From Paracandidimonas soli (GTDB taxonomy: Bacteria; Pseudomonadota; Gammaproteobacteria; Burkholderiales; Burkholderiaceae_B): 64,000 nucleotides of DNA. The stretch covers positions 124,001 through 188,000 of the forward strand of contig NZ_SMBX01000005.1 in NCBI RefSeq assembly GCF_004342005.1, given 5' to 3'. Both the position numbers and the translations under genes were made by a program. Under the pieces are notes generated by a model. The model was given only the letters and a program-made list of their open reading frames with translations, was not told where the DNA came from and made no database searches. Shown piece after piece: positions 1 to 64,000 of the stretch. The stretch's first letter is position 1; the number at the start of each line of letters is the position of its first letter.

Positions 1-223
1 TCCAGCGTCCGGACGGGCCGGGAAGCCCGGATAGCGGAAACTGGCGGAACTGCGCATCGATCATCGGCAGGTCCGGCAGGGGCCGGGGGGCGTCGGCCAG
101 CGCGATGCGCCTGGCTGTATCGGCGGACAGGGCGCGGAAGCCATGGGTCACGGGATACAGCGCCGCCAGGAACAGCAGCAGGATCAGCGCCAGGGACAGG
201 GAGGTCTTCTGCGGGGCTGTCAT
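1..223 (-). CDS. Membrane-anchored protein, N-terminal part (possible SCO/thioredoxin-like accessory protein)
   Basis: Only the first ~74 codons lie in the window; the gene runs off the left edge. The start ATG overlaps the TGA of the upstream cytochrome c gene by 4 bases (ATGA), so the two are translationally coupled. The protein begins with a short polar stretch and one hydrophobic segment (about residues 8-24), fitting a membrane anchor or signal peptide, followed by a Pro-rich linker. Proteins of this size and anchor next to a monohaem cytochrome are often SCO/SenC-type copper or thiol-disulfide proteins, but the CxxxC region that would prove this is outside the window. Family assignment is a guess from context. 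Confidence 0.55.
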   Translation of the reverse strand, partial: MTAPQKTSLSLALILLLFLAALYPVTHGFRALSADTARRIALADAPRPLPDLPMIDAQFRQFPLSGLPGPSGRW

Positions 224-798
224 GGCGTATTCTCCTGCCCGCTGCCGGGCAAGGCCTGGAGGAAGCCGTGCAGTTCCTGCTCGCCGCGCCACGGATCGAT
301 CCTGTCCGAAACCTCGTCACGGGCGCGCCGGACCAGGTCGGACGAAACCGGCGGGGCGGCATTGCTCCAGGCGGAGCGGATATAGTTCAGGACGGCGGTC
401 GTTTCCTCGTCGGAAAACTGCGACTTGAAGCCCGGCATGACGCTGGTGTAGACCTGTCCGTCGACCGTGACGGCGCCCGTCATGCCCTGGAGCACGACCA
501 GGGCCAGCCGCCGGGCGTCGCCGGTGACCCAGTCCGTGCCGTCGAGCGGCGGAAACACCTTGCCCAGGCCTTGTCCCGAGGGCTGGTGACAGGACTGGCA
601 GGCGCCGGCGTACAGCGCCCGGCCATCGATCAATTGCGCGCGCTGCGCGTCGGGGACGGACGTATTGGCATAGGCCGGGATGGACTGCTCGCCCAGGGCC
701 GTGTTGCTTTCCAGCGCGGGAAAAAACCGATAGCCGGCGGCCCAGACGAGCAGGCCCGCCGTAATGGCGATGGCGATGCGGAATACGGGTGTGCTCAT
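220..798 (-). CDS. Membrane-anchored monohaem cytochrome c
   Basis: 192-residue protein with an N-terminal hydrophobic segment (about residues 6-22) that anchors or exports it to the periplasm. A single haem-binding motif CQSCH lies at residues 67-71, and a likely axial methionine at residue 121 (motif VMPGF). This is the usual layout of a class I cytochrome c that shuttles electrons in the periplasm. It overlaps the next gene by 4 bases and diverges from the peroxidase gene at 867. The partner oxidase or reductase is not in the window, so its specific electron route is unknown. Confidence 0.88.
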   Translation of the reverse strand: MSTPVFRIAIAITAGLLVWAAGYRFFPALESNTALGEQSIPAYANTSVPDAQRAQLIDGRALYAGACQSCHQPSGQGLGKVFPPLDGTDWVTGDARRLALVVLQGMTGAVTVDGQVYTSVMPGFKSQFSDEETTAVLNYIRSAWSNAAPPVSSDLVRRARDEVSDRIDPWRGEQELHGFLQALPGSGQENTP

Positions 799-866
799 AG
801 TGGCGACAGTTTACAGCGGGCGGGCAGGGAGATAGGATGGTGGCAACCTCACGACAAGGAACGATC

Positions 867-1418
867 ATGACGACGAATAAACCTCTGTACGATATTCCGC
901 TCGCTTCCATCGACGGAAAGCCGGGCTCCCTGGCGGACTACCGGGGCAAGGTCCTGCTGGTGGTCAATGTGGCCTCCAAGTGCGGGCTGACGCCGCAGTA
1001 CGAAGGCCTGGAGGCGTTGTACCGCGCCCGCAAGGACGACGGTCTCGTCGTACTGGGCTTTCCCGCCAACAACTTCAAGGGCCAGGAGCCGGGCTCCGAT
1101 GCCGAGATCCGCAGTTTCTGCTCGACGAACTATGACGTCAGCTTTCCCATGTTCTCGAAAATCTCCGTGGCGGGCGACGACCGGCATCCGCTTTACGATA
1201 CGCTGACCGCCGCGCAGCCCGCGGCGACGGGCGAGGGGCCCATGCGCGAAAAGCTGGCCGGCTTCGGCATCCAGGGAAACCCGGCGCCGGAAGTGCTGTG
1301 GAATTTCGAGAAATTCCTGGTCGACCGCGAAGGCAAGGTCATCGGCCGCTTCTCGCCGGACGTGGCTCCGGACGACGCGCGTCTGGCAGCCGCCATCGAT
1401 GCGGCGTTGAAGGGCTAG
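867..1418 (+). CDS. Glutathione peroxidase family protein (thiol peroxidase)
   Basis: 183-residue protein of the GPx/BtuE family, which reduces hydrogen peroxide and organic hydroperoxides using thioredoxin or glutathione. The family signature around the peroxidatic cysteine is visible as NVASKCGLT with Cys39, so this is the Cys form, not a selenoprotein; the second family block GFPANNFKGQEPG and the later WNFEKFLVDREGKVIGRF block are also present. The ATG at 867 was chosen over an in-frame ATG at 837 because it has a ribosome site (aagga, 855-859) at good distance and gives the usual family N terminus. Cytoplasmic; divergent from the cytochrome operon. Confidence 0.95.
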   Translation: MTTNKPLYDIPLASIDGKPGSLADYRGKVLLVVNVASKCGLTPQYEGLEALYRARKDDGLVVLGFPANNFKGQEPGSDAEIRSFCSTNYDVSFPMFSKISVAGDDRHPLYDTLTAAQPAATGEGPMREKLAGFGIQGNPAPEVLWNFEKFLVDREGKVIGRFSPDVAPDDARLAAAIDAALKG

Positions 1419-1487
1419 GCTGTTGCCGGCGGGGAGGCAGCCCGCCGGTCCGCATGTCCATCCATGGCCTGTGCACGGATGGGCATG

Positions 1488-2171
1488 TTACTTTTCCGCA
1501 TCGGGCTCGGACAGGTGCAATAGCCCGATGGATTCCAGCGACAAATTCAGATGCTGCTTCATGGCCAGGACTGCGGCGTCGGCGTCATGGGCGATGATTG
1601 CCTGGCAGACCTTCTGGTGGCCTTCGAATGCATAGGAGCCGCGAGTCAATTGCTGCAGTGCCTGCATGCGCACGCGGTCCAGATGGATCTTGCTCTGCAG
1701 AACGACTTGCCACACGCCCGGCCGTCCGGCAATCCTTGCGATCAGGGCATGCATGGCCTCGTCCGCGGCCATGAATCGGCGGTGGTCGCCCGAACGCAGC
1801 GCGTCTTCCTGCATCTTCAGGTTGGCTTGCAGTTCGGCGGCGTCATCCTGGGTGAGCTTCGCAACCGCCTCGCGCACAAGCGCGCATTCCAGGTGTTCCC
1901 GTACGAACTGGGCATCGTAGACTTCCTGCAGGCGTATTGGAGCGACGTAGCTCCCGACTTGGGGGTAGATTTCCACCAGGCCGACTTCGGAAAGCCGGAG
2001 CAGGACTTCCCTGACGGGAGTCCGGCTGACCTGGAAGCGTTCCCGCAGTTCGGCTTCCATGACGGAGGATCCCGGAGGCAATACGCCCGTCACGATCTCG
2101 TCGACAAGCGTGTCATAAATATGCTGAACCAGCATGGATCGCCGGTTGATGGGAGAGCGTGGGGATTTCAC
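1488..2171 (-). CDS. GntR-family transcriptional regulator (FadR/FCD subfamily)
   Basis: About 227 residues from the GTG at 2171 (an in-frame ATG at 2135 is the alternative; the longer open frame upstream has no family similarity). The N-terminal winged helix is clear (IYDTLVDEIVTGVLPPGS, then the recognition helix VSRTPVREVLLRLSEVGLV), followed by an all-helical FCD-type ligand domain with DEAMHALIARIAG. FadR-type regulators usually repress and are released by an organic acid. It diverges from the UxaA operon and a near-perfect inverted repeat lies between them, so it very likely controls that operon and itself. Confidence 0.92.
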   Translation of the reverse strand: MKSPRSPINRRSMLVQHIYDTLVDEIVTGVLPPGSSVMEAELRERFQVSRTPVREVLLRLSEVGLVEIYPQVGSYVAPIRLQEVYDAQFVREHLECALVREAVAKLTQDDAAELQANLKMQEDALRSGDHRRFMAADEAMHALIARIAGRPGVWQVVLQSKIHLDRVRMQALQQLTRGSYAFEGHQKVCQAIIAHDADAAVLAMKQHLNLSLESIGLLHLSEPDAEK

Positions 2172-2243
2172 GGATAGTCCACCAGAGGTTAGCAGGTTCT
2201 CGGACGCATTATACGGGGGAGGTTTGTACGTATTTTTGTTTTG

Positions 2244-2272
2244 TTCTTGTATACTACAGTACAAGAATAATA
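2244..2272 (+). promoter_or_regulatory. Promoter with overlapping GntR operator
   Basis: Inverted repeat with arms TTCTTGTA (2244-2251) and TACAAGAA (2260-2267), 8-base perfect arms around TACTACAG. It coincides with a plausible sigma-70 promoter reading rightwards: -35 TTCTTG at 2244-2249, 17-base spacer, -10 ATAATA at 2267-2272. A repressor bound to the repeat would block RNA polymerase. Symmetry, size and position between the gntR gene and the operon fit a FadR-type operator; binding by the neighbouring regulator is inferred. Confidence 0.7.
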
Positions 2273-2304
2273 GTGCGGTCTGAAAATCAAGAAGGAAAGC
2301 ATTC

Positions 2305-3354
2305 ATGGGGACAATCCGAGCAACGAAACCGCTGACGGCTTCCGGCGCCATGCAATACACATTCAGGGGGATACCGCGACAGGACGGGCGCGTGGGAACG
2401 CGCAATTACCTCGCAGTATTGATCGCCAGCAATTGCGCCGCGAGCGCCGCGCGTTTTGCCGCCGAGTGGTTCGATGAAGACCGCATGGCGGAGTGGCCGC
2501 AGGTCGACGGCGTTTTGCCGCTGGTCCACGATGTGGGATGCGGCATGGAAATGACCGGCGAGCCGATGGATCTGTTGCGGCGGACCCTCTCCGGCACCAT
2601 CAGGCATCCCAATATCGCCGGAGCGGTCGTCCTGGCATTGGGCTGTGAGCGCAACAACGTGCGCGCCTTTTTCAAGCAGGAGGGGTTGCAGGAAAGCCGG
2701 ATGCTCAGGGCCATCGTGCTGCAGGAATCGGGAGGGACCGCCGGCGCCGTGCAGGCGGCGCGCGAGGCATTGCTGGAAATGCTGCCTGTGGCCAACAGCC
2801 AGCACCGCGTCGAGGTTCCGTTCTCGGCGCTGACGGTGGGCTTGCAGCATTACGGCACCGGAGCGGAGAAAGCGATCCGCGATGCGGCCCAGGCCCTGTC
2901 GGAGACAGGCGCAAGGCTGATTCTGGCGGATTCCCGTGGGCCGGGACGGGAGGCTGGACCGCATCCGGTCTATGGCGTATCCCCCGGCGCATATCGCCGC
3001 TATGGCGAGCTTGCCGGAGAAGAACGGGTAACGGTCATGCAGGCGCCGGAAAATCCTGTCATTGCAACGACGGGGCAATTGGCCGCCGGCGCATCCCTTG
3101 TCCTTGCCGCGTTCGATCATGCAACGGACGTCGGCGCGACTGCCGTCCCGTGCATCAAGCTGGCGACGGCCGAGCGCAGCTGGAGTCGGGTCGGGATGGA
3201 TATGGACATGGCCTCGTGCGCAAAGGAACAGGCGCTGCGGGATGTATTGCCCGGGATGCTCGAAGGCTATGCCTCGGGGCAGCCGACATTGGCGGAAAAG
3301 GCCGCGGCGGGAGACGCCGAGTTCATCCCATGGCCTGTGGGCGTGCTTGTATGA
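2305..3354 (+). CDS. UxaA-family protein, short form lacking the SAF domain
   Basis: 349 residues. The start at 2305 has a good ribosome site (aagga at 2292-2296). It shares with altronate/galactarate dehydratases the opening RQDGRVGTRNYLAV and the terminal EFIPW block, but it lacks the SAF domain and also the central stretch (GGSDGFSG... SETSE... PGNNAGG) that the downstream paralogue at 3366 retains. UxaA proteins bind Fe(II) and dehydrate or cleave sugar acids and related hydroxyacids. The missing central motifs suggest this copy may be a non-catalytic or differently acting partner of the next protein. Same operon, 11 bases before the next start. Confidence 0.8.
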   Translation: MGTIRATKPLTASGAMQYTFRGIPRQDGRVGTRNYLAVLIASNCAASAARFAAEWFDEDRMAEWPQVDGVLPLVHDVGCGMEMTGEPMDLLRRTLSGTIRHPNIAGAVVLALGCERNNVRAFFKQEGLQESRMLRAIVLQESGGTAGAVQAAREALLEMLPVANSQHRVEVPFSALTVGLQHYGTGAEKAIRDAAQALSETGARLILADSRGPGREAGPHPVYGVSPGAYRRYGELAGEERVTVMQAPENPVIATTGQLAAGASLVLAAFDHATDVGATAVPCIKLATAERSWSRVGMDMDMASCAKEQALRDVLPGMLEGYASGQPTLAEKAAAGDAEFIPWPVGVLV

Positions 3355-3365
3355 GGGGCGGCGCA

Positions 3366-4892
3366 ATGCAGAACAGCTATCACTTCATTCGTCTCGACCA
3401 GAGGGACAATGTCATCGTCGCCCGTGATGCGACGCCTGCCGGGACACAGGTTGCCGGCGAGAGCCTGACGCTGCTGGACGATGTTCCCGCGGGCCACAAG
3501 ATTGCAACCCGCGCTATTGCGCGCGGAGATGCCATCCGCAAATACAACACCGTCCTGGGGTATGCGGGCTGCGATATCGAGCCCGGCGCATGGCTGCACA
3601 ATCACAACATCGTCTTCAGCGATGTGGAGAAGGATTATCGCTTCGGCCTGGACTATGTTCCTACGCCGCTGGTGCCCGAAGCGCAGCGCGCCAGGTTCAT
3701 GGGGTACCGGCGTGGGGACGGCAGGGTGGGCACCCGCAATTATGTCGGTGTGTTCATGCTGGGAGGCGCCGGCGCAGTGGCCGTGCGGCGCATTGCCCGG
3801 GGCTTCGGAACGGACGTGCGGCAGCGGTACCCGGGTGTGGATGGCGTGGTGCCGTTCGCGCATGCGCAAGGCCGTGGAGTGGACTTGGATGATGCCTCCA
3901 GGTCGTTGCTGTATCGCACGCTTGGCGGATATATCGGGCATGCCAATATCGGCGGCGCGCTGCTGGTTGTCTATGACCGCGCAGAGGATGGCCTGGACGA
4001 TTTCCTGCGCAGCCAGGGGCTGCACGAGGGCGATGCGCTGAGGGTGCTGGAGTTGCGCACCGTCGGGGATATCGAAGATGCCGTCATGCTGGGAAGGCGG
4101 CAGGTAGAAGACATGCTGTCCCGGATGGGCGACACGCAGCGCGAACCCGCCGATGCGAGCCATCTGGCCGTGGCTTTGCAGTGCGGCGGATCCGACGGCT
4201 TTTCGGGCCTGTCCGCCAATCCTGCGCTTGGCGCCGCCATGGATATCCTGGTTCGCCACGGAGGCTCCGCCATATTGTCGGAGACATCCGAAGTCTACGG
4301 GGCCGAGCACATGCTGACGGCGCGCGCGGTGACTGCGGAAGTCGGGAAGCGCCTGGTGGATTGCATCCAGTGGTGGCTGGATGACAACGCGGGCCGGGAT
4401 ACGCAGATCAATGGCAAGGTGGGACCGGGCAACAATGCCGGAGGCATTACCAACATCATCGAAAAATCCCTTGGCGGCGCCAAAAAGGCGGGCAGCACCG
4501 GCCTGATGGACGTGCTCGCCTATGGAGAACGCTTGCGTGCGCATGGGTTCGTCTTCATGGATACGCCGGGCAATGATCCGGTATCCGTTACCGGCCAGAT
4601 TGCGGGCGGGGCGAATCTCGTCTGCTTCACCACAGGGCGCGGATCGTGTTTCGGGTCGTTCCCGGCGCCTACGGTCAAGCTGTCCAGCAATACACCGATG
4701 TTCATGCGCATGCAGGCGGACATGGATATCAATTGCGGTCAGGTGATCGATGGCGACCTGACGATTCCGGAAATGGGAGAGCGCATATTCGAACAACTGC
4801 TGCGGCACGCGTCAGGCGAAATGACCAAGAGCGAAGCGCTGGGTGTCGGAGCCAGCGAGTTCATTCCCTGGACCCTGCGCAGCCACGATTGA
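3366..4892 (+). CDS. UxaA-family altronate dehydratase-like hydro-lyase, full length
   Basis: 508 residues, the usual length of UxaA. N-terminal SAF domain (about residues 8-90, HNIVFSD end), then the large domain beginning GYRRGDGRVGTRNYVGV, with GGSDGFSGLSANPALG, SETSEVYGAEH and GPGNNAGGITNIIEKSLGG, and the C-terminal MDINCG and EFIPWTLR blocks. The family acts on altronate, galactarate or, as SuyAB, on sulfolactate, so the substrate cannot be read from the sequence. ATG 3366 follows a GAGGGG ribosome site; an ATG at 3351 overlapping the previous stop is the alternative. Second gene of the GntR-controlled operon. Confidence 0.9.
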   Translation: MQNSYHFIRLDQRDNVIVARDATPAGTQVAGESLTLLDDVPAGHKIATRAIARGDAIRKYNTVLGYAGCDIEPGAWLHNHNIVFSDVEKDYRFGLDYVPTPLVPEAQRARFMGYRRGDGRVGTRNYVGVFMLGGAGAVAVRRIARGFGTDVRQRYPGVDGVVPFAHAQGRGVDLDDASRSLLYRTLGGYIGHANIGGALLVVYDRAEDGLDDFLRSQGLHEGDALRVLELRTVGDIEDAVMLGRRQVEDMLSRMGDTQREPADASHLAVALQCGGSDGFSGLSANPALGAAMDILVRHGGSAILSETSEVYGAEHMLTARAVTAEVGKRLVDCIQWWLDDNAGRDTQINGKVGPGNNAGGITNIIEKSLGGAKKAGSTGLMDVLAYGERLRAHGFVFMDTPGNDPVSVTGQIAGGANLVCFTTGRGSCFGSFPAPTVKLSSNTPMFMRMQADMDINCGQVIDGDLTIPEMGERIFEQLLRHASGEMTKSEALGVGASEFIPWTLRSHD

Positions 4893-4960
4893 AACGATCG
4901 CTTGAAGAAGACGTGTTGCTGTTCTGATCCGTAGGTTCATTCATAAGAAGGGAGACATTC

Positions 4961-5950
4961 ATGAAGAAAAAACTGGGTATTGCCGTTGGTGTGCTGAGTC
5001 TGTGTGGCATGGGGCTGGGCCAGGCGTCCGCCGCCGCGAATTTTCCTGTTCAGCCCATCAATATCGTCGTCCCGTCCTCTCCGGGCGGCGCCATCGACAT
5101 GGTGGCCAGGCTGGTGGCCAAGCAGGTGGGGCAGAAGCATGGCGTGAACATGGTGGTCAGCAACAAGCCGGGGGCGACGGGAATCGTCGGCTCGGACTAT
5201 GTGGCCAAGAGCGCGCCGGACGGCCATACGATTCTGCTGGCCTCCAGCGCGCACTCCATCAATCCTTCCATGACCAAGCTGCCGTACGACACGCTGACCG
5301 CGTTTGCGCCGGTTGTCCTGACGCATTCGGTGCCGCTCATGCTGGTGGTGACGGATTCGCTGCCGGTCAACAATGTGCAAGAGCTGATCAGCTATGCCAG
5401 GCAGAACCCGGGTACGTTGTCCTTCGCCTCCAGTGGACTGGGAGGGGCGCCGCACTTGTCGGGCGAGCTGTTCAAGCACAGCCTAGGCCTGGACATCCTG
5501 CATGTGCCCTATCGGGGAAGCACGCTCGCGCATGCCGATCTCGTTTCGGGCCGCACCCATCTCATGTTCGATACGCTGGCCGCATTGCGGGCGCCCCTGG
5601 ACGGCAAGAGGCTCAAGCCTTTGGCCGTAACGACAAAGGAGAGGGCCGCCAGCGATCCGGATATCCCGACGATGCAGGAGGCGGGGGTCGCAGGGTATGA
5701 AACGGAAACATGGGGAGGGATTCTCGCTCCGGCGGGAACGCCGCCGGATGTGGTGGAAAAACTGAACGCATGGATCAATGAGGCATTGCAGGAACCAGAG
5801 GTCCGCGACCAGCTCACCCGTACCGGCATCGTCGTTCGCGGCGGCGCGTCCGCAGACTTCGACACCTTCATCAGGGACGAGATGGTCAAGTGGGGCAAAG
5901 TCGCAAGCGATGCGGGGATCGAACCCAAGGCGATGGAAAGCGGCTCCTGA
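4961..5950 (+). CDS. Bug/TctC-family periplasmic carboxylate-binding protein
   Basis: 329 residues with a Sec signal peptide (MKKKLG, hydrophobic core, cleavage near ASA-AA). Family landmarks are present: FPVQPINIVVPSSPGGAIDMVARL at the N terminus, NKPGATGIVGSDYVAKSAPDG in lobe 1, and LAPAGTPPDVVEKLN near the C terminus. Bug proteins bind carboxylates, usually for a TctAB membrane pair; none is encoded nearby, which is common for orphan Bug receptors in Bordetella relatives. It is the third gene of the UxaA operon and presumably binds the operon's substrate. A strong terminator follows at 5971. Confidence 0.93.
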   Translation: MKKKLGIAVGVLSLCGMGLGQASAAANFPVQPINIVVPSSPGGAIDMVARLVAKQVGQKHGVNMVVSNKPGATGIVGSDYVAKSAPDGHTILLASSAHSINPSMTKLPYDTLTAFAPVVLTHSVPLMLVVTDSLPVNNVQELISYARQNPGTLSFASSGLGGAPHLSGELFKHSLGLDILHVPYRGSTLAHADLVSGRTHLMFDTLAALRAPLDGKRLKPLAVTTKERAASDPDIPTMQEAGVAGYETETWGGILAPAGTPPDVVEKLNAWINEALQEPEVRDQLTRTGIVVRGGASADFDTFIRDEMVKWGKVASDAGIEPKAMESGS

Positions 5951-5970
5951 CCGGCAGTATTCCGTAGTAG

Positions 5971-6011
5971 AAAACAGGAAGGGGAAGCCATCGGCTTCCC
6001 CTTCCTGTTTT
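5971..6011. terminator. Bidirectional intrinsic terminator
   Basis: Perfect 19-base-pair inverted repeat with a 3-base loop (arms 5971-5989 and 5993-6011) beginning AAAA and ending TTTT, located between the convergent stop codons at 5950 and 6077. Symmetrical A and T ends fit termination in both directions. Confidence 0.93.
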
Positions 6012-6076
6012 CCCGCCGGCTTCCGGGCTCGATGGCGCGGGAGCCGGCATATCGCCGCCGATGGCGGGAAATGGGA

Positions 6077-7102
6077 TCATTCCTCCAGTTTCAGGTTTTG
6101 CTCCTTGACCAGCTTTGCCCAGCGCTGCATGTCTGTCTGGATGAATTCGCGCATTTCGTCGGGTGTGCCGGCCAGCGGCTCCGCTCCCATTTCCTCCAGG
6201 CGCGACGCGACCTCCGGCGACCGCATGATGCGTATCACGTCGTCGCTGATCTTTCTGATGACGGGTTCGGGCGTGCCCGCCGGCGCCAGCAAGCCCTGGT
6301 AGCCGCCGGCAATGAAGCCGGGAAGGACTTCGGATACGGTGGGAACGTCAGGCATGTCCGTCCGCCGTTGTTCGCTGCTGATGGCGAAAACCTTCAGCTT
6401 GCCTGATTTCACATGCCCGCCGGTGCTGAAGACGCTGTTGAATTGCAGGTCGACCTGGCCGCTGATGATGTCCTGTATGGTCTGCGCGCCGCCTTTGGCG
6501 GGGATGTCGGTCCATTGGATGCCGAGCTGGCTTGCGAACAGCATGCCCGCCAGGTGAGGCGTCGTGCCCAGGCCGCTGGTGCCGTAGTTGAGCTCTCCGG
6601 GATTGGCCCGCCCGTAATCGATCAGCTCCTGCAGCGTGTTGAACGGCATCGATGGATGGGAGGTGAGCAGGTAGGGGGAATAGGTCAGTACGGAGATGGG
6701 CGCGAAATCCTTCACTACGTCGTAAGGCAGCTTGCGCAGGGCCGGAGCGATGGTCAGGGTGCCGAGGTCGCTGAACACCAGGGTATATCCGTCCGGCTTC
6801 GCACGGGCTGTGAAGCTCATGCCGATGACGGTGCTCGCTCCTGGCTTGTTGTCCACGATGACAGGCTGCCCCCAGGTTTCGGACAGCTTCTGCGCCAGGA
6901 GCCTTGCCTGGGTATCGGAAACGCCGCCGGCGGCGAATGGCACGACGATGGTGACGGGCTTGTCCGGGTAGTTGCCCTCTGCCGTCGCGGTTTGCGGCGC
7001 CGTGGCGAGCAGGGCTGCGGCAAGAGGGCCTGCAAGCATGGCGGTCAGGGCGCGGCGTCGGCCGGCCTGGGGTGTGTCGTTGGAGGGATGTCTGTATGTC
7101 AT
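6077..7102 (-). CDS. Bug/TctC-family periplasmic carboxylate-binding protein (second)
   Basis: 341 residues. The N terminus carries GRRRALTAMLAG before the hydrophobic core, so export may be Tat-like rather than Sec; cleavage is likely at ATA-EG. Typical Bug blocks: YPDKPVTIVVPFAAGGVSDTQAR, NKPGASTVIG, LLAPAGTPEPVIRK. Preceded by a clear AGGAG site. It is the last gene of the leftward dehydrogenase operon (8226-9302, 7144-8133) and shares only the family, not the close sequence, with the receptor at 4961, so the locus may import two related acids or stereoisomers. No TctA/TctB genes are present. Confidence 0.93.
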   Translation of the reverse strand: MTYRHPSNDTPQAGRRRALTAMLAGPLAAALLATAPQTATAEGNYPDKPVTIVVPFAAGGVSDTQARLLAQKLSETWGQPVIVDNKPGASTVIGMSFTARAKPDGYTLVFSDLGTLTIAPALRKLPYDVVKDFAPISVLTYSPYLLTSHPSMPFNTLQELIDYGRANPGELNYGTSGLGTTPHLAGMLFASQLGIQWTDIPAKGGAQTIQDIISGQVDLQFNSVFSTGGHVKSGKLKVFAISSEQRRTDMPDVPTVSEVLPGFIAGGYQGLLAPAGTPEPVIRKISDDVIRIMRSPEVASRLEEMGAEPLAGTPDEMREFIQTDMQRWAKLVKEQNLKLEE

Positions 7103-7143
7103 GTCTGTCTCCTGTGTGTTTCGTGCTTGTCTCGGTTTCGAAC

Positions 7144-8133
7144 TTACAAGACTCGGTTGTTCAGGGGGAGCCCTTCCAGGTGTCGGGCGATATTGTTGAA
7201 AACACCGCTCATCTTGTGCTTGAACGTGTCTCGGGTCGCCGCGGCGATATGCGGTGTCAATACCGTATTGGGGAGTTCGGCCAGCGGATTGCCTTCGGAG
7301 AAGGGCTCGCGCTCGAACACATCTAGACCCGCCGCTCCCAGGTGCCCGATGCGCAGGGCGTCGATGAGCGCGCTTTCATCGACGACGGGGCCGCGGGACG
7401 TATTTACCAGAATGCTGCCCGCCTTCATCCGGGCGAGGCGGGGAGCATCGATCATGGCGCGCGTCTGGTCCGTCAGGGGAACGTGCAGGCTGACGATGTC
7501 CGATGCCGACAGCAATGTATCCAGATCCACTCGCCTGGCGTTCAGCAGGATTTCGTCATCGGGACTCAGGGGGACAGGGTCGGTGTAAAGGCAGGTGACG
7601 CCCCATCCACGCAGGCGGGCGGCGGTCGCCTTGCCTATTCTTCCCATGCCGATGATGCCGACGACGCTGCCCGATAGCGTCCGGGACTTCAGGCGCAAGG
7701 CATTGACGTGATAGCGGCCGTCGCGCAGCTCTTTGTCGGCGAAGGCCGTGTGGCGGCAGGCAGTCAGCATCAGCATGATGGCGTGTTCGGAGACCGTGGT
7801 CGGCGTGCCGTCCGGCGTAATGGCGATGGGGATGCCGCGTTCGTCCAATGCGGCGACATCCAGCGTGTCGTGGTAGCCGACGCCCTGGTGCACGACAAGC
7901 TGCAATGCCGGCGCTGCCTGGATCATTGCCCGGCTCAGCTTTATCGTTCCCGCGACCACGATATGGCAGTCGGCGATTTTTGCGAGGATTTCGGCTTCGC
8001 CGCCGCTTTCCAGGGTAATGAGCCGGGTGCCCGCCGGCAGATAGGTTTCGACCTCCCGATACAGCGAGGTATTGCCGATGGCCAGATACAGAATCCCGGT
8101 GGCCTGTTCAGAATGATGCGAGGGCGCGTTCAC
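7144..8133 (-). CDS. D-isomer-specific 2-hydroxyacid dehydrogenase (NAD-dependent)
   Basis: About 329 residues from the GTG at 8133, chosen because AGGAG sits 6 bases upstream; the ATG at 8169 has no ribosome site. The Rossmann motif GIIGMGRIGKATAARLRGWG, the substrate-binding Arg block VNTSRGPVVDESAL, the Glu block DVFEREPF and the catalytic His in LTPHIAAAT are all present. These enzymes interconvert a 2-ketoacid and a 2-hydroxyacid in the cytoplasm. The family includes SlcC, the (S)-sulfolactate dehydrogenase, as well as glyoxylate and phosphoglycerate dehydrogenases; the exact substrate is not determined. It lies between an Ldh_2 enzyme and a Bug receptor. Confidence 0.9.
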   Translation of the reverse strand: MNAPSHHSEQATGILYLAIGNTSLYREVETYLPAGTRLITLESGGEAEILAKIADCHIVVAGTIKLSRAMIQAAPALQLVVHQGVGYHDTLDVAALDERGIPIAITPDGTPTTVSEHAIMLMLTACRHTAFADKELRDGRYHVNALRLKSRTLSGSVVGIIGMGRIGKATAARLRGWGVTCLYTDPVPLSPDDEILLNARRVDLDTLLSASDIVSLHVPLTDQTRAMIDAPRLARMKAGSILVNTSRGPVVDESALIDALRIGHLGAAGLDVFEREPFSEGNPLAELPNTVLTPHIAAATRDTFKHKMSGVFNNIARHLEGLPLNNRVL

Positions 8134-8225
8134 TAAGGTCTCCTGGGATAGGCTGGTGCGCCTGTCCATGTTCGGATGCGTGGGTATGTGGGATGGTGCC
8201 GGGAGTCATCGGATTGCACTGGCGA

Positions 8226-9302
8226 TTACATTCCCGCGCAGCGGTTGATCCGTTGACTGTCGACGCCGAGTTCGCTTGCCGACTGCAGAATATCCTGCCA
8301 GGTCTGGGTATCCACGGGGATGCCGTTATGGGTTCTTTCCCGGCAGATATCGCGTTCCGTCTCACCTGCCAGGACGATGCGATCGATTTCCGGCTGCGGA
8401 GGAGATGCCTTGATCCAGGCGATGGTGCGTTGCGCGTATTCCTCGAAGTTTTCGGGCTGGGCAATTTTCGAGGGATCGAACAGTATCGAGAGCATGCCGT
8501 TGACGACGCGCTGCTTGCCATCGGCGGGGCCATTGACCGACCATCCGCCGGCAAGCGCTCCGCCGAGAAGCTCGCACGCCATGGCGAGCCCGAAGCCTTT
8601 GTGTTCGCCGAATGGAAGCAGGGCGCCCAGCGGGTTCAGTACGCCGTAGACGGGATCAGTGGTCGGCTGCCCCCGGTCGTCGAGCATCTGGCCGGGCTTC
8701 AGGGAAGCGCCGCGGTTGTATGCGACCCGTGTCTTCCCCTGGGCAATGATGCTGGTCGCGAAATCGAGGATGAACCTGTCGCCGGAGCGCAGCGGTATTC
8801 CGATGGCGAACGGGTTCGTGCCATAGCGGGCGTCGCTGCCGCCCCAGGGAGCGACGATGGGGCGCGAAATGACATTGACGAAATGGATCGACACCAGTCC
8901 ATGCTCAACGGCCATTTCCGCCCATTCTCCAATACGTCCCAAATGATGCGTATTGCCCAGCGCCATGATGCACGCGCCGTGTTCCCGCGTGCGCGAGATG
9001 GCCAGATCCATGGCCTGGCGGCCGATGGACTGCCCGAACCCCATCTGGCCGTCCAGGGTGAGCAGGATGCCCGCATCCTTGGTCTGCTGAAGGCTTGCCT
9101 TCGGTTGCAGACTGCCTTCCCGGTAGGCGCGCGCATAGCGCGGCAGCATGCCGACGCCATGGGAATCGTGGCCGGTCAGATTGGCTCTCACCAGATTGTC
9201 CGCAATGAGTGCGCATTGCTCCTCGTCGCAGCCAAAGCCGCGTATGACTTCGTGGACGGCGGATCGTAAGAGAGCGGCTTCGAACAGATGGTGATTCTTC
9301 AT
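8226..9302 (-). CDS. Ldh_2-family malate/L-lactate/sulfolactate dehydrogenase
   Basis: 358 residues with the hallmarks of the Ldh_2 (MDH2/ComC/YlbC) family: LTGHDSHGVGMLPRY near the N terminus (catalytic His), GNTHHLGRIGEWAEMA, APWGGSDARYGTNPFAIGIP and LPFGEHKGFGLAM. These NAD(P)-dependent oxidoreductases do not use a Rossmann fold and act on malate, lactate, ureidoglycolate or, as ComC, (R)-sulfolactate. First gene of the leftward operon; a candidate operator and promoter lie at 9380-9393. Paired with the D-isomer enzyme downstream it could interconvert stereoisomers of one hydroxyacid through the ketoacid. Confidence 0.92.
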   Translation of the reverse strand: MKNHHLFEAALLRSAVHEVIRGFGCDEEQCALIADNLVRANLTGHDSHGVGMLPRYARAYREGSLQPKASLQQTKDAGILLTLDGQMGFGQSIGRQAMDLAISRTREHGACIMALGNTHHLGRIGEWAEMAVEHGLVSIHFVNVISRPIVAPWGGSDARYGTNPFAIGIPLRSGDRFILDFATSIIAQGKTRVAYNRGASLKPGQMLDDRGQPTTDPVYGVLNPLGALLPFGEHKGFGLAMACELLGGALAGGWSVNGPADGKQRVVNGMLSILFDPSKIAQPENFEEYAQRTIAWIKASPPQPEIDRIVLAGETERDICRERTHNGIPVDTQTWQDILQSASELGVDSQRINRCAGM

Positions 9303-9647
9303 TCTTGGTTCATTGAGGAGAAGGGAGAGGTTTGCCTGGCGCCTCTGGCGCTGCGCATCCGGCCCTTCTTTGTTGATTCATACGTACTAGTATATATGAG
9401 TGAAGCGACATTATGAGGCTAGTGACAACCCTAGGTAGGACTCGAATCCGGATATGCGCGCTGTTGTTGCGCAATGGCCGCGGGCAAGCCTGCGGATGGT
9501 CGAATGGTGCTACGATGCGCCGCTGGCCCGTGGCGTTCCGCCGGGTTTTCTTTTTCTTGCCCGGATGCTTCGGGCCGCGCTGAAGCCGGAGCGGGCGGTG
9601 TGCGTCGTTCCGGCCGTGGCGCAGGATGCCGCAGGCACTCATTCATC
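9303..9647. other. Intergenic control region between divergent genes
   Basis: 345 bases without a convincing gene. The AT-rich patch at 9376-9400 contains ATACGTACTAGTAT (9380-9393), which includes a -10-like TATACT for the leftward operon and resembles the GntR operator at 2244. The rest is GC-rich leader towards the DUF486 gene; open frames here have no ribosome site or recognisable protein. Confidence 0.6.
9380..9393 (-). promoter_or_regulatory. Candidate GntR operator/-10 region for the dehydrogenase operon
   Basis: Read on the minus strand the site is ATACTAGTACGTAT, a near-palindrome preceded by TAT. It shares TATACTA and GTAC with the inverted repeat between gntR and the UxaA operon (TATACTACAGTACAA), spaced two bases differently. 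It sits about 80 bases upstream of the Ldh_2 start. Common control of both operons by the GntR protein is inferred from this likeness. Confidence 0.45.
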
Positions 9648-9992
9648 ATGATGCAAAAGACCTTGCCCGTACTGCTGCTCGTGCTGTCGAACGTTTTCAT
9701 GACGTTCGCCTGGTATGGCCACCTGAAGTTTCCGGGCGCTCCCCTGGTCAAGGTGATCCTGTTGAGCTGGGGCATCGCGCTCGTCGAATATTGCCTGGCG
9801 GTGCCCGCGAACCGCATGGGCCACGCCGTCTACAGCGCGGCGGAGCTCAAGACGATCCAGGAGGTCGTCACACTGGCGGTGTTCGCCGGCTTCTCGGTCC
9901 TGTACCTGAAGGAAGGCCTGAGCATCAATCACTTGCTGGGCTTTGCGCTCATTGCGCTGGGCGCCTTCGTCATCTTCCGTTCGCCGTTCTGA
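9648..9992 (+). CDS. DMT-type small membrane protein, DUF486 family
   Basis: 114 residues with four hydrophobic segments (about residues 6-22, 30-50, 66-85, 92-110), including FAWYGHLKF, PANRMGHAVYSAAELKTIQEVVTL and LYLKEGLSINHLLGFALI, the conserved blocks of DUF486. The family resembles half of a drug/metabolite transporter and has no assigned function. Start ATG 9648 (a second ATG follows directly). It stands alone; a sigma-54 promoter and a candidate small RNA lie just downstream. Confidence 0.88.
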   Translation: MMQKTLPVLLLVLSNVFMTFAWYGHLKFPGAPLVKVILLSWGIALVEYCLAVPANRMGHAVYSAAELKTIQEVVTLAVFAGFSVLYLKEGLSINHLLGFALIALGAFVIFRSPF

Positions 9993-10029
9993 CCACGCGC
10001 CCGGCGCTGGTGCGCTTTGCACACTCATT

Positions 10030-10046
10030 CGCATGTTATTGGTGCA
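10030..10046 (+). promoter_or_regulatory. NtrC-like upstream activator site
   Basis: CGCATGTTATTGGTGCA matches the NtrC palindrome TGCACCA-N3-TGGTGCA at 10 of 14 defined positions, with a perfect right half TGGTGCA. It lies about 42 bases upstream of the sigma-54 promoter at 10088. A further GCAC/GTGC half-site pair is found at about 10009-10022. Activator identity is inferred. Confidence 0.45.
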
Positions 10047-10087
10047 CGACCATTCGATGGCATGCCTTGTTCGCCCTTGCGCTGCCG

Positions 10088-10103
10088 TGGCACGTAAATT
10101 GCA
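10088..10103 (+). promoter_or_regulatory. Sigma-54 (RpoN) promoter
   Basis: TGGCACG at 10088-10094, four bases, then TTGCA at 10099-10103: a full match to the -24/-12 core TGGCACG-N4-TTGC. The predicted start is about 10113-10115. It points to the candidate structured RNA at 10113-10256, not to any recognised protein gene. Confidence 0.8.
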
Positions 10104-10112
10104 TGCATGCAT

Positions 10113-10256
10113 TCACTGCGGGACTTGTCGTGCGCATGTCCGATGATCGCCGCCGGGAGGGACATCCCCGGAAATCCGGGGGTGTCCGGCTGGCAGCGAT
10201 ATGACGCAGTGTCGTTTTTGCATCCCTCCGGCGCGAAGCCGGCGGGATGCTTTTTT
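10113..10256 (+). ncRNA. Candidate sigma-54-dependent small regulatory RNA
   Basis: The predicted transcript runs about 144 nt from the sigma-54 start to a U-tract terminator. Its folding agrees with those ends: a closing stem CACTGCG (10114-10120) with CGCAGTG (10205-10211) begins right at the predicted start; inside it ATCGC (10146-10150) can pair with GCGAT (10196-10200), and a 12-base-pair hairpin with AAAT loop spans 10160-10187 with one G-U pair. A separate terminator hairpin follows. A 22-codon open frame (10136-10204) lies within it but has a poor ribosome site. No known RNA family is recognised. Both function and expression are predictions. Confidence 0.6.
10220..10256 (+). terminator. 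Intrinsic terminator of the candidate small RNA
   Basis: 13-base stem (10220-10232 with 10238-10250, one mismatch), loop GCGAA, then TTTTTT at 10251-10256. The T-run is on the right side only, so it serves rightward transcription, not the leftward gene ending at 10281. Confidence 0.9.
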
Positions 10257-10280
10257 ACTTAGAGCCGCCCCAGGCGGAAA

Positions 10281-11504
10281 TCAGAATGCGATGGGGGCGT
10301 TGGCCAGGCGGAAGCGTCCCGGATGCAGGACGCGGCAAAGCGCTTCCACGAAGTAGAAATCGCCGAACATGGTTGCGCTGACCACGCCTTCGCCGTGAGG
10401 CCTGGAGTAGCAGCCCTCGCGCAGCAGGCCGCGATGGCTGTCTTCATTGGCGAAGCCTTCGCGGCACAGGCCGGCCAGCATGTCGACTCCCAGCGCATGC
10501 CATTCCTGCGCCTTGGACGCATCCGGATGCAGTTGGCCCAGTTCGATCAGGGCGGAGGACACGATCGCGGCGGCGGCGGTGTCCCGGATCTTGGCGTCCT
10601 CGCCGGTGGCGTCGAAGTCATAGGGAGGAATGACCCGGTCGCCCAGCCGCTGCAGATAGTAGCGCGCTGAGCGCTCGGCCAGTTCCAGGTAGGCGGGGTT
10701 GCGCGTTTCCAGGGCCGAGCGCGTGTAGCCGTAGATGGCCCAGGCCTGGCCGCGCGACCAGGCGGTTTCATCGCCCGCGCCCTGGAAGGTATAGCCTCGC
10801 ACGCGCTCGCCGGTGGCGATGTCGTACTGGACCGCGTGGTAGGTGGAGTCATCATTGCGGAAGAAGGCGCGCGCCGTCATGGCGGCATGCGCATCGGCGG
10901 CCAACCGGTAGCTGGCATCATCGGTATAGTGCGAAGCCCAGTACAGCAAGGGCAGGTTGGCCATTGTGTCGATGGCCGAGCTGCAGCGGCCGCGTGGGTC
11001 GCTGATGGGGCCCCATGAAGCGATATAGGCGCCGGCCGGGGTCGTGACCAGGCGTGCGCGCAGACGGTCGGCGGCCTGTTTCGCGATGCCGGCGAACCAG
11101 GCGTCTCCTGTGACCAGGTATCCCGGAATGGCGCTGCTGTCGAAAATGAAACCGATGTCGTGCGTATTGGGATCGTCGGCGCGCTGGGCGACCAGGCGCA
11201 TGCGCTCGCGCGCCCATGTCAGGAACCGGGCGTCGCCGGTTTGCAGGTACGAGGCCAGCAGCAGTCCGACCCAGAAGCCGCACAGCCAGTTGCCGTGGCT
11301 CCAGGCGTCGCCGGTGTAGCCGGCGGAAACACTGGCCGGAACGGTGATCCAGCTGCCGTCCGGCGCGGTCACGTGCGGAAATTCGACGCCGAGCGCAGGC
11401 TCGTCTTCGGCGACCTTTTGCGCGGTTCGATCCAGTGTCTGGCTGAACAGCGCGCGTGTGTCGGCATCCAGGTCGAAAGACCTGGGAGTGGGGGTGTGCG
11501 GCAT
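10281..11504 (-). CDS. GH88-family unsaturated glycuronyl hydrolase
   Basis: 407 residues from ATG 11504, chosen because GGAG lies 6 bases upstream. Family GH88/GH105 alpha6/alpha6 barrel features: GDAWSHGNWLCGFWVGLLLASY, PNTHDIGFIFDSSA with the conserved Asp, CSSAIDTMANLPLLYWAS with the second Asp, ETAWSRGQAWAIYGYT and YDFDATGEDAKIRDTAAAAIVSSAL. These enzymes hydrate the double bond of delta-4,5-unsaturated uronic acid oligosaccharides made by polysaccharide lyases. No signal peptide, so cytoplasmic. Same strand and 64 bases after the IclR gene. No lyase is in the window, so oligomers must be imported. Confidence 0.92.
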   Translation of the reverse strand: MPHTPTPRSFDLDADTRALFSQTLDRTAQKVAEDEPALGVEFPHVTAPDGSWITVPASVSAGYTGDAWSHGNWLCGFWVGLLLASYLQTGDARFLTWARERMRLVAQRADDPNTHDIGFIFDSSAIPGYLVTGDAWFAGIAKQAADRLRARLVTTPAGAYIASWGPISDPRGRCSSAIDTMANLPLLYWASHYTDDASYRLAADAHAAMTARAFFRNDDSTYHAVQYDIATGERVRGYTFQGAGDETAWSRGQAWAIYGYTRSALETRNPAYLELAERSARYYLQRLGDRVIPPYDFDATGEDAKIRDTAAAAIVSSALIELGQLHPDASKAQEWHALGVDMLAGLCREGFANEDSHRGLLREGCYSRPHGEGVVSATMFGDFYFVEALCRVLHPGRFRLANAPIAF

Positions 11505-11568
11505 AGGTGTCTCCATAAAAAGCCGGTGATGATGGTGTCGGGGGATGCCTTGTGTTCTTGCCCCGGGT

Positions 11569-12330
11569 TCAGCGCCCAATGCCTTGGGCAATGTCCTTGG
11601 CCAACTGAACGATGGCGTGCTGGATCTTCTGGCTGCGCGTGGCATCCAGGCGGTCGGTCGGGATCGAGGTGCTGACCGCCACGCTCTGGCCCAGGTGCGT
11701 GCGGCCGATGAAGGCGGCAAAGCAGTTCAGCCCCGCAGCGACTTCTTCGAGGTCCAGGCCCAGGCCGTCGCGGCGTACGCGCGCCAGTTCGTTCAGAAGC
11801 TGCTGGCGCGAGGCGATGGTCCGCGAGGTGATGGGTTCCAGTTTTTCCGGCAGCAGGTCGCGCACCTCGTCGTCTTTCATCTGGGCCAGCAGAACCTTGC
11901 CCAGGGCGCAGGCGTGGGCTGGCAGGCGCGAGCCGATGTCCGAGACCAGGCGTACGGGGCGCTTGGCGTCTTCGCGGCCCAGATAAACCACATCGCTGCC
12001 ATCGAGCATGGCCAGCTGGACCACTTCGTTGTGCTCTTCGACGAACTGCTGGGCTTTCATGCGGAACACTGCCTGCAGCCGGTCCTGGCGCAGGTAGGCC
12101 ATGCCCAGGCTGTACAGGTTGATGCCGATGATATAGCCATCGTCGACCTTCTCGATCCAGCGCCGCTGTTCCAGCGAATCCAGCAGCAGGTACAGCGTGC
12201 TGCGCGGCAGCTCGCAAGCCTTTTGCAGATCGCTGGAGGACATGGGAGAGGACTGGCGGGTCAGCGTGCGCAGGATCAGGTCGGCGCGCAGGATGGCCGG
12301 CACTTCGTATTTGGATTGTTTGTCTTTCAT
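11569..12330 (-). CDS. IclR-family transcriptional regulator
   Basis: 253 residues from ATG 12330 (a TTG at 12342 is an alternative). N-terminal winged helix with LQKACELPRSTLYLLLDSLEQRRWIEK, linker, then the IclR effector domain with VVQLAMLDGSDVVYLGRE, LPAHACALGKVLLAQ and the terminal GLNCFAAFIGRTHLGQSVAVS blocks. It sits between the GH88 gene, which it precedes on the same strand, and the divergent XylX-like gene, so it probably controls both in response to a sugar acid. An inverted repeat at 12338-12351 is a likely operator. Confidence 0.93.
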   Translation of the reverse strand: MKDKQSKYEVPAILRADLILRTLTRQSSPMSSSDLQKACELPRSTLYLLLDSLEQRRWIEKVDDGYIIGINLYSLGMAYLRQDRLQAVFRMKAQQFVEEHNEVVQLAMLDGSDVVYLGREDAKRPVRLVSDIGSRLPAHACALGKVLLAQMKDDEVRDLLPEKLEPITSRTIASRQQLLNELARVRRDGLGLDLEEVAAGLNCFAAFIGRTHLGQSVAVSTSIPTDRLDATRSQKIQHAIVQLAKDIAQGIGR

Positions 12331-12337
12331 CCTATTT

Positions 12338-12396
12338 TCCAAAATATTGGACTTAATATTATTTTACTGGACAATCGAAAAACGCGCCAATATACT
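12338..12396 (+). promoter_or_regulatory. Promoter of the XylX/TRAP operon with IclR operator
   Basis: TCCAAAATATTGGA (12338-12351) has TCCAA/TTGGA arms and abuts the iclR start. The rightward promoter has -35 TGGACA (12368-12373), a 17-base spacer and -10 TATACT (12391-12396). A second GGACA half-site overlaps the -35, so a bound IclR protein could cover both promoters. Confidence 0.7.
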
Positions 12397-12415
12397 GCGC
12401 TCGTCTTTCACCTAC

Positions 12416-13621
12416 ATGGCTGTTGCAATGACTGCTGCATCTGTTTCCTGCCTTCCCCATGATTTGTCCCGCGCTGTGCTGGTGGGCCGGGTCTGGCGCC
12501 AGACGCCTGAACCAGGTCCCGCCGTCGTGATCGTGCGAGGTGGCGAATTGTTCGATGTCACGGCGCATGCGCCGACTGTGTCCGACCTGCTGGACAGGCC
12601 GGACGTCGTGGAATTTGCGCGCCATGTCCAGGGCGAGCCGCTGGGGCGGGTCGAGCCTGTGGTGGAAGCGGCCCTGAAGAGTGCAAATGGCGGGCCCGCC
12701 GGCGAAGGCGCCGTGCGCCTGCTGGCTCCCTGCGATCTGCAGGTGGTCAAGGCTTCGGGCGTGACGTTCACGATCAGCCTGCTGGAACGCATGATCGAAG
12801 AGCGGGCAGGCGGCAATCCCGAGCGCGCCCATGAGATCCGCAACGGCTTGAGAGATGTGGTGGGCGTGGATCTGGTGGCGATCAAGCCGGGCTCGCCCGA
12901 AGCCGAGCGCCTGAAGCAGGAACTGATCCGCCGCAATGAATGGTCTCAATACCTGGAAGTCGGCATCGGCCCCGACGCCGAAATCTTCAGCAAGGCGCCG
13001 GTGCTGTCGTCAGTGGGCTTCGGCTGCCCCGTGGGCCTGCATCCCGATTCGCAGTGGAACAACCCCGAGCCTGAAATCGTGCTGGCGGTGGCGAGCACGG
13101 GGCGCGCGGTGGGCGCCACGCTGGGCAATGACGTGAACCTGCGCGATATCGAAGGGCGCAGCGCCTTGCTGCTGGGGCGTGCCAAGGACAACAACGGCTC
13201 GTGCGCCATCGGGCCTTTCATCCGCCTGTTCGATGAAACGTTCACCATGGATACGGTCCGCAGCGCGGAGGTCAGGCTGAATATCAAGGGAGACGACGGC
13301 TTCGAGCTCAATGCCAGCAGTCATATGAGCCAGATCAGCCGCGATCCCGAAGATCTGGTAAGCCAGGCGTGCGGAGCGCATCACCAGTATCCGGACGGCT
13401 TCATGCTGTTCCTGGGTACGATGTTCTCGCCCAGCCAGGACCGCAACGGGCCGGGACAGGGGTTTACCCATCATCTGGGCGATATCGTCACGATTTTCAC
13501 CCCCAGCCTGGGGGCTCTGATTAATGAGGTGCAGTTGTCCACTGCCATAGAGCCGTGGACGTTCGGTATCCGGTCGCTGTTGTACAACCTGGCGCGGCGC
13601 GGCAAATTGAAGACGGCATGA
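12416..13621 (+). CDS. FAH-superfamily 2-keto-3-deoxy-sugar-acid dehydratase (XylX-like)
   Basis: 401 residues from ATG 12416; ATG 12428 is equally possible because neither has a ribosome site and the predicted transcript start (about 12403) is close. The C-terminal fumarylacetoacetase-fold domain has NNPEPEIVLAVAS, GATLGNDVNLRDIEGRSALLLGRAKDNNGSCAIGPFI and GFTHHLGDIVTIF, with the acidic metal ligands. Length and these blocks match XylX, which dehydrates 2-keto-3-deoxy-xylonate to 2-oxoglutarate semialdehyde. Neighbouring GH88 and TRAP genes support sugar-acid use; exact substrate unknown. First gene of a long rightward operon. Confidence 0.85.
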   Translation: MAVAMTAASVSCLPHDLSRAVLVGRVWRQTPEPGPAVVIVRGGELFDVTAHAPTVSDLLDRPDVVEFARHVQGEPLGRVEPVVEAALKSANGGPAGEGAVRLLAPCDLQVVKASGVTFTISLLERMIEERAGGNPERAHEIRNGLRDVVGVDLVAIKPGSPEAERLKQELIRRNEWSQYLEVGIGPDAEIFSKAPVLSSVGFGCPVGLHPDSQWNNPEPEIVLAVASTGRAVGATLGNDVNLRDIEGRSALLLGRAKDNNGSCAIGPFIRLFDETFTMDTVRSAEVRLNIKGDDGFELNASSHMSQISRDPEDLVSQACGAHHQYPDGFMLFLGTMFSPSQDRNGPGQGFTHHLGDIVTIFTPSLGALINEVQLSTAIEPWTFGIRSLLYNLARRGKLKTA

Positions 13622-13707
13622 TGCGACCGGTTCCCGCGTGGGATATCGCGAGCGGTATCGGCTGAGCGTCTCCTGATGAAAAGAATGATTGATAGGAGGA
13701 AAGAGCC

Positions 13708-14304
13708 TTGAATGCTCTGGCAAATAATGGAGAGAGACGTCCCTCTCACTGGTTCATCCGGTCCATGGATCGTTTGAATGGCTGGCTCGTCAAGCTGTGC
13801 GGGCTGGCAATGATCGCCATGGTGGTTTCGGTCACGGTCGGCATCCTGATCCGGTTCATCTTCAGTCATCTGTCCATGAGGGTGTCGGCGCCATGGACGG
13901 AAGAAGTGTCCCGCTATCTGATGATCTGGACCGTGTTCATCGGTGCGGGGGTCGCCTCCCGCACGGGCAAGCTGATCGGCGTGGAGGCTTTGATGCTGGT
14001 GCTGCCGGCCTGGCTGGGCCGGAGCGTGAAGTATGTCTCGCATGTGGTGTCGGTCGCCTTCTACATCCTTCTCTGCTGGGTGGGCTGGCAATGGCTGGAG
14101 TTCGGCCAGTCGCAAACTTCGCCGGTCATGCAGGTGCCGCTGGCCGTTGTGAACACGGCCATGCTGTGCGGCGCGATGCTGCTGATCCTGAATACGGCCG
14201 CCCTGGTGCTGGAAGTGCGTCTGACCGGAAGGGACATCCGCCACGCGAACGTGGACGATGAAATGGAAACTGCGCTGGAGCAGGCCAAGGAGCAGCAACA
14301 ATGA
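13708..14304 (+). CDS. TRAP transporter small membrane subunit (DctQ type)
   Basis: 198 residues with four hydrophobic segments; carries the DctQ signature WTEEVSRYLMIWTVFIGAGVASRTG. The TTG at 13708 is taken as the start because AGGAGGA (13694-13700) lies 7 bases upstream and no ATG is in a better place. TRAP systems use a Na+ gradient to take up carboxylates captured by a periplasmic DctP protein. Overlaps the DctM gene by 4 bases. Confidence 0.92.
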   Translation: MNALANNGERRPSHWFIRSMDRLNGWLVKLCGLAMIAMVVSVTVGILIRFIFSHLSMRVSAPWTEEVSRYLMIWTVFIGAGVASRTGKLIGVEALMLVLPAWLGRSVKYVSHVVSVAFYILLCWVGWQWLEFGQSQTSPVMQVPLAVVNTAMLCGAMLLILNTAALVLEVRLTGRDIRHANVDDEMETALEQAKEQQQ

Positions 14305-15572
14305 TCTGGGTATTGATGCTTTCTTTCGCGGGCCTGCTGGTATTGAGCGTGCCCATCGCCATAGCCCTGGGTTTCTCCGCTGTGCTGGCGCTGCAGTTCA
14401 ACGGCGTGCCGCTGGTCCTGATGGCGCAAAGCGTCTACGAGGCGCTTGACTCCTTCAGCCTGATGGCCGTGCCTTTCTTCATTCTGGCCGGTAGCCTGAT
14501 GTATTCGGGCGGCATGGCGCAGCGTCTGGTCAACCTGGCCAACGCCATCATGGGCTGGATCAAGGGCGGCCTGGGTGCGGTCGTGGTGCTCAGCTCGATG
14601 TTCTTTTCCACCATGTCGGGGTCATCGTCTGCGACCACTGCGGCGATTGGCTCGATCCTGATTCCCGCCATGGAAAAGAAGGGCTATCCGCGTCCCTTCG
14701 CCGCTGCCGTGCTGGCATCGTCGGGCGAACTGGGCGTCATCCTGCCGCCTTCGGTGCCGATGATCATTTACGCCCTATCGGCCAATGTGTCGGTGGCTGC
14801 GCTGTTCCTGGCCGGCATCCTGCCGGGGATCCTCATCTCCTGCTCGCTCATAGGACTGGTCTGGTTAATGGCGCGCTTGAAGGGTTTCGATCCGGTGACC
14901 CGCATCACGTTGCGCCAATGGCGCCGGGAGGTCATGCGCACGCTGGCCGATGCATCGCTGGCCCTGCTGATGCCTGTGTTGATCCTGGGCGGCATCTACA
15001 GCGGGTTGTTCACGACGACGGAAGCCGCTGTGGTGGCCGTACTGTACGCATTGCTGGTGGGCAAGTTCGCCTACAAGCAGCTTCGCTTGCGCGACCTGCC
15101 GGAAATTTTCGGGCGGTCCGCGGTGACGTCGGCCATCATTCTGATGATCGTCGGTTTCGCGGCCATCTTCGCCTACGTGCTCACGGTCAATCAGGTGCCG
15201 CACAAGCTGGGAGCCTTCCTGACAGGAATTTCGGACAGCCCCGTAGTGTTCCTGTTGCTGGTCAACATCGCCCTGTTCCTGCTGGGCATGTTCATGGAGA
15301 CGCTGGCCGCCATCATCATCCTGGCGCCGATCCTGGCTCCCGCGGCCATCCAGTTCGGCATCGATCCGGTCCACTTCGGCGCCGTCATGGTGATCAACCT
15401 GGCCGTGGGAATGGTGACCCCTCCCGTGGGCGTGAACCTGTTCGTGGCCTGCCAGGTGGCCAATATCCGCCTGGAGCAGATCATACGTCCGCTCGTGCCT
15501 TTCCTGCTGGTGCTGCTCATGAATGTGATCGTCATCAGCTATATCCCGTTCCTGACCACTTGGTTCAGGTAA
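14301..15572 (+). CDS. TRAP transporter large membrane subunit (DctM type)
   Basis: 423 residues with about 12 hydrophobic segments. Family blocks: LALQFNGVPLVLMAQ, PFFILAGSLMYSGGMAQRLVNLA, MSGSSSATTAAIGSILIPAM, ELGVILPPSVPMIIY, and GMVTPPVGVNLFVACQVA near the C terminus. It forms the translocation channel with the DctQ subunit and starts inside its stop codon (ATGA). Inner membrane. Substrate is set by the DctP protein that follows. Confidence 0.95.
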   Translation: MIWVLMLSFAGLLVLSVPIAIALGFSAVLALQFNGVPLVLMAQSVYEALDSFSLMAVPFFILAGSLMYSGGMAQRLVNLANAIMGWIKGGLGAVVVLSSMFFSTMSGSSSATTAAIGSILIPAMEKKGYPRPFAAAVLASSGELGVILPPSVPMIIYALSANVSVAALFLAGILPGILISCSLIGLVWLMARLKGFDPVTRITLRQWRREVMRTLADASLALLMPVLILGGIYSGLFTTTEAAVVAVLYALLVGKFAYKQLRLRDLPEIFGRSAVTSAIILMIVGFAAIFAYVLTVNQVPHKLGAFLTGISDSPVVFLLLVNIALFLLGMFMETLAAIIILAPILAPAAIQFGIDPVHFGAVMVINLAVGMVTPPVGVNLFVACQVANIRLEQIIRPLVPFLLVLLMNVIVISYIPFLTTWFR

Positions 15573-15650
15573 GCAGAAGCAGGCCGTTCCAGACTTGCGC
15601 CCCCGAGGCTCCCTGAAGCACACACATAAATAGATATGGAGATCATGGAA

Positions 15651-16622
15651 ATGAAGAAAGCAATACTTACGACATTGTCGGCCATTGCCTTGTCGGTCGG
15701 CGCTGGCGCCGCTCAAGGCGTTACTCTCAATCTGGGCCATACGCTGGCTCCGGACAGCCATTACCAGATAGCAGGACAGCAGCTCGCGGAGAAAGTGGCC
15801 GAGCGCTCGAACGGCGAGATGAAGATCAATCTCTTCCCGCAATCGCAATTGGGGGGCGAGGTGAAGATGATCCAGGCGGCGCGCGCTGGTGCGTTGGACA
15901 TGTTTATCACCGCGCAGGCGCCAATGGTCAACACCGTCAGGGAGTACAGCCTTTTCGATGTGCCTTATCTTTTCGATGACCTGAGTCAGGCCAACAAGGT
16001 GTTGACAGGCCCTGTCGGCCGGCAGTTCATGGATATGCTGCCCAAGTACAACCTGGTGGGGCTGGGCTTCCTGTCCGCAATGGAGCGCAATGTGTTTTCT
16101 TCGCGGCCCATCAATGGTCAGCCGGACATGAAAGGTATGAAGCTGCGCGTCATGCAGTCTCCGGGCTACGTCTCCGCCTACGAGGCGCTGGGCGCGCTGC
16201 CCACGCCAATGGCTTACGGCGACCTTTATCTGGCGCTGCAGCAAGGCGTGGTCGATGGCGGCGACACCTCGCCGGACCAGTTCGTGATGGACAAGTTCCT
16301 GGAGGTCTCCAAGTTCTACAACATTACGCGCGTGCACTACCTGCCGGCGCTGCTCATCATATCGAAGTCCCGCTGGGACAAACTCTCGCCCGAGCAGCAG
16401 AAAATCCTGCAGGAGTCGGCCGACGATGCGCTGGCCTATGCCCGGGACTACTATAAGAAATCCTATGATGGCTCCATCGCGCGGATGAAGGCGGAAGGTG
16501 TGACTGTGGTGGACTCCGACCTGGACACATTGCGCGAGTCGACCCGCGGGGTGGTGCAGTCGCTGCTGAAGCAGATTCCCGATGGCGAAGCGCTGTATAA
16601 GGCCGTACAGGAGGCGAAGTAA
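15651..16622 (+). CDS. TRAP transporter periplasmic binding subunit (DctP type)
   Basis: 323 residues with a Sec signal peptide (MKKAILTTLSAIALSVGAGAAQG). ATG 15651 was preferred to ATGs at 15636 and 15645 because GGAG at 15638-15641 is 9 bases away. Contains the DctP signatures LGHTLAPDSHYQIAGQQLAEKV and GMKLRVMQSPGYVSAYEALGALPTPMAYGDLYLALQQGVVDG; the Arg in KLRVMQ usually binds the carboxylate of the ligand. Ends with a 1-base overlap of the next start, so transport and metabolism are tightly linked. Confidence 0.94.
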   Translation: MKKAILTTLSAIALSVGAGAAQGVTLNLGHTLAPDSHYQIAGQQLAEKVAERSNGEMKINLFPQSQLGGEVKMIQAARAGALDMFITAQAPMVNTVREYSLFDVPYLFDDLSQANKVLTGPVGRQFMDMLPKYNLVGLGFLSAMERNVFSSRPINGQPDMKGMKLRVMQSPGYVSAYEALGALPTPMAYGDLYLALQQGVVDGGDTSPDQFVMDKFLEVSKFYNITRVHYLPALLIISKSRWDKLSPEQQKILQESADDALAYARDYYKKSYDGSIARMKAEGVTVVDSDLDTLRESTRGVVQSLLKQIPDGEALYKAVQEAK

Positions 16623-17047
16623 TGGCCAAGCGTCCGCATATGGACTGCTACGCCATAGGCGACGGCAGTCAGTTCTCCAAGACGGTCTCTGAATACGATG
16701 TTTACGGTTTTGCCGGCATCGTTGGCGATATGTATGGCGTGCATCTGGATGAGGAGTATGCCAAGGGAACCCGCTTCGGCAAACGTATCGCACAGGGCGC
16801 CCTGTCGGTCGGGTTCCTGGCCACAGTCATGGGACACATGGCCGCCAAGGCGCCGTCGCCGGGGGCAGTCTCTTATCGCTATGACGTGACTTTCAAGGCA
16901 CCGGTCTACCTGGGTGATACCGTGACTGCCAAACTCGAACTGATCGAGAAGGAAGAGGACCGCAATACCTGCATCTTCCGCGCAACCGTGTGCAATCAGA
17001 ATGGCGAGTTGGTGGCGGAAGGCAAGACCTATCTGAAGGTTCTGTAA
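16622..17047 (+). CDS. MaoC-like (R)-specific enoyl-CoA hydratase family protein
   Basis: 141 residues, a single hot-dog fold. The hydratase-2 motif is visible as FAGIVGDMYGVHLDEEYAKGTRFGKRIAQGALSVGFLATVMG, with the catalytic Asp and His in GDMYGVH where the family usually has GDxNPxH; the change of NP to YG may alter the substrate pocket. Such proteins hydrate enoyl-CoA or mesaconyl-type thioesters. It starts on the last base of dctP and ends on the first base of the enoyl-CoA hydratase gene, the tightest part of the operon. Confidence 0.85.
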   Translation: MAKRPHMDCYAIGDGSQFSKTVSEYDVYGFAGIVGDMYGVHLDEEYAKGTRFGKRIAQGALSVGFLATVMGHMAAKAPSPGAVSYRYDVTFKAPVYLGDTVTAKLELIEKEEDRNTCIFRATVCNQNGELVAEGKTYLKVL

Positions 17048-17829
17048 TGAGCGGCGCCAACGATGTCTTGTTGCAGGAGAGGGCGGGGCCGGTCCTGTGG
17101 CTGACGCTGAACCGGCCCGAGCGGCTCAATGCGCTGACGCCGGAGATGATGGGAATGCTGGCGCAAGCTCTGGAGCAGGCGCAGGCGGATGAGCAGGTAT
17201 CAGTCATCGTGCTGACGGGGGCGGGCGAGCGAGCCTTTGCCGCCGGCAACGACGTGGAGCGCCTGGCAGGCATGGATGTGGCCCAGGCGCACCAGGACAT
17301 GCGCATGGGGCAGAAAGTGGTCCAGGCGCTGCACGAGTCGATGAAGCCCACGGTCGCCATGGTCAATGGCTATGCGCTGGGCGGAGGGTTTGAACTGGCG
17401 CTGGCTTGCGATTTCATCGTGGCTTCGGAGCAGGCGGTATTCGGTTTCCCGGAAATCACGCTGGCCACGATGCCGGGCTGGGGCGGAACGCAATTGGCCG
17501 TCATGAAAATGGGCCTGGCGCGCGCCAAGGACATGGTCCTGTCCGGCGAGCATCGCAGTGCGCGGCAATGCATGGATTACGGGTTCATCCATAGTCTGGC
17601 GGCGCACGCGGAACTGCGTTCGGCGACGGACAGCTTTGTGCAGCGCATCAGTGCGCATCCTGCCCTGGCGCTGGGACTGGCCAAGACGGCATTGAACCGC
17701 GCCGCGGAGCTGCCCTTGCATAGCGGCATGGAATTCGAGGCGGCGCTGTATGCCAGCAACTTCGGCATGCCGCATGCGCGCTCGGGCCTGCAGGATTTCC
17801 TGCTTCGCCGCGCGGCGAAGCGCAAGTAG
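17047..17829 (+). CDS. Enoyl-CoA hydratase/isomerase (crotonase) family protein
   Basis: 260 residues from ATG 17047, which overlaps the previous stop by one base (TAATG). Crotonase blocks: GAGERAFAAGNDVERL (oxyanion hole), VNGYALGGGFELALACD and FGFPEITLATMPGWGGTQ. Both glutamates used by classical hydratases (in GFELA and FPEIT) are present, so hydratase activity is plausible. It acts on an acyl-CoA produced by the dehydrogenase or CoA transferase encoded next; the carbon skeleton is unknown. Confidence 0.92.
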   Translation: MSGANDVLLQERAGPVLWLTLNRPERLNALTPEMMGMLAQALEQAQADEQVSVIVLTGAGERAFAAGNDVERLAGMDVAQAHQDMRMGQKVVQALHESMKPTVAMVNGYALGGGFELALACDFIVASEQAVFGFPEITLATMPGWGGTQLAVMKMGLARAKDMVLSGEHRSARQCMDYGFIHSLAAHAELRSATDSFVQRISAHPALALGLAKTALNRAAELPLHSGMEFEAALYASNFGMPHARSGLQDFLLRRAAKRK

Positions 17830-17894
17830 GATTGCACAGCCGCCGACAGGCGACTGCCATACAGAAAATATGAATCGACAAGGATGATGGTGAC

Positions 17895-19064
17895 ATGAAG
17901 TGTTTCATAGGCAATAGCATATCGGCGGACAGCCAGTACGACAGTATTCGGGACGCCGTGCGCCGCTTTGCGGAAGCCGAGATTGCCCCGGTATCGGAAC
18001 AGTTGTGGGAAGAGCAGGGCTTCCCTTATGAAGTCTGGCGGCAATGCGGGGAGCTGGGCTTCAGCGGACTGCCTTATCCCGAGCGCTGGGGCGGCGGCGG
18101 TGGCGACTGGCTGTCCTATGTAATCGTGCTGGAGGAATTGGCTCGCGTCGACTGCGCCATTGCCAATTCGTTGATGGCCAACTCCACGGTCGCCAGCCTG
18201 CTGTCGCGCTATGGCACGGATGCGCAGAACGAGCGGTGGCTGCGCCCCATTCTGGATGGATCGCATATCGGCGCCATCGGGCTGTCCGAGCCGAATGCGG
18301 GATCGGATGCCGGCAATATCCAGACCACGGCTGTCCTGCGCGATGGCCAGTGGGAAATCAATGGTTCGAAGATCTTCATCAGCAACACCGGCGTGCGGCA
18401 CAACAATCTGGTCGTGATCGCCGCGGTGACCGGCAAGCGGCCCGATGGGCGCAAGGAAATCTCCAACTTCATCGTGCCTACCGATACGCCGGGTTTCACA
18501 CTGGGCCGCAAGCTGAACAAGATAGGCTGGCGCGCCTCCAGCACCCATGAGCTCTCCTTCCAGGGGTGCCGCGTCCCCGAGGCCAACTTGCTGGGCGAGC
18601 GCGGCGCGGGACTGCGCCAGACATTGGCCCAGATCAGTACCGGCCGCATCCTCATCGGTTCGCTGGCGCTAGGCATTCTGCAAGGCTCGCTGGAGCGCTC
18701 CGAGCGCTATATGAATGAGCGCCAGGCCTTCGGCGGCCCCTTGTCGCAATTTCAGGCCTTGCAGTTCAAGCTGTCGGACATGGCGGTGGCCGCCCACGCC
18801 GCGCGCCTGATGCTGCACGATGCGGCGGCCCGCAAGGATGCGGGGGAGGGCTTCGATGTGCAGGCGTCGATGGCCAAGCTGTTCGCCACCGAGCAGGCCA
18901 TGCAGGCCGCGCATCAGGCCATCCAGATTCACGGAGGCTACGGCATCATGGGCGAATACCCCGTGGCGCGCGCCTTCGGCGATGCCAAGGTTCTGGAGAT
19001 CGTGGAGGGAACTTCCGAGATCCAGCGGATGATCATTGCGCGGCACGTCTTGTCGCAATCCTGA
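17895..19064 (+). CDS. Acyl-CoA dehydrogenase
   Basis: 389 residues with the three-domain ACAD fold. FAD and substrate blocks: IGLSEPNAGSDAGNIQTTA, ISNTGVRHNNLVV, ERQAFGGPLSQFQALQFKLSDMA, QIHGGYGIMGEYPVARAFGDAKVLEIVEGTSEIQRMII; the Glu in IVEGTSE is the usual catalytic base. It introduces a 2,3-double bond into an acyl-CoA, passing electrons to ETF. Lies 65 bases after the crotonase gene and 7 bases before the CoA transferase, so part of the same CoA-thioester pathway. Confidence 0.95.
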   Translation: MKCFIGNSISADSQYDSIRDAVRRFAEAEIAPVSEQLWEEQGFPYEVWRQCGELGFSGLPYPERWGGGGGDWLSYVIVLEELARVDCAIANSLMANSTVASLLSRYGTDAQNERWLRPILDGSHIGAIGLSEPNAGSDAGNIQTTAVLRDGQWEINGSKIFISNTGVRHNNLVVIAAVTGKRPDGRKEISNFIVPTDTPGFTLGRKLNKIGWRASSTHELSFQGCRVPEANLLGERGAGLRQTLAQISTGRILIGSLALGILQGSLERSERYMNERQAFGGPLSQFQALQFKLSDMAVAAHAARLMLHDAAARKDAGEGFDVQASMAKLFATEQAMQAAHQAIQIHGGYGIMGEYPVARAFGDAKVLEIVEGTSEIQRMIIARHVLSQS

Positions 19065-19071
19065 GGTACTT

Positions 19072-20259
19072 ATGCTTTCCGGTATCAAAGTTCTGAGTTT
19101 CACACATTTCCTGCAAGGGCCTTCCGCAGTGCAGATGCTGGCCGATCTGGGCGCGGACGTCGTCAAGGTGGAGCCGGCCCAGGGAGCCTGGGAGCGCAGC
19201 TGGGCGGGCAAGGATGCCTTCCTGAACGGGCAGAGCGTGTTCTTCATGCTGGCCAACCGCAACCAGCGCAGCCTGAGCCTGAACCTGCGGCATGAGGACG
19301 GCCTGGCCGTGGCCCGCAAGCTGGCCAGCGAAGCCGACGTCATCATCGAGAATTACCGGCCCGGCGTCATGGACCGCCTGGGCCTGGGCTACGAAACGCT
19401 GAAGGCGTCGAACCCGGGCCTGGTCTATTGCTCATGCACAGGCTATGGCTCCAGCGGCCCCTACGTCAAGCGGCCGGGACAGGACCTGCTGCTGCAGGCG
19501 ATGAGCGGCATGGCCTATCTGTCGGGCGGCGCCGATGCGCCCCCCACGCCCGTGGGCTCGGCCATCGTCGACCAGCATGCGGCGGTGCTGGCGGCCTTCG
19601 GCGTGCTCGGTGCCCTGTTCGAGCGCGTGCGCACCGGCAAGGGGCGCTATGTGGAGAGCAACCTGCTCAATGCCGCCCTCGACCTGCAGATCGAGCCGTT
19701 CTGCTACTACATGAACAACGGACCCCTGTGGGACCGGATGGAGCCCGCGACGGGCAGCCGCTTTCACCCGGCTCCCTATGGCGTCTACCAGACCCGGGAC
19801 GGCTGGATTGCCGTTTCGCTGACTCCCGTGGAAAAACTGGCGGTGGCGCTGGATGAGCCGCGCTTTGCCGAATTCGCCGCGGGCGACCAGGTCAAGCGGC
19901 GTTCCGAAGTGCATGCCCTGACTTGCGAGGCGCTGCTTCGCCGCACGACGGAAGACTGGATGAAAGTCTTCGACGAGCATGAGATCTGGTTTGCGCCGGT
20001 CAATGATTATGCACAGGTGGTCGAGGATCCCCAGGTCAGGCACAACAAGGTTGTATTGAGCATGGAGCATCCCAAGGCAGGCGAAGTGCGCGTTCTGGCG
20101 CATCCGGTCCGCTATGACGGCCAGCCGCCCGGATTGCGGCGCCTGCCGCCGGAGATCGGAGAGCATTCGGTCGAAGTCCTGCGCGAGGCGGGCTATGCCG
20201 AGGCAGATATCGAACGCCTGCTGTCCAGCGGGGCGGTGAAAAAAGGAGAGACGGCATGA
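19072..20259 (+). CDS. CaiB/BaiF (class III) CoA transferase
   Basis: 395 residues from ATG 19072 with AGG just upstream. Class III landmarks: GIKVLSFTHFLQGPSAVQMLADLGADVVKVE, NRNQRSLSLNLRHEDG, ENYRPGVMDRLGLGYETL, and VGSAIVDQHAAVLAAFGVLGALFERVRTGKG containing the catalytic Asp. These enzymes move CoA between carboxylic acids (for example from succinyl-CoA), activating the imported acid. This would be the entry step of the pathway served by the TRAP transporter. Overlaps the next gene by 4 bases. Confidence 0.94.
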   Translation: MLSGIKVLSFTHFLQGPSAVQMLADLGADVVKVEPAQGAWERSWAGKDAFLNGQSVFFMLANRNQRSLSLNLRHEDGLAVARKLASEADVIIENYRPGVMDRLGLGYETLKASNPGLVYCSCTGYGSSGPYVKRPGQDLLLQAMSGMAYLSGGADAPPTPVGSAIVDQHAAVLAAFGVLGALFERVRTGKGRYVESNLLNAALDLQIEPFCYYMNNGPLWDRMEPATGSRFHPAPYGVYQTRDGWIAVSLTPVEKLAVALDEPRFAEFAAGDQVKRRSEVHALTCEALLRRTTEDWMKVFDEHEIWFAPVNDYAQVVEDPQVRHNKVVLSMEHPKAGEVRVLAHPVRYDGQPPGLRRLPPEIGEHSVEVLREAGYAEADIERLLSSGAVKKGETA

Positions 20260-20696
20260 CGCAGGCCCAGGATTATGCAATTCGTGGTCTCGATGACCTG
20301 GATGTCGGCCAGGAATATCGCTTGCGCCGTGAAGTGCCGGAAGCGGATGTGGACGCCTTCGGGCATCTCAGCGGGGACCTGAACCCCTTGCATATGGATA
20401 CGGCGTTCGCTCGCCGCACGCCGTTCGGCCAGCGGGTGGTGCATGGGCTGTTCACCGGGGCGCTGGTGTCGACGGCGCATACCTTGCTGACGGGCCCCGG
20501 TTTCGTGTACGTGGGCCAGGAGCTGAAATTCATGGGGCCGGTCTTCATCGGCGACACGCTGGAAGTTTCCGTGCGTGTCGTCGAGAAGAAGCCAGGCAAG
20601 CAGATCCTGGTGCTGGAAACCGAAGTGCGCAAGCAGGATGGCAGCCAAGTGCTGGGCGGCAGGTCCGCGCTGAAGGCGATGGCGATCAGGCCCTAG
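20256..20696 (+). CDS. MaoC-like (R)-specific enoyl-CoA hydratase (second)
   Basis: 146 residues, hot-dog fold, with the canonical hydratase-2 motif: FGHLSGDLNPLHMDTAFARRTPFGQRVVHGLF (catalytic Asp and His in GDLNPLH). Resembles PhaJ-type hydratases. Unlike the paralogue at 16622 it keeps the NP of the motif, so the operon has two hydratases of probably different specificity. ATG is inside the previous stop (ATGA). Last gene of the tightly spaced block; 87 bases precede the MFS gene. Confidence 0.9.
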   Translation: MTQAQDYAIRGLDDLDVGQEYRLRREVPEADVDAFGHLSGDLNPLHMDTAFARRTPFGQRVVHGLFTGALVSTAHTLLTGPGFVYVGQELKFMGPVFIGDTLEVSVRVVEKKPGKQILVLETEVRKQDGSQVLGGRSALKAMAIRP

Positions 20697-20783
20697 TCCG
20701 CGGTGGTATCATCCATGGGATCGTGCTGCTGCGATTCCGGGTTGCACGCATGACGAGCGCATAGAGCAACACTGGAGACACGC

Positions 20784-22034
20784 ATGGCCCGCGCGGGACG
20801 TTGGTATTTCGGCTGGAACATCGTCGCGGCTGCGACTGTCCTCACATTGCTGACAGTGGGTCTGCGCATGGGCATCGGCCCCTTCTTCCTGCCCATTTCC
20901 CAGGACCTCGGCTTCAGCCGCAGCCTGCTGGCCGGCATCGTGGCCATCGGCATGCTGTGCTATGGCCTGGGCATGCCGATCGTCGGGCAACTGGTGAACT
21001 CGTGGGGCACCCGCCATGTGCTGTTGCTGGGCGTGCTGTTCATTGATGTCGCGCTGGGCGGAGCGGTAGTGGCGACCGGTCCTATCGGCTTCCTGCTGTC
21101 CTTCGGCATTCTCCTGTCGCTTGGGCTGGCATTCATCAGTCCCGTGACCTTCACCCCCGTGATCGCCCGCTGGTTCACGCGGCAGCGGGGCGCGGCCCTG
21201 TTCTTTCTTTCCACGGGCTCCATGGCGGGCATCGCCGTGCTGACGCCGGCGCTGGGCTGGCTGATCGAGACCTGGGGCTGGCGCACGACGCTGATCGCCT
21301 ATGGCATATTGCTGACGGTCATCACGATCCCCCTGGCGCTGTGGGTGATGCGGGAAGACGTGCCCGAAGGCGCGGATGCCTTGCCGACGCCGGATCCCGG
21401 TGGCCGCCGCCCGGCCAGCGCGGCGGCGTCTTCCTCGCTGTGCGTGGCGGACGCGCTGCACAGCGCTCCGTTCTGGAAGGTGGTCCTGGGACTGTTCGCC
21501 TGCGGCTACAGCATGAACCTGCTGGGCATCCACGGCGTCCCCATGCTGGTCGACCACGGCTATGAAAGCCTGGTGGCGGCCTTCGGCATCGGTCTCATCG
21601 GCTTTACCGCCATTTTCAGTTCGCTGGTGCTGGGCCGCATGTCCGACCGGATGCCCCGGCGCAATCTGCTGGCCCTCATCTACTTCATCCGGGGGCTGGG
21701 TTTCTTCGGGCTGCTGATAGTGGCCACTCCGGCCCAGCTATATACCGTCGCCGTGATCGGCGGCATTGTATGGGCCGGCAGCGTCGCGCTCTCTTCGGCC
21801 ATCCTGGCCGATATCTACGGTGTGCGTCTGGTGGGCGTGCTGTACGGCTGGGCCTACCTGGGGCACCAGGTGGGCGGCATGATCAGTTCATGGCTGGGCG
21901 GCTGGGCCTATGAGCGCTTCGGCACCCACTGGATCGCCTTCGGCAGTACAGGCGTCCTGCTGATCATCGCCGCGCTGGTGTCCATACGCCTGCCTTTGCA
22001 GGGCGGCTATGTGTTGAAGCCCGCAATGCGCTGA
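20784..22034 (+). CDS. MFS transporter, monocarboxylate-carrier-like
   Basis: 416 residues, 12 predicted membrane segments split by a cytosolic loop (about residues 190-220, rich in Pro/Gly/Ala). The GWRTTLIAYG and GRMSDRMPRRNLL (loop 2-3/8-9 type) motifs mark the major facilitator superfamily; the overall look is of the oxalate/monocarboxylate group. GGAGA precedes the ATG. Probably a second uptake or efflux route for an acid of the neighbouring pathway. Converges on the esterase gene with 24 bases between stops. Confidence 0.9.
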   Translation: MARAGRWYFGWNIVAAATVLTLLTVGLRMGIGPFFLPISQDLGFSRSLLAGIVAIGMLCYGLGMPIVGQLVNSWGTRHVLLLGVLFIDVALGGAVVATGPIGFLLSFGILLSLGLAFISPVTFTPVIARWFTRQRGAALFFLSTGSMAGIAVLTPALGWLIETWGWRTTLIAYGILLTVITIPLALWVMREDVPEGADALPTPDPGGRRPASAAASSSLCVADALHSAPFWKVVLGLFACGYSMNLLGIHGVPMLVDHGYESLVAAFGIGLIGFTAIFSSLVLGRMSDRMPRRNLLALIYFIRGLGFFGLLIVATPAQLYTVAVIGGIVWAGSVALSSAILADIYGVRLVGVLYGWAYLGHQVGGMISSWLGGWAYERFGTHWIAFGSTGVLLIIAALVSIRLPLQGGYVLKPAMR

Positions 22035-22058
22035 TGCGGGGTCACCTTCCCGCAGTCG

Positions 22059-23093
22059 TTATCGATATAGCCCCTGTTCGCCCAGCCAGTTATTGATCAG
22101 ATCGGCAACCTGCATATTGTTTCTATCCATCATGACCATATGCGAGTTGCCCTTGATGCCGACTTTGGGCAGGTCGACTTCGTCGACTTTCCCGCCCGCC
22201 TTGCGAATTGCTTCGGCGAACTGCGCCCCGGTCGCGCGGATCTTGGGCCAGCGCGAATCCTGTTCGATATAGTCCCCATAGACCATCAGCGTCGGCACGT
22301 CTTTCAGCATCGCTACATCCTGGTCGTTTCCTACCGCGGCGGGCTCGACGGCGACAAGCGCCTTGATTTTGTCGGGGCGCATCTGCGCGGCCTGGAAGCC
22401 GAACTTGCCGGACTGGCTGTGGACCAGCAAAACGCAAGGGCATACTTTGTCCACAAGCTGCAGGTATGCCTGCATGACGGGTTCGTCCGTCGTGGTCCAG
22501 CGTGGCGAGAACTGCTTGGCAAACTGTTCTATGGAATCGGCGGGGAACTGATTGCCCGGCAGAAGCTTGCGTTTCTCCGGGTCGTCGTTCCAGGACTTGT
22601 CGCCGCCGATGCGGAATCTTTCATAGGCATTCGCCGCAGTAACCAGCACCGGCTTGCCCATCCAGGGAGATGGCGTCGTCGCGGGCCATCCTGCACGGCC
22701 CCGCTCGACGGCATCGGAGTTGTATACCGGCCATCCCTTGCGCAGGAAATAGTTGAGCCAGCCCTCCCTGCCGTCCGGCGTGGTCTCGTATGTGACGCCC
22801 GTCAGGCCGCCTCCATGCCACAGGAGCAGGGGTAGCGCGCCTTTTTGATCCTGCGGAATAAAGTACTGGACGTACATCTGTTCTATCGCATATTCCCCGT
22901 TGGGGTCGATCTTGGCGGGCACGCCATTGGGGGTGAATTTGACGGTTTCGACCGGCTGGCCCTCTATCTTGAAGATTTTTCCGCCGATGTGAAAAGAACC
23001 CATGTCTTTCAGGACGATGGGTTCCGCTGGCGCCGAGGAGGAATAGATTCCCGCGATAGCGGCAACCGACAGTAACCGGATGATCTTCGACAT
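22059..23093 (-). CDS. Secreted alpha/beta-hydrolase, esterase 713-like
   Basis: 344 residues from ATG 23093 (AGGAG upstream) with a Sec signal peptide ending near PAEP. The nucleophile region VHSQSGKFGFQAAQMRPDK, the acid residue in ALVAVEPAAVG (Glu250) and the His in GIKGNSHMVMMDRNNMQVADLINNWLG closely resemble Alcaligenes esterase 713, an unusual Ser-Glu-His esterase with an HSQSG elbow (here Ser226). Two close cysteines (CPC at 218-220) are present. Periplasmic or secreted; substrate unknown. Named from remembered motifs, not from an alignment. Confidence 0.85.
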   Translation of the reverse strand: MSKIIRLLSVAAIAGIYSSSAPAEPIVLKDMGSFHIGGKIFKIEGQPVETVKFTPNGVPAKIDPNGEYAIEQMYVQYFIPQDQKGALPLLLWHGGGLTGVTYETTPDGREGWLNYFLRKGWPVYNSDAVERGRAGWPATTPSPWMGKPVLVTAANAYERFRIGGDKSWNDDPEKRKLLPGNQFPADSIEQFAKQFSPRWTTTDEPVMQAYLQLVDKVCPCVLLVHSQSGKFGFQAAQMRPDKIKALVAVEPAAVGNDQDVAMLKDVPTLMVYGDYIEQDSRWPKIRATGAQFAEAIRKAGGKVDEVDLPKVGIKGNSHMVMMDRNNMQVADLINNWLGEQGLYR

Positions 23094-23294
23094 TCTTGTC
23101 TCCTGTTCCATTTTTGAACTGCAAACTGTGTGCAACCGGTTTCCGATTCTGCGCCAAGATATTGTTCGAGGCTATTGCATTGTCGTTCACGATTCGTGCG
23201 TGGGCTGCATCAGTGCCAGAGGAGAGTCTGGTGCCGGATCGTTGCTTCTTGCGTGCTTTGTTGCGTTGGCGGCTGCCGTCGATCCGCCGGTATA

Positions 23295-23996
23295 TCAGCG
23301 GCTGGCGGCCATTCGCATGCCAAGGCCGAGCAAGGCAGCGCCCATCAGCGCATCGACGGGCCGGCGGATGCGCATATAGACGGATTGCACTCCCTTCACC
23401 GAAAAGAAGGCGGCCAGCAGGCCAAGCCATATGCCTGTGATTGCGCCAGTCAGCCCTACAACGGAGATGTAGACCCAGGCAGGCGCCCCGGCTGGCAGCA
23501 GGGTCACGAACAGGGTGGCGAAGAACGTAGCGGTCTTGGGGTTGGTCAGTCCCACCAGCAGGCCGCGCCGCCAGGCTTGTCCCGCGCTTGCGGCGGATGC
23601 CCGGACGATGTCTCCTTCGGAAGGCGTTTTTTTGCCGCCGGGCCGCTCCCTAGGCAAAAAGCGCCCCCTTGGGTGGCTGCAAGCCGAAGGCGCAGCGTGG
23701 GGGCATTTTTTAAGGGCCGAGGCCAGCATGCGGATTCCCAGGTAGCTGAGGTAGACGGCGCCCGCGACGCGGATGGTTTCATAAAGCCAGAACATTTCCT
23801 TGATGAGCAGGCCGAAGCCGAGGATGGCCAGGGCGGCCCACAAGATGACGGCGCAGGCGATGCCTAGCCCTACGAACATGCCTGCCCGCCTGTCATGGAG
23901 CGCATGGGAAGTGACCGCCACGAAGTCCGGGCCGGGGCTGGCGCAGGCCAGCAGGATGATCCCCGAAAGCGTGAGCAGTTGCGGGAGGTAGTCCAT
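23295..23996 (-). CDS. LysE/RhtB-family amino-acid exporter with an in-frame insertion
   Basis: 233 residues, longer than the usual ~205. Typical parts: LACASPGPDFVAVTSHAL, GIACAVILWA, VYLSYLGIRMLASALKK, WRRGLLVGLTNPKTATFFATLFVTLLP, and the C-terminal membrane segments. Between LASALKK (residue 97) and WRRGLL (142) is a Pro/Arg/Ser-rich stretch encoded by a palindromic repeat (see 23655-23711), placed in the cytosolic loop where the family has a short linker. The frame is intact, so the exporter may still work. Confidence 0.88.
   Translation of the reverse strand: MDYLPQLLTLSGIILLACASPGPDFVAVTSHALHDRRAGMFVGLGIACAVILWAALAILGFGLLIKEMFWLYETIRVAGAVYLSYLGIRMLASALKKCPHAAPSACSHPRGRFLPRERPGGKKTPSEGDIVRASAASAGQAWRRGLLVGLTNPKTATFFATLFVTLLPAGAPAWVYISVVGLTGAITGIWLGLLAAFFSVKGVQSVYMRIRRPVDALMGAALLGLGMRMAASR
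23655..23711. repeat. Palindromic repeat element inside a coding sequence
   Basis: Arms AAAAAGCGCCCCC (23656-23668) and GGGGGCATTTTTT (23699-23711) form a terminator-like hairpin around a GC-rich interior. Just to the left, CCTTCGGAAGGCGTTTTTTT (about 23612-23631) is a second hairpin with a T-run. Such bidirectional palindromes are normally found between genes; here they are translated as part of the LysE-type protein. Confidence 0.65.
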
Positions 23997-24136
23997 GTCG
24001 TTTATTGTTTATTGGATGCGGGATGACAGGATACCCAATTTTCTCGAGGGCGAGCGCGGTCCGGACGATGAGTGTCTGGGATCATCGCGATCCTGGCGCT
24101 TGATCAGGCGGTCGAGATGCGTGGCTGGAATGAGAA

Positions 24137-24166
24137 AAGGGCCAGCACTTTTCAGTGCTGGCCCTT
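24137..24166 (-). terminator. Intrinsic terminator of the tRNA operon
   Basis: 13-base perfect stem (24137-24149 with 24154-24166) followed, on the minus strand, by TTTTC. It lies 10 bases beyond the 3' end of tRNA-Asp, the last gene of the leftward tRNA operon. Confidence 0.88.
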
Positions 24167-24175
24167 CAGATTCTT

Positions 24176-24252
24176 TGGCGGAGCGGACGGGACTCGAACC
24201 CGCGACCCCCGGCGTGACAGGCCGGTATTCTAACCAACTGAACTACCGCTCC
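24176..24252 (-). tRNA. tRNA-Asp (GTC)
   Basis: 77 nt including an encoded CCA end. Acceptor stem GGAGCGG/CCGCTCC, anticodon loop CTGTCAC giving anticodon GTC, T arm with GGTTCGAGTCC. Third gene of the Ala-Glu-Asp cluster, read leftwards. Confidence 0.97.
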
Positions 24253-24281
24253 GCAGCGGTATTTTTGCCATGCCAGGATAC

Positions 24282-24357
24282 TGGCGTCCCCTAGGGGATT
24301 CGAACCCCTGTACCCACCGTGAAAGGGTGGTGTCCTAGGCCTCTAGACGAAGGGGAC
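24282..24357 (-). tRNA. tRNA-Glu (TTC)
   Basis: 76 nt including encoded CCA. Acceptor stem GTCCCCT/AGGGGAC, anticodon loop CTTTCAC giving anticodon TTC, T arm GGTTCGAATCC. Middle gene of the cluster, 29 bases upstream of tRNA-Asp. Confidence 0.97.
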
Positions 24358-24416
24358 TTTGGACAAGCCGTGCATTCTAGCACGATTTTCTGCACTTATG
24401 TGCGCGTCGGTTTTTT

Positions 24417-24492
<76 letters not shown>

Positions 24493-24802
24493 AAAACCGG
24501 CTTCAACAAGTGAAGAAACGAGATTATGCACAAGAAAAAATAGCGTGTCAACTTCGGATTGATATTTTTTTGGATTGGAGATTTGTGGAATATTTTGTCA
24601 TGGCCAATGTTGATTACATTTGAAATAAAATATGACAATATAGTAAAATAACTGCTTACCATCGTCGCGATGCCGTGCGCGGTTTCCACAGCCATTTCCA
24701 GTTTGGTCCTGCCGCATCAAGGGCGGGCGCTGCTTCCCCTTTCATTGGCCTGAGTATGGGCGTGCGGGAAGCTCGGCACGACTTTCTCGGGTCTTCTACG
24801 CC
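24493..24802. other. AT-rich intergenic region between tRNA operon and diguanylate cyclase gene
   Basis: 310 bases, with a strikingly AT-rich stretch from about 24540 to 24660 in a GC-rich genome. The leftward tRNA promoter lies at 24523-24551, and the AT-rich tract beyond it could be an UP element for it. No protein gene is supported here. Confidence 0.7.
24523..24551 (-). promoter_or_regulatory. Strong sigma-70 promoter of the tRNA operon
   Basis: On the minus strand, -35 TTGACA (24551-24546), 17-base spacer, -10 CATAAT (24528-24523), about 30 bases before the 5' end of tRNA-Ala. Confidence 0.88.
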
Positions 24803-26899
24803 ATGACATCCAGATCGACGCCATCACCACGCAGGCAGCGACGTTTCAGTGTTGGTCGCAAGGCAATGGCGCTGCTTGGCCTGATACTCGCCCTGGCCGT
24901 TTCCAATGTATTGATGGTGCGCTCCATGATGGAGCAGTTTCACGACATCGGCGCTACGGTCAATGTGTCGGGCAAGCTGCGCATGCTCAGCCAGAAAACG
25001 GCGTTCGAAGCCATGTCGCTGCCGTTTGCCGGCGACGCCGGACGGCGTATCGTCCTGGAGGTCATGAAAGAGTTCGACCAGGCTTCCGGGGCATTGCTCA
25101 ATGGCGGGGTGGTATATGGCATCAGAATCCAGCCTTTGAGCGATGTCCTGATCCCGCATCTGATTCAATTGAACGAAGAGTGGGACGTCATCAAGACGAA
25201 TATCCAGCCGGTGCTGGATGGCGCCGTATCAATTGCCACGGACGCCGCCGGCATGGCGGCCTGGCATGACGGCCTGCGGCGCGATGCGGGCCAGGTGCTG
25301 CGCACGTCTGCAAGCCTGCTGGATCATATCGTGGCCAGCGCCGAGAGCGAGCAGAAGCGCACCCTCGACCACATGTATCTCCTGCTGCTGTTCGATGTGA
25401 TCGTGCTGATTGCCGCCTATGCATGGATGCGCAGCCAGGTCGTGACACCGTTGCGCGAACTGGCTGCCGGCTGCCATGAGCTGGCGTCGGGCAATTGCCA
25501 GGTGAGGCTGCTGCACGCTTCGAACGACGAGATCGGAGAAGTCGTCGATGCGTTCAACCATTCGGCCGACCGGATCGGCGCCCTGGTCTCCAGCCTGACT
25601 AGCAAGCAGCGCCATCTGGCGCGCGCCGAAGCCATGTTCAGCGGCATCGCGGATAATACGGTTGCCGGCGTCTACATCTTCCAGGATGGCATGTTCCAGT
25701 ATGCGAATGCCGTGCTGGCCGGCATGCTGGGATACGAGCCGGCAGATCTGACGGGGTCCCGGAGTGTGGTTGCGGACATCTTCAGCCTGGCGAAGGATCG
25801 CACGGCGGGCATTCCGAACAAGGCGGACGACGATGATGCACGCAGCCTGCGCTACGAATGCATGCTGCGGCGGCGGGACGGCAGCGGTATCGAGGCCGAG
25901 CTGCTCCTGATCCGCATGGAACTGGATGGCCGTCGGGCGATCATGGGCGTGGTGCGCGACATGACGGACCGCAATCGCCAGCTCATGACGCAGCGCCTGG
26001 CATTTCTCGCCTATCAGAGCAGCAGCGAGGCCATGGTGATTACGGATGAAAACGGCCTTGTGCGTGATGTGAACCCGGCGTTCACGAAAATCACCGGCTA
26101 CGAACGCGACGAGGCGCTGGGGAAGAACATGGGCTTCCTCGGCTCCGGAAAGCACGATGCCGAGTTCTATCGTTCCATGTGGAGCGCCATCCGCGAGAAA
26201 GGCCGCTGGAAAGGAGAAATCTGGAACCGGCGCAAGAACGGCGACGAATATGCACAGCGGCTGGTGATCGATACGGCTTTCCATGACGACGGATCCGTCA
26301 TTTGCCACATCGGCGTGTTCTCGGACATCACCAAGCGCAAAGAGTCCGAGCAACTGCTGTGGCGCCAGGCCAACTACGACGATCTGACCGGTCTGGCGAA
26401 CCGGCACCTGTTCATGCACCATCTGCGCAGTGAAATCGTGCGCGCGCATCGCAAGGCGCATTCGCTGGCGCTGATCTTCCTGGATCTCGACCTTTTCAAG
26501 CAGGTCAACGACTCTTATGGCCACGAAGTGGGCGACGATTTGTTGCAGCAGGTGGCCAGGCGCCTGCAGCGCTGCGTGCGTGAAACCGACCTGGTGGCGC
26601 GCCTGGGTGGAGACGAGTTCACCATTGTGCTGGGCGAACTGGGAGAGCGCCTGATCGTCGATCGCATCTGCACTAACCTGCAGGAGTGTCTGGCCGAGCC
26701 TTTCCCGTTGCTGGGCGGGAATACCGCCAAGCTGTCGGCCAGCGTGGGAGTGGCGCTCTATCCTGTGCATGGCGAAGATGCTGACGAATTGCTTCGCCAT
26801 GCCGACATGGCCATGTACAAGGCCAAGGAACTGGGCCCCGGCCATTACGCGTATTATGAAGCCCAGGCGGAATCGCCTCCCATTTTTCCCGCCGATTGA
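24803..26899 (+). CDS. Membrane diguanylate cyclase with PilJ-type sensor, HAMP and two PAS domains
   Basis: 698 residues. A membrane segment (about 18-38), a periplasmic helical region with VNVSGKLRMLSQKTAFEAMSL as in PilJ/NarX-type sensors, a second membrane segment (about 190-210), HAMP (EIGEVVDAFNHSADRI), two PAS domains (about 280-390 and 395-520, ending GVFSDITKRKE) and a GGDEF domain. The active motif GGDEF is intact at about residue 602 and the RETD inhibitory site lies five residues before it, so c-di-GMP synthesis with product feedback is expected. No EAL domain. Single gene facing away from the tRNAs; the signal is unknown. Confidence 0.93.
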   Translation: MTSRSTPSPRRQRRFSVGRKAMALLGLILALAVSNVLMVRSMMEQFHDIGATVNVSGKLRMLSQKTAFEAMSLPFAGDAGRRIVLEVMKEFDQASGALLNGGVVYGIRIQPLSDVLIPHLIQLNEEWDVIKTNIQPVLDGAVSIATDAAGMAAWHDGLRRDAGQVLRTSASLLDHIVASAESEQKRTLDHMYLLLLFDVIVLIAAYAWMRSQVVTPLRELAAGCHELASGNCQVRLLHASNDEIGEVVDAFNHSADRIGALVSSLTSKQRHLARAEAMFSGIADNTVAGVYIFQDGMFQYANAVLAGMLGYEPADLTGSRSVVADIFSLAKDRTAGIPNKADDDDARSLRYECMLRRRDGSGIEAELLLIRMELDGRRAIMGVVRDMTDRNRQLMTQRLAFLAYQSSSEAMVITDENGLVRDVNPAFTKITGYERDEALGKNMGFLGSGKHDAEFYRSMWSAIREKGRWKGEIWNRRKNGDEYAQRLVIDTAFHDDGSVICHIGVFSDITKRKESEQLLWRQANYDDLTGLANRHLFMHHLRSEIVRAHRKAHSLALIFLDLDLFKQVNDSYGHEVGDDLLQQVARRLQRCVRETDLVARLGGDEFTIVLGELGERLIVDRICTNLQECLAEPFPLLGGNTAKLSASVGVALYPVHGEDADELLRHADMAMYKAKELGPGHYAYYEAQAESPPIFPAD

Positions 26900-26929
26900 G
26901 TTTTGCCGCTGGCCCGGTCGACGTCGGGC

Positions 26930-28618
26930 TCAGGAAAAGGGTGCTCCCTGACGGGACCTCGCGCGCAGGCGCCGGGCCAGCAACGCAGCCAGCACGCCCC
27001 AGCTCAGCAGCAGTATGGGAAGGTTGCCTGCACGTACGTAAGGTGTCAGGCCTTGGGTCCCCTGTACTTCGGCATCGATGACGCCAGGCGTCATGGCGGG
27101 CAGCGCCATGCGCACGGCGCCGTCCGGGGCGATGACCGCCGTGGCGCCTGTGTTGGTGGCGCGCAGCATGGGGCGGGCGGTTTCCAGCGAGCGCATGCGG
27201 GCGATCTGCAAGTGCTGCCGCAGCGCCCAGGAGTCGCCGAACCATGCGAGATTGCTCAGGTTGATCAGCAGGCTGGCGCCGGGTCCCAGCGTTTCGCTGG
27301 GGCGCACGGCGTGCAGGATCTCCTCGCCGAATACGTCTTCATAGCAAATATTGGGCGCGACGACCTGGCCCTTGATCGGGAACAGCTCCTGGCGCAACTC
27401 ACCCCTGGCGAAGTCGCCCAGCGGTATCTGCATGGTTTCCACGAACCAGCGGAACCCGGGCGGAATGAATTCGCCGAACGGCACCAGGTGGTGCTTGTCG
27501 TAGCGCATGGCGGTCTGGCCCTGCTGCAGTTCGTCCGGCGTGCTGCCGCCGTCGAAGGCGATGACGCTGTTGGTATAGCGGTCGATTCCCTGCGAGCGGT
27601 CGTGCAGGGGAACGCCAAGCATCAGCGTAGCGTCGCTGGCGGCCGCGATGTCCAGCCAGCGTTGCCACTGTTCCGCGGGCAGGCGGTCCTGGGGCATGGG
27701 AATGACGGTTTCCGGCAAGACGATCAGGTCCGGCACATGGCTTTCCTGCCGTGGCGGCAGGGATGCGAGGTGATGATAGGTGTTCATGCCCTGCTGTATC
27801 AGCAGGGGATCGAATTTCTGCGACTGGGGAATATTGCCCTGCACCAGGCGAACCACCATGGGTTCGCCGTGATCGCTGTACCAGCGGACTTGCGCCAGCA
27901 GCAGGCCGCCGATGCCCAGCAGCGCGGCCAGCGCAAACGGCGGCAGGCCGTTGCGGGCATCCTTGCCGTCGGACTGCAGGTAGAGCGCGGCCAGGGCGCC
28001 GGCCGAATAGGCGGCCAGCCATGCCACGCCGTACGTGCCCAGCACCGGCGCCCAGCCGGCCAGGTAGCCATCGACATGGGCGTAGCCGATATTCAGCCAG
28101 GGGAAGCCGGTGAACAGCGTGCCGCGCAGCCATTCCGCGGCGGTCCAGGCGCATGCCCAGAGCAGGGGGGGCAGAAACAGCGCCAGGCGCCGCAGTCGCC
28201 CGGGAGATTGGGGGCGTTCCGGGGATGGAGCAATATGTGAAGACCGGCCAAGCCAGTAGGCCAGCGCCGAAGCGCCGGCGATGAACAGGGCTTCGAATGC
28301 CGCAAGCAGCAGTACGGCGACGGCCGCCAGCGCCCATGGCATGCCGCCGTAGACATGCATGCTGGTGTGCAGCCAATAGAGGCCCAGTGCGAAATTTCCC
28401 AGACCGAAGGCGAATCCCGACCATGCGGCCTGGCGCGGACCGGCGCTGCGCCAGACGTGGATGCACAGGACGGACAGCGTCAGCAATTGCACAAAGGGCA
28501 GCGCCCATGCCGGCAGAGGGCCCGGGGCGAATGCCAGGGTGTGGATCAGGCCCGCCAGCAGGAGCAGTCCGGTCCGCTGGACGGACGGGGACAGTGTGCC
28601 GGACGGGTTACGGCGCAT
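26930..28618 (-). CDS. lnt: Apolipoprotein N-acyltransferase
   Basis: 562 residues from ATG 28618, which overlaps the corC stop by 11 bases. Five or six N-terminal membrane helices, then the nitrilase-like periplasmic domain. The catalytic triad is visible: Glu in VLPETVIP, Lys in YDKHHLVPFGEFIPP and Cys in APNICYEDVFGE. It adds the third acyl chain to lipoproteins in the inner membrane, needed for Lol sorting. Last gene of the miaB-ybeZ-ybeY-corC-lnt series, the conserved proteobacterial order. Confidence 0.97.
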   Translation of the reverse strand: MRRNPSGTLSPSVQRTGLLLLAGLIHTLAFAPGPLPAWALPFVQLLTLSVLCIHVWRSAGPRQAAWSGFAFGLGNFALGLYWLHTSMHVYGGMPWALAAVAVLLLAAFEALFIAGASALAYWLGRSSHIAPSPERPQSPGRLRRLALFLPPLLWACAWTAAEWLRGTLFTGFPWLNIGYAHVDGYLAGWAPVLGTYGVAWLAAYSAGALAALYLQSDGKDARNGLPPFALAALLGIGGLLLAQVRWYSDHGEPMVVRLVQGNIPQSQKFDPLLIQQGMNTYHHLASLPPRQESHVPDLIVLPETVIPMPQDRLPAEQWQRWLDIAAASDATLMLGVPLHDRSQGIDRYTNSVIAFDGGSTPDELQQGQTAMRYDKHHLVPFGEFIPPGFRWFVETMQIPLGDFARGELRQELFPIKGQVVAPNICYEDVFGEEILHAVRPSETLGPGASLLINLSNLAWFGDSWALRQHLQIARMRSLETARPMLRATNTGATAVIAPDGAVRMALPAMTPGVIDAEVQGTQGLTPYVRAGNLPILLLSWGVLAALLARRLRARSRQGAPFS

Positions 28619-29528
28619 CTTCGGCGTCGGCCGCAGGTGCGGAAGAGTCCTGCGCGGCGGGCGCATCGCGCTGTATATGCAGCCACAGGGCGCGCTTGGC
28701 ATCGGCGCCGACGACGGTGAGCTTGAGCGTATGTCCGTCTTCCAGGTCGATGGCCCGGTGCTCGCCGCGTCGCGGGATGTGGCCCAGTTCCGCGGCAAGC
28801 CAGCCGCCCAGCGTGTCGTAGTCTTCGTTGGGGAGGCTGGTGCCGAAGGCTTCGTTGAAGTCTTCGATTTCCGTGACGCCCATGGCGCGCCAGCTGTTGG
28901 TGCTGGTCTGGAAGATGGTCTGCTCGTCGTCCTCGTCGTATTCGTCTTCGATGTCGCCGACAATCTGTTCGAGCACGTCTTCCATGGTGATCAGGCCGGA
29001 CGTGCCGCCGTGCTCGTCGATGACGATGGCGAGGTGGTTGCGGCTGCTGCGGAATTCATGCAGCAGCTCGTTCAGCCGCTTGGTTTCCGGAATGAATACA
29101 GCCGGGCGGATCAGCGGGCGCAGGTCGATGGAAGGATTGGAGATGGACAGCAGCAGGTCTTTGGCCAGCAGGATGCCCATGATGTTGTCGCGGTCGGTTT
29201 CGTAGATGGGGAAGCGCGAATGGCCGGTTTCGATGATCTCGGCCAGCAATTCGGACAGCGGCTTGCCGATGTCCAGCATATCGATCTTGGAACGCGGAAC
29301 CATGATGTCCGCCGCCGTTTTCTCCGCGACCTCGAGCGCGCCGCACAGCATGGCGTAGGACTGGCTGTCGAGCACCTGCTTGTCGCGCGCCTGTTCGAGC
29401 ACTGTCTTGATGTCGTCGCGGTCGCTCAGTTCCGGCCGCACATAGCGCTGGAGCCTGGCAATAATGGAAGGCTTTTTCGTTGCGGCAGCCTGTCGAGGCT
29501 CCGCGTCTGCAGGGTAAGGGTCTGACAT
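28608..29528 (-). CDS. corC: CBS-domain protein CorC (magnesium/cobalt efflux accessory)
   Basis: 306 residues. Two CBS domains (about 70-195: VPRSKIDMLDIGKPLSELLAEIIETGHSRFPIYETDRDNIMGILLAKDLL, then VFIPETKRLNELLHEFRSSRNHLAIVIDEHGGTSGLITMEDVLEQIVGDIEDEYD) and a C-terminal transporter-associated domain with YDTLGGWLAAELGHIPRRGE. It has no membrane segment, as usual for CorC as opposed to the full CNNM transporters. Upstream of lnt and overlapping it. Confidence 0.95.
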   Translation of the reverse strand: MSDPYPADAEPRQAAATKKPSIIARLQRYVRPELSDRDDIKTVLEQARDKQVLDSQSYAMLCGALEVAEKTAADIMVPRSKIDMLDIGKPLSELLAEIIETGHSRFPIYETDRDNIMGILLAKDLLLSISNPSIDLRPLIRPAVFIPETKRLNELLHEFRSSRNHLAIVIDEHGGTSGLITMEDVLEQIVGDIEDEYDEDDEQTIFQTSTNSWRAMGVTEIEDFNEAFGTSLPNEDYDTLGGWLAAELGHIPRRGEHRAIDLEDGHTLKLTVVGADAKRALWLHIQRDAPAAQDSSAPAADAEDAP

Positions 29529-29619
29529 TGTCCGAGGGACGAGTTGGTTGAGTCCTTAGCATAACCGAAATCGGAATCTCGGACAGATGCGCGGGATGAA
29601 AATGGCCAATCATTCCGTT

Positions 29620-29706
29620 GTCAGATCGAGTGTGCACTTTGTCGGCTGCGCTTGCCTTACGTTTGTAATGTCTGCGCTTCGCCTTCGCGTTCACGCTCGA
29701 TCTGAC
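29620..29706. repeat. Long inverted repeat in the ybeY-corC gap
   Basis: Arms GTCAGATCGAGTGTG (29620-29634) and CACGCTCGATCTGAC (29692-29706) match over 15 bases with one G-T difference, separated by 57 bases that hold further short repeats (TGCGCTT twice). As RNA it would form a long stem between ybeY and corC. No T-run follows on either side, so it is not an ordinary terminator. Function unknown. Confidence 0.65.
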
Positions 29707-29713
29707 AGCGGAA

Positions 29714-30196
29714 TCAGGCGTAGGGGTCGGAAATCCGCAGTCTGGCGAGGATGCGCGTTTCCAGCGACTCCATCGCCGCCGCCTCTTCTTCGTCCAGGTG
29801 ATCGTAGCCCAGGGAGTGCAGCACGCCGTGTACGACCAGGTGGGCGGCATGGTCGTGCAGCGTCTTTTTCTGCTCCTCGGCCTCGCGCTGCAGCACCGGC
29901 ACGCACAGCACGATATCGCCGTGCAGGATGCCGTCGGGGTCCTGTCCGTACTCGAAGGTCAGTACATTGGTGGCATAGTCGCGCTCGCGGAAGGAGGCAT
30001 TCAGGGCGCGGCCTTCCTCGGCGTCCACCAGGCGCAGGGTCAGGGAGGCGCCAGCCGGGGCGTCGCCGCTGACTGCGAAGCCGGGCTCCGTCAGCGCGGT
30101 GTCCAGGGCCAGGGCCGCCCAGCGACGCAGGCGCCAGCGGGGCAGTTCGGGAACGGGGACTGCGTACTGGATGGACAGGGAAAGATCAGTTGTCAC
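29714..30196 (-). CDS. ybeY: Endoribonuclease YbeY (rRNA maturation)
   Basis: 160 residues from GTG 30196, which lies inside the 3' end of the ybeZ gene (11-base overlap); no ATG is available at the right place. The zinc-binding motif HGVLHSLGYDH is intact near residue 125-135, and RALNASFRERDYATNVLTFEYG is the family's central block. YbeY acts in 16S rRNA 3'-end processing and ribosome quality control. Cytoplasmic; third gene of the conserved operon. Confidence 0.96.
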   Translation of the reverse strand: MTTDLSLSIQYAVPVPELPRWRLRRWAALALDTALTEPGFAVSGDAPAGASLTLRLVDAEEGRALNASFRERDYATNVLTFEYGQDPDGILHGDIVLCVPVLQREAEEQKKTLHDHAAHLVVHGVLHSLGYDHLDEEEAAAMESLETRILARLRISDPYA

Positions 30197-31187
30197 GTTC
30201 GGCTGCCTGCTCGTAGGCGTCCACGATGCGCGCCACCAGGGGGTGGCGGACCACGTCGCGGCTGGTGAAGTGGGTGGAGGCGATGCCCTGGACCGATTCG
30301 AGGATTTCGACCGCATGGGCCAGGCCGCTGCGCTGGCCGCGCGGCAGGTCGACCTGCGAGGGATCGCCCGTGATGACGGCCTTGCTGCCGAAACCGATGC
30401 GCGTCAGGAACATCTTCATCTGTTCCGGCGTGGTGTTCTGGGCTTCGTCCAGGATGACGAATGCGTGGTTCAGCGTGCGGCCGCGCATATAGGCCAGCGG
30501 CGCGATCTCAATGGTCTGCTTTTCGAACAGGCGCTGCACTTTCTCGAAGCCCATCAGATCGTACAGGGCATCGTACAGGGGGCGCAGGTAGGGGTCCACT
30601 TTCTGGGTCAGGTCGCCCGGAAGGAATCCCAGGCGTTCGCCGGCTTCCACGGCGGGACGCGTCAGCACCAGCCGTTGTACCGATTCGCGCTCCAGCGCAT
30701 CGATGGCGCAGGCTACGGCCAGCCAGGTCTTGCCCGTGCCGGCTGGCCCGACTCCGAACGTGATGTCGTGGCGCAGCATGTTGTTCAGGTAATCGCGCTG
30801 GCGCGGCGTGCGCGGACGCAGGTCCGAGCGGCGCGTGCGCAGGCTGAATCCGAGCTCTTCCAGCGACGGCAGTTCGTCGGACGAGGACTCCTGCCCGGAG
30901 GCGTCATGGACGCGGCTCGCGCCCAGCTCCACCAGCCCGAGCTGGACGTCGTCGATGGACAGTGTTTGCTCGCGGGCCTTGTCGTGGAACCAGCGCAGTG
31001 CGCGCGCGGCTTCCTGCGCGCGTTCTCCTGTGATGGTGAACTGGTTGCCGCGCCGCGCCAGACCGACGTTCCAACCGTCGGCGATCTGGCGCAGATTGTC
31101 GTCCAGCGGCCCGCACAGATTGGCGAGATGCGTATTGTCGGCGTCCAGGCGCAGGGTCAGCGGCTTGGCTTGGCGCAGTCGTGTCAT
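30186..31187 (-). CDS. ybeZ: PhoH-like ATPase YbeZ
   Basis: 333 residues. Walker A GPAGTGKT at residues 147-154, Walker [24 protein letters not shown], and [12 protein letters not shown]. The N-terminal ~100 residues form a KH-like domain. YbeZ partners with YbeY in RNA metabolism. Start ATG overlaps the miaB stop by 4 bases and its own 3' end overlaps ybeY, so the three are translationally coupled. Confidence 0.96.
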
Positions 31188-32638
31188 GCGTTTCCTTGCA
31201 GGACGATGTCCGAGGTGAGGACTTCGCCCTTGAACGAGTTGGTGAAGGCGTGGGTGATGCGGACGTCTATCATCTGCCCGATCAGGCGCGGGGAGCCCAC
31301 GAAGTTCACCGTGCGGTTGTTTTCCGTGCGGGCCATCAGCTCGCCGGGATCGCGGCGCGAGGGCTTTTCGACCAGCACGCGCTGCACGGTGCCGACCATG
31401 CCTTGGGCGATGGCGGCGGCCTGCCGGTCGATCAGGGCCTGCAGGCGGTGCAGGCGCTCGAGCTTTTCTTCCTTGGTGCTGTTGTCTTCCAGGTCGGCGG
31501 CGGGCGTGCCGGGGCGGCGCGAATAAACGAATGAGAAAGATGTGTCGAAGCCCACGTCTTCGATCAGCTTCATGGTCTTCTGGAAGTCGTCTTCCGTTTC
31601 GCCGGGGAAGCCCACGATGAAGTCGGACGACAGCGTCAGGCCGGGGCGCGCGGCGCGCAGGCGGCGCACGATGGACTTGAATTCCAGCGAGGTATAGCCG
31701 CGCTTCATGGCGGCCAGGATGCGGTCGCTGCCCGCCTGCACGGGCAGGTGCAGGAAAGGCACCAGCTTGGGCAGCTTGCCGTGCGCCTCGATCAGGCGCG
31801 TGGTCATTTCCTTGGGGTGCGACGTGGTGTAGCGGATGCGTTCGATGCCGGGGATTTCGTGCACGTATTCCAGCAGCATGGCGAAGTCGGCGATTTCGTC
31901 GGTATCGCCCATGGCGCCGCGATAGGCGTTGACGTTCTGGCCCAGCAGCGTGACTTCGCGCACGCCCTGGTCGGCCAGATCGGCAACTTCGAGCAGCACG
32001 TCGTCGAACGGACGGGATACTTCGGCGCCGCGCGTGTAGGGCACGACACAGAAAGTACAGTATTTGCTGCAGCCTTCCATGATGGAGACGAAGGCGGTCG
32101 GGCCTTCGACCCTGGCTGGCGGCATGGCGTCGAATTTCTCGATTTCCGGAAAGCTGATGTCCACCTGCGAGCGGCCCGACTGGCGCTTCCTGGCGATGAG
32201 GTCGGGCAGTCGATGCAGCGTCTGCGGGCCAAAGACCACGTCGACGTACGGCGCGCGCTTGACGATGGCCTCGCCTTCCTGGCTGGCGACGCAGCCGCCC
32301 ACGCCGATGACCAGGTCGGGATTGAGCTGCTTGAGGTGCTGTACGCGGCCCAGGTCGGAAAACACTTTGTCCTGCGCCTTTTCGCGCACCGAACAGGTGT
32401 TGAACAGGATGATGTCGGCCTCTTCCGGCGTCTGGGTCAGCTCCAGGTCGTGGCCGGCGCCCAGCACGTCGGCCATCTTGGCGGAGTCGTATTCGTTCAT
32501 CTGGCAGCCGAAGGTGCGGATGAAGAGCTTGCGGGTTCGTTTTCCGGAGCCAGCGGCGGGCCTGGGCTGCTGCGCGGTGTCTGTTTGAGGGGCGGGCGCG
32601 CTTGCGCCGCCGGGACGGGCGATGGTGATTTCTTGCAT
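31184..32638 (-). CDS. miaB: tRNA-2-methylthio-N6-dimethylallyladenosine synthase MiaB
   Basis: 484 residues. N-terminal UPF0004 domain with [30 protein letters not shown] and [11 protein letters not shown] (three cluster cysteines), radical-SAM motif [15 protein letters not shown], and a C-terminal TRAM domain. It methylthiolates A37 of tRNAs reading UNN codons. A Pro/Ala-rich ~35-residue N-terminal tail precedes the domain; the ATG at 32638 is kept but an internal start cannot be excluded. First gene of the operon with ybeZ and ybeY. Confidence 0.97.
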
Positions 32639-32713
32639 GATGGTCTGCCGTGGCGGGTTTATGTCCCGTGGGCCTGGAAATTGGGGGAACCCGTCATTCT
32701 AACCCGAACGTGA

Positions 32714-32746
32714 AACGCCCCGCCCGCCGATGGCGGAGCGGGGCGT
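32714..32746 (-). terminator. Possible terminator after the membrane protein gene
   Basis: GC-rich hairpin with arms of about ten bases (ACGCCCCGC with AGCGGGGCGT, and an inner CCGCC/GGCGG), followed on the minus strand by TTTCAC. It separates the gene at 32773 from miaB. The T-run is short, so efficiency is uncertain. Confidence 0.6.
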
Positions 32747-32772
32747 CGTATGGCGTCCGGGCCCTGCCGGGA

Positions 32773-33810
32773 TTATTCGGGGCGGCGCAGGTGGCGTTCG
32801 ATGCGCGACAGCGACAGCATCAGCATCAGGTACGAGAACATGAAGAAGAAGCCGATGATGCCGACGAAATATGGATTCTTGAAGACACGCAGCGGGCTGG
32901 CGTCGGACAGCAGGCGCTCTTCATCGTCGTACGAGGAGGAATAGAGCTTGGGCTCGAACCAGTTGTTGTAGGAATCCAGGAGGATGTTGACGACGCGCGA
33001 TGCCGGCAGGGTCGCCATCCGTGCCGCCATGTCCTCGTTCGCCAGCAGGGGCTTGATGCTTTGCGCCAGTCCCTGGACGTAGGCCTTGTGCATTTGCGCG
33101 CGCTCATCGACCTTGGTGTAGTGCATCAGTCCCGAGATGCGGTTGACGATGGACTGGCGGATTGTCGTGTAGTCGCAGGACTGGTAGTTTTCGTAGCCAT
33201 ACGCTTCGTTGGCGGCGGTTGCTGCTTCCGCTGCGGCGATGGCCGCAGCCACCGCGTCGCCGGAGGCCTCGGCCGCGGCAATGGCAAGCTCGGCGGTTTC
33301 GCTGTCGCTCAGCCGGCCGGCGCTGGAGACCTCATCGGCGGCGCCGTCCTGGGTTTCGTCGCAATACTGCTGCGACAGCTTATCGAGCGCTTCCCATTCG
33401 ACGGGAGCCAGCAGCGTGGTGTAGTTTTCCCTGGCCTGCGCTTCGATCGCCTCGCGCTTCTTGGGATCGCGCTCCAGGAAGGCGCGAATGCTCTTGATGA
33501 TCTCGTCATAGGCGGCGGCCGCTTGGGGATCCTTGGCCGTCAGGCGGGCGATGTCCTGCTGGCCGAACGACTCCGCGTCGATTTCATAGGCGCTGGCGGA
33601 CCAGACGGACTCCTTGAGCTCGGAGAGATCCATCACGTTCTTGTCCAGGTTCGAGAGAGAGGGAGTTTCCTGGGCCTCGTCTTTCTTTGAGCCGATGGCG
33701 GGGATGCTGAAGGCCAGCCACCAGATCGACAAGACCAGGAAGATGATGCCCAGAACCAGAAGCGCGATGCGCGAGAGCGTCAGGAGTTTTTGTTCGAAGA
33801 ATGCAAGCAT
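32773..33810 (-). CDS. Two-helix inner-membrane protein of unknown function
   Basis: 345 residues. One hydrophobic segment at about 15-37 and another near the C terminus (about 312-334, FVGIIGFFFMFSYLMLML), leaving a ~270-residue soluble middle that by topology is probably periplasmic. The middle is acidic and helical, with an Ala/Glu-rich low-complexity stretch (about 165-200) and two cysteines that could form a disulfide. I do not recognise a family. It stands alone between miaB and an MFS gene on the same strand. Confidence 0.7.
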   Translation of the reverse strand: MLAFFEQKLLTLSRIALLVLGIIFLVLSIWWLAFSIPAIGSKKDEAQETPSLSNLDKNVMDLSELKESVWSASAYEIDAESFGQQDIARLTAKDPQAAAAYDEIIKSIRAFLERDPKKREAIEAQARENYTTLLAPVEWEALDKLSQQYCDETQDGAADEVSSAGRLSDSETAELAIAAAEASGDAVAAAIAAAEAATAANEAYGYENYQSCDYTTIRQSIVNRISGLMHYTKVDERAQMHKAYVQGLAQSIKPLLANEDMAARMATLPASRVVNILLDSYNNWFEPKLYSSSYDDEERLLSDASPLRVFKNPYFVGIIGFFFMFSYLMLMLSLSRIERHLRRPE

Positions 33811-33927
33811 GGTGAGGTGCTACCCATATGAAAAACAGTGCGCGCAATCATACGCGCCGCGGGGTCGTTATGGCGGCGGAATGGGTGTTTGAGGTGTTAC
33901 ATATTGTGCCGGAGCGCGAGATCCGCT

Positions 33928-35559
33928 TTATGGCAGTTCCATGTGGGTCTGTTTCAGCGGCGTATCGTCCCGGATGGGCACTGTCTGGCGCTCGATCATG
34001 CGATGTACGCGCGGCGGCGCGCTGCCGCGATGCAGAGCCCTGAGCTTTTCGTTGACGTAGGCGTCCGCCTGGGTGCGGCGCTGCTGGTGGCGCACGTATT
34101 CCACCCATGTCGGCACGTGGTAGGACTCCGTCCAGGTGCGCGGGTTTTCCAGGTCGCGCAGCAGGCCCCACTGGCGGGCGCCGTCCCGCAGGCGTATGCG
34201 TCGGCGGCTGGCCATCAGGTTCAGGAAGGAAGGGATGTCGTCCTGGTCGATTTCGTAGTCGATCATGACCATGATGGGGCCGCTGCGCGGAGATAGCTCC
34301 AGTTGCAGTTCGGGCTCGTTGAAGCGGTTCAGGGGATCCAGGTTCAGCTTGCTGAATTCCGGCAGGACGTAGCGCAGGCCGATGGCGGCGCCCAGCGCCA
34401 GGACAGCGCTGGCGACGATGAGCGCTTGTTCCACGTTGCGCAGATCCGCCAGCACGCCCCAGAGCCAACTGCCCACGGTCATGCCGCCGAAGGTGGATGT
34501 CTGGTACATGGCCAGCGAGCGGCCCACGACCCAGCGGGGCGTCGACAGCTGCACCGTGACATTGAACAGCGACAGGGTCATGACCCAGCATGCGCCGGCG
34601 GGCAGCAGCGCCAGACAACTGAGCCACAGGTTGTGGCTGAAGGCCAGTATCAGCGTGCCGGCGCCATACCCGAGGAATGTGGCGCGCACGATGGTTTCGT
34701 TGCGCCAGATGGACCGGATGCGGTTGTTGAGCAGCGCGCCGATGATGGCGCCCGCGCCGAAACAGCCCAGCAGGATGCCGAAGGTGAAGGCCCCGCCCTT
34801 GATCAGGTCCCTGGCGACCAGGGGCAGCAGGGCCAGCAGGGCGACGGCGGAGAAGCCGAATATTGCGCTGCGGCCCATGACTTTCAGCAGGTTGGGCGAC
34901 ATGGCGACGTAGCGCAGGCCGGCCACGACGGCGCTGCCCAGCGCTTCGCGCGGCAGGGTGCGCGAGACGCGGGGAGGCTGCCAGCGATAGAGCGCATGGA
35001 TCAGGGCGACGTAGCTGGCGGCATTCAGCGCGAACGCGAAAGCGGCGCCGGCCGTGGCCACGATGATGCCGCCGATGGCCGGGCCCAGGCTGCGCATGAT
35101 GTTGTAGCTCATGCTGTTAAGCGTGACGGCGCCGGGCAGGTCGTCGCGCGGCACGATGTCGCCCATCGAGGCCTGCCAGGATGGATTATGCAGCGCGGTG
35201 CCGCAGCCGATCAGGAAGGTGAAGAGCAGCAGCAGCCAGGGGGAGAGCCAGCCGGCGAAGGTGAAGATGGCCAGCAGCAGCGAGACCGCCATCATCAGCA
35301 CCTGCGCGCCCAGCATGATGTCGCGCCGGTTGAAGTTGTCGGCCAGCGCGCCGCTCACCAGGGAGAACAGCATGACGGGGAGCGTGGTGGACGCCTGCAC
35401 CAGGGCGACCATGCCGCTGGAGTCGCTCAGGGAGGTCATCAGCCAGCCCGCGCCCACGACCTGTACCAGGCCGCCCAGGTTGGACAGCAGCGTGGCTGTC
35501 CACAGCCTGCGGAATATCAGGTGGCGAAAGGGCGCCAGAGGGGATGCCGGCGACGACAT
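33928..35559 (-). CDS. MFS exporter (MFS_3/EntS type) with C-terminal soluble domain
   Basis: 543 residues from ATG 35559, with AAGGAG eight bases upstream (a TTG at 35565 is less likely). About 11-12 membrane segments up to residue ~405: RRLWTATLLSNLGGLVQVVGAGWLM, SGALADNFNRRDIML, SMSYNIMRSLGPAIGG. The last ~125 residues are soluble and begin GPIMVMIDYEIDQDDIPSFLNLM, like the antibiotic-biosynthesis-monooxygenase-type domain attached to many MFS_3 proteins. Substrate unknown; probable efflux. Confidence 0.88.
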   Translation of the reverse strand: MSSPASPLAPFRHLIFRRLWTATLLSNLGGLVQVVGAGWLMTSLSDSSGMVALVQASTTLPVMLFSLVSGALADNFNRRDIMLGAQVLMMAVSLLLAIFTFAGWLSPWLLLLFTFLIGCGTALHNPSWQASMGDIVPRDDLPGAVTLNSMSYNIMRSLGPAIGGIIVATAGAAFAFALNAASYVALIHALYRWQPPRVSRTLPREALGSAVVAGLRYVAMSPNLLKVMGRSAIFGFSAVALLALLPLVARDLIKGGAFTFGILLGCFGAGAIIGALLNNRIRSIWRNETIVRATFLGYGAGTLILAFSHNLWLSCLALLPAGACWVMTLSLFNVTVQLSTPRWVVGRSLAMYQTSTFGGMTVGSWLWGVLADLRNVEQALIVASAVLALGAAIGLRYVLPEFSKLNLDPLNRFNEPELQLELSPRSGPIMVMIDYEIDQDDIPSFLNLMASRRRIRLRDGARQWGLLRDLENPRTWTESYHVPTWVEYVRHQQRRTQADAYVNEKLRALHRGSAPPRVHRMIERQTVPIRDDTPLKQTHMELP

Positions 35560-35679
35560 GGGCAAGTCTCCTTACGATCAGGAGGAAAGGATACAGGAAT
35601 GCCGGTGGCTGCGGGAGCCCGCTTGTGCCGCGATTGACACAAAATGAAGATTGGAGTGAAGGCGCGTGCGGATGCAAAC

Positions 35680-35700
35680 AGGCCCCTGGAAAAGGGGCCT
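35680..35700 (-). terminator. Terminator after secF
   Basis: AGGCCCC (35680-35686) pairs with GGGGCCT (35694-35700); on the minus strand it is followed by GTTTG. It lies 30 bases beyond the secF stop and closes the yajC-secD-secF transcript. Confidence 0.7.
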
Positions 35701-35729
35701 GAAAGACAAGGGGGGACGGGAGGAGAGGA

Positions 35730-36677
35730 TCAGCCCAGCTCGATTTCCGTGCTGTCTTCGCCTTCCTTTTTGATGACGGGCTTGACCAGGTCTTCGCGCT
35801 TCACGCCCAGCCACATGGCGAGAGCGGCAGCCACGAACACCGAGGAGTAGATGCCGAACCAGATGCCGATGGTCAGCGCCAGCGAGAAATAGTGCAGGGT
35901 GGGCCCGCCGAAGAAGAACATGGACAGCACCATCATCTGGGTCGAACCGTGGGTGATGATCGTGCGCGAGATGGTCTGCGTGATGGCGCTGTCGATGATT
36001 TCGCGGACTTCGGCCTTGCGCTGCTTGCGGAAATTCTCGCGGATCCGGTCCATGATGACCACGGATTCGTTGACGGAGTACCCCAGCACGGCCAGCACGC
36101 CGGCCAGCACCGCCAGGGAGAACTCCCACTGGAAGAAGGCGAAGAAACCCAGGATGATGACAACGTCGTGCAGGTTGGCGATCACGCCCGCGACGGCGAA
36201 CTTCCATTCGAAGCGAAAGCCCAGGTAGATCATGATGCCCGCGACCACGAAGAGCAGCGCCATCATGCCGTTGTGGACGAGCTCCTCGCCCACCTGAGGG
36301 CCGACGAATTCGACGCGTCGCAGCTCGACGTCGGGCTGCTGGGCCTTGAGCGCTTTCAGCACGATTTCGCTCTGGGCGGCGGACGTCTGGCCTTCGCGCA
36401 CGGGCAGGCGGATCATGATGTCGCGCGAAGTGCCGAAGTGCTGCACCTGGAAGTCGGTATAGTTCAGCGACTGCACGATGCCGCGGACATCCTCCACCTG
36501 GGCGGATTGCGGATAGGTGACTTCCATGACCGTTCCGCCGGTGAACTCCACCGACAGGTGAAAGCCGCGCGTGACGATGAAGAATACCGCCAGCAGGAAG
36601 GTGATCAGGCTGATCAGGTTCAGCACCACGGCGTGGCGCATGAAGGGGATGGTGCGGTGGATGCGGAAGAATTCCAT
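35730..36677 (-). CDS. secF: Protein translocase subunit SecF
   Basis: 315 residues, six membrane segments. The SecF signature GFHLSVEFTGGTVMEV is near residue 40-55, followed by the periplasmic P1 domain, and the C-terminal helices include VLGYSVNESVVIMDRIRENFR and AITQTISRTIITHGSTQMMVL. With SecD it uses the proton motive force to pull proteins out of the SecYEG channel. Starts 12 bases after secD. Confidence 0.98.
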   Translation of the reverse strand: MEFFRIHRTIPFMRHAVVLNLISLITFLLAVFFIVTRGFHLSVEFTGGTVMEVTYPQSAQVEDVRGIVQSLNYTDFQVQHFGTSRDIMIRLPVREGQTSAAQSEIVLKALKAQQPDVELRRVEFVGPQVGEELVHNGMMALLFVVAGIMIYLGFRFEWKFAVAGVIANLHDVVIILGFFAFFQWEFSLAVLAGVLAVLGYSVNESVVIMDRIRENFRKQRKAEVREIIDSAITQTISRTIITHGSTQMMVLSMFFFGGPTLHYFSLALTIGIWFGIYSSVFVAAALAMWLGVKREDLVKPVIKKEGEDSTEIELG

Positions 36678-36689
36678 GGTGCGCGATTC

Positions 36690-38561
36690 CTAGTCCTGCT
36701 TGGGTTTCCAGATCTGGCCGATGGAGATGGACTGCAGCTTGCGGCGGCGTCCGTACCAGAGGTTGGTGATGGCGCGCACGCCGACCACAGCCGAGAACAT
36801 GGAGGTCAGGATGCCGATGCAGTGCACGACGGCAAAGCCGCGCACGGGTCCGGTGCCGAAGGCCAGCAGGGCGATACCCACGATCAGCGACGTCAGGTTG
36901 GAGTCCAGGATGGTGCCCCAGGCCCGTTCGAAGCCGGTATTGATGGCCTGCTGCGGCGATGCGCCGCCGCGCAGTTCCTCGCGGATGCGCTCGTTGATGA
37001 GCACGTTGGCGTCGATGGCCATGCCCAGCGTCAGGGCGATGGCCGCGATGCCGGGCAGGGTCAGCGTGGCCTGCAGCATGGACAGCACGGCCAGCAGCAG
37101 CAGTACGTTGAACGCCAGTCCCAAAGTGGAAAACACGCCGAACAGCCGGTAGTACAGGATCAGGAAGATCGCGATGGCGATGAAGCCGTACAGCGTCGAG
37201 TTGAAGCCCATCTTGATGTTGTCGGCGCCCAGGCTGGGGCCGATGGTGCGCTCTTCGATGATGCTCATGGGAGCGGCGAGCGCGCCGGCGCGCAGCAGCA
37301 GCGCGGTGTCGGCGGCCTCCTGGGCCGTCATGCTGCCGGAGATCTGCACCTGGCCGCCCGGGATTTCGCTGCGGATGACCGGGGCGGTAACGACTTCGCC
37401 GCGCCCATTCTCGATGAGCACGATGGCCATGCGGCGGTTGATGTTGTCGCGCGTGACGTCGCGGAAGATGCGGGCGCCCTTGGCGTCGAGCGTCAGGTTG
37501 ACCGAAGGCTGCTGGGACTGCTGGTCGCGGCCGGGCTGGGCGTCCTGCAGGTTTTCGCCGGTCAGGATGACCTGGCGGCGCAGCAGCAGGGAGCGGCCAT
37601 CGCGGTCGGAGTAGCGTTCCAGGCCGAAAGGCACCGTATTGGATGCCAGGGCTGCCATGGCGGCCGGGGAATCGTCGACCATGCGGATTTCCAGCGTGGC
37701 TGTACGACCCAGGATTTCCTTGGCCTTGGCGACATCCTGCACACCGGGCAACTGGACGACGATGCGGTCGGCGCCTTGCTGCTGGATGACGGGCTCGGCC
37801 ACGCCGAGCTCGTTGATCCGGTTGTGCAGGGTGGTGATGTTCTGGCGCAGGGCGTTGTTCTGCACCTGCGTGATGGCGGTTTCCGACAGGCGGCCCGTGA
37901 GGGTCTGGCGCGTACCGTCGCTGCCGCCGGTGAACGTCATGTCGGGCATGGCGCGCCGCAGTTCGGACTGCGCGTTGTCGCGGCTTTCGGCATCGTCGAA
38001 GGAAGCGACGATGGAAAGATTGCTGCGCTCCACGTTGGCGACCTTGATCTTGGCCTGGCGCAGCGTGTTGCGGATATCGGCGGCCATGGAGTCATAGCGG
38101 CCGGTCAGCGCGCCCTGCATGTCGACCTGCATCAGGAAGTGCACGCCGCCGCGCAGGTCCAGGCCCAGGTACATGGGGTAGGCCCTGATCGCGGTCAGCC
38201 AGTTGGGTGATGCGGGCAGCAGGTTGAGGGCGACGGTATAGTCGGGGTTGGCCGGATCGGGATTCAGGTGGCGCTCGATGACGTCCTTGGCCTGCAGCTG
38301 GACGTCGGTGGATTCGAAGCGCACGCGCACCGTGCCGATCGGGCCGTTCTGCTCGAAGAATGCGCCAGTGCTTTGCAGATTGGCTTCGCCGAGCAGGGAC
38401 TGAACGCGCTCCAGTGTCTGGTTGTCGATCTTGACTGTGGATTTGGCGGCCGCCACTTGCACCGCCGGCGATTCGCCGAAGAAATTGGGCAGGGTATAGA
38501 GCAGGCCGATGACCAGGGCTGCAAGGACGGTCAGGTACTTCCAGAGGGGATAGCGGTTCAT
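36690..38561 (-). CDS. secD: Protein translocase subunit SecD
   Basis: 623 residues. N-terminal helix, then MYLGLDLRGGVHFLMQVDM (signature), a large periplasmic P1 region with AEPVIQQQGADRIVVQLPGV, and six membrane segments in the RND-like fold with AIDANVLINERIREELRGG and FERAWGTILDSNLTSL. Inner membrane; functional partner of SecF and YajC encoded on either side in the usual order. Confidence 0.98.
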   Translation of the reverse strand: MNRYPLWKYLTVLAALVIGLLYTLPNFFGESPAVQVAAAKSTVKIDNQTLERVQSLLGEANLQSTGAFFEQNGPIGTVRVRFESTDVQLQAKDVIERHLNPDPANPDYTVALNLLPASPNWLTAIRAYPMYLGLDLRGGVHFLMQVDMQGALTGRYDSMAADIRNTLRQAKIKVANVERSNLSIVASFDDAESRDNAQSELRRAMPDMTFTGGSDGTRQTLTGRLSETAITQVQNNALRQNITTLHNRINELGVAEPVIQQQGADRIVVQLPGVQDVAKAKEILGRTATLEIRMVDDSPAAMAALASNTVPFGLERYSDRDGRSLLLRRQVILTGENLQDAQPGRDQQSQQPSVNLTLDAKGARIFRDVTRDNINRRMAIVLIENGRGEVVTAPVIRSEIPGGQVQISGSMTAQEAADTALLLRAGALAAPMSIIEERTIGPSLGADNIKMGFNSTLYGFIAIAIFLILYYRLFGVFSTLGLAFNVLLLLAVLSMLQATLTLPGIAAIALTLGMAIDANVLINERIREELRGGASPQQAINTGFERAWGTILDSNLTSLIVGIALLAFGTGPVRGFAVVHCIGILTSMFSAVVGVRAITNLWYGRRRKLQSISIGQIWKPKQD

Positions 38562-38639
38562 GGTGATTCGGCAGTCCGGAACAGGGACGCGGCCTGTCCT
38601 GATGGACGGGCCGCGTGCGGCGCGTTGGCCGGCGGGGGA

Positions 38640-38984
38640 TTACAGCGACTTGATCGTGCCTTTGGGCAGCACGGACGTGACTGCTGGACGCTGAACCAGG
38701 ATTTCCACCGGTTTATCGGCCAAGACGGCGATTTCGATGGTGATGTAGCTGTCGCTGACTTTCGTGATGCGGCCCAGCACTCCGCCGGAAGTGATGATTT
38801 CGTCGCCTTTGGCCAGCGCTGCGACCATGTTGCGGTGCTCTTTCTGACGCTTCATCTGAGGACGGATCATCAGGAAGTACAGGATCACGAACATCAGGAT
38901 GATGGGCAGCATACCCACCAGTGCGTTCTCGCCGCCGGCGGCGGCCTGGGCGATGGTCAGGGTCAGGGTGTCGACCATAGTCAT
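38640..38984 (-). CDS. yajC: Sec translocase accessory subunit YajC
   Basis: 114 residues from ATG 38984 (ATG 38978 also possible). One membrane segment ([46 protein letters not shown] is the family core). It associates with SecDF. Its start overlaps the cysG stop by 4 bases, an unusual junction: yajC normally follows tgt, so here its transcription may depend partly on the cysG/nasT unit. Confidence 0.97.
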
Positions 38985-40465
38985 GTTGGATGGCTCCGGA
39001 TTGGTTTCGGTGAATCAAATATTATACCGGCATCTCGCGCGGCTGGTTCCGGCGTCGTGCCATGCTTATCCACAGCAGGAACGACGCTGCCGAACCAGTG
39101 CAGCGTTTCGCCCAGCCTGGCGACTTCGCCGATGATGAGCAGCGCCGGGGCCGCGATGTTGTGGGCCTGCGCCTGGGCGGCCAGAGTTTCCAGCGTGCCG
39201 TGCAGGGCGCGCTGTCCGGGCCGGCTGCCGTTTTCTATCAGTGCCGCCGGGGTATCGGCCGGCCGGCCGTGGACGATCAATAGCCGGCATAGCTCGGCCA
39301 ACTGGCCAACGCCCATATAGATTGCCAGGGTCTGCCGGCCGCGCGCCAGTCCGGCCCAGTCTTGTCCTTGCCCGTTCTCCCGTACGTGCGCCGTGGTCAG
39401 CGTGACGGACTGGGCGCTGTCCCTGTGGGTCAGGGGGATGCCGGCGTGCGCGGCGCAAGCCAGCGCGGCGGTGATTCCGGGAACCACGTCGTAATGCACG
39501 CCATGGGCGCGCAGGTAGGCCAGCTCCTCGCCGCCGCGCCCGAAGATGAATGGGTCGCCCCCCTTCAGGCGGACGACGTGCCGGCCGGCGCACGCATGCG
39601 CCACCATCAGGCGGTGGATGCGCGCCTGGGTGGCTTCGTGATCTTCTCCGGGCCGTTTGCCGACGGAGATGCGTTCGGCGTCGCGCCTAGCCATGGACAG
39701 CACGGCATCGCTGACCAGCCTGTCGTGCAGGATGACATCTGCTTCATTCAGGGCGCGTAGCGCCTTCAGTGTCAGCAGGCCTGGGTCTCCCGGGCCGGCG
39801 CCGACAAGTGTGACGCGGCCCGGGAGAACGGGTTCGTCGCGGCGCAACGCTTGCTGCAGAGCCGCTTCCGCGCGGGCAGGTTGCTGGCGACGCAGCCAAG
39901 CGGCCACCGGGCCGTCCAGCAGCCAGTCGTAGAACTGGCGCCGTGCTCTCAGGTCGGGCAGACGCTGGCGGATGCCAGGACGGTAGCGCGCCGCCAGCGT
40001 CGCCAACTGGCCGATAGAGTGATCCAGGCAGGTTTCGATACGCTCGCGCATACGGCGCGCCAGCACCGGCGCAGTGCCGGACGAGGAAATGGCCACGATC
40101 AGGGGCGAACGATCCACGATCGACGGTACCTGGAACGAGGAGCGAACGGGATCGTCCACCACGTTGCAGAACATATGCCGCGCCGTTGCCGCCGCGAACA
40201 CGGCAGCGTTCACGCCGGTGTCGTCCGTTGCCGCCACCACCAGCCAGACGTCGTCCAGCCAGTCGGGCGAGAACTCTCCCGAGATATGCCGCACGCGGCC
40301 GGCGTCCGTCAGTTGAGTCAGCTCTGAACCCAGGACGGGGGAGCCTACCGTCACATGCGCTCCGGCCTCCAGCAGCGCGCCTGCTTTGCGGGCGGCGACC
40401 GTGCCGCCGCCGACTACCAGGACGGGGCGGTGGCGCAGATCGGCAAATAGGGGAAACAGGTTCAT
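38981..40465 (-). CDS. cysG: Siroheme synthase CysG (methyltransferase/dehydrogenase/ferrochelatase)
   Basis: 494 residues from ATG 40465 (CGGAG upstream). N-terminal dehydrogenase/ferrochelatase module begins [37 protein letters not shown]-terminal uroporphyrinogen-III methyltransferase begins [24 protein letters not shown] and has [18 protein letters not shown] and [22 protein letters not shown]. It makes siroheme, the cofactor of NirB encoded in the adjacent operon. Lies 88 bases after nasT on the same strand and overlaps yajC. Confidence 0.97.
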
Positions 40466-40553
40466 TGCATACTCCGGGAAAGTTCCGGCACGAATGCCGG
40501 CAAGAAATGTTGTGCGGCCGGGAGACCGGGGTCGGATAGCGCGTCCGGCAGTG

Positions 40554-41135
40554 TCAGGCGCCACTCAGCCATTCGGCCATCTCCACGATTTCACTGGCGA
40601 CTGCGCCCAGGCGTTTCTGCTGCTGCATGGCGCGCTGGCGCAGCAGGCCATGGGCCTCCTCCTCGGACAGGCCGCGCATGCGCATCAGCAGTCCCTTGGC
40701 CTTTTCCACCGACTGGCGATCCTCCAGCCTCTGACGCACGAGCGCCAGTTCCTCGCGTCGCGCGCGTTCGACGGCGAAGCGTTCCACCGCCACATTCAGT
40801 AGCGACGCGATGCGCGATGGCGGCACGTCGCCCACGACGTAGGCGGCTACGCCCGCCCGCAGGGCGGTGCGCATAGCTTCGCGGCTGCCATCGCCGGTGA
40901 ACATGACGACCGGTCGCTCGCTGAAAGCGCTGGTGATGCACAGGTTTTCCAGGGTGTCGCGGCCAGGGGCGTCTGTGTCGATGAGCACGACGTCCGGATT
41001 GGCGCGTGTGATGGCGTTGGCCAGATCGCCGTCTGGGGGCGATTCAGCAACGATCCGGATGCCGGCTTGCGTCAGGGTCTGGCGCAGGCCGGCGGCGTGT
41101 CCTTCTCCATCGTTAAGCAACATGATCTTCAGCAT
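40554..41135 (-). CDS. nasT: ANTAR-domain antitermination regulator, NasT-like
   Basis: 193 residues. N-terminal receiver-like domain ([32 protein letters not shown] holds the Asp position) and C-terminal ANTAR domain (about 130-185, [46 protein letters not shown]). NasT-type proteins bind paired A1/G4 hexaloop hairpins in nitrate-assimilation leaders and block termination; exactly such hairpins occur at 41418-41475 in the divergent nrtA leader. No NasS sensor gene accompanies it here, which is unusual. Transcribed from a sigma-54 promoter at 41161-41175. Confidence 0.93.
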
Positions 41136-41160
41136 GGTCGTCTCCCTCTATTCACAGAAA

Positions 41161-41175
41161 GCAATTTGTGTGCCA
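41161..41175 (-). promoter_or_regulatory. Sigma-54 promoter of nasT-cysG
   Basis: On the minus strand TGGCAC (41175-41170), five bases, TTGC (41164-41161): the -24/-12 pattern. The predicted start is about 41149, leaving a short leader with GGGAGA before the nasT ATG at 41135. Confidence 0.8.
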
Positions 41176-41309
41176 TGAGAAGGAAAGCCGCATCCGGCCG
41201 TGTCCGGCGGAGACTGTCGCGCGCCCATGCCGAACCTGCCGGTTCACGCGTCCACGAGCGCTGGAACAGGCCGCTGTTCCGACGCCGACGCGGTGCGATC
41301 ATGATGCGG

Positions 41310-41339
41310 CGCACCATGGAGACGCACCAGAATGGCGCT
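41310..41339. promoter_or_regulatory. NtrC-like enhancer sites
   Basis: CGCACCAGAATGGCGCT (41323-41339) matches TGCACCA-N3-TGGTGCA at 11 of 14 defined positions. A weaker overlapping copy starts with GCACCA at 41311. The cluster is about 52 bases upstream of the nrtA -24 element and 135 bases from the nasT promoter, so it could serve both. Confidence 0.65.
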
Positions 41340-41390
41340 TCATTCCCGCCGAAGCAGGCATTTCACGGGCGCGGCAGCCGCGAGTCCGGC

Positions 41391-41407
41391 TGGCACGAGA
41401 CTTGCTT
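41391..41407 (+). promoter_or_regulatory. Sigma-54 promoter of the nrtA-nasA operon
   Basis: TGGCACG (41391-41397), four bases, TTGC (41402-41405): a perfect -24/-12 core preceded by C. Predicted start about 41416-41417, directly before the first leader hairpin. Confidence 0.88.
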
Positions 41408-41417
41408 GATGAGCAGT

Positions 41418-41475
41418 GACGGTCAACGGCGACCGTCGTACCGCACCGTAGCGCGGCCAGGGACAACGAAGTTCC
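41418..41475 (+). promoter_or_regulatory. ANTAR-binding two-hairpin leader RNA
   Basis: Hairpin P1 is GACGGTC (41418-41424), hexaloop AACGGC, GACCGTC (41431-41437), a perfect 7-base stem. Hairpin P2 is GGGAC (41460-41464), hexaloop AACGAA, GTTCC (41471-41475) with one G-U pair. Both loops have A at position 1 and G at position 4, the recognition feature of ANTAR proteins. P2 shares bases 41474-41475 with the base of the terminator, so binding would hinder termination. A 3-base stem with loop ACCGTA (41445-41450) between them also fits the loop rule but is weak. Confidence 0.88.
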
Positions 41476-41516
41476 GCAACACCAGGCGACCGCCTGGCGT
41501 GCGGGATTTTTTTTTT
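41474..41516 (+). terminator. Intrinsic attenuator in the nrtA leader
   Basis: Stem with CCGC (41474-41477), AC and CCAGGC (41482-41487) pairing to GCCTGG (41492-41497), GT and GCGG (41501-41504), loop GACC, then ten T residues (41507-41516). It lies only 20 bases before the nrtA ATG, so it attenuates the operon unless NasT binds the leader. Confidence 0.92.
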
Positions 41517-41536
41517 GGTTTTTTTAAGGAACGAGA

Positions 41537-42844
41537 ATGAAGACCGTCAGCCATTCATCCACTGCCTCCCCTTGCCAGCCGGCGGCCGTGTCCGCCGGCG
41601 TCGACGGACAGCGTCGTGCCTGGCTGTGCAGCGCATCGCGCGCTCTGGCCGGCGCCGGGCTTCTGGGAGTGATCGATCCGCTGGTACGCGCCGGCGCCTG
41701 GGCGGCAGGCACCGACGCTCCGGAGAAAACCGAGGTCCGCATTGGTTTCATCCCGCTGACCGACTGTGCGTCGGTGGTGATGGCATCGGTGCTGGGCATC
41801 GACAAGAAATACGGCGTGCGCATCGTACCGACCAAAGAGGCATCCTGGGCGGGGGTGCGCGACAAGCTGATCAATGGCGAGCTGGATTTCGCCCACGTGC
41901 TGTACGGCATGATGTATGGCGTGCACTTGGGCGTGGGCGGGCCGCGCACAGACATGGCGGTATTGATGAATCTGAACCAGAATGGGCAGGCGATCACACT
42001 GTCGTCCAAGCTGCGCGACGAGGGCGTGACCAGCGGCGAGACGCTGGCGGCGCTGATGCGCGACAAGCCACGCACCTACACCTTCGCGCAGACCTTCCCC
42101 ACCGGCACGCATGCCATGTGGTTGTATTACTGGCTGGCCGCCCATGGCATTCATCCAATGAAGGACGCCAAGGTCATTACCGTGCCGCCGCCGCAGATGG
42201 TGGCCAATATGCGCGTAGGCAATATGGACGGCTTTTGCGTCGGTGAGCCGTGGAATGCGCGCGCGATTCTGGACGGCATCGGCTATACCGCAAACACATC
42301 GCAGGACATCTGGCCCGACCATCCGGAGAAAGTGCTGGGCGCGACCGCCGAGTTCGTGGCCAGCTATCCGAACACTGCGCGCGCGGTGACGGCCGCGGTG
42401 CTGGAGGCCGGCAAGTGGATCGACGCCTCGCCCGAGAACCGCAGAAAGACGGCGGAAACCATCGCCGCCAAGTCTTACGTGAATACAAATGCCGATGCCA
42501 TCATGGGCCGCATGCTGGGCGACTACGACAATGGCCTGGGTAAGTCGTGGCATGACGCGCATGCCATGCGCTTCTATGGCGACGGCGCGGCGAATTTCCC
42601 TTACCTGAGCGACGGCATGTGGTTCATGGCGCAGCACAAGCGCTGGGGGCTGCTGCGGGAACACCCCGATTATCTGGCGGTGGCGCGACAGGTGAACCGC
42701 ATCGATGTCTACCGCCAGGCCGCGGCGGCGGCGGGAGTGTCGGTGCCGGACGCTGAGTTGCGCAAGTCCACGTTGATCGACGGCGTGGTCTGGGACGGCA
42801 CGGATGCGGCCGCCTATGCCGACGGCTTCGCCATCAAGGCATGA
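41537..42844 (+). CDS. nrtA: Nitrate ABC transporter substrate-binding protein (NrtA type)
   Basis: 435 residues. The N terminus has QRRAWLCSASRALAGAGLLG, a twin-arginine-like export signal. The mature part is NrtA/CmpA/NMT1-like: VRIGFIPLTDCASVVMASVLGIDKKYG, KEASWAGVRDKLINGELDFAHVLYGMMYG, LKDAKVITVPPPQMVANM-type block near residue 215 and FCVGEPWN. It captures nitrate or nitrite in the periplasm for NrtB and the ATPase. AAGGA precedes the ATG, right after the attenuator T-run. NasS sensors belong to the same fold but are not exported. Confidence 0.94.
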   Translation: MKTVSHSSTASPCQPAAVSAGVDGQRRAWLCSASRALAGAGLLGVIDPLVRAGAWAAGTDAPEKTEVRIGFIPLTDCASVVMASVLGIDKKYGVRIVPTKEASWAGVRDKLINGELDFAHVLYGMMYGVHLGVGGPRTDMAVLMNLNQNGQAITLSSKLRDEGVTSGETLAALMRDKPRTYTFAQTFPTGTHAMWLYYWLAAHGIHPMKDAKVITVPPPQMVANMRVGNMDGFCVGEPWNARAILDGIGYTANTSQDIWPDHPEKVLGATAEFVASYPNTARAVTAAVLEAGKWIDASPENRRKTAETIAAKSYVNTNADAIMGRMLGDYDNGLGKSWHDAHAMRFYGDGAANFPYLSDGMWFMAQHKRWGLLREHPDYLAVARQVNRIDVYRQAAAAAGVSVPDAELRKSTLIDGVVWDGTDAAAYADGFAIKA

Positions 42845-42914
42845 GACGTATTGCTAAAGAACATGATCCCGCTTTTTCCCTCGTCAGAGGCGGCGGGGCT
42901 TCACGGAGTTTCTG

Positions 42915-43748
42915 ATGGACACCTCACAACATTCCCCTCCCGTCGATGCGTCGCGGCAGCCAGTCTGGCTGCCGCGTCTGGAGGCCGCCGCGCGTGCCGT
43001 CGCCGGGCCGGTATTCGGCTTCGCAATTTTCATCCTGGTATGGCAGCTCATCACCATCCTGGTGCCAGAGATTCCGTCTCCGGGCGTGACCTGGGACGCG
43101 GCCGCCGCCCTGTTCTCCGATCCGTTCTATGACAACGGCCCGAACGACAAGGGCATTGGCTGGAACGTGCTTGCCTCGCTGCGCCGCGTGGGCCTGGGGT
43201 TCGGTCTGGCAGCGTTGGTGGGCATCCCCGCCGGCTTCATTATTGGCCGCTATGCCGTCGTCAACGCCATGCTGTCGCCTGTCATCAACCTGTTGCGGCC
43301 GGTGTCGCCGCTGGCCTGGCTGCCGCTGGGGCTGCTGCTGTTCCGCGCCGCCGATCCGGCGGCCATCTGGGCAATCTTCATCTGTTCGATCTGGCCCATG
43401 GTTATCAATACCGCCGCGGGTGTGGCGCGTGTGCCGCAGGACTACCTGAATGTGGCGCGCGTGCTGAATCTGCCGGAATGGCAGGTGCTGACACGCGTGC
43501 TGCTGCCTTCGGCGCTGCCGTACATCCTGACCGGCGTGCGGCTTTCGATCGGCACCGCCTGGCTGGTGATCGTGGCGGCCGAAATGCTGACCGGAGGCAC
43601 GGGCATAGGGTTCTGGCTGTGGGACGAGTGGAACAACCTGAAGGTGGAGCACATCGTGATCGCCATCTTCGTGATCGGTATCGTGGGACTGGTGCTGGAA
43701 TTCTGCATGGTGCGACTGGCGCGCCGCTTTGCCTACGCTGAGGAGTGA
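42915..43748 (+). CDS. nrtB: Nitrate ABC transporter permease (NrtB type)
   Basis: 277 residues with six membrane segments. The permease EAA-like loop is seen as [47 protein letters not shown]. The C-terminal [29 protein letters not shown] is typical of nitrate/taurine-type permeases. Inner membrane; 70 bases after nrtA and 5 bases before the ATPase start. Confidence 0.94.
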
Positions 43749-43753
43749 CAATC

Positions 43754-44632
43754 ATGAAGAATTTCGTGCGTATCGAGAACGTAGGACAGACGTTCAACAC
43801 CCGCAAAGGCCCGTTCGTCGCGTTGCGCGACGTCAATCTGAATGTGGCGCGCGGCGAATTCATTTCGCTGATCGGGCATTCCGGCTGCGGCAAATCGACG
43901 CTTCTTAACCTGGTGGCCGGTCTGGCGCTTCCAACGGCTGGTGCATTATTGTGCGAGGAGCGCGAAATCACCGGTCCGGGGCCGGATCGCGCAGTGGTAT
44001 TCCAGAACCATTCGTTGTTGCCGTGGATGACTTGTTTCCAGAACGTCTACCTGGGCGTGCAGCGGGTGTTCGGCGCAACGGAGAGCAAGGCGCAACTGGC
44101 CGACCGCGTGCTGCGCGCGCTGGACATGGTGGGGCTGGAGCATGCTCGCGATAAGCTGCCGCGCGAGATTTCCGGCGGGATGAAGCAGCGCGTGGGCATT
44201 GCGCGTGCGTTGGCCATCGAACCCAAGGTGCTGCTGATGGACGAGCCGTTCGGCGCGCTGGACGCGCTGACGCGAGCGCATCTGCAAGACGAACTGTCGC
44301 GCATCGTGGCTTTGACGCACAGCACCACGATCATGGTGACGCATGATGTGGACGAGGCCGTGTTGCTGTCCGATCGCATCGTCATGTTGACCAACGGGCC
44401 TGCGGCCACCATTGGCGATGTGCTGGAGGTCGGCCTGGAGCGGCCGCGCGACCGGGTGAAGCTGGCCAACGACCCGCGCTACCAGGCCTGCCGCGCGGCG
44501 GTGGTGGACTTCCTGCATCGACGCTACGGCAATCCGAACCAGGGTACGGAGCGTGCGGTGGAAGCCGCGTCCAGTCCAGCGTGCGTCGCCGAGCCGTCCG
44601 ACGACGAGCGGGCGCTGCGCCAGGTTGCCTGA
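43754..44632 (+). CDS. nrtC: Nitrate ABC transporter ATPase
   Basis: 292 residues from ATG 43754 with AGGAG nine bases upstream (GTG 43745 overlaps the previous stop). Walker [10 protein letters not shown], signature [36 protein letters not shown] with Walker B, and His switch VTHDVDEAV. Unlike cyanobacterial NrtC it lacks a C-terminal binding-protein domain, so it is closer in layout to NrtD. Energises nitrate uptake. Confidence 0.93.
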
Positions 44633-44690
44633 TCCGGATGCCATGCAGGTGGACCACGAACATTCATTCGAGAAACAGCAGAGAGACATC

Positions 44691-47126
44691 ATGAAACAGA
44701 AACCCAGGCTAGTCATGGTGGGCAACGGCATGGCCGGTGTGCGCACCCTGGAGGAGCTGCTGAAACTGGCTCCCGACCAATACGACATCACGGTATTCGG
44801 GTCGGAGCCCTATCCCAACTACAACCGCATCATGCTCTCTCCGGTGTTGACTGGGGAGCAGAAACTGTCCGACATCGTGCTGAACGACGAGGATTGGTAC
44901 GCAAGCAACGGCATCGCCCTGCGCATGGGCTGCACGGTGGATCGCATCGATCGCGCCAAGCGCATCGTGCATTCGCATGACGGCACGCAGACGCCTTATG
45001 ATCGATTGCTGCTGGCGACCGGATCCAATCCCTTTATCTTGCCCGTGCCTGGCAATGATCTGGACGGTGTAGTGACGTTCCGGGACATCCATGATGTGAA
45101 CCGCATGATCGAGGCGTCGCGTAAGTACCGGCATGCAGTCGTTATCGGCGGCGGGCTGCTGGGTCTGGAGGCTGCCAGCGGACTGGTGGCGCGCGGCATG
45201 GACGTATCGGTGGTGCATCTGGGCTCCGGTCTGCTGGACCGGCAACTGGATCCGCAGGCTGCGCTGATGTTGCAGCGCAGCCTGGAGGAGCGAGGCCTGA
45301 AGTTCCTGATGCCGCGCCAGACGGAGGCGCTGATCGGAGATGAACAGGGGCGTGTGCGCGCGCTGCGCTTCTCCGACGGAACGCAGATCGACGCCGATCT
45401 GGTGGTGATGGCGGTGGGCATCCGTCCCAACACCGTGCTGGCCGAATCCTGCGGGTTGTACGTGAATCGCGGCGTGGTGGTAAGCGACACTATGCAGACC
45501 TTCGATCCGCTGATCTATGCGGTGGGCGAGTGCGTCAGCCATCGCGGCACGGCCTACGGCTTGGTGGCGCCGCTGTTCGAGCAGGCCAGGGTGGCGGCCA
45601 ATCACCTTGCCATGTTCGGCATTGCGCGCTACCAGGGCAGCGTGACCTCCACCAAACTGAAGGTGACCGGCATCGACGTGTTCTCGGCGGGTGACTTCCT
45701 GGGCGGGCCGGGCACGGAGGCCATCACCCTGTCTGATCCGTCGGCCGGGGTCTACAAGAAACTGGTGGTCGACAAAGGCAAGCTGGTGGGCGCCTGCCTG
45801 TATGGAGACACGGCCGACGGCGCGTGGTATTTCCGGCTGATTCGCGAGGGCAGCCCGGTCGATGCGCTGCGCGATCAACTGATGCTGGGCGAGCACGCCG
45901 TCGGCGATACCGGGCACGCGGGAGAAAATCGCGCGGCCTCCATGCCCGACGATGCCGAGGTGTGCGGCTGCAATGGCGTATGCAAGGGAACGATCGTCAA
46001 GGCTATCCGCGACCAGGGCCTGTTCACGGTGGACGAGATCAAGAAGCACACCAAGGCGGCCAGTTCCTGCGGGTCGTGCGCGGGCCTGGTGGAGCAGATA
46101 CTGATCAACTGTGTCGGCGGAGCCGCCGACGTCAAGCCGAAGTCCGAGCGTCCGGTGTGCGACTGCACCGATCTTACGCATGGGCAGGTGCGTCAGGCCA
46201 TCCGCGACCAGCATTTGATAAGCCTGACGCAGGCTATGCGCACCATGCAGTGGCGCACGCCTGACGGCTGCGCCACTTGCCGGCCGGCGCTGAACTATTA
46301 CCTGATCTCCACCTGGCCTGGAGAGGCGCGCGACGATGGCCGGGCGCGCCTGGTCAACGAGCGCGTGCACGCCAACATTCAGAAGGACGGCACATACTCG
46401 GTGGTGCCGCGCATGTGGGGCGGCGTGACCAACGCCAGCGAACTGCGGCGCATCGCCGACGTGGCCGACAAGTACGAGATTCCGATGATCAAGGTTACGG
46501 GCGGTCAGCGCATCGACCTGCTGGGCGTGCGCAAGCAGGATCTGCCGTCCGTTTGGGCCGATCTGGACATGCCGTCCGGCTATGCCTATGGCAAGAGCCT
46601 GAGAACGGTCAAGACTTGCGTGGGCAGCGAATTCTGCCGCTTCGGAACGCAGGATTCCACCAGCATGGGTATTGCGCTGGAAAAAGAACTGGCGGGCATG
46701 TGGAGTCCGCACAAGGTCAAGCTGGCGGTGTCGGGATGTCCGCGCAACTGCGCGGAATCCGGCATCAAGGACGTAGGCGTGATCGCCGTGGATTCCGGCT
46801 GGGAGCTGTATGTGGGCGGCAATGGCGGCATCAAGACGGAAGTGGCGCAGTTCTTCGTCAAGGTGTCCACCGCCGCCGAGGTGCTGGAGCATGCCGGTGC
46901 GTTCCTGCAGCTGTACCGCGAGGAGGCGTTCTACCTGGAGCGCACAGTGCATTATCTGGCGCGCGTGGGGCTGGATTACGCCAAGACCCGGGTCGTGGAG
47001 GATGAGGCCGGCCGCGCGGAACTGTATGCGCGCCTGAAGTTCGCTCTGGCATTCGAGCAGGATCCCTGGATGGACAGGCGCCCGCAAGCCGATGCCGCGC
47101 GCGAATTCGAACCTATCACGGCATGA
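44691..47126 (+). CDS. nirB: Assimilatory nitrite reductase large subunit (NAD(P)H, siroheme)
   Basis: 811 residues from ATG 44691 (ATG 44643 would add 16). N-terminal FAD/NAD module with MVGNGMAGVRTLEELLKL and AVVIGGGLLGLEAASGL; two BFD-like cysteine regions (CGCNGVCKG ... SSCGSCAG, and CDCTDLTHG ... CATC); C-terminal siroheme-[4Fe-4S] region with TCVGSEFCRFG and SGCPRNCAES. It reduces nitrite to ammonium with six electrons. Needs CysG product encoded across the control region. 10 bases before nirD. Confidence 0.96.
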   Translation: MKQKPRLVMVGNGMAGVRTLEELLKLAPDQYDITVFGSEPYPNYNRIMLSPVLTGEQKLSDIVLNDEDWYASNGIALRMGCTVDRIDRAKRIVHSHDGTQTPYDRLLLATGSNPFILPVPGNDLDGVVTFRDIHDVNRMIEASRKYRHAVVIGGGLLGLEAASGLVARGMDVSVVHLGSGLLDRQLDPQAALMLQRSLEERGLKFLMPRQTEALIGDEQGRVRALRFSDGTQIDADLVVMAVGIRPNTVLAESCGLYVNRGVVVSDTMQTFDPLIYAVGECVSHRGTAYGLVAPLFEQARVAANHLAMFGIARYQGSVTSTKLKVTGIDVFSAGDFLGGPGTEAITLSDPSAGVYKKLVVDKGKLVGACLYGDTADGAWYFRLIREGSPVDALRDQLMLGEHAVGDTGHAGENRAASMPDDAEVCGCNGVCKGTIVKAIRDQGLFTVDEIKKHTKAASSCGSCAGLVEQILINCVGGAADVKPKSERPVCDCTDLTHGQVRQAIRDQHLISLTQAMRTMQWRTPDGCATCRPALNYYLISTWPGEARDDGRARLVNERVHANIQKDGTYSVVPRMWGGVTNASELRRIADVADKYEIPMIKVTGGQRIDLLGVRKQDLPSVWADLDMPSGYAYGKSLRTVKTCVGSEFCRFGTQDSTSMGIALEKELAGMWSPHKVKLAVSGCPRNCAESGIKDVGVIAVDSGWELYVGGNGGIKTEVAQFFVKVSTAAEVLEHAGAFLQLYREEAFYLERTVHYLARVGLDYAKTRVVEDEAGRAELYARLKFALAFEQDPWMDRRPQADAAREFEPITA

Positions 47127-47136
47127 GGAGAGAATC

Positions 47137-47559
47137 ATGATGCCAGACGGAAATACAAGTGTTCCATCCCGGGAGCCGGGGGTAAAGGGACGGGATGCGG
47201 TTGTCCCGGCCGGGCGTGGGCAGTGGCTGGCCGTCTGCCGCCTGGACGATCTGCCGGTGCAGGGATCGCGCGTCGTTCGCCGTTTCGGGCAGGATGACGT
47301 GGCGGTGTTTCGCACGCACGACGATCGGGTGTTCGCGGTGCTGGATCGCTGCCCGCATAAGGGCGGGCCGTTGTCCGAGGGACTAGTGCACGGCATGTCT
47401 GTGACATGTCCCCTGCACGGCTGGGTGATCGATCTGGAGACAGGGCAGGCGCGGGCTCCGGACGAGGGCTGTGCGCGGCGAGTGCCCGTGCGTGTGGATG
47501 ATGACGGCTGGGTTTACTTGGCGGGGTCCGGATCGGCGATTGACGGGAACGCGGAGTAG
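47137..47559 (+). CDS. nirD: Nitrite reductase small subunit, Rieske type
   Basis: 140 residues from ATG 47137 after GAGGAG. A Rieske fold with CPH at about residue 69-71, 16 residues, then CPLH: all four [2Fe-2S] ligands are present, whereas some NirD proteins have lost them. Partner of NirB in the cytoplasm. Two bases separate it from nasA. Confidence 0.94.
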   Translation: MMPDGNTSVPSREPGVKGRDAVVPAGRGQWLAVCRLDDLPVQGSRVVRRFGQDDVAVFRTHDDRVFAVLDRCPHKGGPLSEGLVHGMSVTCPLHGWVIDLETGQARAPDEGCARRVPVRVDDDGWVYLAGSGSAIDGNAE

Positions 47560-47561
47560 TC

Positions 47562-50264
47562 ATGGTGCGCAGCGTGGCTTCCGTCTGCTGTTATTGCGGC
47601 ACCGGCTGCGGCGTGCTGGTCGAGGCCGGCGGCGACCGTGTGCTGGCGGTGCGAGGCGATCCGGATCATCCGTCCAGCCGCGGGGCCCTGTGCAGCAAGG
47701 GCAGAGCGCTGGCCGACACCGTACGGCGCGACGAGGCGCGCGTGCTTCGGGCGCAGTGGCGCCCGAAGCGTGGCCGGCAGCTCCAGCCGCTGCAGCTGCC
47801 GGATGCGCTGGATATGGCTGCCGATCGTCTGGCGGACACGCTGGCGCGGCATGGGCCGGACGCCATCGGTTTCTACCTGTCGGGTCAGTTGCTGACAGAG
47901 GATTACGCGGCCTTCAACAAACTGGCTCGTGCGCTTGTGGGCACTAATCATATCGATACGAATTCGCGGCTGTGCATGTCCAGTGCCGTGACGGGATACA
48001 AACAGACATTGGGCGCGGATGCGCCGCCGGCCTGTTACGAGGATCTGGATCTGGCCGACACGGTACTGATCGCAGGTTCGAACATGGCCTACGCGCATCC
48101 GGTGCTGTTCCGGCGACTGGAGGCGGCCAGGGCGTTGCGCCCGGAAATGAAGGTCGTCGTGGTGGATCCCAGGCGCACCGACACCGCAGCGATGGCGGAT
48201 CTGCATCTTGCCATTGCGCCTGGCACGGATGTGGCGTTGTTTCATGCAATGCTCAACGTGATGGTGTGGGATGGTCTGGTGGACGCCGACTATATGGAGC
48301 GCCACACCACGGGTTTTGCTGGGCTGAAGGCACGCATCCACGAGTTCACGCCGCGTGCGGCGCAGGATGTGTGCGGAGTGCCCGCGCAGGACATCATCCA
48401 GGCGGCGCGCTGGTTCGGCCAGTCGCGCGCGGCCTTGTCGCTCTACACCATGGGGCTGAATCAGTCGTCCAGCGGTACGGCGAAGAATGCGGCGTTGATC
48501 CACCTGCATTTGGCGACCGGTCAGATCGGCCGTCCTGGGGCCGGGCCGTTCTCCCTGACCGGCCAGCCCAACGCCATGGGCGGACGAGAGGCGGGCGGCA
48601 TGGCTACCCTGCTGCCGGGACACCGCGATCCCTCCGATCCGGCGCACCGCGCCGAGGTGGCGGCGCTGTGGGGCGTGGACGCGCTGCCCGTGGAGCCCGG
48701 CTTGCCGGCGGTGGCGATGTTCGATGCGGTGCTGGAGGGACGCATCAAGGTGCTGTGGATCGCCGCGACCAATCCGGCGCAGTCCATGCCGGATCAGGCG
48801 CGTGTGCGCGCGGCGCTGGAGAAGGCGGAGTTCGTCATCGTGCAGGAAGCATTTGCCGGCACCGAGACACTGGCTTATGCCGACTTGGTGCTGCCGGCGG
48901 CGACCTGGCCGGAGAAGGACGGCACGGTGACGAATTCCGAGCGCCGCATCAGCCGCGTGCGCGCTGCCGTGCCGCCACCGGGTGATGCGCTGCCCGATTG
49001 GCGTCTGGCCTGCGAGGTAGCGCGTCGCCTGGCGGCGCGCGTGGCGCCGGAGAAGGCGGCGTTGTTCAGCTATGTGGGGGAGAGCGAGATATTCGCGGAA
49101 CATGCGCGTATGACGGCGGGCCGCGATCTGGACTACAGCGCGCTGGACTATGCTGTGCTGGAGGCGATGGGGCCGAGGCAATGGCCGTATCGGCCGAACG
49201 GCGACAGCGTGGCGCGTCTGTATGCGGACGGACGGTTTGCCACGCAGGATGGCCGGGCGCGGTTCGTGGACGTGCCCTATGTGCCCGTGGCCGAGCCGGT
49301 ATCCGCGCAATACCCGCTGCGCCTGACGACGGGACGCCTGCGCGACCACTGGCACACGATGGCGCGCACTGGCCTGTCTTTGGGGCTGACGCGCCATGTC
49401 GAGGAACCCTGGCTGTCGCTGAATCCGTCGGACATGACGCGCATGGGCCTGGCGTCAGGCACGTTGGCCCGCATACGCTCGCGGCGCGGCGGTGTGGTGC
49501 TGCCTGTGCGCGACGATGCGTCGGTGCGCCCGGGGCATGCCTTCTTGCCCATGCACTGGGGCGGCGCATTCATGGCGGGACAAGGTGTCAATGCGCTGAC
49601 GAATCCGGTGTGCGACCCGCAGTCACATCAGCCGGAACTGAAGCATGCCGCTGTGGCTGTGGCGGCGGCCGGATTACCGTGGCAGGCCATGGGCTGGGTC
49701 GCAGGCGATGCGGCGCAGCTGCGCCGCCGGCTGGCGGCATGGCTGGAATTTTCCGACTATGTAGTGGTGCTGCCGTCGGCGGTGGGCGGCGGCGGTGTAC
49801 GTCTGCGGCTGGCCGCGCCATCCTCGCCGGACTCTTCGGTGTTGGCGGCGCTGGCGCGCGATCTCGGCGTGGAAGCGCCTGGCATCGTATTCGACGATCC
49901 GGCGCGCGGCGTGTTGCGCCGCGTTGCGCTGACCGATGGCCGTCCGTCCGCATTCCTGCTGGCGGGCGATTCGCGGGCGCATGAAGCGCTGATGGCGTGG
50001 GCCGACGGCGGTCCGGCGCCGGCCAGCGCGGCAGCGCTGCTGATGGGGCGTGAGGCGGCGGGTGCGCGCGCGCGCACGGTCTGCGTTTGCGCGGGTGTCA
50101 GCGATCAGGCGATTCTGGCCGGTATTGCCGAAGGCCTGGATCTGGATGGGCTGAAACAATCGTTGAGTTGCGGCACGGGCTGCGGTTCATGTTTGCCGGA
50201 GATCCGTAGCATGATTGTCCGCAGTGCAGCCGGTGAACTTCGCGAACGGCAGCCTGCCGCATAG
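47562..50264 (+). CDS. nasA: Assimilatory nitrate reductase, molybdopterin catalytic subunit
   Basis: 900 residues. N-terminal [4Fe-4S] motif SVCCYCGTGCGV ... GALCSKG, then the molybdopterin-guanine-dinucleotide domains (TNSRLCMSSAVTGYKQTLGADAPP with the likely Mo-ligand Cys, GREAGGMATLLPGHRDP, AATNPAQSMPD), a C-terminal dinucleotide-binding domain (LRLTTGRLRDHWHTMARTG) and a last BFD-like [2Fe-2S] module VCVCAGVSDQAILAGI ... CGTGCGSCLPE. Cytoplasmic, no Tat signal. Reduces nitrate to nitrite for NirBD. Last gene of the operon; converges on tgt with 21 bases between. Confidence 0.97.
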   Translation: MVRSVASVCCYCGTGCGVLVEAGGDRVLAVRGDPDHPSSRGALCSKGRALADTVRRDEARVLRAQWRPKRGRQLQPLQLPDALDMAADRLADTLARHGPDAIGFYLSGQLLTEDYAAFNKLARALVGTNHIDTNSRLCMSSAVTGYKQTLGADAPPACYEDLDLADTVLIAGSNMAYAHPVLFRRLEAARALRPEMKVVVVDPRRTDTAAMADLHLAIAPGTDVALFHAMLNVMVWDGLVDADYMERHTTGFAGLKARIHEFTPRAAQDVCGVPAQDIIQAARWFGQSRAALSLYTMGLNQSSSGTAKNAALIHLHLATGQIGRPGAGPFSLTGQPNAMGGREAGGMATLLPGHRDPSDPAHRAEVAALWGVDALPVEPGLPAVAMFDAVLEGRIKVLWIAATNPAQSMPDQARVRAALEKAEFVIVQEAFAGTETLAYADLVLPAATWPEKDGTVTNSERRISRVRAAVPPPGDALPDWRLACEVARRLAARVAPEKAALFSYVGESEIFAEHARMTAGRDLDYSALDYAVLEAMGPRQWPYRPNGDSVARLYADGRFATQDGRARFVDVPYVPVAEPVSAQYPLRLTTGRLRDHWHTMARTGLSLGLTRHVEEPWLSLNPSDMTRMGLASGTLARIRSRRGGVVLPVRDDASVRPGHAFLPMHWGGAFMAGQGVNALTNPVCDPQSHQPELKHAAVAVAAAGLPWQAMGWVAGDAAQLRRRLAAWLEFSDYVVVLPSAVGGGGVRLRLAAPSSPDSSVLAALARDLGVEAPGIVFDDPARGVLRRVALTDGRPSAFLLAGDSRAHEALMAWADGGPAPASAAALLMGREAAGARARTVCVCAGVSDQAILAGIAEGLDLDGLKQSLSCGTGCGSCLPEIRSMIVRSAAGELRERQPAA

Positions 50265-50285
50265 GGTGATGCCGGCTTTCCGTCG

Positions 50286-52486
<2,201 letters not shown>

Positions 52487-52678
52487 GTCGGGATCCGGGG
52501 AACCTCTACGACACTTGGGCGCCGAACAGGTTCCGCAAAGGGAAAACCCGGTATTTTACGGTAAGGCGGTTTTCCGGGCCCCGGGAGTCGCGCATAACTG
52601 TATCAATCGGCCGGGAAGTCTACACAGGCATGCCGGTCTTTGGGTATGCTCATGCTTTTCACGTCTGTGGTTGCCTCC

Positions 52679-54136
52679 ATGCCTGTTTCGCACCTTGCTG
52701 TTTCCGCCCGGAAAGTAGCGCGATCCGTCGGACGCGGGCTTGCCGTCGCCGCGCTCGGGCTTGCGGCCGCCGTCGCGGGCGCGCAGTCCCTGCCCTCCGA
52801 GCTCCAGGGGGCCTGGCGCGCGACGAAGCTGCCGGAACAATCCCTGTCCCTGTTCGTCCAGGAGGTCGGCGGCCCGGTGCTGCTCGCCGTCAACCCCGCC
52901 ACGCCGCGCAATCCCGCATCCGTCATGAAGCTGGTCACGACTTGGGCCGGACTGTCCGGGCTGGGGCCCGAATATGTCTGGCGCACGCATCTGCTGGCGC
53001 GCGGCGGCGGGGTGGTGGACGAGCAGGGCACTCTGTCGGGACCTCTGTATATCCAGGCGGCGGGCGATCCCTCTTTTACTGTTCAGGATCTTTGGCTGCT
53101 GCTGCGCGAGCTGCGCCTGCGCGGCATCAAGAACCTCGGCGAGGTCGTGGTGGACCGCAGCCGTTTCGGCAATGTCGCCATCGATCCCGGCGCGTTCGAC
53201 AATTCTCCCGACCGGCCCTATAACGCCAGCCCGGACGCCATGATGGTCGGCCTGGGGGCGACGCGGCTGCTGTTCCAGCCGGATGCCCGCGCGAAGCAGT
53301 GGATTCCCATCGTTGATCCTCCCGTGCCCGGCCTGCGCATCACCGGCCAAGTGGCGTGGAGCGATGCCCGCTGCACGGGGTCGCCCACGGTGGGAACGCA
53401 GGTGCAAGGCACGGCGAGCGGCGTCGAGGTCCTGCTGAGCGGCAACGCGCCCGGAGAGTGCGGCGAGTTCAGCGTGTACCGCCTGGCCTTGTCGCAGCCG
53501 GAGCATTTCTCCAACCTGTTTCGCATGCTCTGGCGCGAGCTGGGCGGCACCCTGGCGCGCGGCATCGTTGCCGGCAAGGTGCCTCCGGAAGCCAAGCCCG
53601 TGGCCTGGCATGACTCCCGTCCCCTGGCGGACCAGATCCGCATCGTGAACAAGCAGAGCAATAACGTCATGGCGCGCCACCTGCTGCTGACGCTCGCGGC
53701 GGAAACGTCTGGCCCGGGAGCCACGGTGCCGGCGGGAGAACGTGCCGTGCTACAGCTGCTGCAGGGCCAGGGAGTGGATACCTCGGGCTGGGTCATCGGC
53801 AATGGTTCGGGGCTGTCCAGGGAAGGCAGGCTGACGGCATCGGGGCTTGGCGGCATGCTGGACGCGGCATGGCATTCCTCGCTGATGCCGGAATTCATTT
53901 CGTCCCTGGCGATTTCCGGGGTCGACGGCACGGTGCGCAGGCGCTTGCGCGACGACGACGTCCGGGGCATGGCCCACCTGAAAACGGGTACGCTGCGCGA
54001 TGCGCGGGCATTGGCCGGCTATGTGCTGGGCGCCAGCGGCAAGCGCTATATTCTCGTCAGCATGGTCAACGGCGACCAGGCTGCGGCTGTACGCTCGTTC
54101 GACGATGCCGTCATCCGGTGGCTGGCGGCGCGCTGA
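52679..54136 (+). CDS. dacB: D-alanyl-D-alanine carboxypeptidase/endopeptidase (PBP4 family)
   Basis: 485 residues from ATG 52679, which gives a good signal peptide cleaved near AGA-QS; ATGs at 52646 and 52652 are alternatives and none has a clear ribosome site. The three penicillin-binding motifs are present: SVMK in [15 protein letters not shown] in [10 protein letters not shown], and KTG in [11 protein letters not shown]. It trims peptidoglycan side chains in the periplasm. Confidence 0.92.
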
Positions 54137-54195
54137 GGTTACCGTGCCGTATCCGATCCGATCGATTTTCACGTATTCAATCTTCTGGAATTGCC

Positions 54196-54834
54196 ATGCC
54201 TGTTCATGAAATACGCCATCCCCTGGTCCGCCACAAGCTGGGGCTGATGCGCAGGGCCGATCTCAGCACCAAGAATTTCCGCGAAATGGCGCAGGAGGTT
54301 GCCGCCCTGCTGACCTACGAAGCCTCCAAGGATCTGCCGCTCGAACCAACGAAGATCGATGGCTGGGCGGGCGAGCTCGAAGTGGAGAAGATCGCGGGCA
54401 AGAAGATCACCGTGGTGCCTATCCTGCGCGCGGGCATCGGCATGCTGGATGGCGTGCTCAGCCTGATTCCGGGCGCCAAGGTCAGCGCGATCGGCATCGC
54501 GCGCAACGAAGAGACCCTGCAGGCGCATACCTACCTGGAGCGCCTGGTGGGCCAGCTTGACCAGCGCCTGGCGTTGATCGTGGATCCCATGCTGGCTACA
54601 GGCGGTTCGATGGTCGCCACCATCGATATGCTGAAAAAGGCTGGCTGCCGCCATATTCGCGCACTGGTGCTGGTAGCGGCGCCGGAAGGCATCGGGGCCG
54701 TGGAGAGCGCGCATCCCGATGTGGATATCTATACAGCATCCATCGATAGCCATCTCAACGAGGATGGCTATATCATCCCCGGTCTGGGCGACGCCGGCGA
54801 CCGGATCTTCGGCACACGGCAGAAAGACGGCTGA
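54196..54834 (+). CDS. upp: Uracil phosphoribosyltransferase
   Basis: 212 residues. Typical start [56 protein letters not shown]; the PRPP motif [21 protein letters not shown]; and the uracil-binding [17 protein letters not shown] at the C terminus. It salvages uracil to UMP. Cytoplasmic, 59 bases after dacB. Confidence 0.97.
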
Positions 54835-54850
54835 TCACGGGCCAAAGCGC

Positions 54851-54874
54851 AAGCCCCGGACTTCAGGCCGGGGT
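54851..54874 (+). terminator. Probable terminator after upp
   Basis: CCCCGG (54854-54859) pairs with CCGGGG (54868-54873) 20 bases after the upp stop. There is no clear T-run, so it may act weakly; a second hairpin GGCGCC-GAA-GGCGCC follows at about 54894-54908. Confidence 0.4.
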
Positions 54875-55065
54875 CAAGCGAGGCAATCCATACGGCGCCG
54901 AAGGCGCCTCCGTACCGGGGCGAGGAGACCGACAGGCAGCAGTTCTTTACCTTATTCATGTTTCCTCATATTTTCATGCAGAAAAACATGCCGGAACTAG
55001 GGTAGTATGGAAGTGTGTTCCCGGAATTTTTTCGGGTTTCTGAAACCCCACATCAGGAGTCTGGC

Positions 55066-55383
55066 ATGGCAACAAGGAAACGAGTGCAAAAAACCGAAGA
55101 TGATTTCATCGAAAGCGTGAAAACCAGTCTGGATGATGCGGAGAAGCTGCTGCGCGAGGCGGCCGAAGCCACGGGCGACAAGGCGGAAGAGTTGCGCGAG
55201 AATGCGCTGCGCTCGCTGCGCCGCACGCGCGACAGCCTGCACGATGCGCAGGACGCCCTGGTCGAAAAGGGGCGCCAGGCCGCACGCGCCACGGACGAAT
55301 ACGTCCATGACAATCCCTGGCAGGCCATCGGCCTGGCGGGTGTGGCGGGGCTGCTGCTGGGTGTGCTGATCACCCGCCGCTAA
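55066..55383 (+). CDS. DUF883/ElaB-YqjD family ribosome- or membrane-associated protein
   Basis: 105 residues from ATG 55066 with GGAG upstream. A long charged amphipathic helix (about 12-85, LDDAEKLLREAAEATGDKAEELRENALRSLRRTRD) and a single C-terminal membrane anchor ending GLAGVAGLLLGVLITRR. YqjD and ElaB in Escherichia coli are stationary-phase inner-membrane proteins that bind ribosomes. First of three genes that match the yqjD-yqjE-yqjK order. Confidence 0.9.
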   Translation: MATRKRVQKTEDDFIESVKTSLDDAEKLLREAAEATGDKAEELRENALRSLRRTRDSLHDAQDALVEKGRQAARATDEYVHDNPWQAIGLAGVAGLLLGVLITRR

Positions 55384-55462
55384 GATTGTCTTCAAGACCG
55401 GGCAGGTTTCGCCGTCCGCGCGGAATCCATGCCCGGCATGAACAACGCAGAGGGGGAACCAT

Positions 55463-55885
55463 ATGGCGCTCAGAGAATCCATCGGCGATGTCGTCAGTAC
55501 GCTGGGATGCATCCTGCGTACCCGCCTTGAACTTTTCTCCCTCGAGGCCGCGGGGCAGCGTGTGCACCTCACGCGCTCCCTGGCGCTGGTGCTGGTGGGC
55601 GGCCTGCTGTTGACGCTGGCGCTGTTGGTATTCACGCTGACGATCGCGCTGCTGTTCTGGCAGACCGACTATCGCTACTGGGCGCTGGGCTTGTTGACGG
55701 CCGCCTATGCCGTCAGCGGCGCATGCATTCTGCTGCATGTCCGGAAGTCGTTCCTGGAGCAGCCGGCGCCCTTTTCCGCAACGCTCGAAGAACTGCGCCA
55801 GGATCTCGCCCTGCTGGACAGGCTGCGCAGTTCCGATGACGATGACGACGAAATCGCCGATGGCGCGGGGAGGGCGGGCGAATGA
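55463..55885 (+). CDS. YqjE-like membrane protein (phage-holin III superfamily)
   Basis: 140 residues with two membrane helices (about 43-65 and 73-93) flanked by an amphipathic N terminus (LRESIGDVVSTLGCILRTRLELFSLEAAGQRVHL) and an acidic tail with five consecutive Asp. The first block is conserved in YqjE. It overlaps the next gene by 4 bases. Function unknown, probably envelope stress or stationary phase. Confidence 0.85.
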   Translation: MALRESIGDVVSTLGCILRTRLELFSLEAAGQRVHLTRSLALVLVGGLLLTLALLVFTLTIALLFWQTDYRYWALGLLTAAYAVSGACILLHVRKSFLEQPAPFSATLEELRQDLALLDRLRSSDDDDDEIADGAGRAGE

Positions 55886-56244
55886 GCACGGAACGCAAGA
55901 GCATGTCTTCCGCTGAGCGGGAGGTGCGTATCGAACTGGTCAGGGCGCGCGCCGCTCTGGAACGCAGACGCCTGCTGCGCGGCGCAGAACGCCTGGCGCA
56001 GGCGGCAAGCCCTGCGGAGCTGGTGCGTGGAATCATTCCTCCCGGCCTGCAGTCGCTGGGCTCCAGCAGGCCGAGCGACTGGATCGCGCACGCCGTTAGC
56101 CTGGGCAGGCGCTATCCCATGCTGCTGTCTGGCCTGACATCGCTGATTCCCATGCTGGGCAGGCGCAAGCGTTTGCTGCGCCTGGGGGCGGGCCTGCTGC
56201 TCAGCTGGCAGATCGCCCGCAAGGCCGGCAAGGGCGGCAACTGA
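55882..56244 (+). CDS. YqjK-like small basic protein
   Basis: 120 residues, very basic. N-terminal helix with RARAALERRRLLRGAERLAQAA, a middle hydrophobic segment around RRYPMLLSGLTSLIPML, and another near the C terminus (LRLGAGLLLSWQIARKAG). Start lies within the previous stop (ATGA). The gene order and size match yqjK downstream of yqjD and yqjE; sequence likeness is weak. Confidence 0.75.
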   Translation: MSTERKSMSSAEREVRIELVRARAALERRRLLRGAERLAQAASPAELVRGIIPPGLQSLGSSRPSDWIAHAVSLGRRYPMLLSGLTSLIPMLGRRKRLLRLGAGLLLSWQIARKAGKGGN

Positions 56245-56250
56245 TCGGGC

Positions 56251-57792
56251 CTACAGTCGCAGTGAGTCCCACATCCGGTCGACGCGCTGCTTGACGTCAT
56301 CGTCCATGTGGATGGGCGTGCCCCATTCGCGGCTGGTTTCGCCTGGCCATTTGTTCGTGGCATCCAGGCCCATCTTTCCGCCGAGGCCGGAGACCGGCGA
56401 GGCAAAATCCAGGTAGTCGATGGGCGTGTTTTCCACGAGCACCGTGTCGCGCACGGGATCCATGCGCGTCGTCATGGCCCAGACCACCTCCTTCCAGTCG
56501 CGCACGTCCACGTCTTCGTCCACCACCACGATGAACTTGGTGTACATGAATTGGCGCAGGATGCTCCACAGCCCGAACATGACGCGCTTGGCATGCCCGG
56601 CATACTGCTTGCGGATCGAGATCACGGCAAGACGGTAGCTGCAGCCTTCCGGCGGCAGGTAGAAGTCCACGATTTCCGGCAACTGCCGTTTCAGCAGCGG
56701 CACGAAGACCTCGTTCAGCGCCACGCCCAGCACGGCGGGCTCGTCGGGCGGCTTCCCGGTATAGGTGCTGTGATAGATGGGATTGCGGCGCATGGTGATG
56801 CGCTCGACGGTAAAGACCGGGAACCAGTCTTTTTCGTTGTAGTAGCCGGTGTGGTCGCCGTAAGGACCTTCCAGCGCGATTTCGTAGCCGGACGCGGGGA
56901 TGGAGACGCCTGCGGGCGCGGAAGGCGGCAGCGCGCGCGGGTCTCCGGCGGGCAGGATATGGCCCTCGAGCACGATTTCCGCATAGGCCGGCACGGAAAG
57001 CTTGCTGCCGATGGCGGAGGCGGTCTCGGTGCGCGAGCCGCGCAGCAGCCCCGCGAACTGGTATTCGGACAGGCTGTCGGGCACCGGGGTGACGGCGCCC
57101 AGGATGGTGGCCGGGTCGGCTCCCAGCGCGACCGCGATAGGGAAGGGCTGGCCGGGGTTGGCCAGCGCATGGTCGCGGAAGTCCAGCGCGCCGCCGCGAT
57201 GCGACAGCCAGCGCATGATGAGTTTGTTGCGGCCGATCAACTGCTGGCGGTAGATGCCCAGGTTCTGCCGGCGCGCCTTGGGGCCGCGCGTGATGACCAG
57301 GCCCCAGGTCAGCAGGGGGGCGGCATCGCCGGGCCAGCAGTGCTGCAGGGGGATCGTGCCCAGGTCCACGTCGTCGCCTTCGATGACGACTTCCTGGCAG
57401 GCCGGGTTCTTGATGGTCTTGGGGCTCATGTCCCACAGGGCGGACTTGAGCATGGATACTTTGGCGAAGGCATCCTTCAGGCCGTGCGGCGCCTCCGGTT
57501 CGCGCAGCGTGGCCAGCAACTCGCCGGTCTGGCGCAGCGCGGTCACATCGTCCGCGCCCATGCCCCAGGCCACGCGCTGCGGTGTGCCGAACAGGTTGGC
57601 CAGCACGGGCATGCCGGATTTCGCGCCATCATGGATGGCATTTTCGAAGAGCAGGGCGGGGCCGCCGCTGCGCAGCACGCGGTCGCTGATTTCCGTCATT
57701 TCCAGCCGGGTGGAGACGGGCTGGGTGATGCGCTTGAGCTGTCCGGCGGCTTCCAGCTGCGCGATGAAGTCTCTGAGGTCGCGGTATTTCAC
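56251..57792 (-). CDS. ubiD: 4-hydroxy-3-polyprenylbenzoate decarboxylase
   Basis: 513 residues, the UbiD length. Begins [22 protein letters not shown]; has [50 protein letters not shown]-type region seen here as [32 protein letters not shown] (containing the Glu-His pocket), and [22 protein letters not shown]. It uses prenylated FMN (made by UbiX, not in the window) to decarboxylate the ubiquinone precursor. Convergent with the YqjK-like gene. Confidence 0.97.
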
Positions 57793-57886
57793 GATAAATC
57801 GCCAATCGGGTTACAGTAAGGGAGGCTGTGCGGAAGAGGGTAGCTTAACATTGCGCGATGCGCCTCTTCGACATACAAACGGACGC

Positions 57887-58765
57887 ATGTCAGACACTCA
57901 ATTCGATTCCTTGCTGAGGCGCTGGGCGCGCGGGCTGGTCAGTCAGCTCGGCGAGGTCGTGCATGTTTCGGCCATTTACCTGGGAATCGCGGTTCTGGTG
58001 GCGTTGATGGCCGTCCTGGTGCTGCCTTCCGTGCAGGATCAGGCCAGGCAGGCCTATGTGGCGACGCTGTATGCCTTGCATCCGGACGGGGACCAGCGCT
58101 CCGCTCCCGGCGCCAGTACAGTGCCTGCCGAGGAAGAAGAGGGCTTGCGTCCGGGCACCGTGCCCGGCAGCGAGCCGCCGGGGATGGAGCAGCTGTTTGC
58201 CGAGCGCCGCCACAGCGGTCCTGGCGCCAGGCTGGAGGCATTGCAGCGCCAGTTCGACCAGATGCTGCTCGACAATCCCGACAGGCTGCCTTTGGCGGAC
58301 ATTTCCCCCGCGCAGTTCCAGGCGCTGCGCAGCTACCTGACCCGCAAGTACCGCATCGCCCAGAACGTGGCGGGGGCATTGATCTATGTGGTGTTCAAGG
58401 AGGGGCGCGAGCGCGGGATGGATCCGCAGCTGCTGCTGGCCGTGATCGCCATTGAGTCGCGCTACAACCCGTTCGCCGAAAGCCATGTGGGAGCGCAAGG
58501 GCTGATGCAGGTCATGACGCGAGTGCATCGCGACAAGTTCGAGGCGCTGGGAAGGGGGCCGGCCGCCGCGCTGGATCCCATACCGAACGTGATGGTCGGC
58601 ATGCAGATCCTGTCCGATTGCATCAACCGTCGCGGCTCGGTGCAGCGCGGCCTGGCCTGCTATGTGGGCGCCACCGGGCCGAGCGACGGCGGATACGGCG
58701 CCAAGGTGCTGGCCGAGCGCAGGCGTATTGCGCTGGCTTCGGGAATCGCGGTCGCGCCAGGGTGA
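57887..58765 (+). CDS. Membrane-anchored lytic transglycosylase (SLT domain)
   Basis: 292 residues from ATG 57887. One N-terminal membrane segment (about 25-50), a Pro/Glu-rich linker, then a C-terminal lysozyme-like domain with MDPQLLLAVIAIESRYNPFAESHVGAQGLMQVM, whose Glu in AIES is the catalytic residue, and GLACYVGATGPSDGGYG. It cleaves peptidoglycan glycan strands to 1,6-anhydro products in the periplasm. Divergent from ubiD. Confidence 0.92.
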   Translation: MSDTQFDSLLRRWARGLVSQLGEVVHVSAIYLGIAVLVALMAVLVLPSVQDQARQAYVATLYALHPDGDQRSAPGASTVPAEEEEGLRPGTVPGSEPPGMEQLFAERRHSGPGARLEALQRQFDQMLLDNPDRLPLADISPAQFQALRSYLTRKYRIAQNVAGALIYVVFKEGRERGMDPQLLLAVIAIESRYNPFAESHVGAQGLMQVMTRVHRDKFEALGRGPAAALDPIPNVMVGMQILSDCINRRGSVQRGLACYVGATGPSDGGYGAKVLAERRRIALASGIAVAPG

Positions 58766-58830
58766 GGCGGGCGAATCCAGGCGGCTTGCGGGCCGCGTCA
58801 AGCGGAGGCCGGGGCTCGTTCGGGTGAGTT

Positions 58831-60000
58831 TCAGCCTGCCTGGCGGCCCAGGAATTTCGACATGCGCTCGATCGCTTCTTCCAGGCGGTCCATGCTCGTG
58901 GCGTACGACAGGCGCAGCGTATGTTTCGCATGGGCCGAGCCGAAGTCGCGCCCGGGAACGGTGGCGATGCCGGCCTGGTTCAGCAGGTCGCGGGCGAATG
59001 CGTCGCTGTCCTGGCTGTGCCGGCGGATATCGGTGAATATGTAGAAGGCCCCGTCAGGCACGACGGGAATTTCCAGGCCCAGCGAGCCCAGCGCGGGAAC
59101 GAGATAGTCCCGGCGCTGCTTGAAGGAGAGACGGCGCTTGTCGAAAATGCGCATGACCTCGGGGTCGAAGCACGCCAATGCCGCATGCTGCGCCAGCGAG
59201 GGGGCGCAGATGGCCAGGGAGGCGGCTATCTTTTCCAGGGCGGGGATGAGCGCGGGCGGCGCGATCATCCAGCCCAGCCGCCAGCCCGTCATGTGGAAGT
59301 ACTTGGAAAAACTGTTGATGATGACGATATCGTCGTCCAGCGCCAGTCCGCTGGCCGGCGCTTCGTCGTAGTACAGGCCCAGATAGATTTCGTCCAGGAT
59401 GATGAAGCCGTCCCGTTGCCTGACTTCGGCGATGAGATCCTTGAGCGCCTCGCGTGAAATGGTGGCGCCCGTGGGGTTGCTGGGCGAGGCGATCAGCACG
59501 CCGCGCGTGGATGGGCCCCAGTGTTCGCGGATGTCCTGGGCGTTGAGCTGGAAGCGCTGTTTCGCCTGGCAGGGGATCAGCCTGGGGATGCCGCCGGCGG
59601 AACGGATGAAGGTCTGGTTGGCCGGATAGGAGGGATCCGGCATCAGGACTTCGTCGCCGGGGTTGATGAGCGCCATGGCCGCCAGCAGCAGCGCTCCCGA
59701 CGCGCCGGAGGTGACGATGATGCGCGAAGGATCGACCGGGGCGGAGAATTGCTGCGCGTAATAATCGGCGATGGCGCCGCGCAGCGGAGACAGTCCCATG
59801 GGCGGCGTATAACCGCTGAGTCCGGCGGAGGCGGCCCGGTTCAATGCCTCGACGACTTGCGGCGGAGCGGTAAAATCGGGTTCGCCGATACCGAGGCTGA
59901 TGATGTCGCGCCCCTGCGCCGCCAGTGTTTGCGCCTGCTTGAGAACTTCGACGGCGTGGAACGGCTGGATTTCTTCTGTGCGCAGTGCAAGGCGGGACAT
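58831..60000 (-). CDS. PLP-dependent class I/II aminotransferase
   Basis: 389 residues. Aspartate-aminotransferase fold type I: IISLGIGEPDFTAPPQVVEAL, SGYTPPMGLSPLRGAIADYY, IASPSNPTGATISREAL, ILDEIYLGLYYDE, and the PLP Lys in NSFSKYFHMTGWRLGWM. The C-terminal Arg in KHTLRLSYATSMDRLEEAIERM binds the substrate carboxylate. Amino donor and acceptor are not certain. Divergent from the gene at 60057 with 56 bases between. Confidence 0.93.
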   Translation of the reverse strand: MSRLALRTEEIQPFHAVEVLKQAQTLAAQGRDIISLGIGEPDFTAPPQVVEALNRAASAGLSGYTPPMGLSPLRGAIADYYAQQFSAPVDPSRIIVTSGASGALLLAAMALINPGDEVLMPDPSYPANQTFIRSAGGIPRLIPCQAKQRFQLNAQDIREHWGPSTRGVLIASPSNPTGATISREALKDLIAEVRQRDGFIILDEIYLGLYYDEAPASGLALDDDIVIINSFSKYFHMTGWRLGWMIAPPALIPALEKIAASLAICAPSLAQHAALACFDPEVMRIFDKRRLSFKQRRDYLVPALGSLGLEIPVVPDGAFYIFTDIRRHSQDSDAFARDLLNQAGIATVPGRDFGSAHAKHTLRLSYATSMDRLEEAIERMSKFLGRQAG

Positions 60001-60056
60001 GATCTGGTTTCAGTGTCTGGATAAAAAAGAATCATTGTAACGGCGGGAGAGCCGAC

Positions 60057-60962
60057 ATGCAGTCCTCATCACGCCGCGCATTTCTGCGCGGACGCCGGCT
60101 CCCGGCCACAGGCTGGGAGTCTTTCTGCCAGCGCGCAGCGCAAGCCGTCAGCGGCCGCTTCCAGGTATTGTCGGAAAAGGACGGGGCTTGCAGCGCGCGT
60201 CTGGTGCCCGGCGCGGCCGGCGACGTGCATCATGCGCGCGCCCTGTGCGCGCAGTACGGTGTCGTGCTTCTGCTCGATGGCGTGGATCACGGCGCGACGA
60301 GAAGCGGCGCGCCTGTGCTGTGGGTGGAGCCGGGCATGGAGGTCGGCTCCTGCGAGCGCCTGGAGAGCGGCAGCCCCAAGTGGTTCGTACAGCCCGGCTG
60401 CACGCTGGGGCAGCTGGCCGAGCGGCAGCTGCCGGGTTTCGGGCAAATGCCGTTTCACATGAACGTGGCGTCCTGGCTGGCGGACCGCTCCATGTGCGAC
60501 TGGCCCACGGGGCGTACGCTGCTGTCCGGCGTGACGCATATGTCCGTCCTGCTGTCCGATGGCAATTCGGTCGTGCTCGGGCCGTTCGGCGCCCAGGAGC
60601 AGCAACCGCTGACGCCGGCGCTGCGACGGCTGGTTTCCGGGCTGTTCCAGCTTTCCGCCGGCCCGCAGGCGCAGACCTGCAGGCAGCTGGCGCAGTGGCC
60701 CTGCCGCTATCGCCTGGATGCCCTGACGCCGCCGGACGAGCAGGGCATCAATCTGTCGCACCTGATGCTGGGCCATGGCGGCCGCCTGGGCTGGATCGAA
60801 TGGGTGGTGCTGGACGAGCGCCTGCTCGGGGCCCAGGCAGACGTGCCCACCATCGGACGCGAATGGCTCGGCGCGCGCGAGGCCGGCCTGCGCGCCCAGG
60901 CGGAAGCGCTGGATGGCCAGGTGAAGTCCTTGTTCGATGAGATGGCTCTCTATCCCGGGTAG
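60057..60962 (+). CDS. FAD-linked-oxidase-like protein with twin-arginine-like start
   Basis: 301 residues. Starts SSRRAFLRGRRLPATGWESF, like a Tat motif but without a clear hydrophobic stretch after it, so export is doubtful. The central part (about 55-180: ARALCAQYGVVLLLDG, WFVQPGCTLGQLAERQLPGFGQMPFHMNVASWLADRS, MSVLLSDGNSVVLGPFG) follows the order of a PCMH-type FAD-binding domain as in glycolate or D-lactate oxidases, though the GGxxG nucleotide signature is degenerate. It may bind FAD poorly or act as an accessory. Single gene before maeB. Confidence 0.6.
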   Translation: MQSSSRRAFLRGRRLPATGWESFCQRAAQAVSGRFQVLSEKDGACSARLVPGAAGDVHHARALCAQYGVVLLLDGVDHGATRSGAPVLWVEPGMEVGSCERLESGSPKWFVQPGCTLGQLAERQLPGFGQMPFHMNVASWLADRSMCDWPTGRTLLSGVTHMSVLLSDGNSVVLGPFGAQEQQPLTPALRRLVSGLFQLSAGPQAQTCRQLAQWPCRYRLDALTPPDEQGINLSHLMLGHGGRLGWIEWVVLDERLLGAQADVPTIGREWLGAREAGLRAQAEALDGQVKSLFDEMALYPG

Positions 60963-61110
60963 GTCCGCGCCTCGCAGATGGATAACCCTTGCGAGGGTGA
61001 GCCCGGGTGCCGCAAACGGAATTTGAGGGCTAGAATGGCTGCGGGACATGGCGCGGCAGCGAGACTCTCCCGGCGCCGCCGTTCGATTCACCCGCAGCCA
61101 GAGAAAAATA

Positions 61111-63402
61111 ATGGAATCCAATTTTCGCAAAGCAGCCCTGGAATATCACGAGCATGGCCGTCCGGGGAAAATAGCCGTCACCCCCACCAAGCAGCTTTCC
61201 AACCAGCGTGACCTGGCGCTGGCGTATTCGCCCGGCGTGGCGGCCGCCTGTGAGGAAATTGTCTCCGATCCCCAGAATGCGTTCCGCTACACCGGGCGCG
61301 GAAACCTCGTAGGCGTCATCACCAACGGCACGGCGGTGCTCGGCCTGGGCAATATCGGGGCGCTGGCTTCCAAGCCTGTCATGGAGGGCAAGGCTGTCCT
61401 GTTCAAGAAGTTTTCGGGCATCGATGTGTTCGATATCGAGATCAACGAAACCGATCCCGACAAGCTGGTGGACATCATCGCCGGGCTGGAGCCGACGTTC
61501 GGCGGCATCAACCTCGAGGACATCAAGGCGCCGGAGTGCTTCGAGGTCGAGCGCAAGCTGCGCGAACGCATGAAGATCCCCGTATTCCACGACGACCAGC
61601 ACGGCACCGCCATTTGCGTGGCGGCCGCCTTCATCAACGGCCTGGACGTCGTCGGCAAGAAGATCGACGAAATCAAGCTGGCGGTCTCGGGGGCGGGCGC
61701 CGCGGCCCTGGCCTGCCTCGACCTGCTGGTCGACCTGGGGCTGAAGCCCGGCAACGTCTGGTTGACGGACATCGAGGGCGTAGTCTACCAGGGCCGGACG
61801 GTGCTGATGGACGAGGCCAAGGCAAGGTTCGCCCAGGCGACAGATGCGCGCCGGCTGGCGGACGTCATCGACGGGGCCGATGCCTTCCTGGGCCTGTCCG
61901 CCGGGGGCGTGCTCAAGCCCGAAATGGTCGCGCGCATGGCGCCCGATCCGCTGATCATGGCGCTGGCCAACCCCAATCCCGAAATCCTGCCGGAGCATGC
62001 GCATGCCGTGCGCGACGATATTGTCATGGCGACCGGGCGCTCCGACTACCCCAACCAGGTCAACAATGTGCTGTGCTTCCCGTACATTTTCCGGGGAGCG
62101 CTGGATGTGGGCGCGACCACCATCACGCGCGGCATGGAGATTGCCGCCGTGCATGCCATCTGCAATCTGGCCAAGGAAGAGCAGAACGATATGGTGGCCG
62201 CGGCCTACGGCACCTACGACGTGTCGTTCGGGCGCGACTACCTGATTCCCAAGCCCTTCGATCCGCGCCTGATCATGCGGATCGCCCCGGCGGTGGCCAA
62301 GGCCGCCATGGCCGACGGCGTGGCTACGCGTCCGCTCGGCGACATCGAGGCCTATACCCAGCAACTGGAGCAGTTCACCTATCGTTCGGGCTCGTTCATG
62401 CGCCCGCTATTCTCCATTGCGCGCCAGCTTGTGCGCGACGGCGGCAAGTCGCGCATCGTCTTCTCCGAAGGCGAGGAAGAGCGCGTATTGCGCGCTGTAC
62501 AGGTCGTGGTCGATGAAAAACTGGCGCGTCCCATCCTGATCGGGCGGCCCGCCGTGCTCGAGGCGCGCATCAAGCGCTTCGGCCTGCGCCTGAGGCTGGG
62601 CGTGGATGTCGATGTCACCAATCCGGAAAACGACGAGCGCTTCCACAAGTACTGGACCACGTACTGGGAAATCATGTGCCGGCGCGGCATCAGCAAGGAA
62701 ATGGCGCGTGTGGAAATGCGTCGGCGGCTGACGCTCATCGGTTCCATGATGCTGCGCATGGGCGACGCGGACGGCCTGATCTGCGGCACCGTGGGCTCCT
62801 ACGACGGGCACCTGCGCTTCGTGGACGAGGTGCTGGGCCATACCGAGGGCGCGAAGACATATGCGGCCATGAACATCCTGCTGCTGCCGGAGCATGTGCT
62901 GGCCCTGGTCGATACGCACGTGAACGACGACCCGGACGCGGCGCAGATCGCGGAGTTCACCATCGCCGCCGCGCAGGAAATGCGCCGCCTGAACATCGAG
63001 CCGAAAGCGGCGCTGCTGTCGCGCTCCAATTTCGGCACGGACAGTGCGCGATCCGGCGGCAAGATGCGGGAGGCCCTGCGCCTGATCCGCGAGCAGGCGC
63101 AGGGCCTGGAGGTCGATGGCGAAATGCACGGAGATTGCGCGCTGGACGAAGTGCTGCGCGAACGCATCCTGCCGTCCACGACGCTGAAGGGCTCGGCCAA
63201 CCTGCTGGTCTGCCCGAGCGTGGATTCGGCGAACATCGCCTACAACCTGCTCAAGACCGCGGCCGGCGGCAATGTGGCGGTAGGCCCGTTCCTGCTGGGA
63301 TGCAAGGCGCCCGTCCATATCCTGACATCCAGCTCCACGGTGCGGCGCATCATCAACATGACGGCACTGACGGTGGTCGATGCCAACACACCGCGCACTT
63401 GA
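61111..63402 (+). CDS. maeB: NADP-dependent malic enzyme with phosphotransacetylase-like C-terminal domain
   Basis: 763 residues from ATG 61111. N-terminal malic enzyme (about 15-425): [54 protein letters not shown]-type block, [19 protein letters not shown], and the Rossmann motif [17 protein letters not shown]-terminal Pta-like domain (about 430-760): [48 protein letters not shown]. The Pta part in MaeB proteins usually regulates by acetyl-CoA and is not catalytic. Decarboxylates malate to pyruvate making NADPH. Confidence 0.97.
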
Positions 63403-64000
63403 GGCATCCCCGCCCGGGCGCGGCCCGGTCGGGCTGATACTGACAGGCGGCGGCGCTCGCGCGGCCTATCAGGTCGGCGTGCTGTCCGCCGTCATGGACA
63501 TCCTCGACCCGCGGCGCGAATCCGGCATGGCGAATCCGTTTCCCATCATATGCGGGACATCGGCGGGCGCCATCAATGCCGCGGCCCTGGGCTGCAGGGC
63601 GCACGATCCGCACCTGGCGACCGACAGGCTGGTGCAGCTGTGGAGCAACCTGCGCACAGGGCAGATTTATCACGGCGACGCCGCGCGCCTGCTGCGCACC
63701 GGCGTCCGGTGGCTGTCCCTGCTGGCATTCGGCTGGATGGCGCCGGGGTTGCGGCAGCGCAGCCCGCGTTCCCTGCTGGACAACAGCCCGCTGCGCGACC
63801 TGCTGGCGGATTCCCTGAATTTCGACCGCCTGGCCCGCAATTTCGATGCGGGGCACCTGACGGCGCTGGCCGTGACCGCCAGCGCCTATACGACGGGCGA
63901 GCACATCACTTTCTATCAGTCGCACAAGCGCATCCAGCCCTGGCGGCGCACCTTGCGCCATGCGGAGCCGGCGGTGATCGGGGTGGACCATCTGATGGCC
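63380..64000 (+). CDS. Patatin-like phospholipase, N-terminal part
   Basis: The first 207 codons are in the window and the gene runs off the right edge. Start ATG 63380 lies inside the end of maeB (23-base overlap in another frame). Oxyanion-hole motif LTGGGARAAYQVGVL and nucleophile elbow ICGTSAGAINAAAL (Ser in GTSAG) are clear; the catalytic Asp is expected beyond the window. Patatin-like enzymes hydrolyse phospholipids or other acyl esters. The long overlap suggests coupling to maeB translation. Confidence 0.9.
   Translation, partial: MPTHRALEASPPGRGPVGLILTGGGARAAYQVGVLSAVMDILDPRRESGMANPFPIICGTSAGAINAAALGCRAHDPHLATDRLVQLWSNLRTGQIYHGDAARLLRTGVRWLSLLAFGWMAPGLRQRSPRSLLDNSPLRDLLADSLNFDRLARNFDAGHLTALAVTASAYTTGEHITFYQSHKRIQPWRRTLRHAEPAVIGVDHLMA

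Follow-up and report, generated by a model that had tools for sequence, protein, structure and literature searches.

The window, i.e., the whole 64,000-nucleotide stretch of Paracandidimonas soli DNA analyzed here, includes a 288 bp gap between two convergent genes that contains a whole candidate transcription unit. On the left lies a DUF486 (DMT_6) membrane-protein gene on the forward strand (9648–9992; Pfam E 8e-45). On the right lies a reverse-strand gene, with its stop at 10281, whose product bears a weak resemblance to glycoside hydrolase family 88 (GH88; E 1e-4, under the Pfam cut-off); an IclR regulator gene comes after it. Since the complete unit (9998–10256) sits within the gap, it overlaps neither neighbor, and the original prediction was right that no recognized protein gene lies between promoter and terminator. 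The gap contains, in order, two NtrC-like sites, a −24/−12 box, a start, a structured body, a U-rich linker, and a terminator:

9998–10014, + strand: distal NtrC-like site CGCCCGGCGCTGGTGCG, placed 32 bp from the proximal site and agreeing with 8 of 10 core positions
10030–10046, + strand: proximal NtrC-like site CGCATGTTATTGGTGCA, matching 8 of 10 core positions
10088–10103, + strand: sigma-54 −24/−12 promoter element TGGCACGTAAATTGCA, perfect consensus
10114, + strand: predicted transcription start (+1), 12 nt past the −12 C at 10102
10114–10211, + strand: RNA body, a predicted three-way junction closed by 10114–10120/10205–10211
10121–10141, + strand: first junction hairpin, with a GGAC/GUCC stem and the loop CGUGC
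10146–10200, + strand: long second arm, with stems of 5 bp, 5 bp, and 12 bp (10160–10171/10176–10187) and an AAAU loop
10212–10219, + strand: U-rich linker UCGUUUUU, single-stranded in the fold and its longest unpaired stretch
10220–10256, + strand: intrinsic terminator, a bulged 12-bp stem followed by U6

The candidate RNA stretch is single-copy in the genome, and a repeat or mobile element was rejected on that basis.

The promoter box matches the sigma-54 signature TGGCACG-N4-TTGCW exactly and with correct spacing, at the very place (10088–10103) where a full −24/−12 element had been predicted. Such exact boxes are rare: approximately none are expected in simulated 64-kb sequence of the same dinucleotide content, compared to two observed in the window. 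The other one (41391–41406), also accompanied by NtrC-like sites, lies 146 nt ahead of a forward-strand gene (from ~41537) for an NMT1-type (nitrate/taurine-like) ABC transporter substrate-binding protein and is, judging by its sequence, an ordinary nitrogen-regulon promoter. Across the whole genome there are 12 exact boxes, among them the glnA, glnK-amtB, and transporter promoters. When one mismatch is allowed, 48 boxes are found against 23 for a reversed control pattern, so about half of these looser matches are noise. The geometry of sigma-54 promoters is well established and provides the basis for the predicted start: with GG/GC placed at −24/−12, +1 falls at 10114, where the closing stem also begins. 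The original prediction had claimed precisely this agreement between initiation and fold.

Upstream of the box, the predicted NtrC sites are arranged as at bona fide nitrogen promoters of the same genome. The proximal site, whose left half deviates from the palindrome, ends 42 nt ahead of the box as previously proposed; the distal site had been missed and was found here. With the first base of the box as reference, the pair lies at −90/−58, i.e., 32 bp or about three helical turns apart. The corresponding pairs lie at −102/−70 for glnA and −101/−69 for glnK-amtB, both likewise spaced by 32 bp. Tandem NtrC-like pairs of such quality occur at a background rate of about 0.1% of window positions. 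One NtrC encoded in the genome exceeds the curated cut-off (629 bits); its gene lies just downstream of glnA on contig C2, whereas the RNA locus is on contig C5. A further pair, spaced by 31 bp (−88/−57), was observed at locus L132 (G000:C1:577040), where the promoter TGGCATGCGCTTTGCT precedes a gene for a small protein; here the site at −88 has a perfect core (CGCACCATTACGGTGCA) and the site at −57 is weaker.

A strict composite motif (GGTGC, 28–58 nt, then a perfect −24/−12 box) was present in 100 of the 268 family genomes searched, compared to eight single matches for the reversed control. All 30 of the loci fetched have a protein gene start within about 105 nt. From their translations, about half of these 30 are glnA, and the remainder include glnK-amtB, nitrite-reductase-like genes, and genes for transport or periplasmic proteins; in total, the majority of the 30 are apparent nitrogen genes, glnA included. 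In the P. soli genome, the sole exact match of the strict motif is the promoter of the RNA. The spacing of the tandem pair, shared with glnA and glnK, and the association of the motif with nitrogen genes across the family give the original promoter reading stronger support than it had; dependence on NtrC we infer from the sites being common to glnA and glnK. Transcription of the RNA is quite probably under nitrogen control on these promoter features, and induction upon nitrogen starvation is strongly suggested by them.

The terminator is on the same strand as DUF486 and past its stop codon (9992), and nitrogen-related sRNAs derived from 3′ untranslated regions do exist: GlnZ of the Enterobacteriaceae, which acts in nitrogen/carbon balance, is produced from the 3′ untranslated region of the glutamine synthetase (glnA) mRNA (PMC9731577). 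The structured stretch could therefore be the DUF486 3′ untranslated region and its terminator, perhaps yielding an sRNA, with the sigma-54 box unused. We consider this very unlikely, as a perfect box with tandem NtrC-like sites would need to be a coincidence, the box is spaced so that +1 coincides exactly with the base at which the RNA fold begins, and the 3′ flanks read next to DUF486 in relatives are unrelated. Unlike GlnZ, the candidate RNA has its own promoter and is located away from glnA.

The predicted transcript is unusually stable. The fold of 10113–10256 has an energy of −86.3 kcal/mol, compared to −58.6 ± 3.9 kcal/mol for shuffled sequences (z = −7.06), with a mean pair probability of 0.99, and the energy is nearly constant when the start is shifted between 10109 and 10114. 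After GC correction, the candidate RNA ranks second for over-stability among 2663 tiles covering both strands of the window. The top-ranked tile is a separate feature, a long near-perfect palindrome (acaggaaggggaagcc/ggcttccccttcctgt, about 5970–6015) between converging genes that is probably an ordinary, bidirectional terminator. Within the candidate RNA, the 7-bp closing stem (10114–10120/10205–10211) and the 12-bp hairpin (10160–10171/10176–10187) of the original prediction were recovered. Its intrinsic terminator was likewise recovered, with a stem at 10220–10250 and T6 at 10251–10256. A simple terminator scan of the window did not list this terminator, probably because its stem is bulged, though it is plain in the fold. 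Overall, 96 of the 143 nt are paired, no free stretch exceeds 8 nt, and the 5′ end is held in a stem.

The transcript is probably non-coding, judging from its short frames. One frame of 22 amino acids (MSDDRRREGHPRKSGGVRLAAI) runs from an ATG at 10136 to 10204, and a 39-aa frame from an ATG at 10143 extends beyond the terminator. No evident ribosome-binding site was found ahead of any short frame within the transcript, and the 22-aa frame has no Pfam match. The presence of this ATG frame would allow the transcript to be a small mRNA, with the 22-codon frame or another short one translated. Such a reading is highly improbable given that the 22-aa frame lacks an evident Shine-Dalgarno sequence and any homologue found and is mostly buried in the long arm, the most stable part of the fold, while the 39-aa frame overruns the terminator; a small protein was dropped as an explanation, with neither a family nor an evident ribosome-binding site to its name. 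That the unit is self-contained, folds stably, and has no credible reading frame upholds the earlier description of a structured small RNA; a regulatory function is an inference. By sequence, the locus has the features of an independent sRNA gene, i.e., its own promoter, its own terminator, and no translated frame.

No homologue of the RNA was found in the collections searched. Rfam gave no match at gathering score across 9990–10300, where the best sub-threshold match scored 17.9 bits (cut-off 60). A DNA search of 61 relatives retrieved no homologue; the single match outside the genome was 26 nt long, fell within a dehydrogenase-like gene, and was attributed to chance. A single-sequence covariance model detected no RNA homologue in 268 family, 399 order, and 369 class genomes (these samples overlap), although such a model, combined with stricter filters, has limited sensitivity to distant homologues and absence is thus not proven. 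Among 29 weak family-level matches, those read were coding DNA (chiefly ftsK, but also pssA and a RelA/SpoT-like gene) and were judged to be chance, as was an order-level match that was ftsK again. For the RNA, the plasmids, phages, and viral contigs searched contained nothing above chance. This species is the sole member of its genus in the genomes searched, leaving no congener in which covariation or compensatory changes in the stems could show.

Synteny gave a similar outcome. Fifty-six family genomes contain DUF486, and the 3′ flanks were read at the best 27 loci, i.e., 26 besides that of the window. In the 500 bp downstream of these 26 other DUF486 genes, there was no sigma-54 box with fewer than two mismatches and no comparable RNA. 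A DUF486 genome scan gave 80 loci, ten of which were searched with the covariance model, and these yielded no RNA relative. The flanks differ between genera and the DUF486 relatives occupy varying neighborhoods. The conservation check put forward with the original prediction, a covariance search combined with DUF486 synteny, showed no conservation, as no relative was found to carry the RNA; the DUF486 neighborhood itself is not kept either, which makes the synteny result weak, neither supporting nor refuting the RNA.

Other conserved stretches were observed next to DUF486 in relatives. In loci L181–L189 except L184 and L186 (genus g2, Alcaligenes-like), a well-conserved non-coding stretch (GAAGCCGGATAAATAGGGAGGTGAAAAATGTTATCCGG...CTGACTAGGTTCAAAGCATAGCAGTGAGTAACTATTTGTGGCTC) lies 0–300 nt downstream of DUF486; that of L183 has no Rfam match. 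Loci L174 and L177 (genera g65 and g13) share, 50–250 nt downstream of DUF486, a promoter-like element (TTGACA...TATATTGA), a strong terminator, and a stretch that is conserved between them (GCTGTCAAYGCTGCCAGCTAGGTGCAGGGCAAAAAAG). The shared region has no Rfam match and, on its sequence features, is likely to be an unannotated conserved sRNA.

The RNA gene is apparently lineage-specific, and it would be new in sequence while known in kind, belonging with NtrC/sigma-54-driven sRNAs such as NrsZ. The missing homologues, the lineage-specific intergenic region, and the varying neighborhoods of DUF486 relatives are also what would be seen if the RNA were made under nitrogen limitation but had no function of its own, with the transcript being of recent origin or in decay, or the promoter being left over from a lost gene. 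This is unlikely, because start, fold, and terminator fit one another precisely and the fold is extremely stable; a unit in decay is not expected to retain its terminator together with a perfect promoter and paired activator sites.

Among the closest parallels in kind is NrsZ of Pseudomonas aeruginosa, which a review describes as an intergenic RNA that NtrB/C, with RpoN, switches on when nitrogen is limiting (PMC9308961, citing Wenner et al. 2014). The two RNAs are alike in promoter class and intergenic location. However, NrsZ adjoins ntrC and carries the motif ACAGGCAG, whereas here ntrC lies near glnA on another contig, and the candidate transcript lacks the motif even when one mismatch is allowed. 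NrsZ is also at least 226 nt long and processed, compared to about 143 nt for the candidate unit. With both the motif and the position beside ntrC missing, the candidate RNA is by these marks outside the NrsZ family. Two nitrogen-related ncRNAs of Pseudomonas stutzeri A1501, NfiS and NfiR, serve nitrogenase expression; NfiS is sigma-54-dependent but without an identified NtrC site, while NfiR has a footprinted NtrC site and starts 29 bp past its sigma-54 box (PMC6606865). By the published description, their promoter arrangement differs from that of the candidate RNA. In Burkholderia cenocepacia, the betaproteobacterial sRNA NcS25 is tied to nitrogen metabolism, but has no sigma-54 motif of its own and is unresponsive to nitrogen depletion (PMC10117139); the candidate RNA, in contrast, has a sigma-54 box and NtrC-like sites.

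Taken together, these features are probably best explained by a free-standing, nitrogen-controlled non-coding RNA gene whose product acts in trans with Hfq. During nitrogen limitation, phosphorylated NtrC would bind 9998–10014 and 10030–10046 and activate sigma-54 RNA polymerase at 10088–10103. The resulting transcript, from about 10114 to 10256, would be compact, about 143 nt long, and would act on mRNAs, aided by Hfq, within the nitrogen-starvation response. A role as a trans-acting regulator is suggested with moderate confidence. Dependence on Hfq is suggested only weakly by the features typical of such sRNAs, i.e., an Hfq encoded in the genome (on contig C9), the UCGUUUUU linker, and the U6 tail; the linker and the U-tailed terminator would hold Hfq, and the linker at 10212–10219 is a possible contact.

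The predicted RNA has no obvious free seed region and a locked 5′ end, unlike typical seed-pairing sRNAs. With so many of its bases paired and such short free stretches, it would need to open or be processed in order to pair with mRNAs, or would alternatively bind protein; the locked 5′ end likewise leaves room for processing, refolding, or a protein-binding role. The compact three-way junction, sequestered 5′ end, and scarcity of unpaired bases would suit a variant in which the RNA sequesters a protein, as do CrcZ and the CsrA/RsmA sponges, rather than pairing with mRNAs. This variant is doubtful, since the transcript lacks repeated binding motifs, including the several A-rich CA motifs (AANAANAA) that are the hallmark of Crc/Hfq-sequestering RNAs (CrcZ/CrcY), and most of its five GGA triplets fall within stems, not loops. 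There is a similarly slim chance that the RNA represents a new structural class of NtrC/sigma-54-driven RNA, restricted to its lineage, which works as a compact three-way-junction RNA and, for example, binds a nitrogen-control protein without the usual exposed-seed pairing.

In the literature that we found, RNAs controlled by NtrC and sigma-54 are mainly those of Pseudomonas and enterobacteria. If the preferred reading of a nitrogen-controlled, trans-acting RNA holds, the locus would provide this betaproteobacterial family with a nitrogen-starvation RNA whose promoter is unusually clear and whose fold is compact. It would also indicate that such RNAs can be lineage-specific yet use the same switch as glutamine synthetase.
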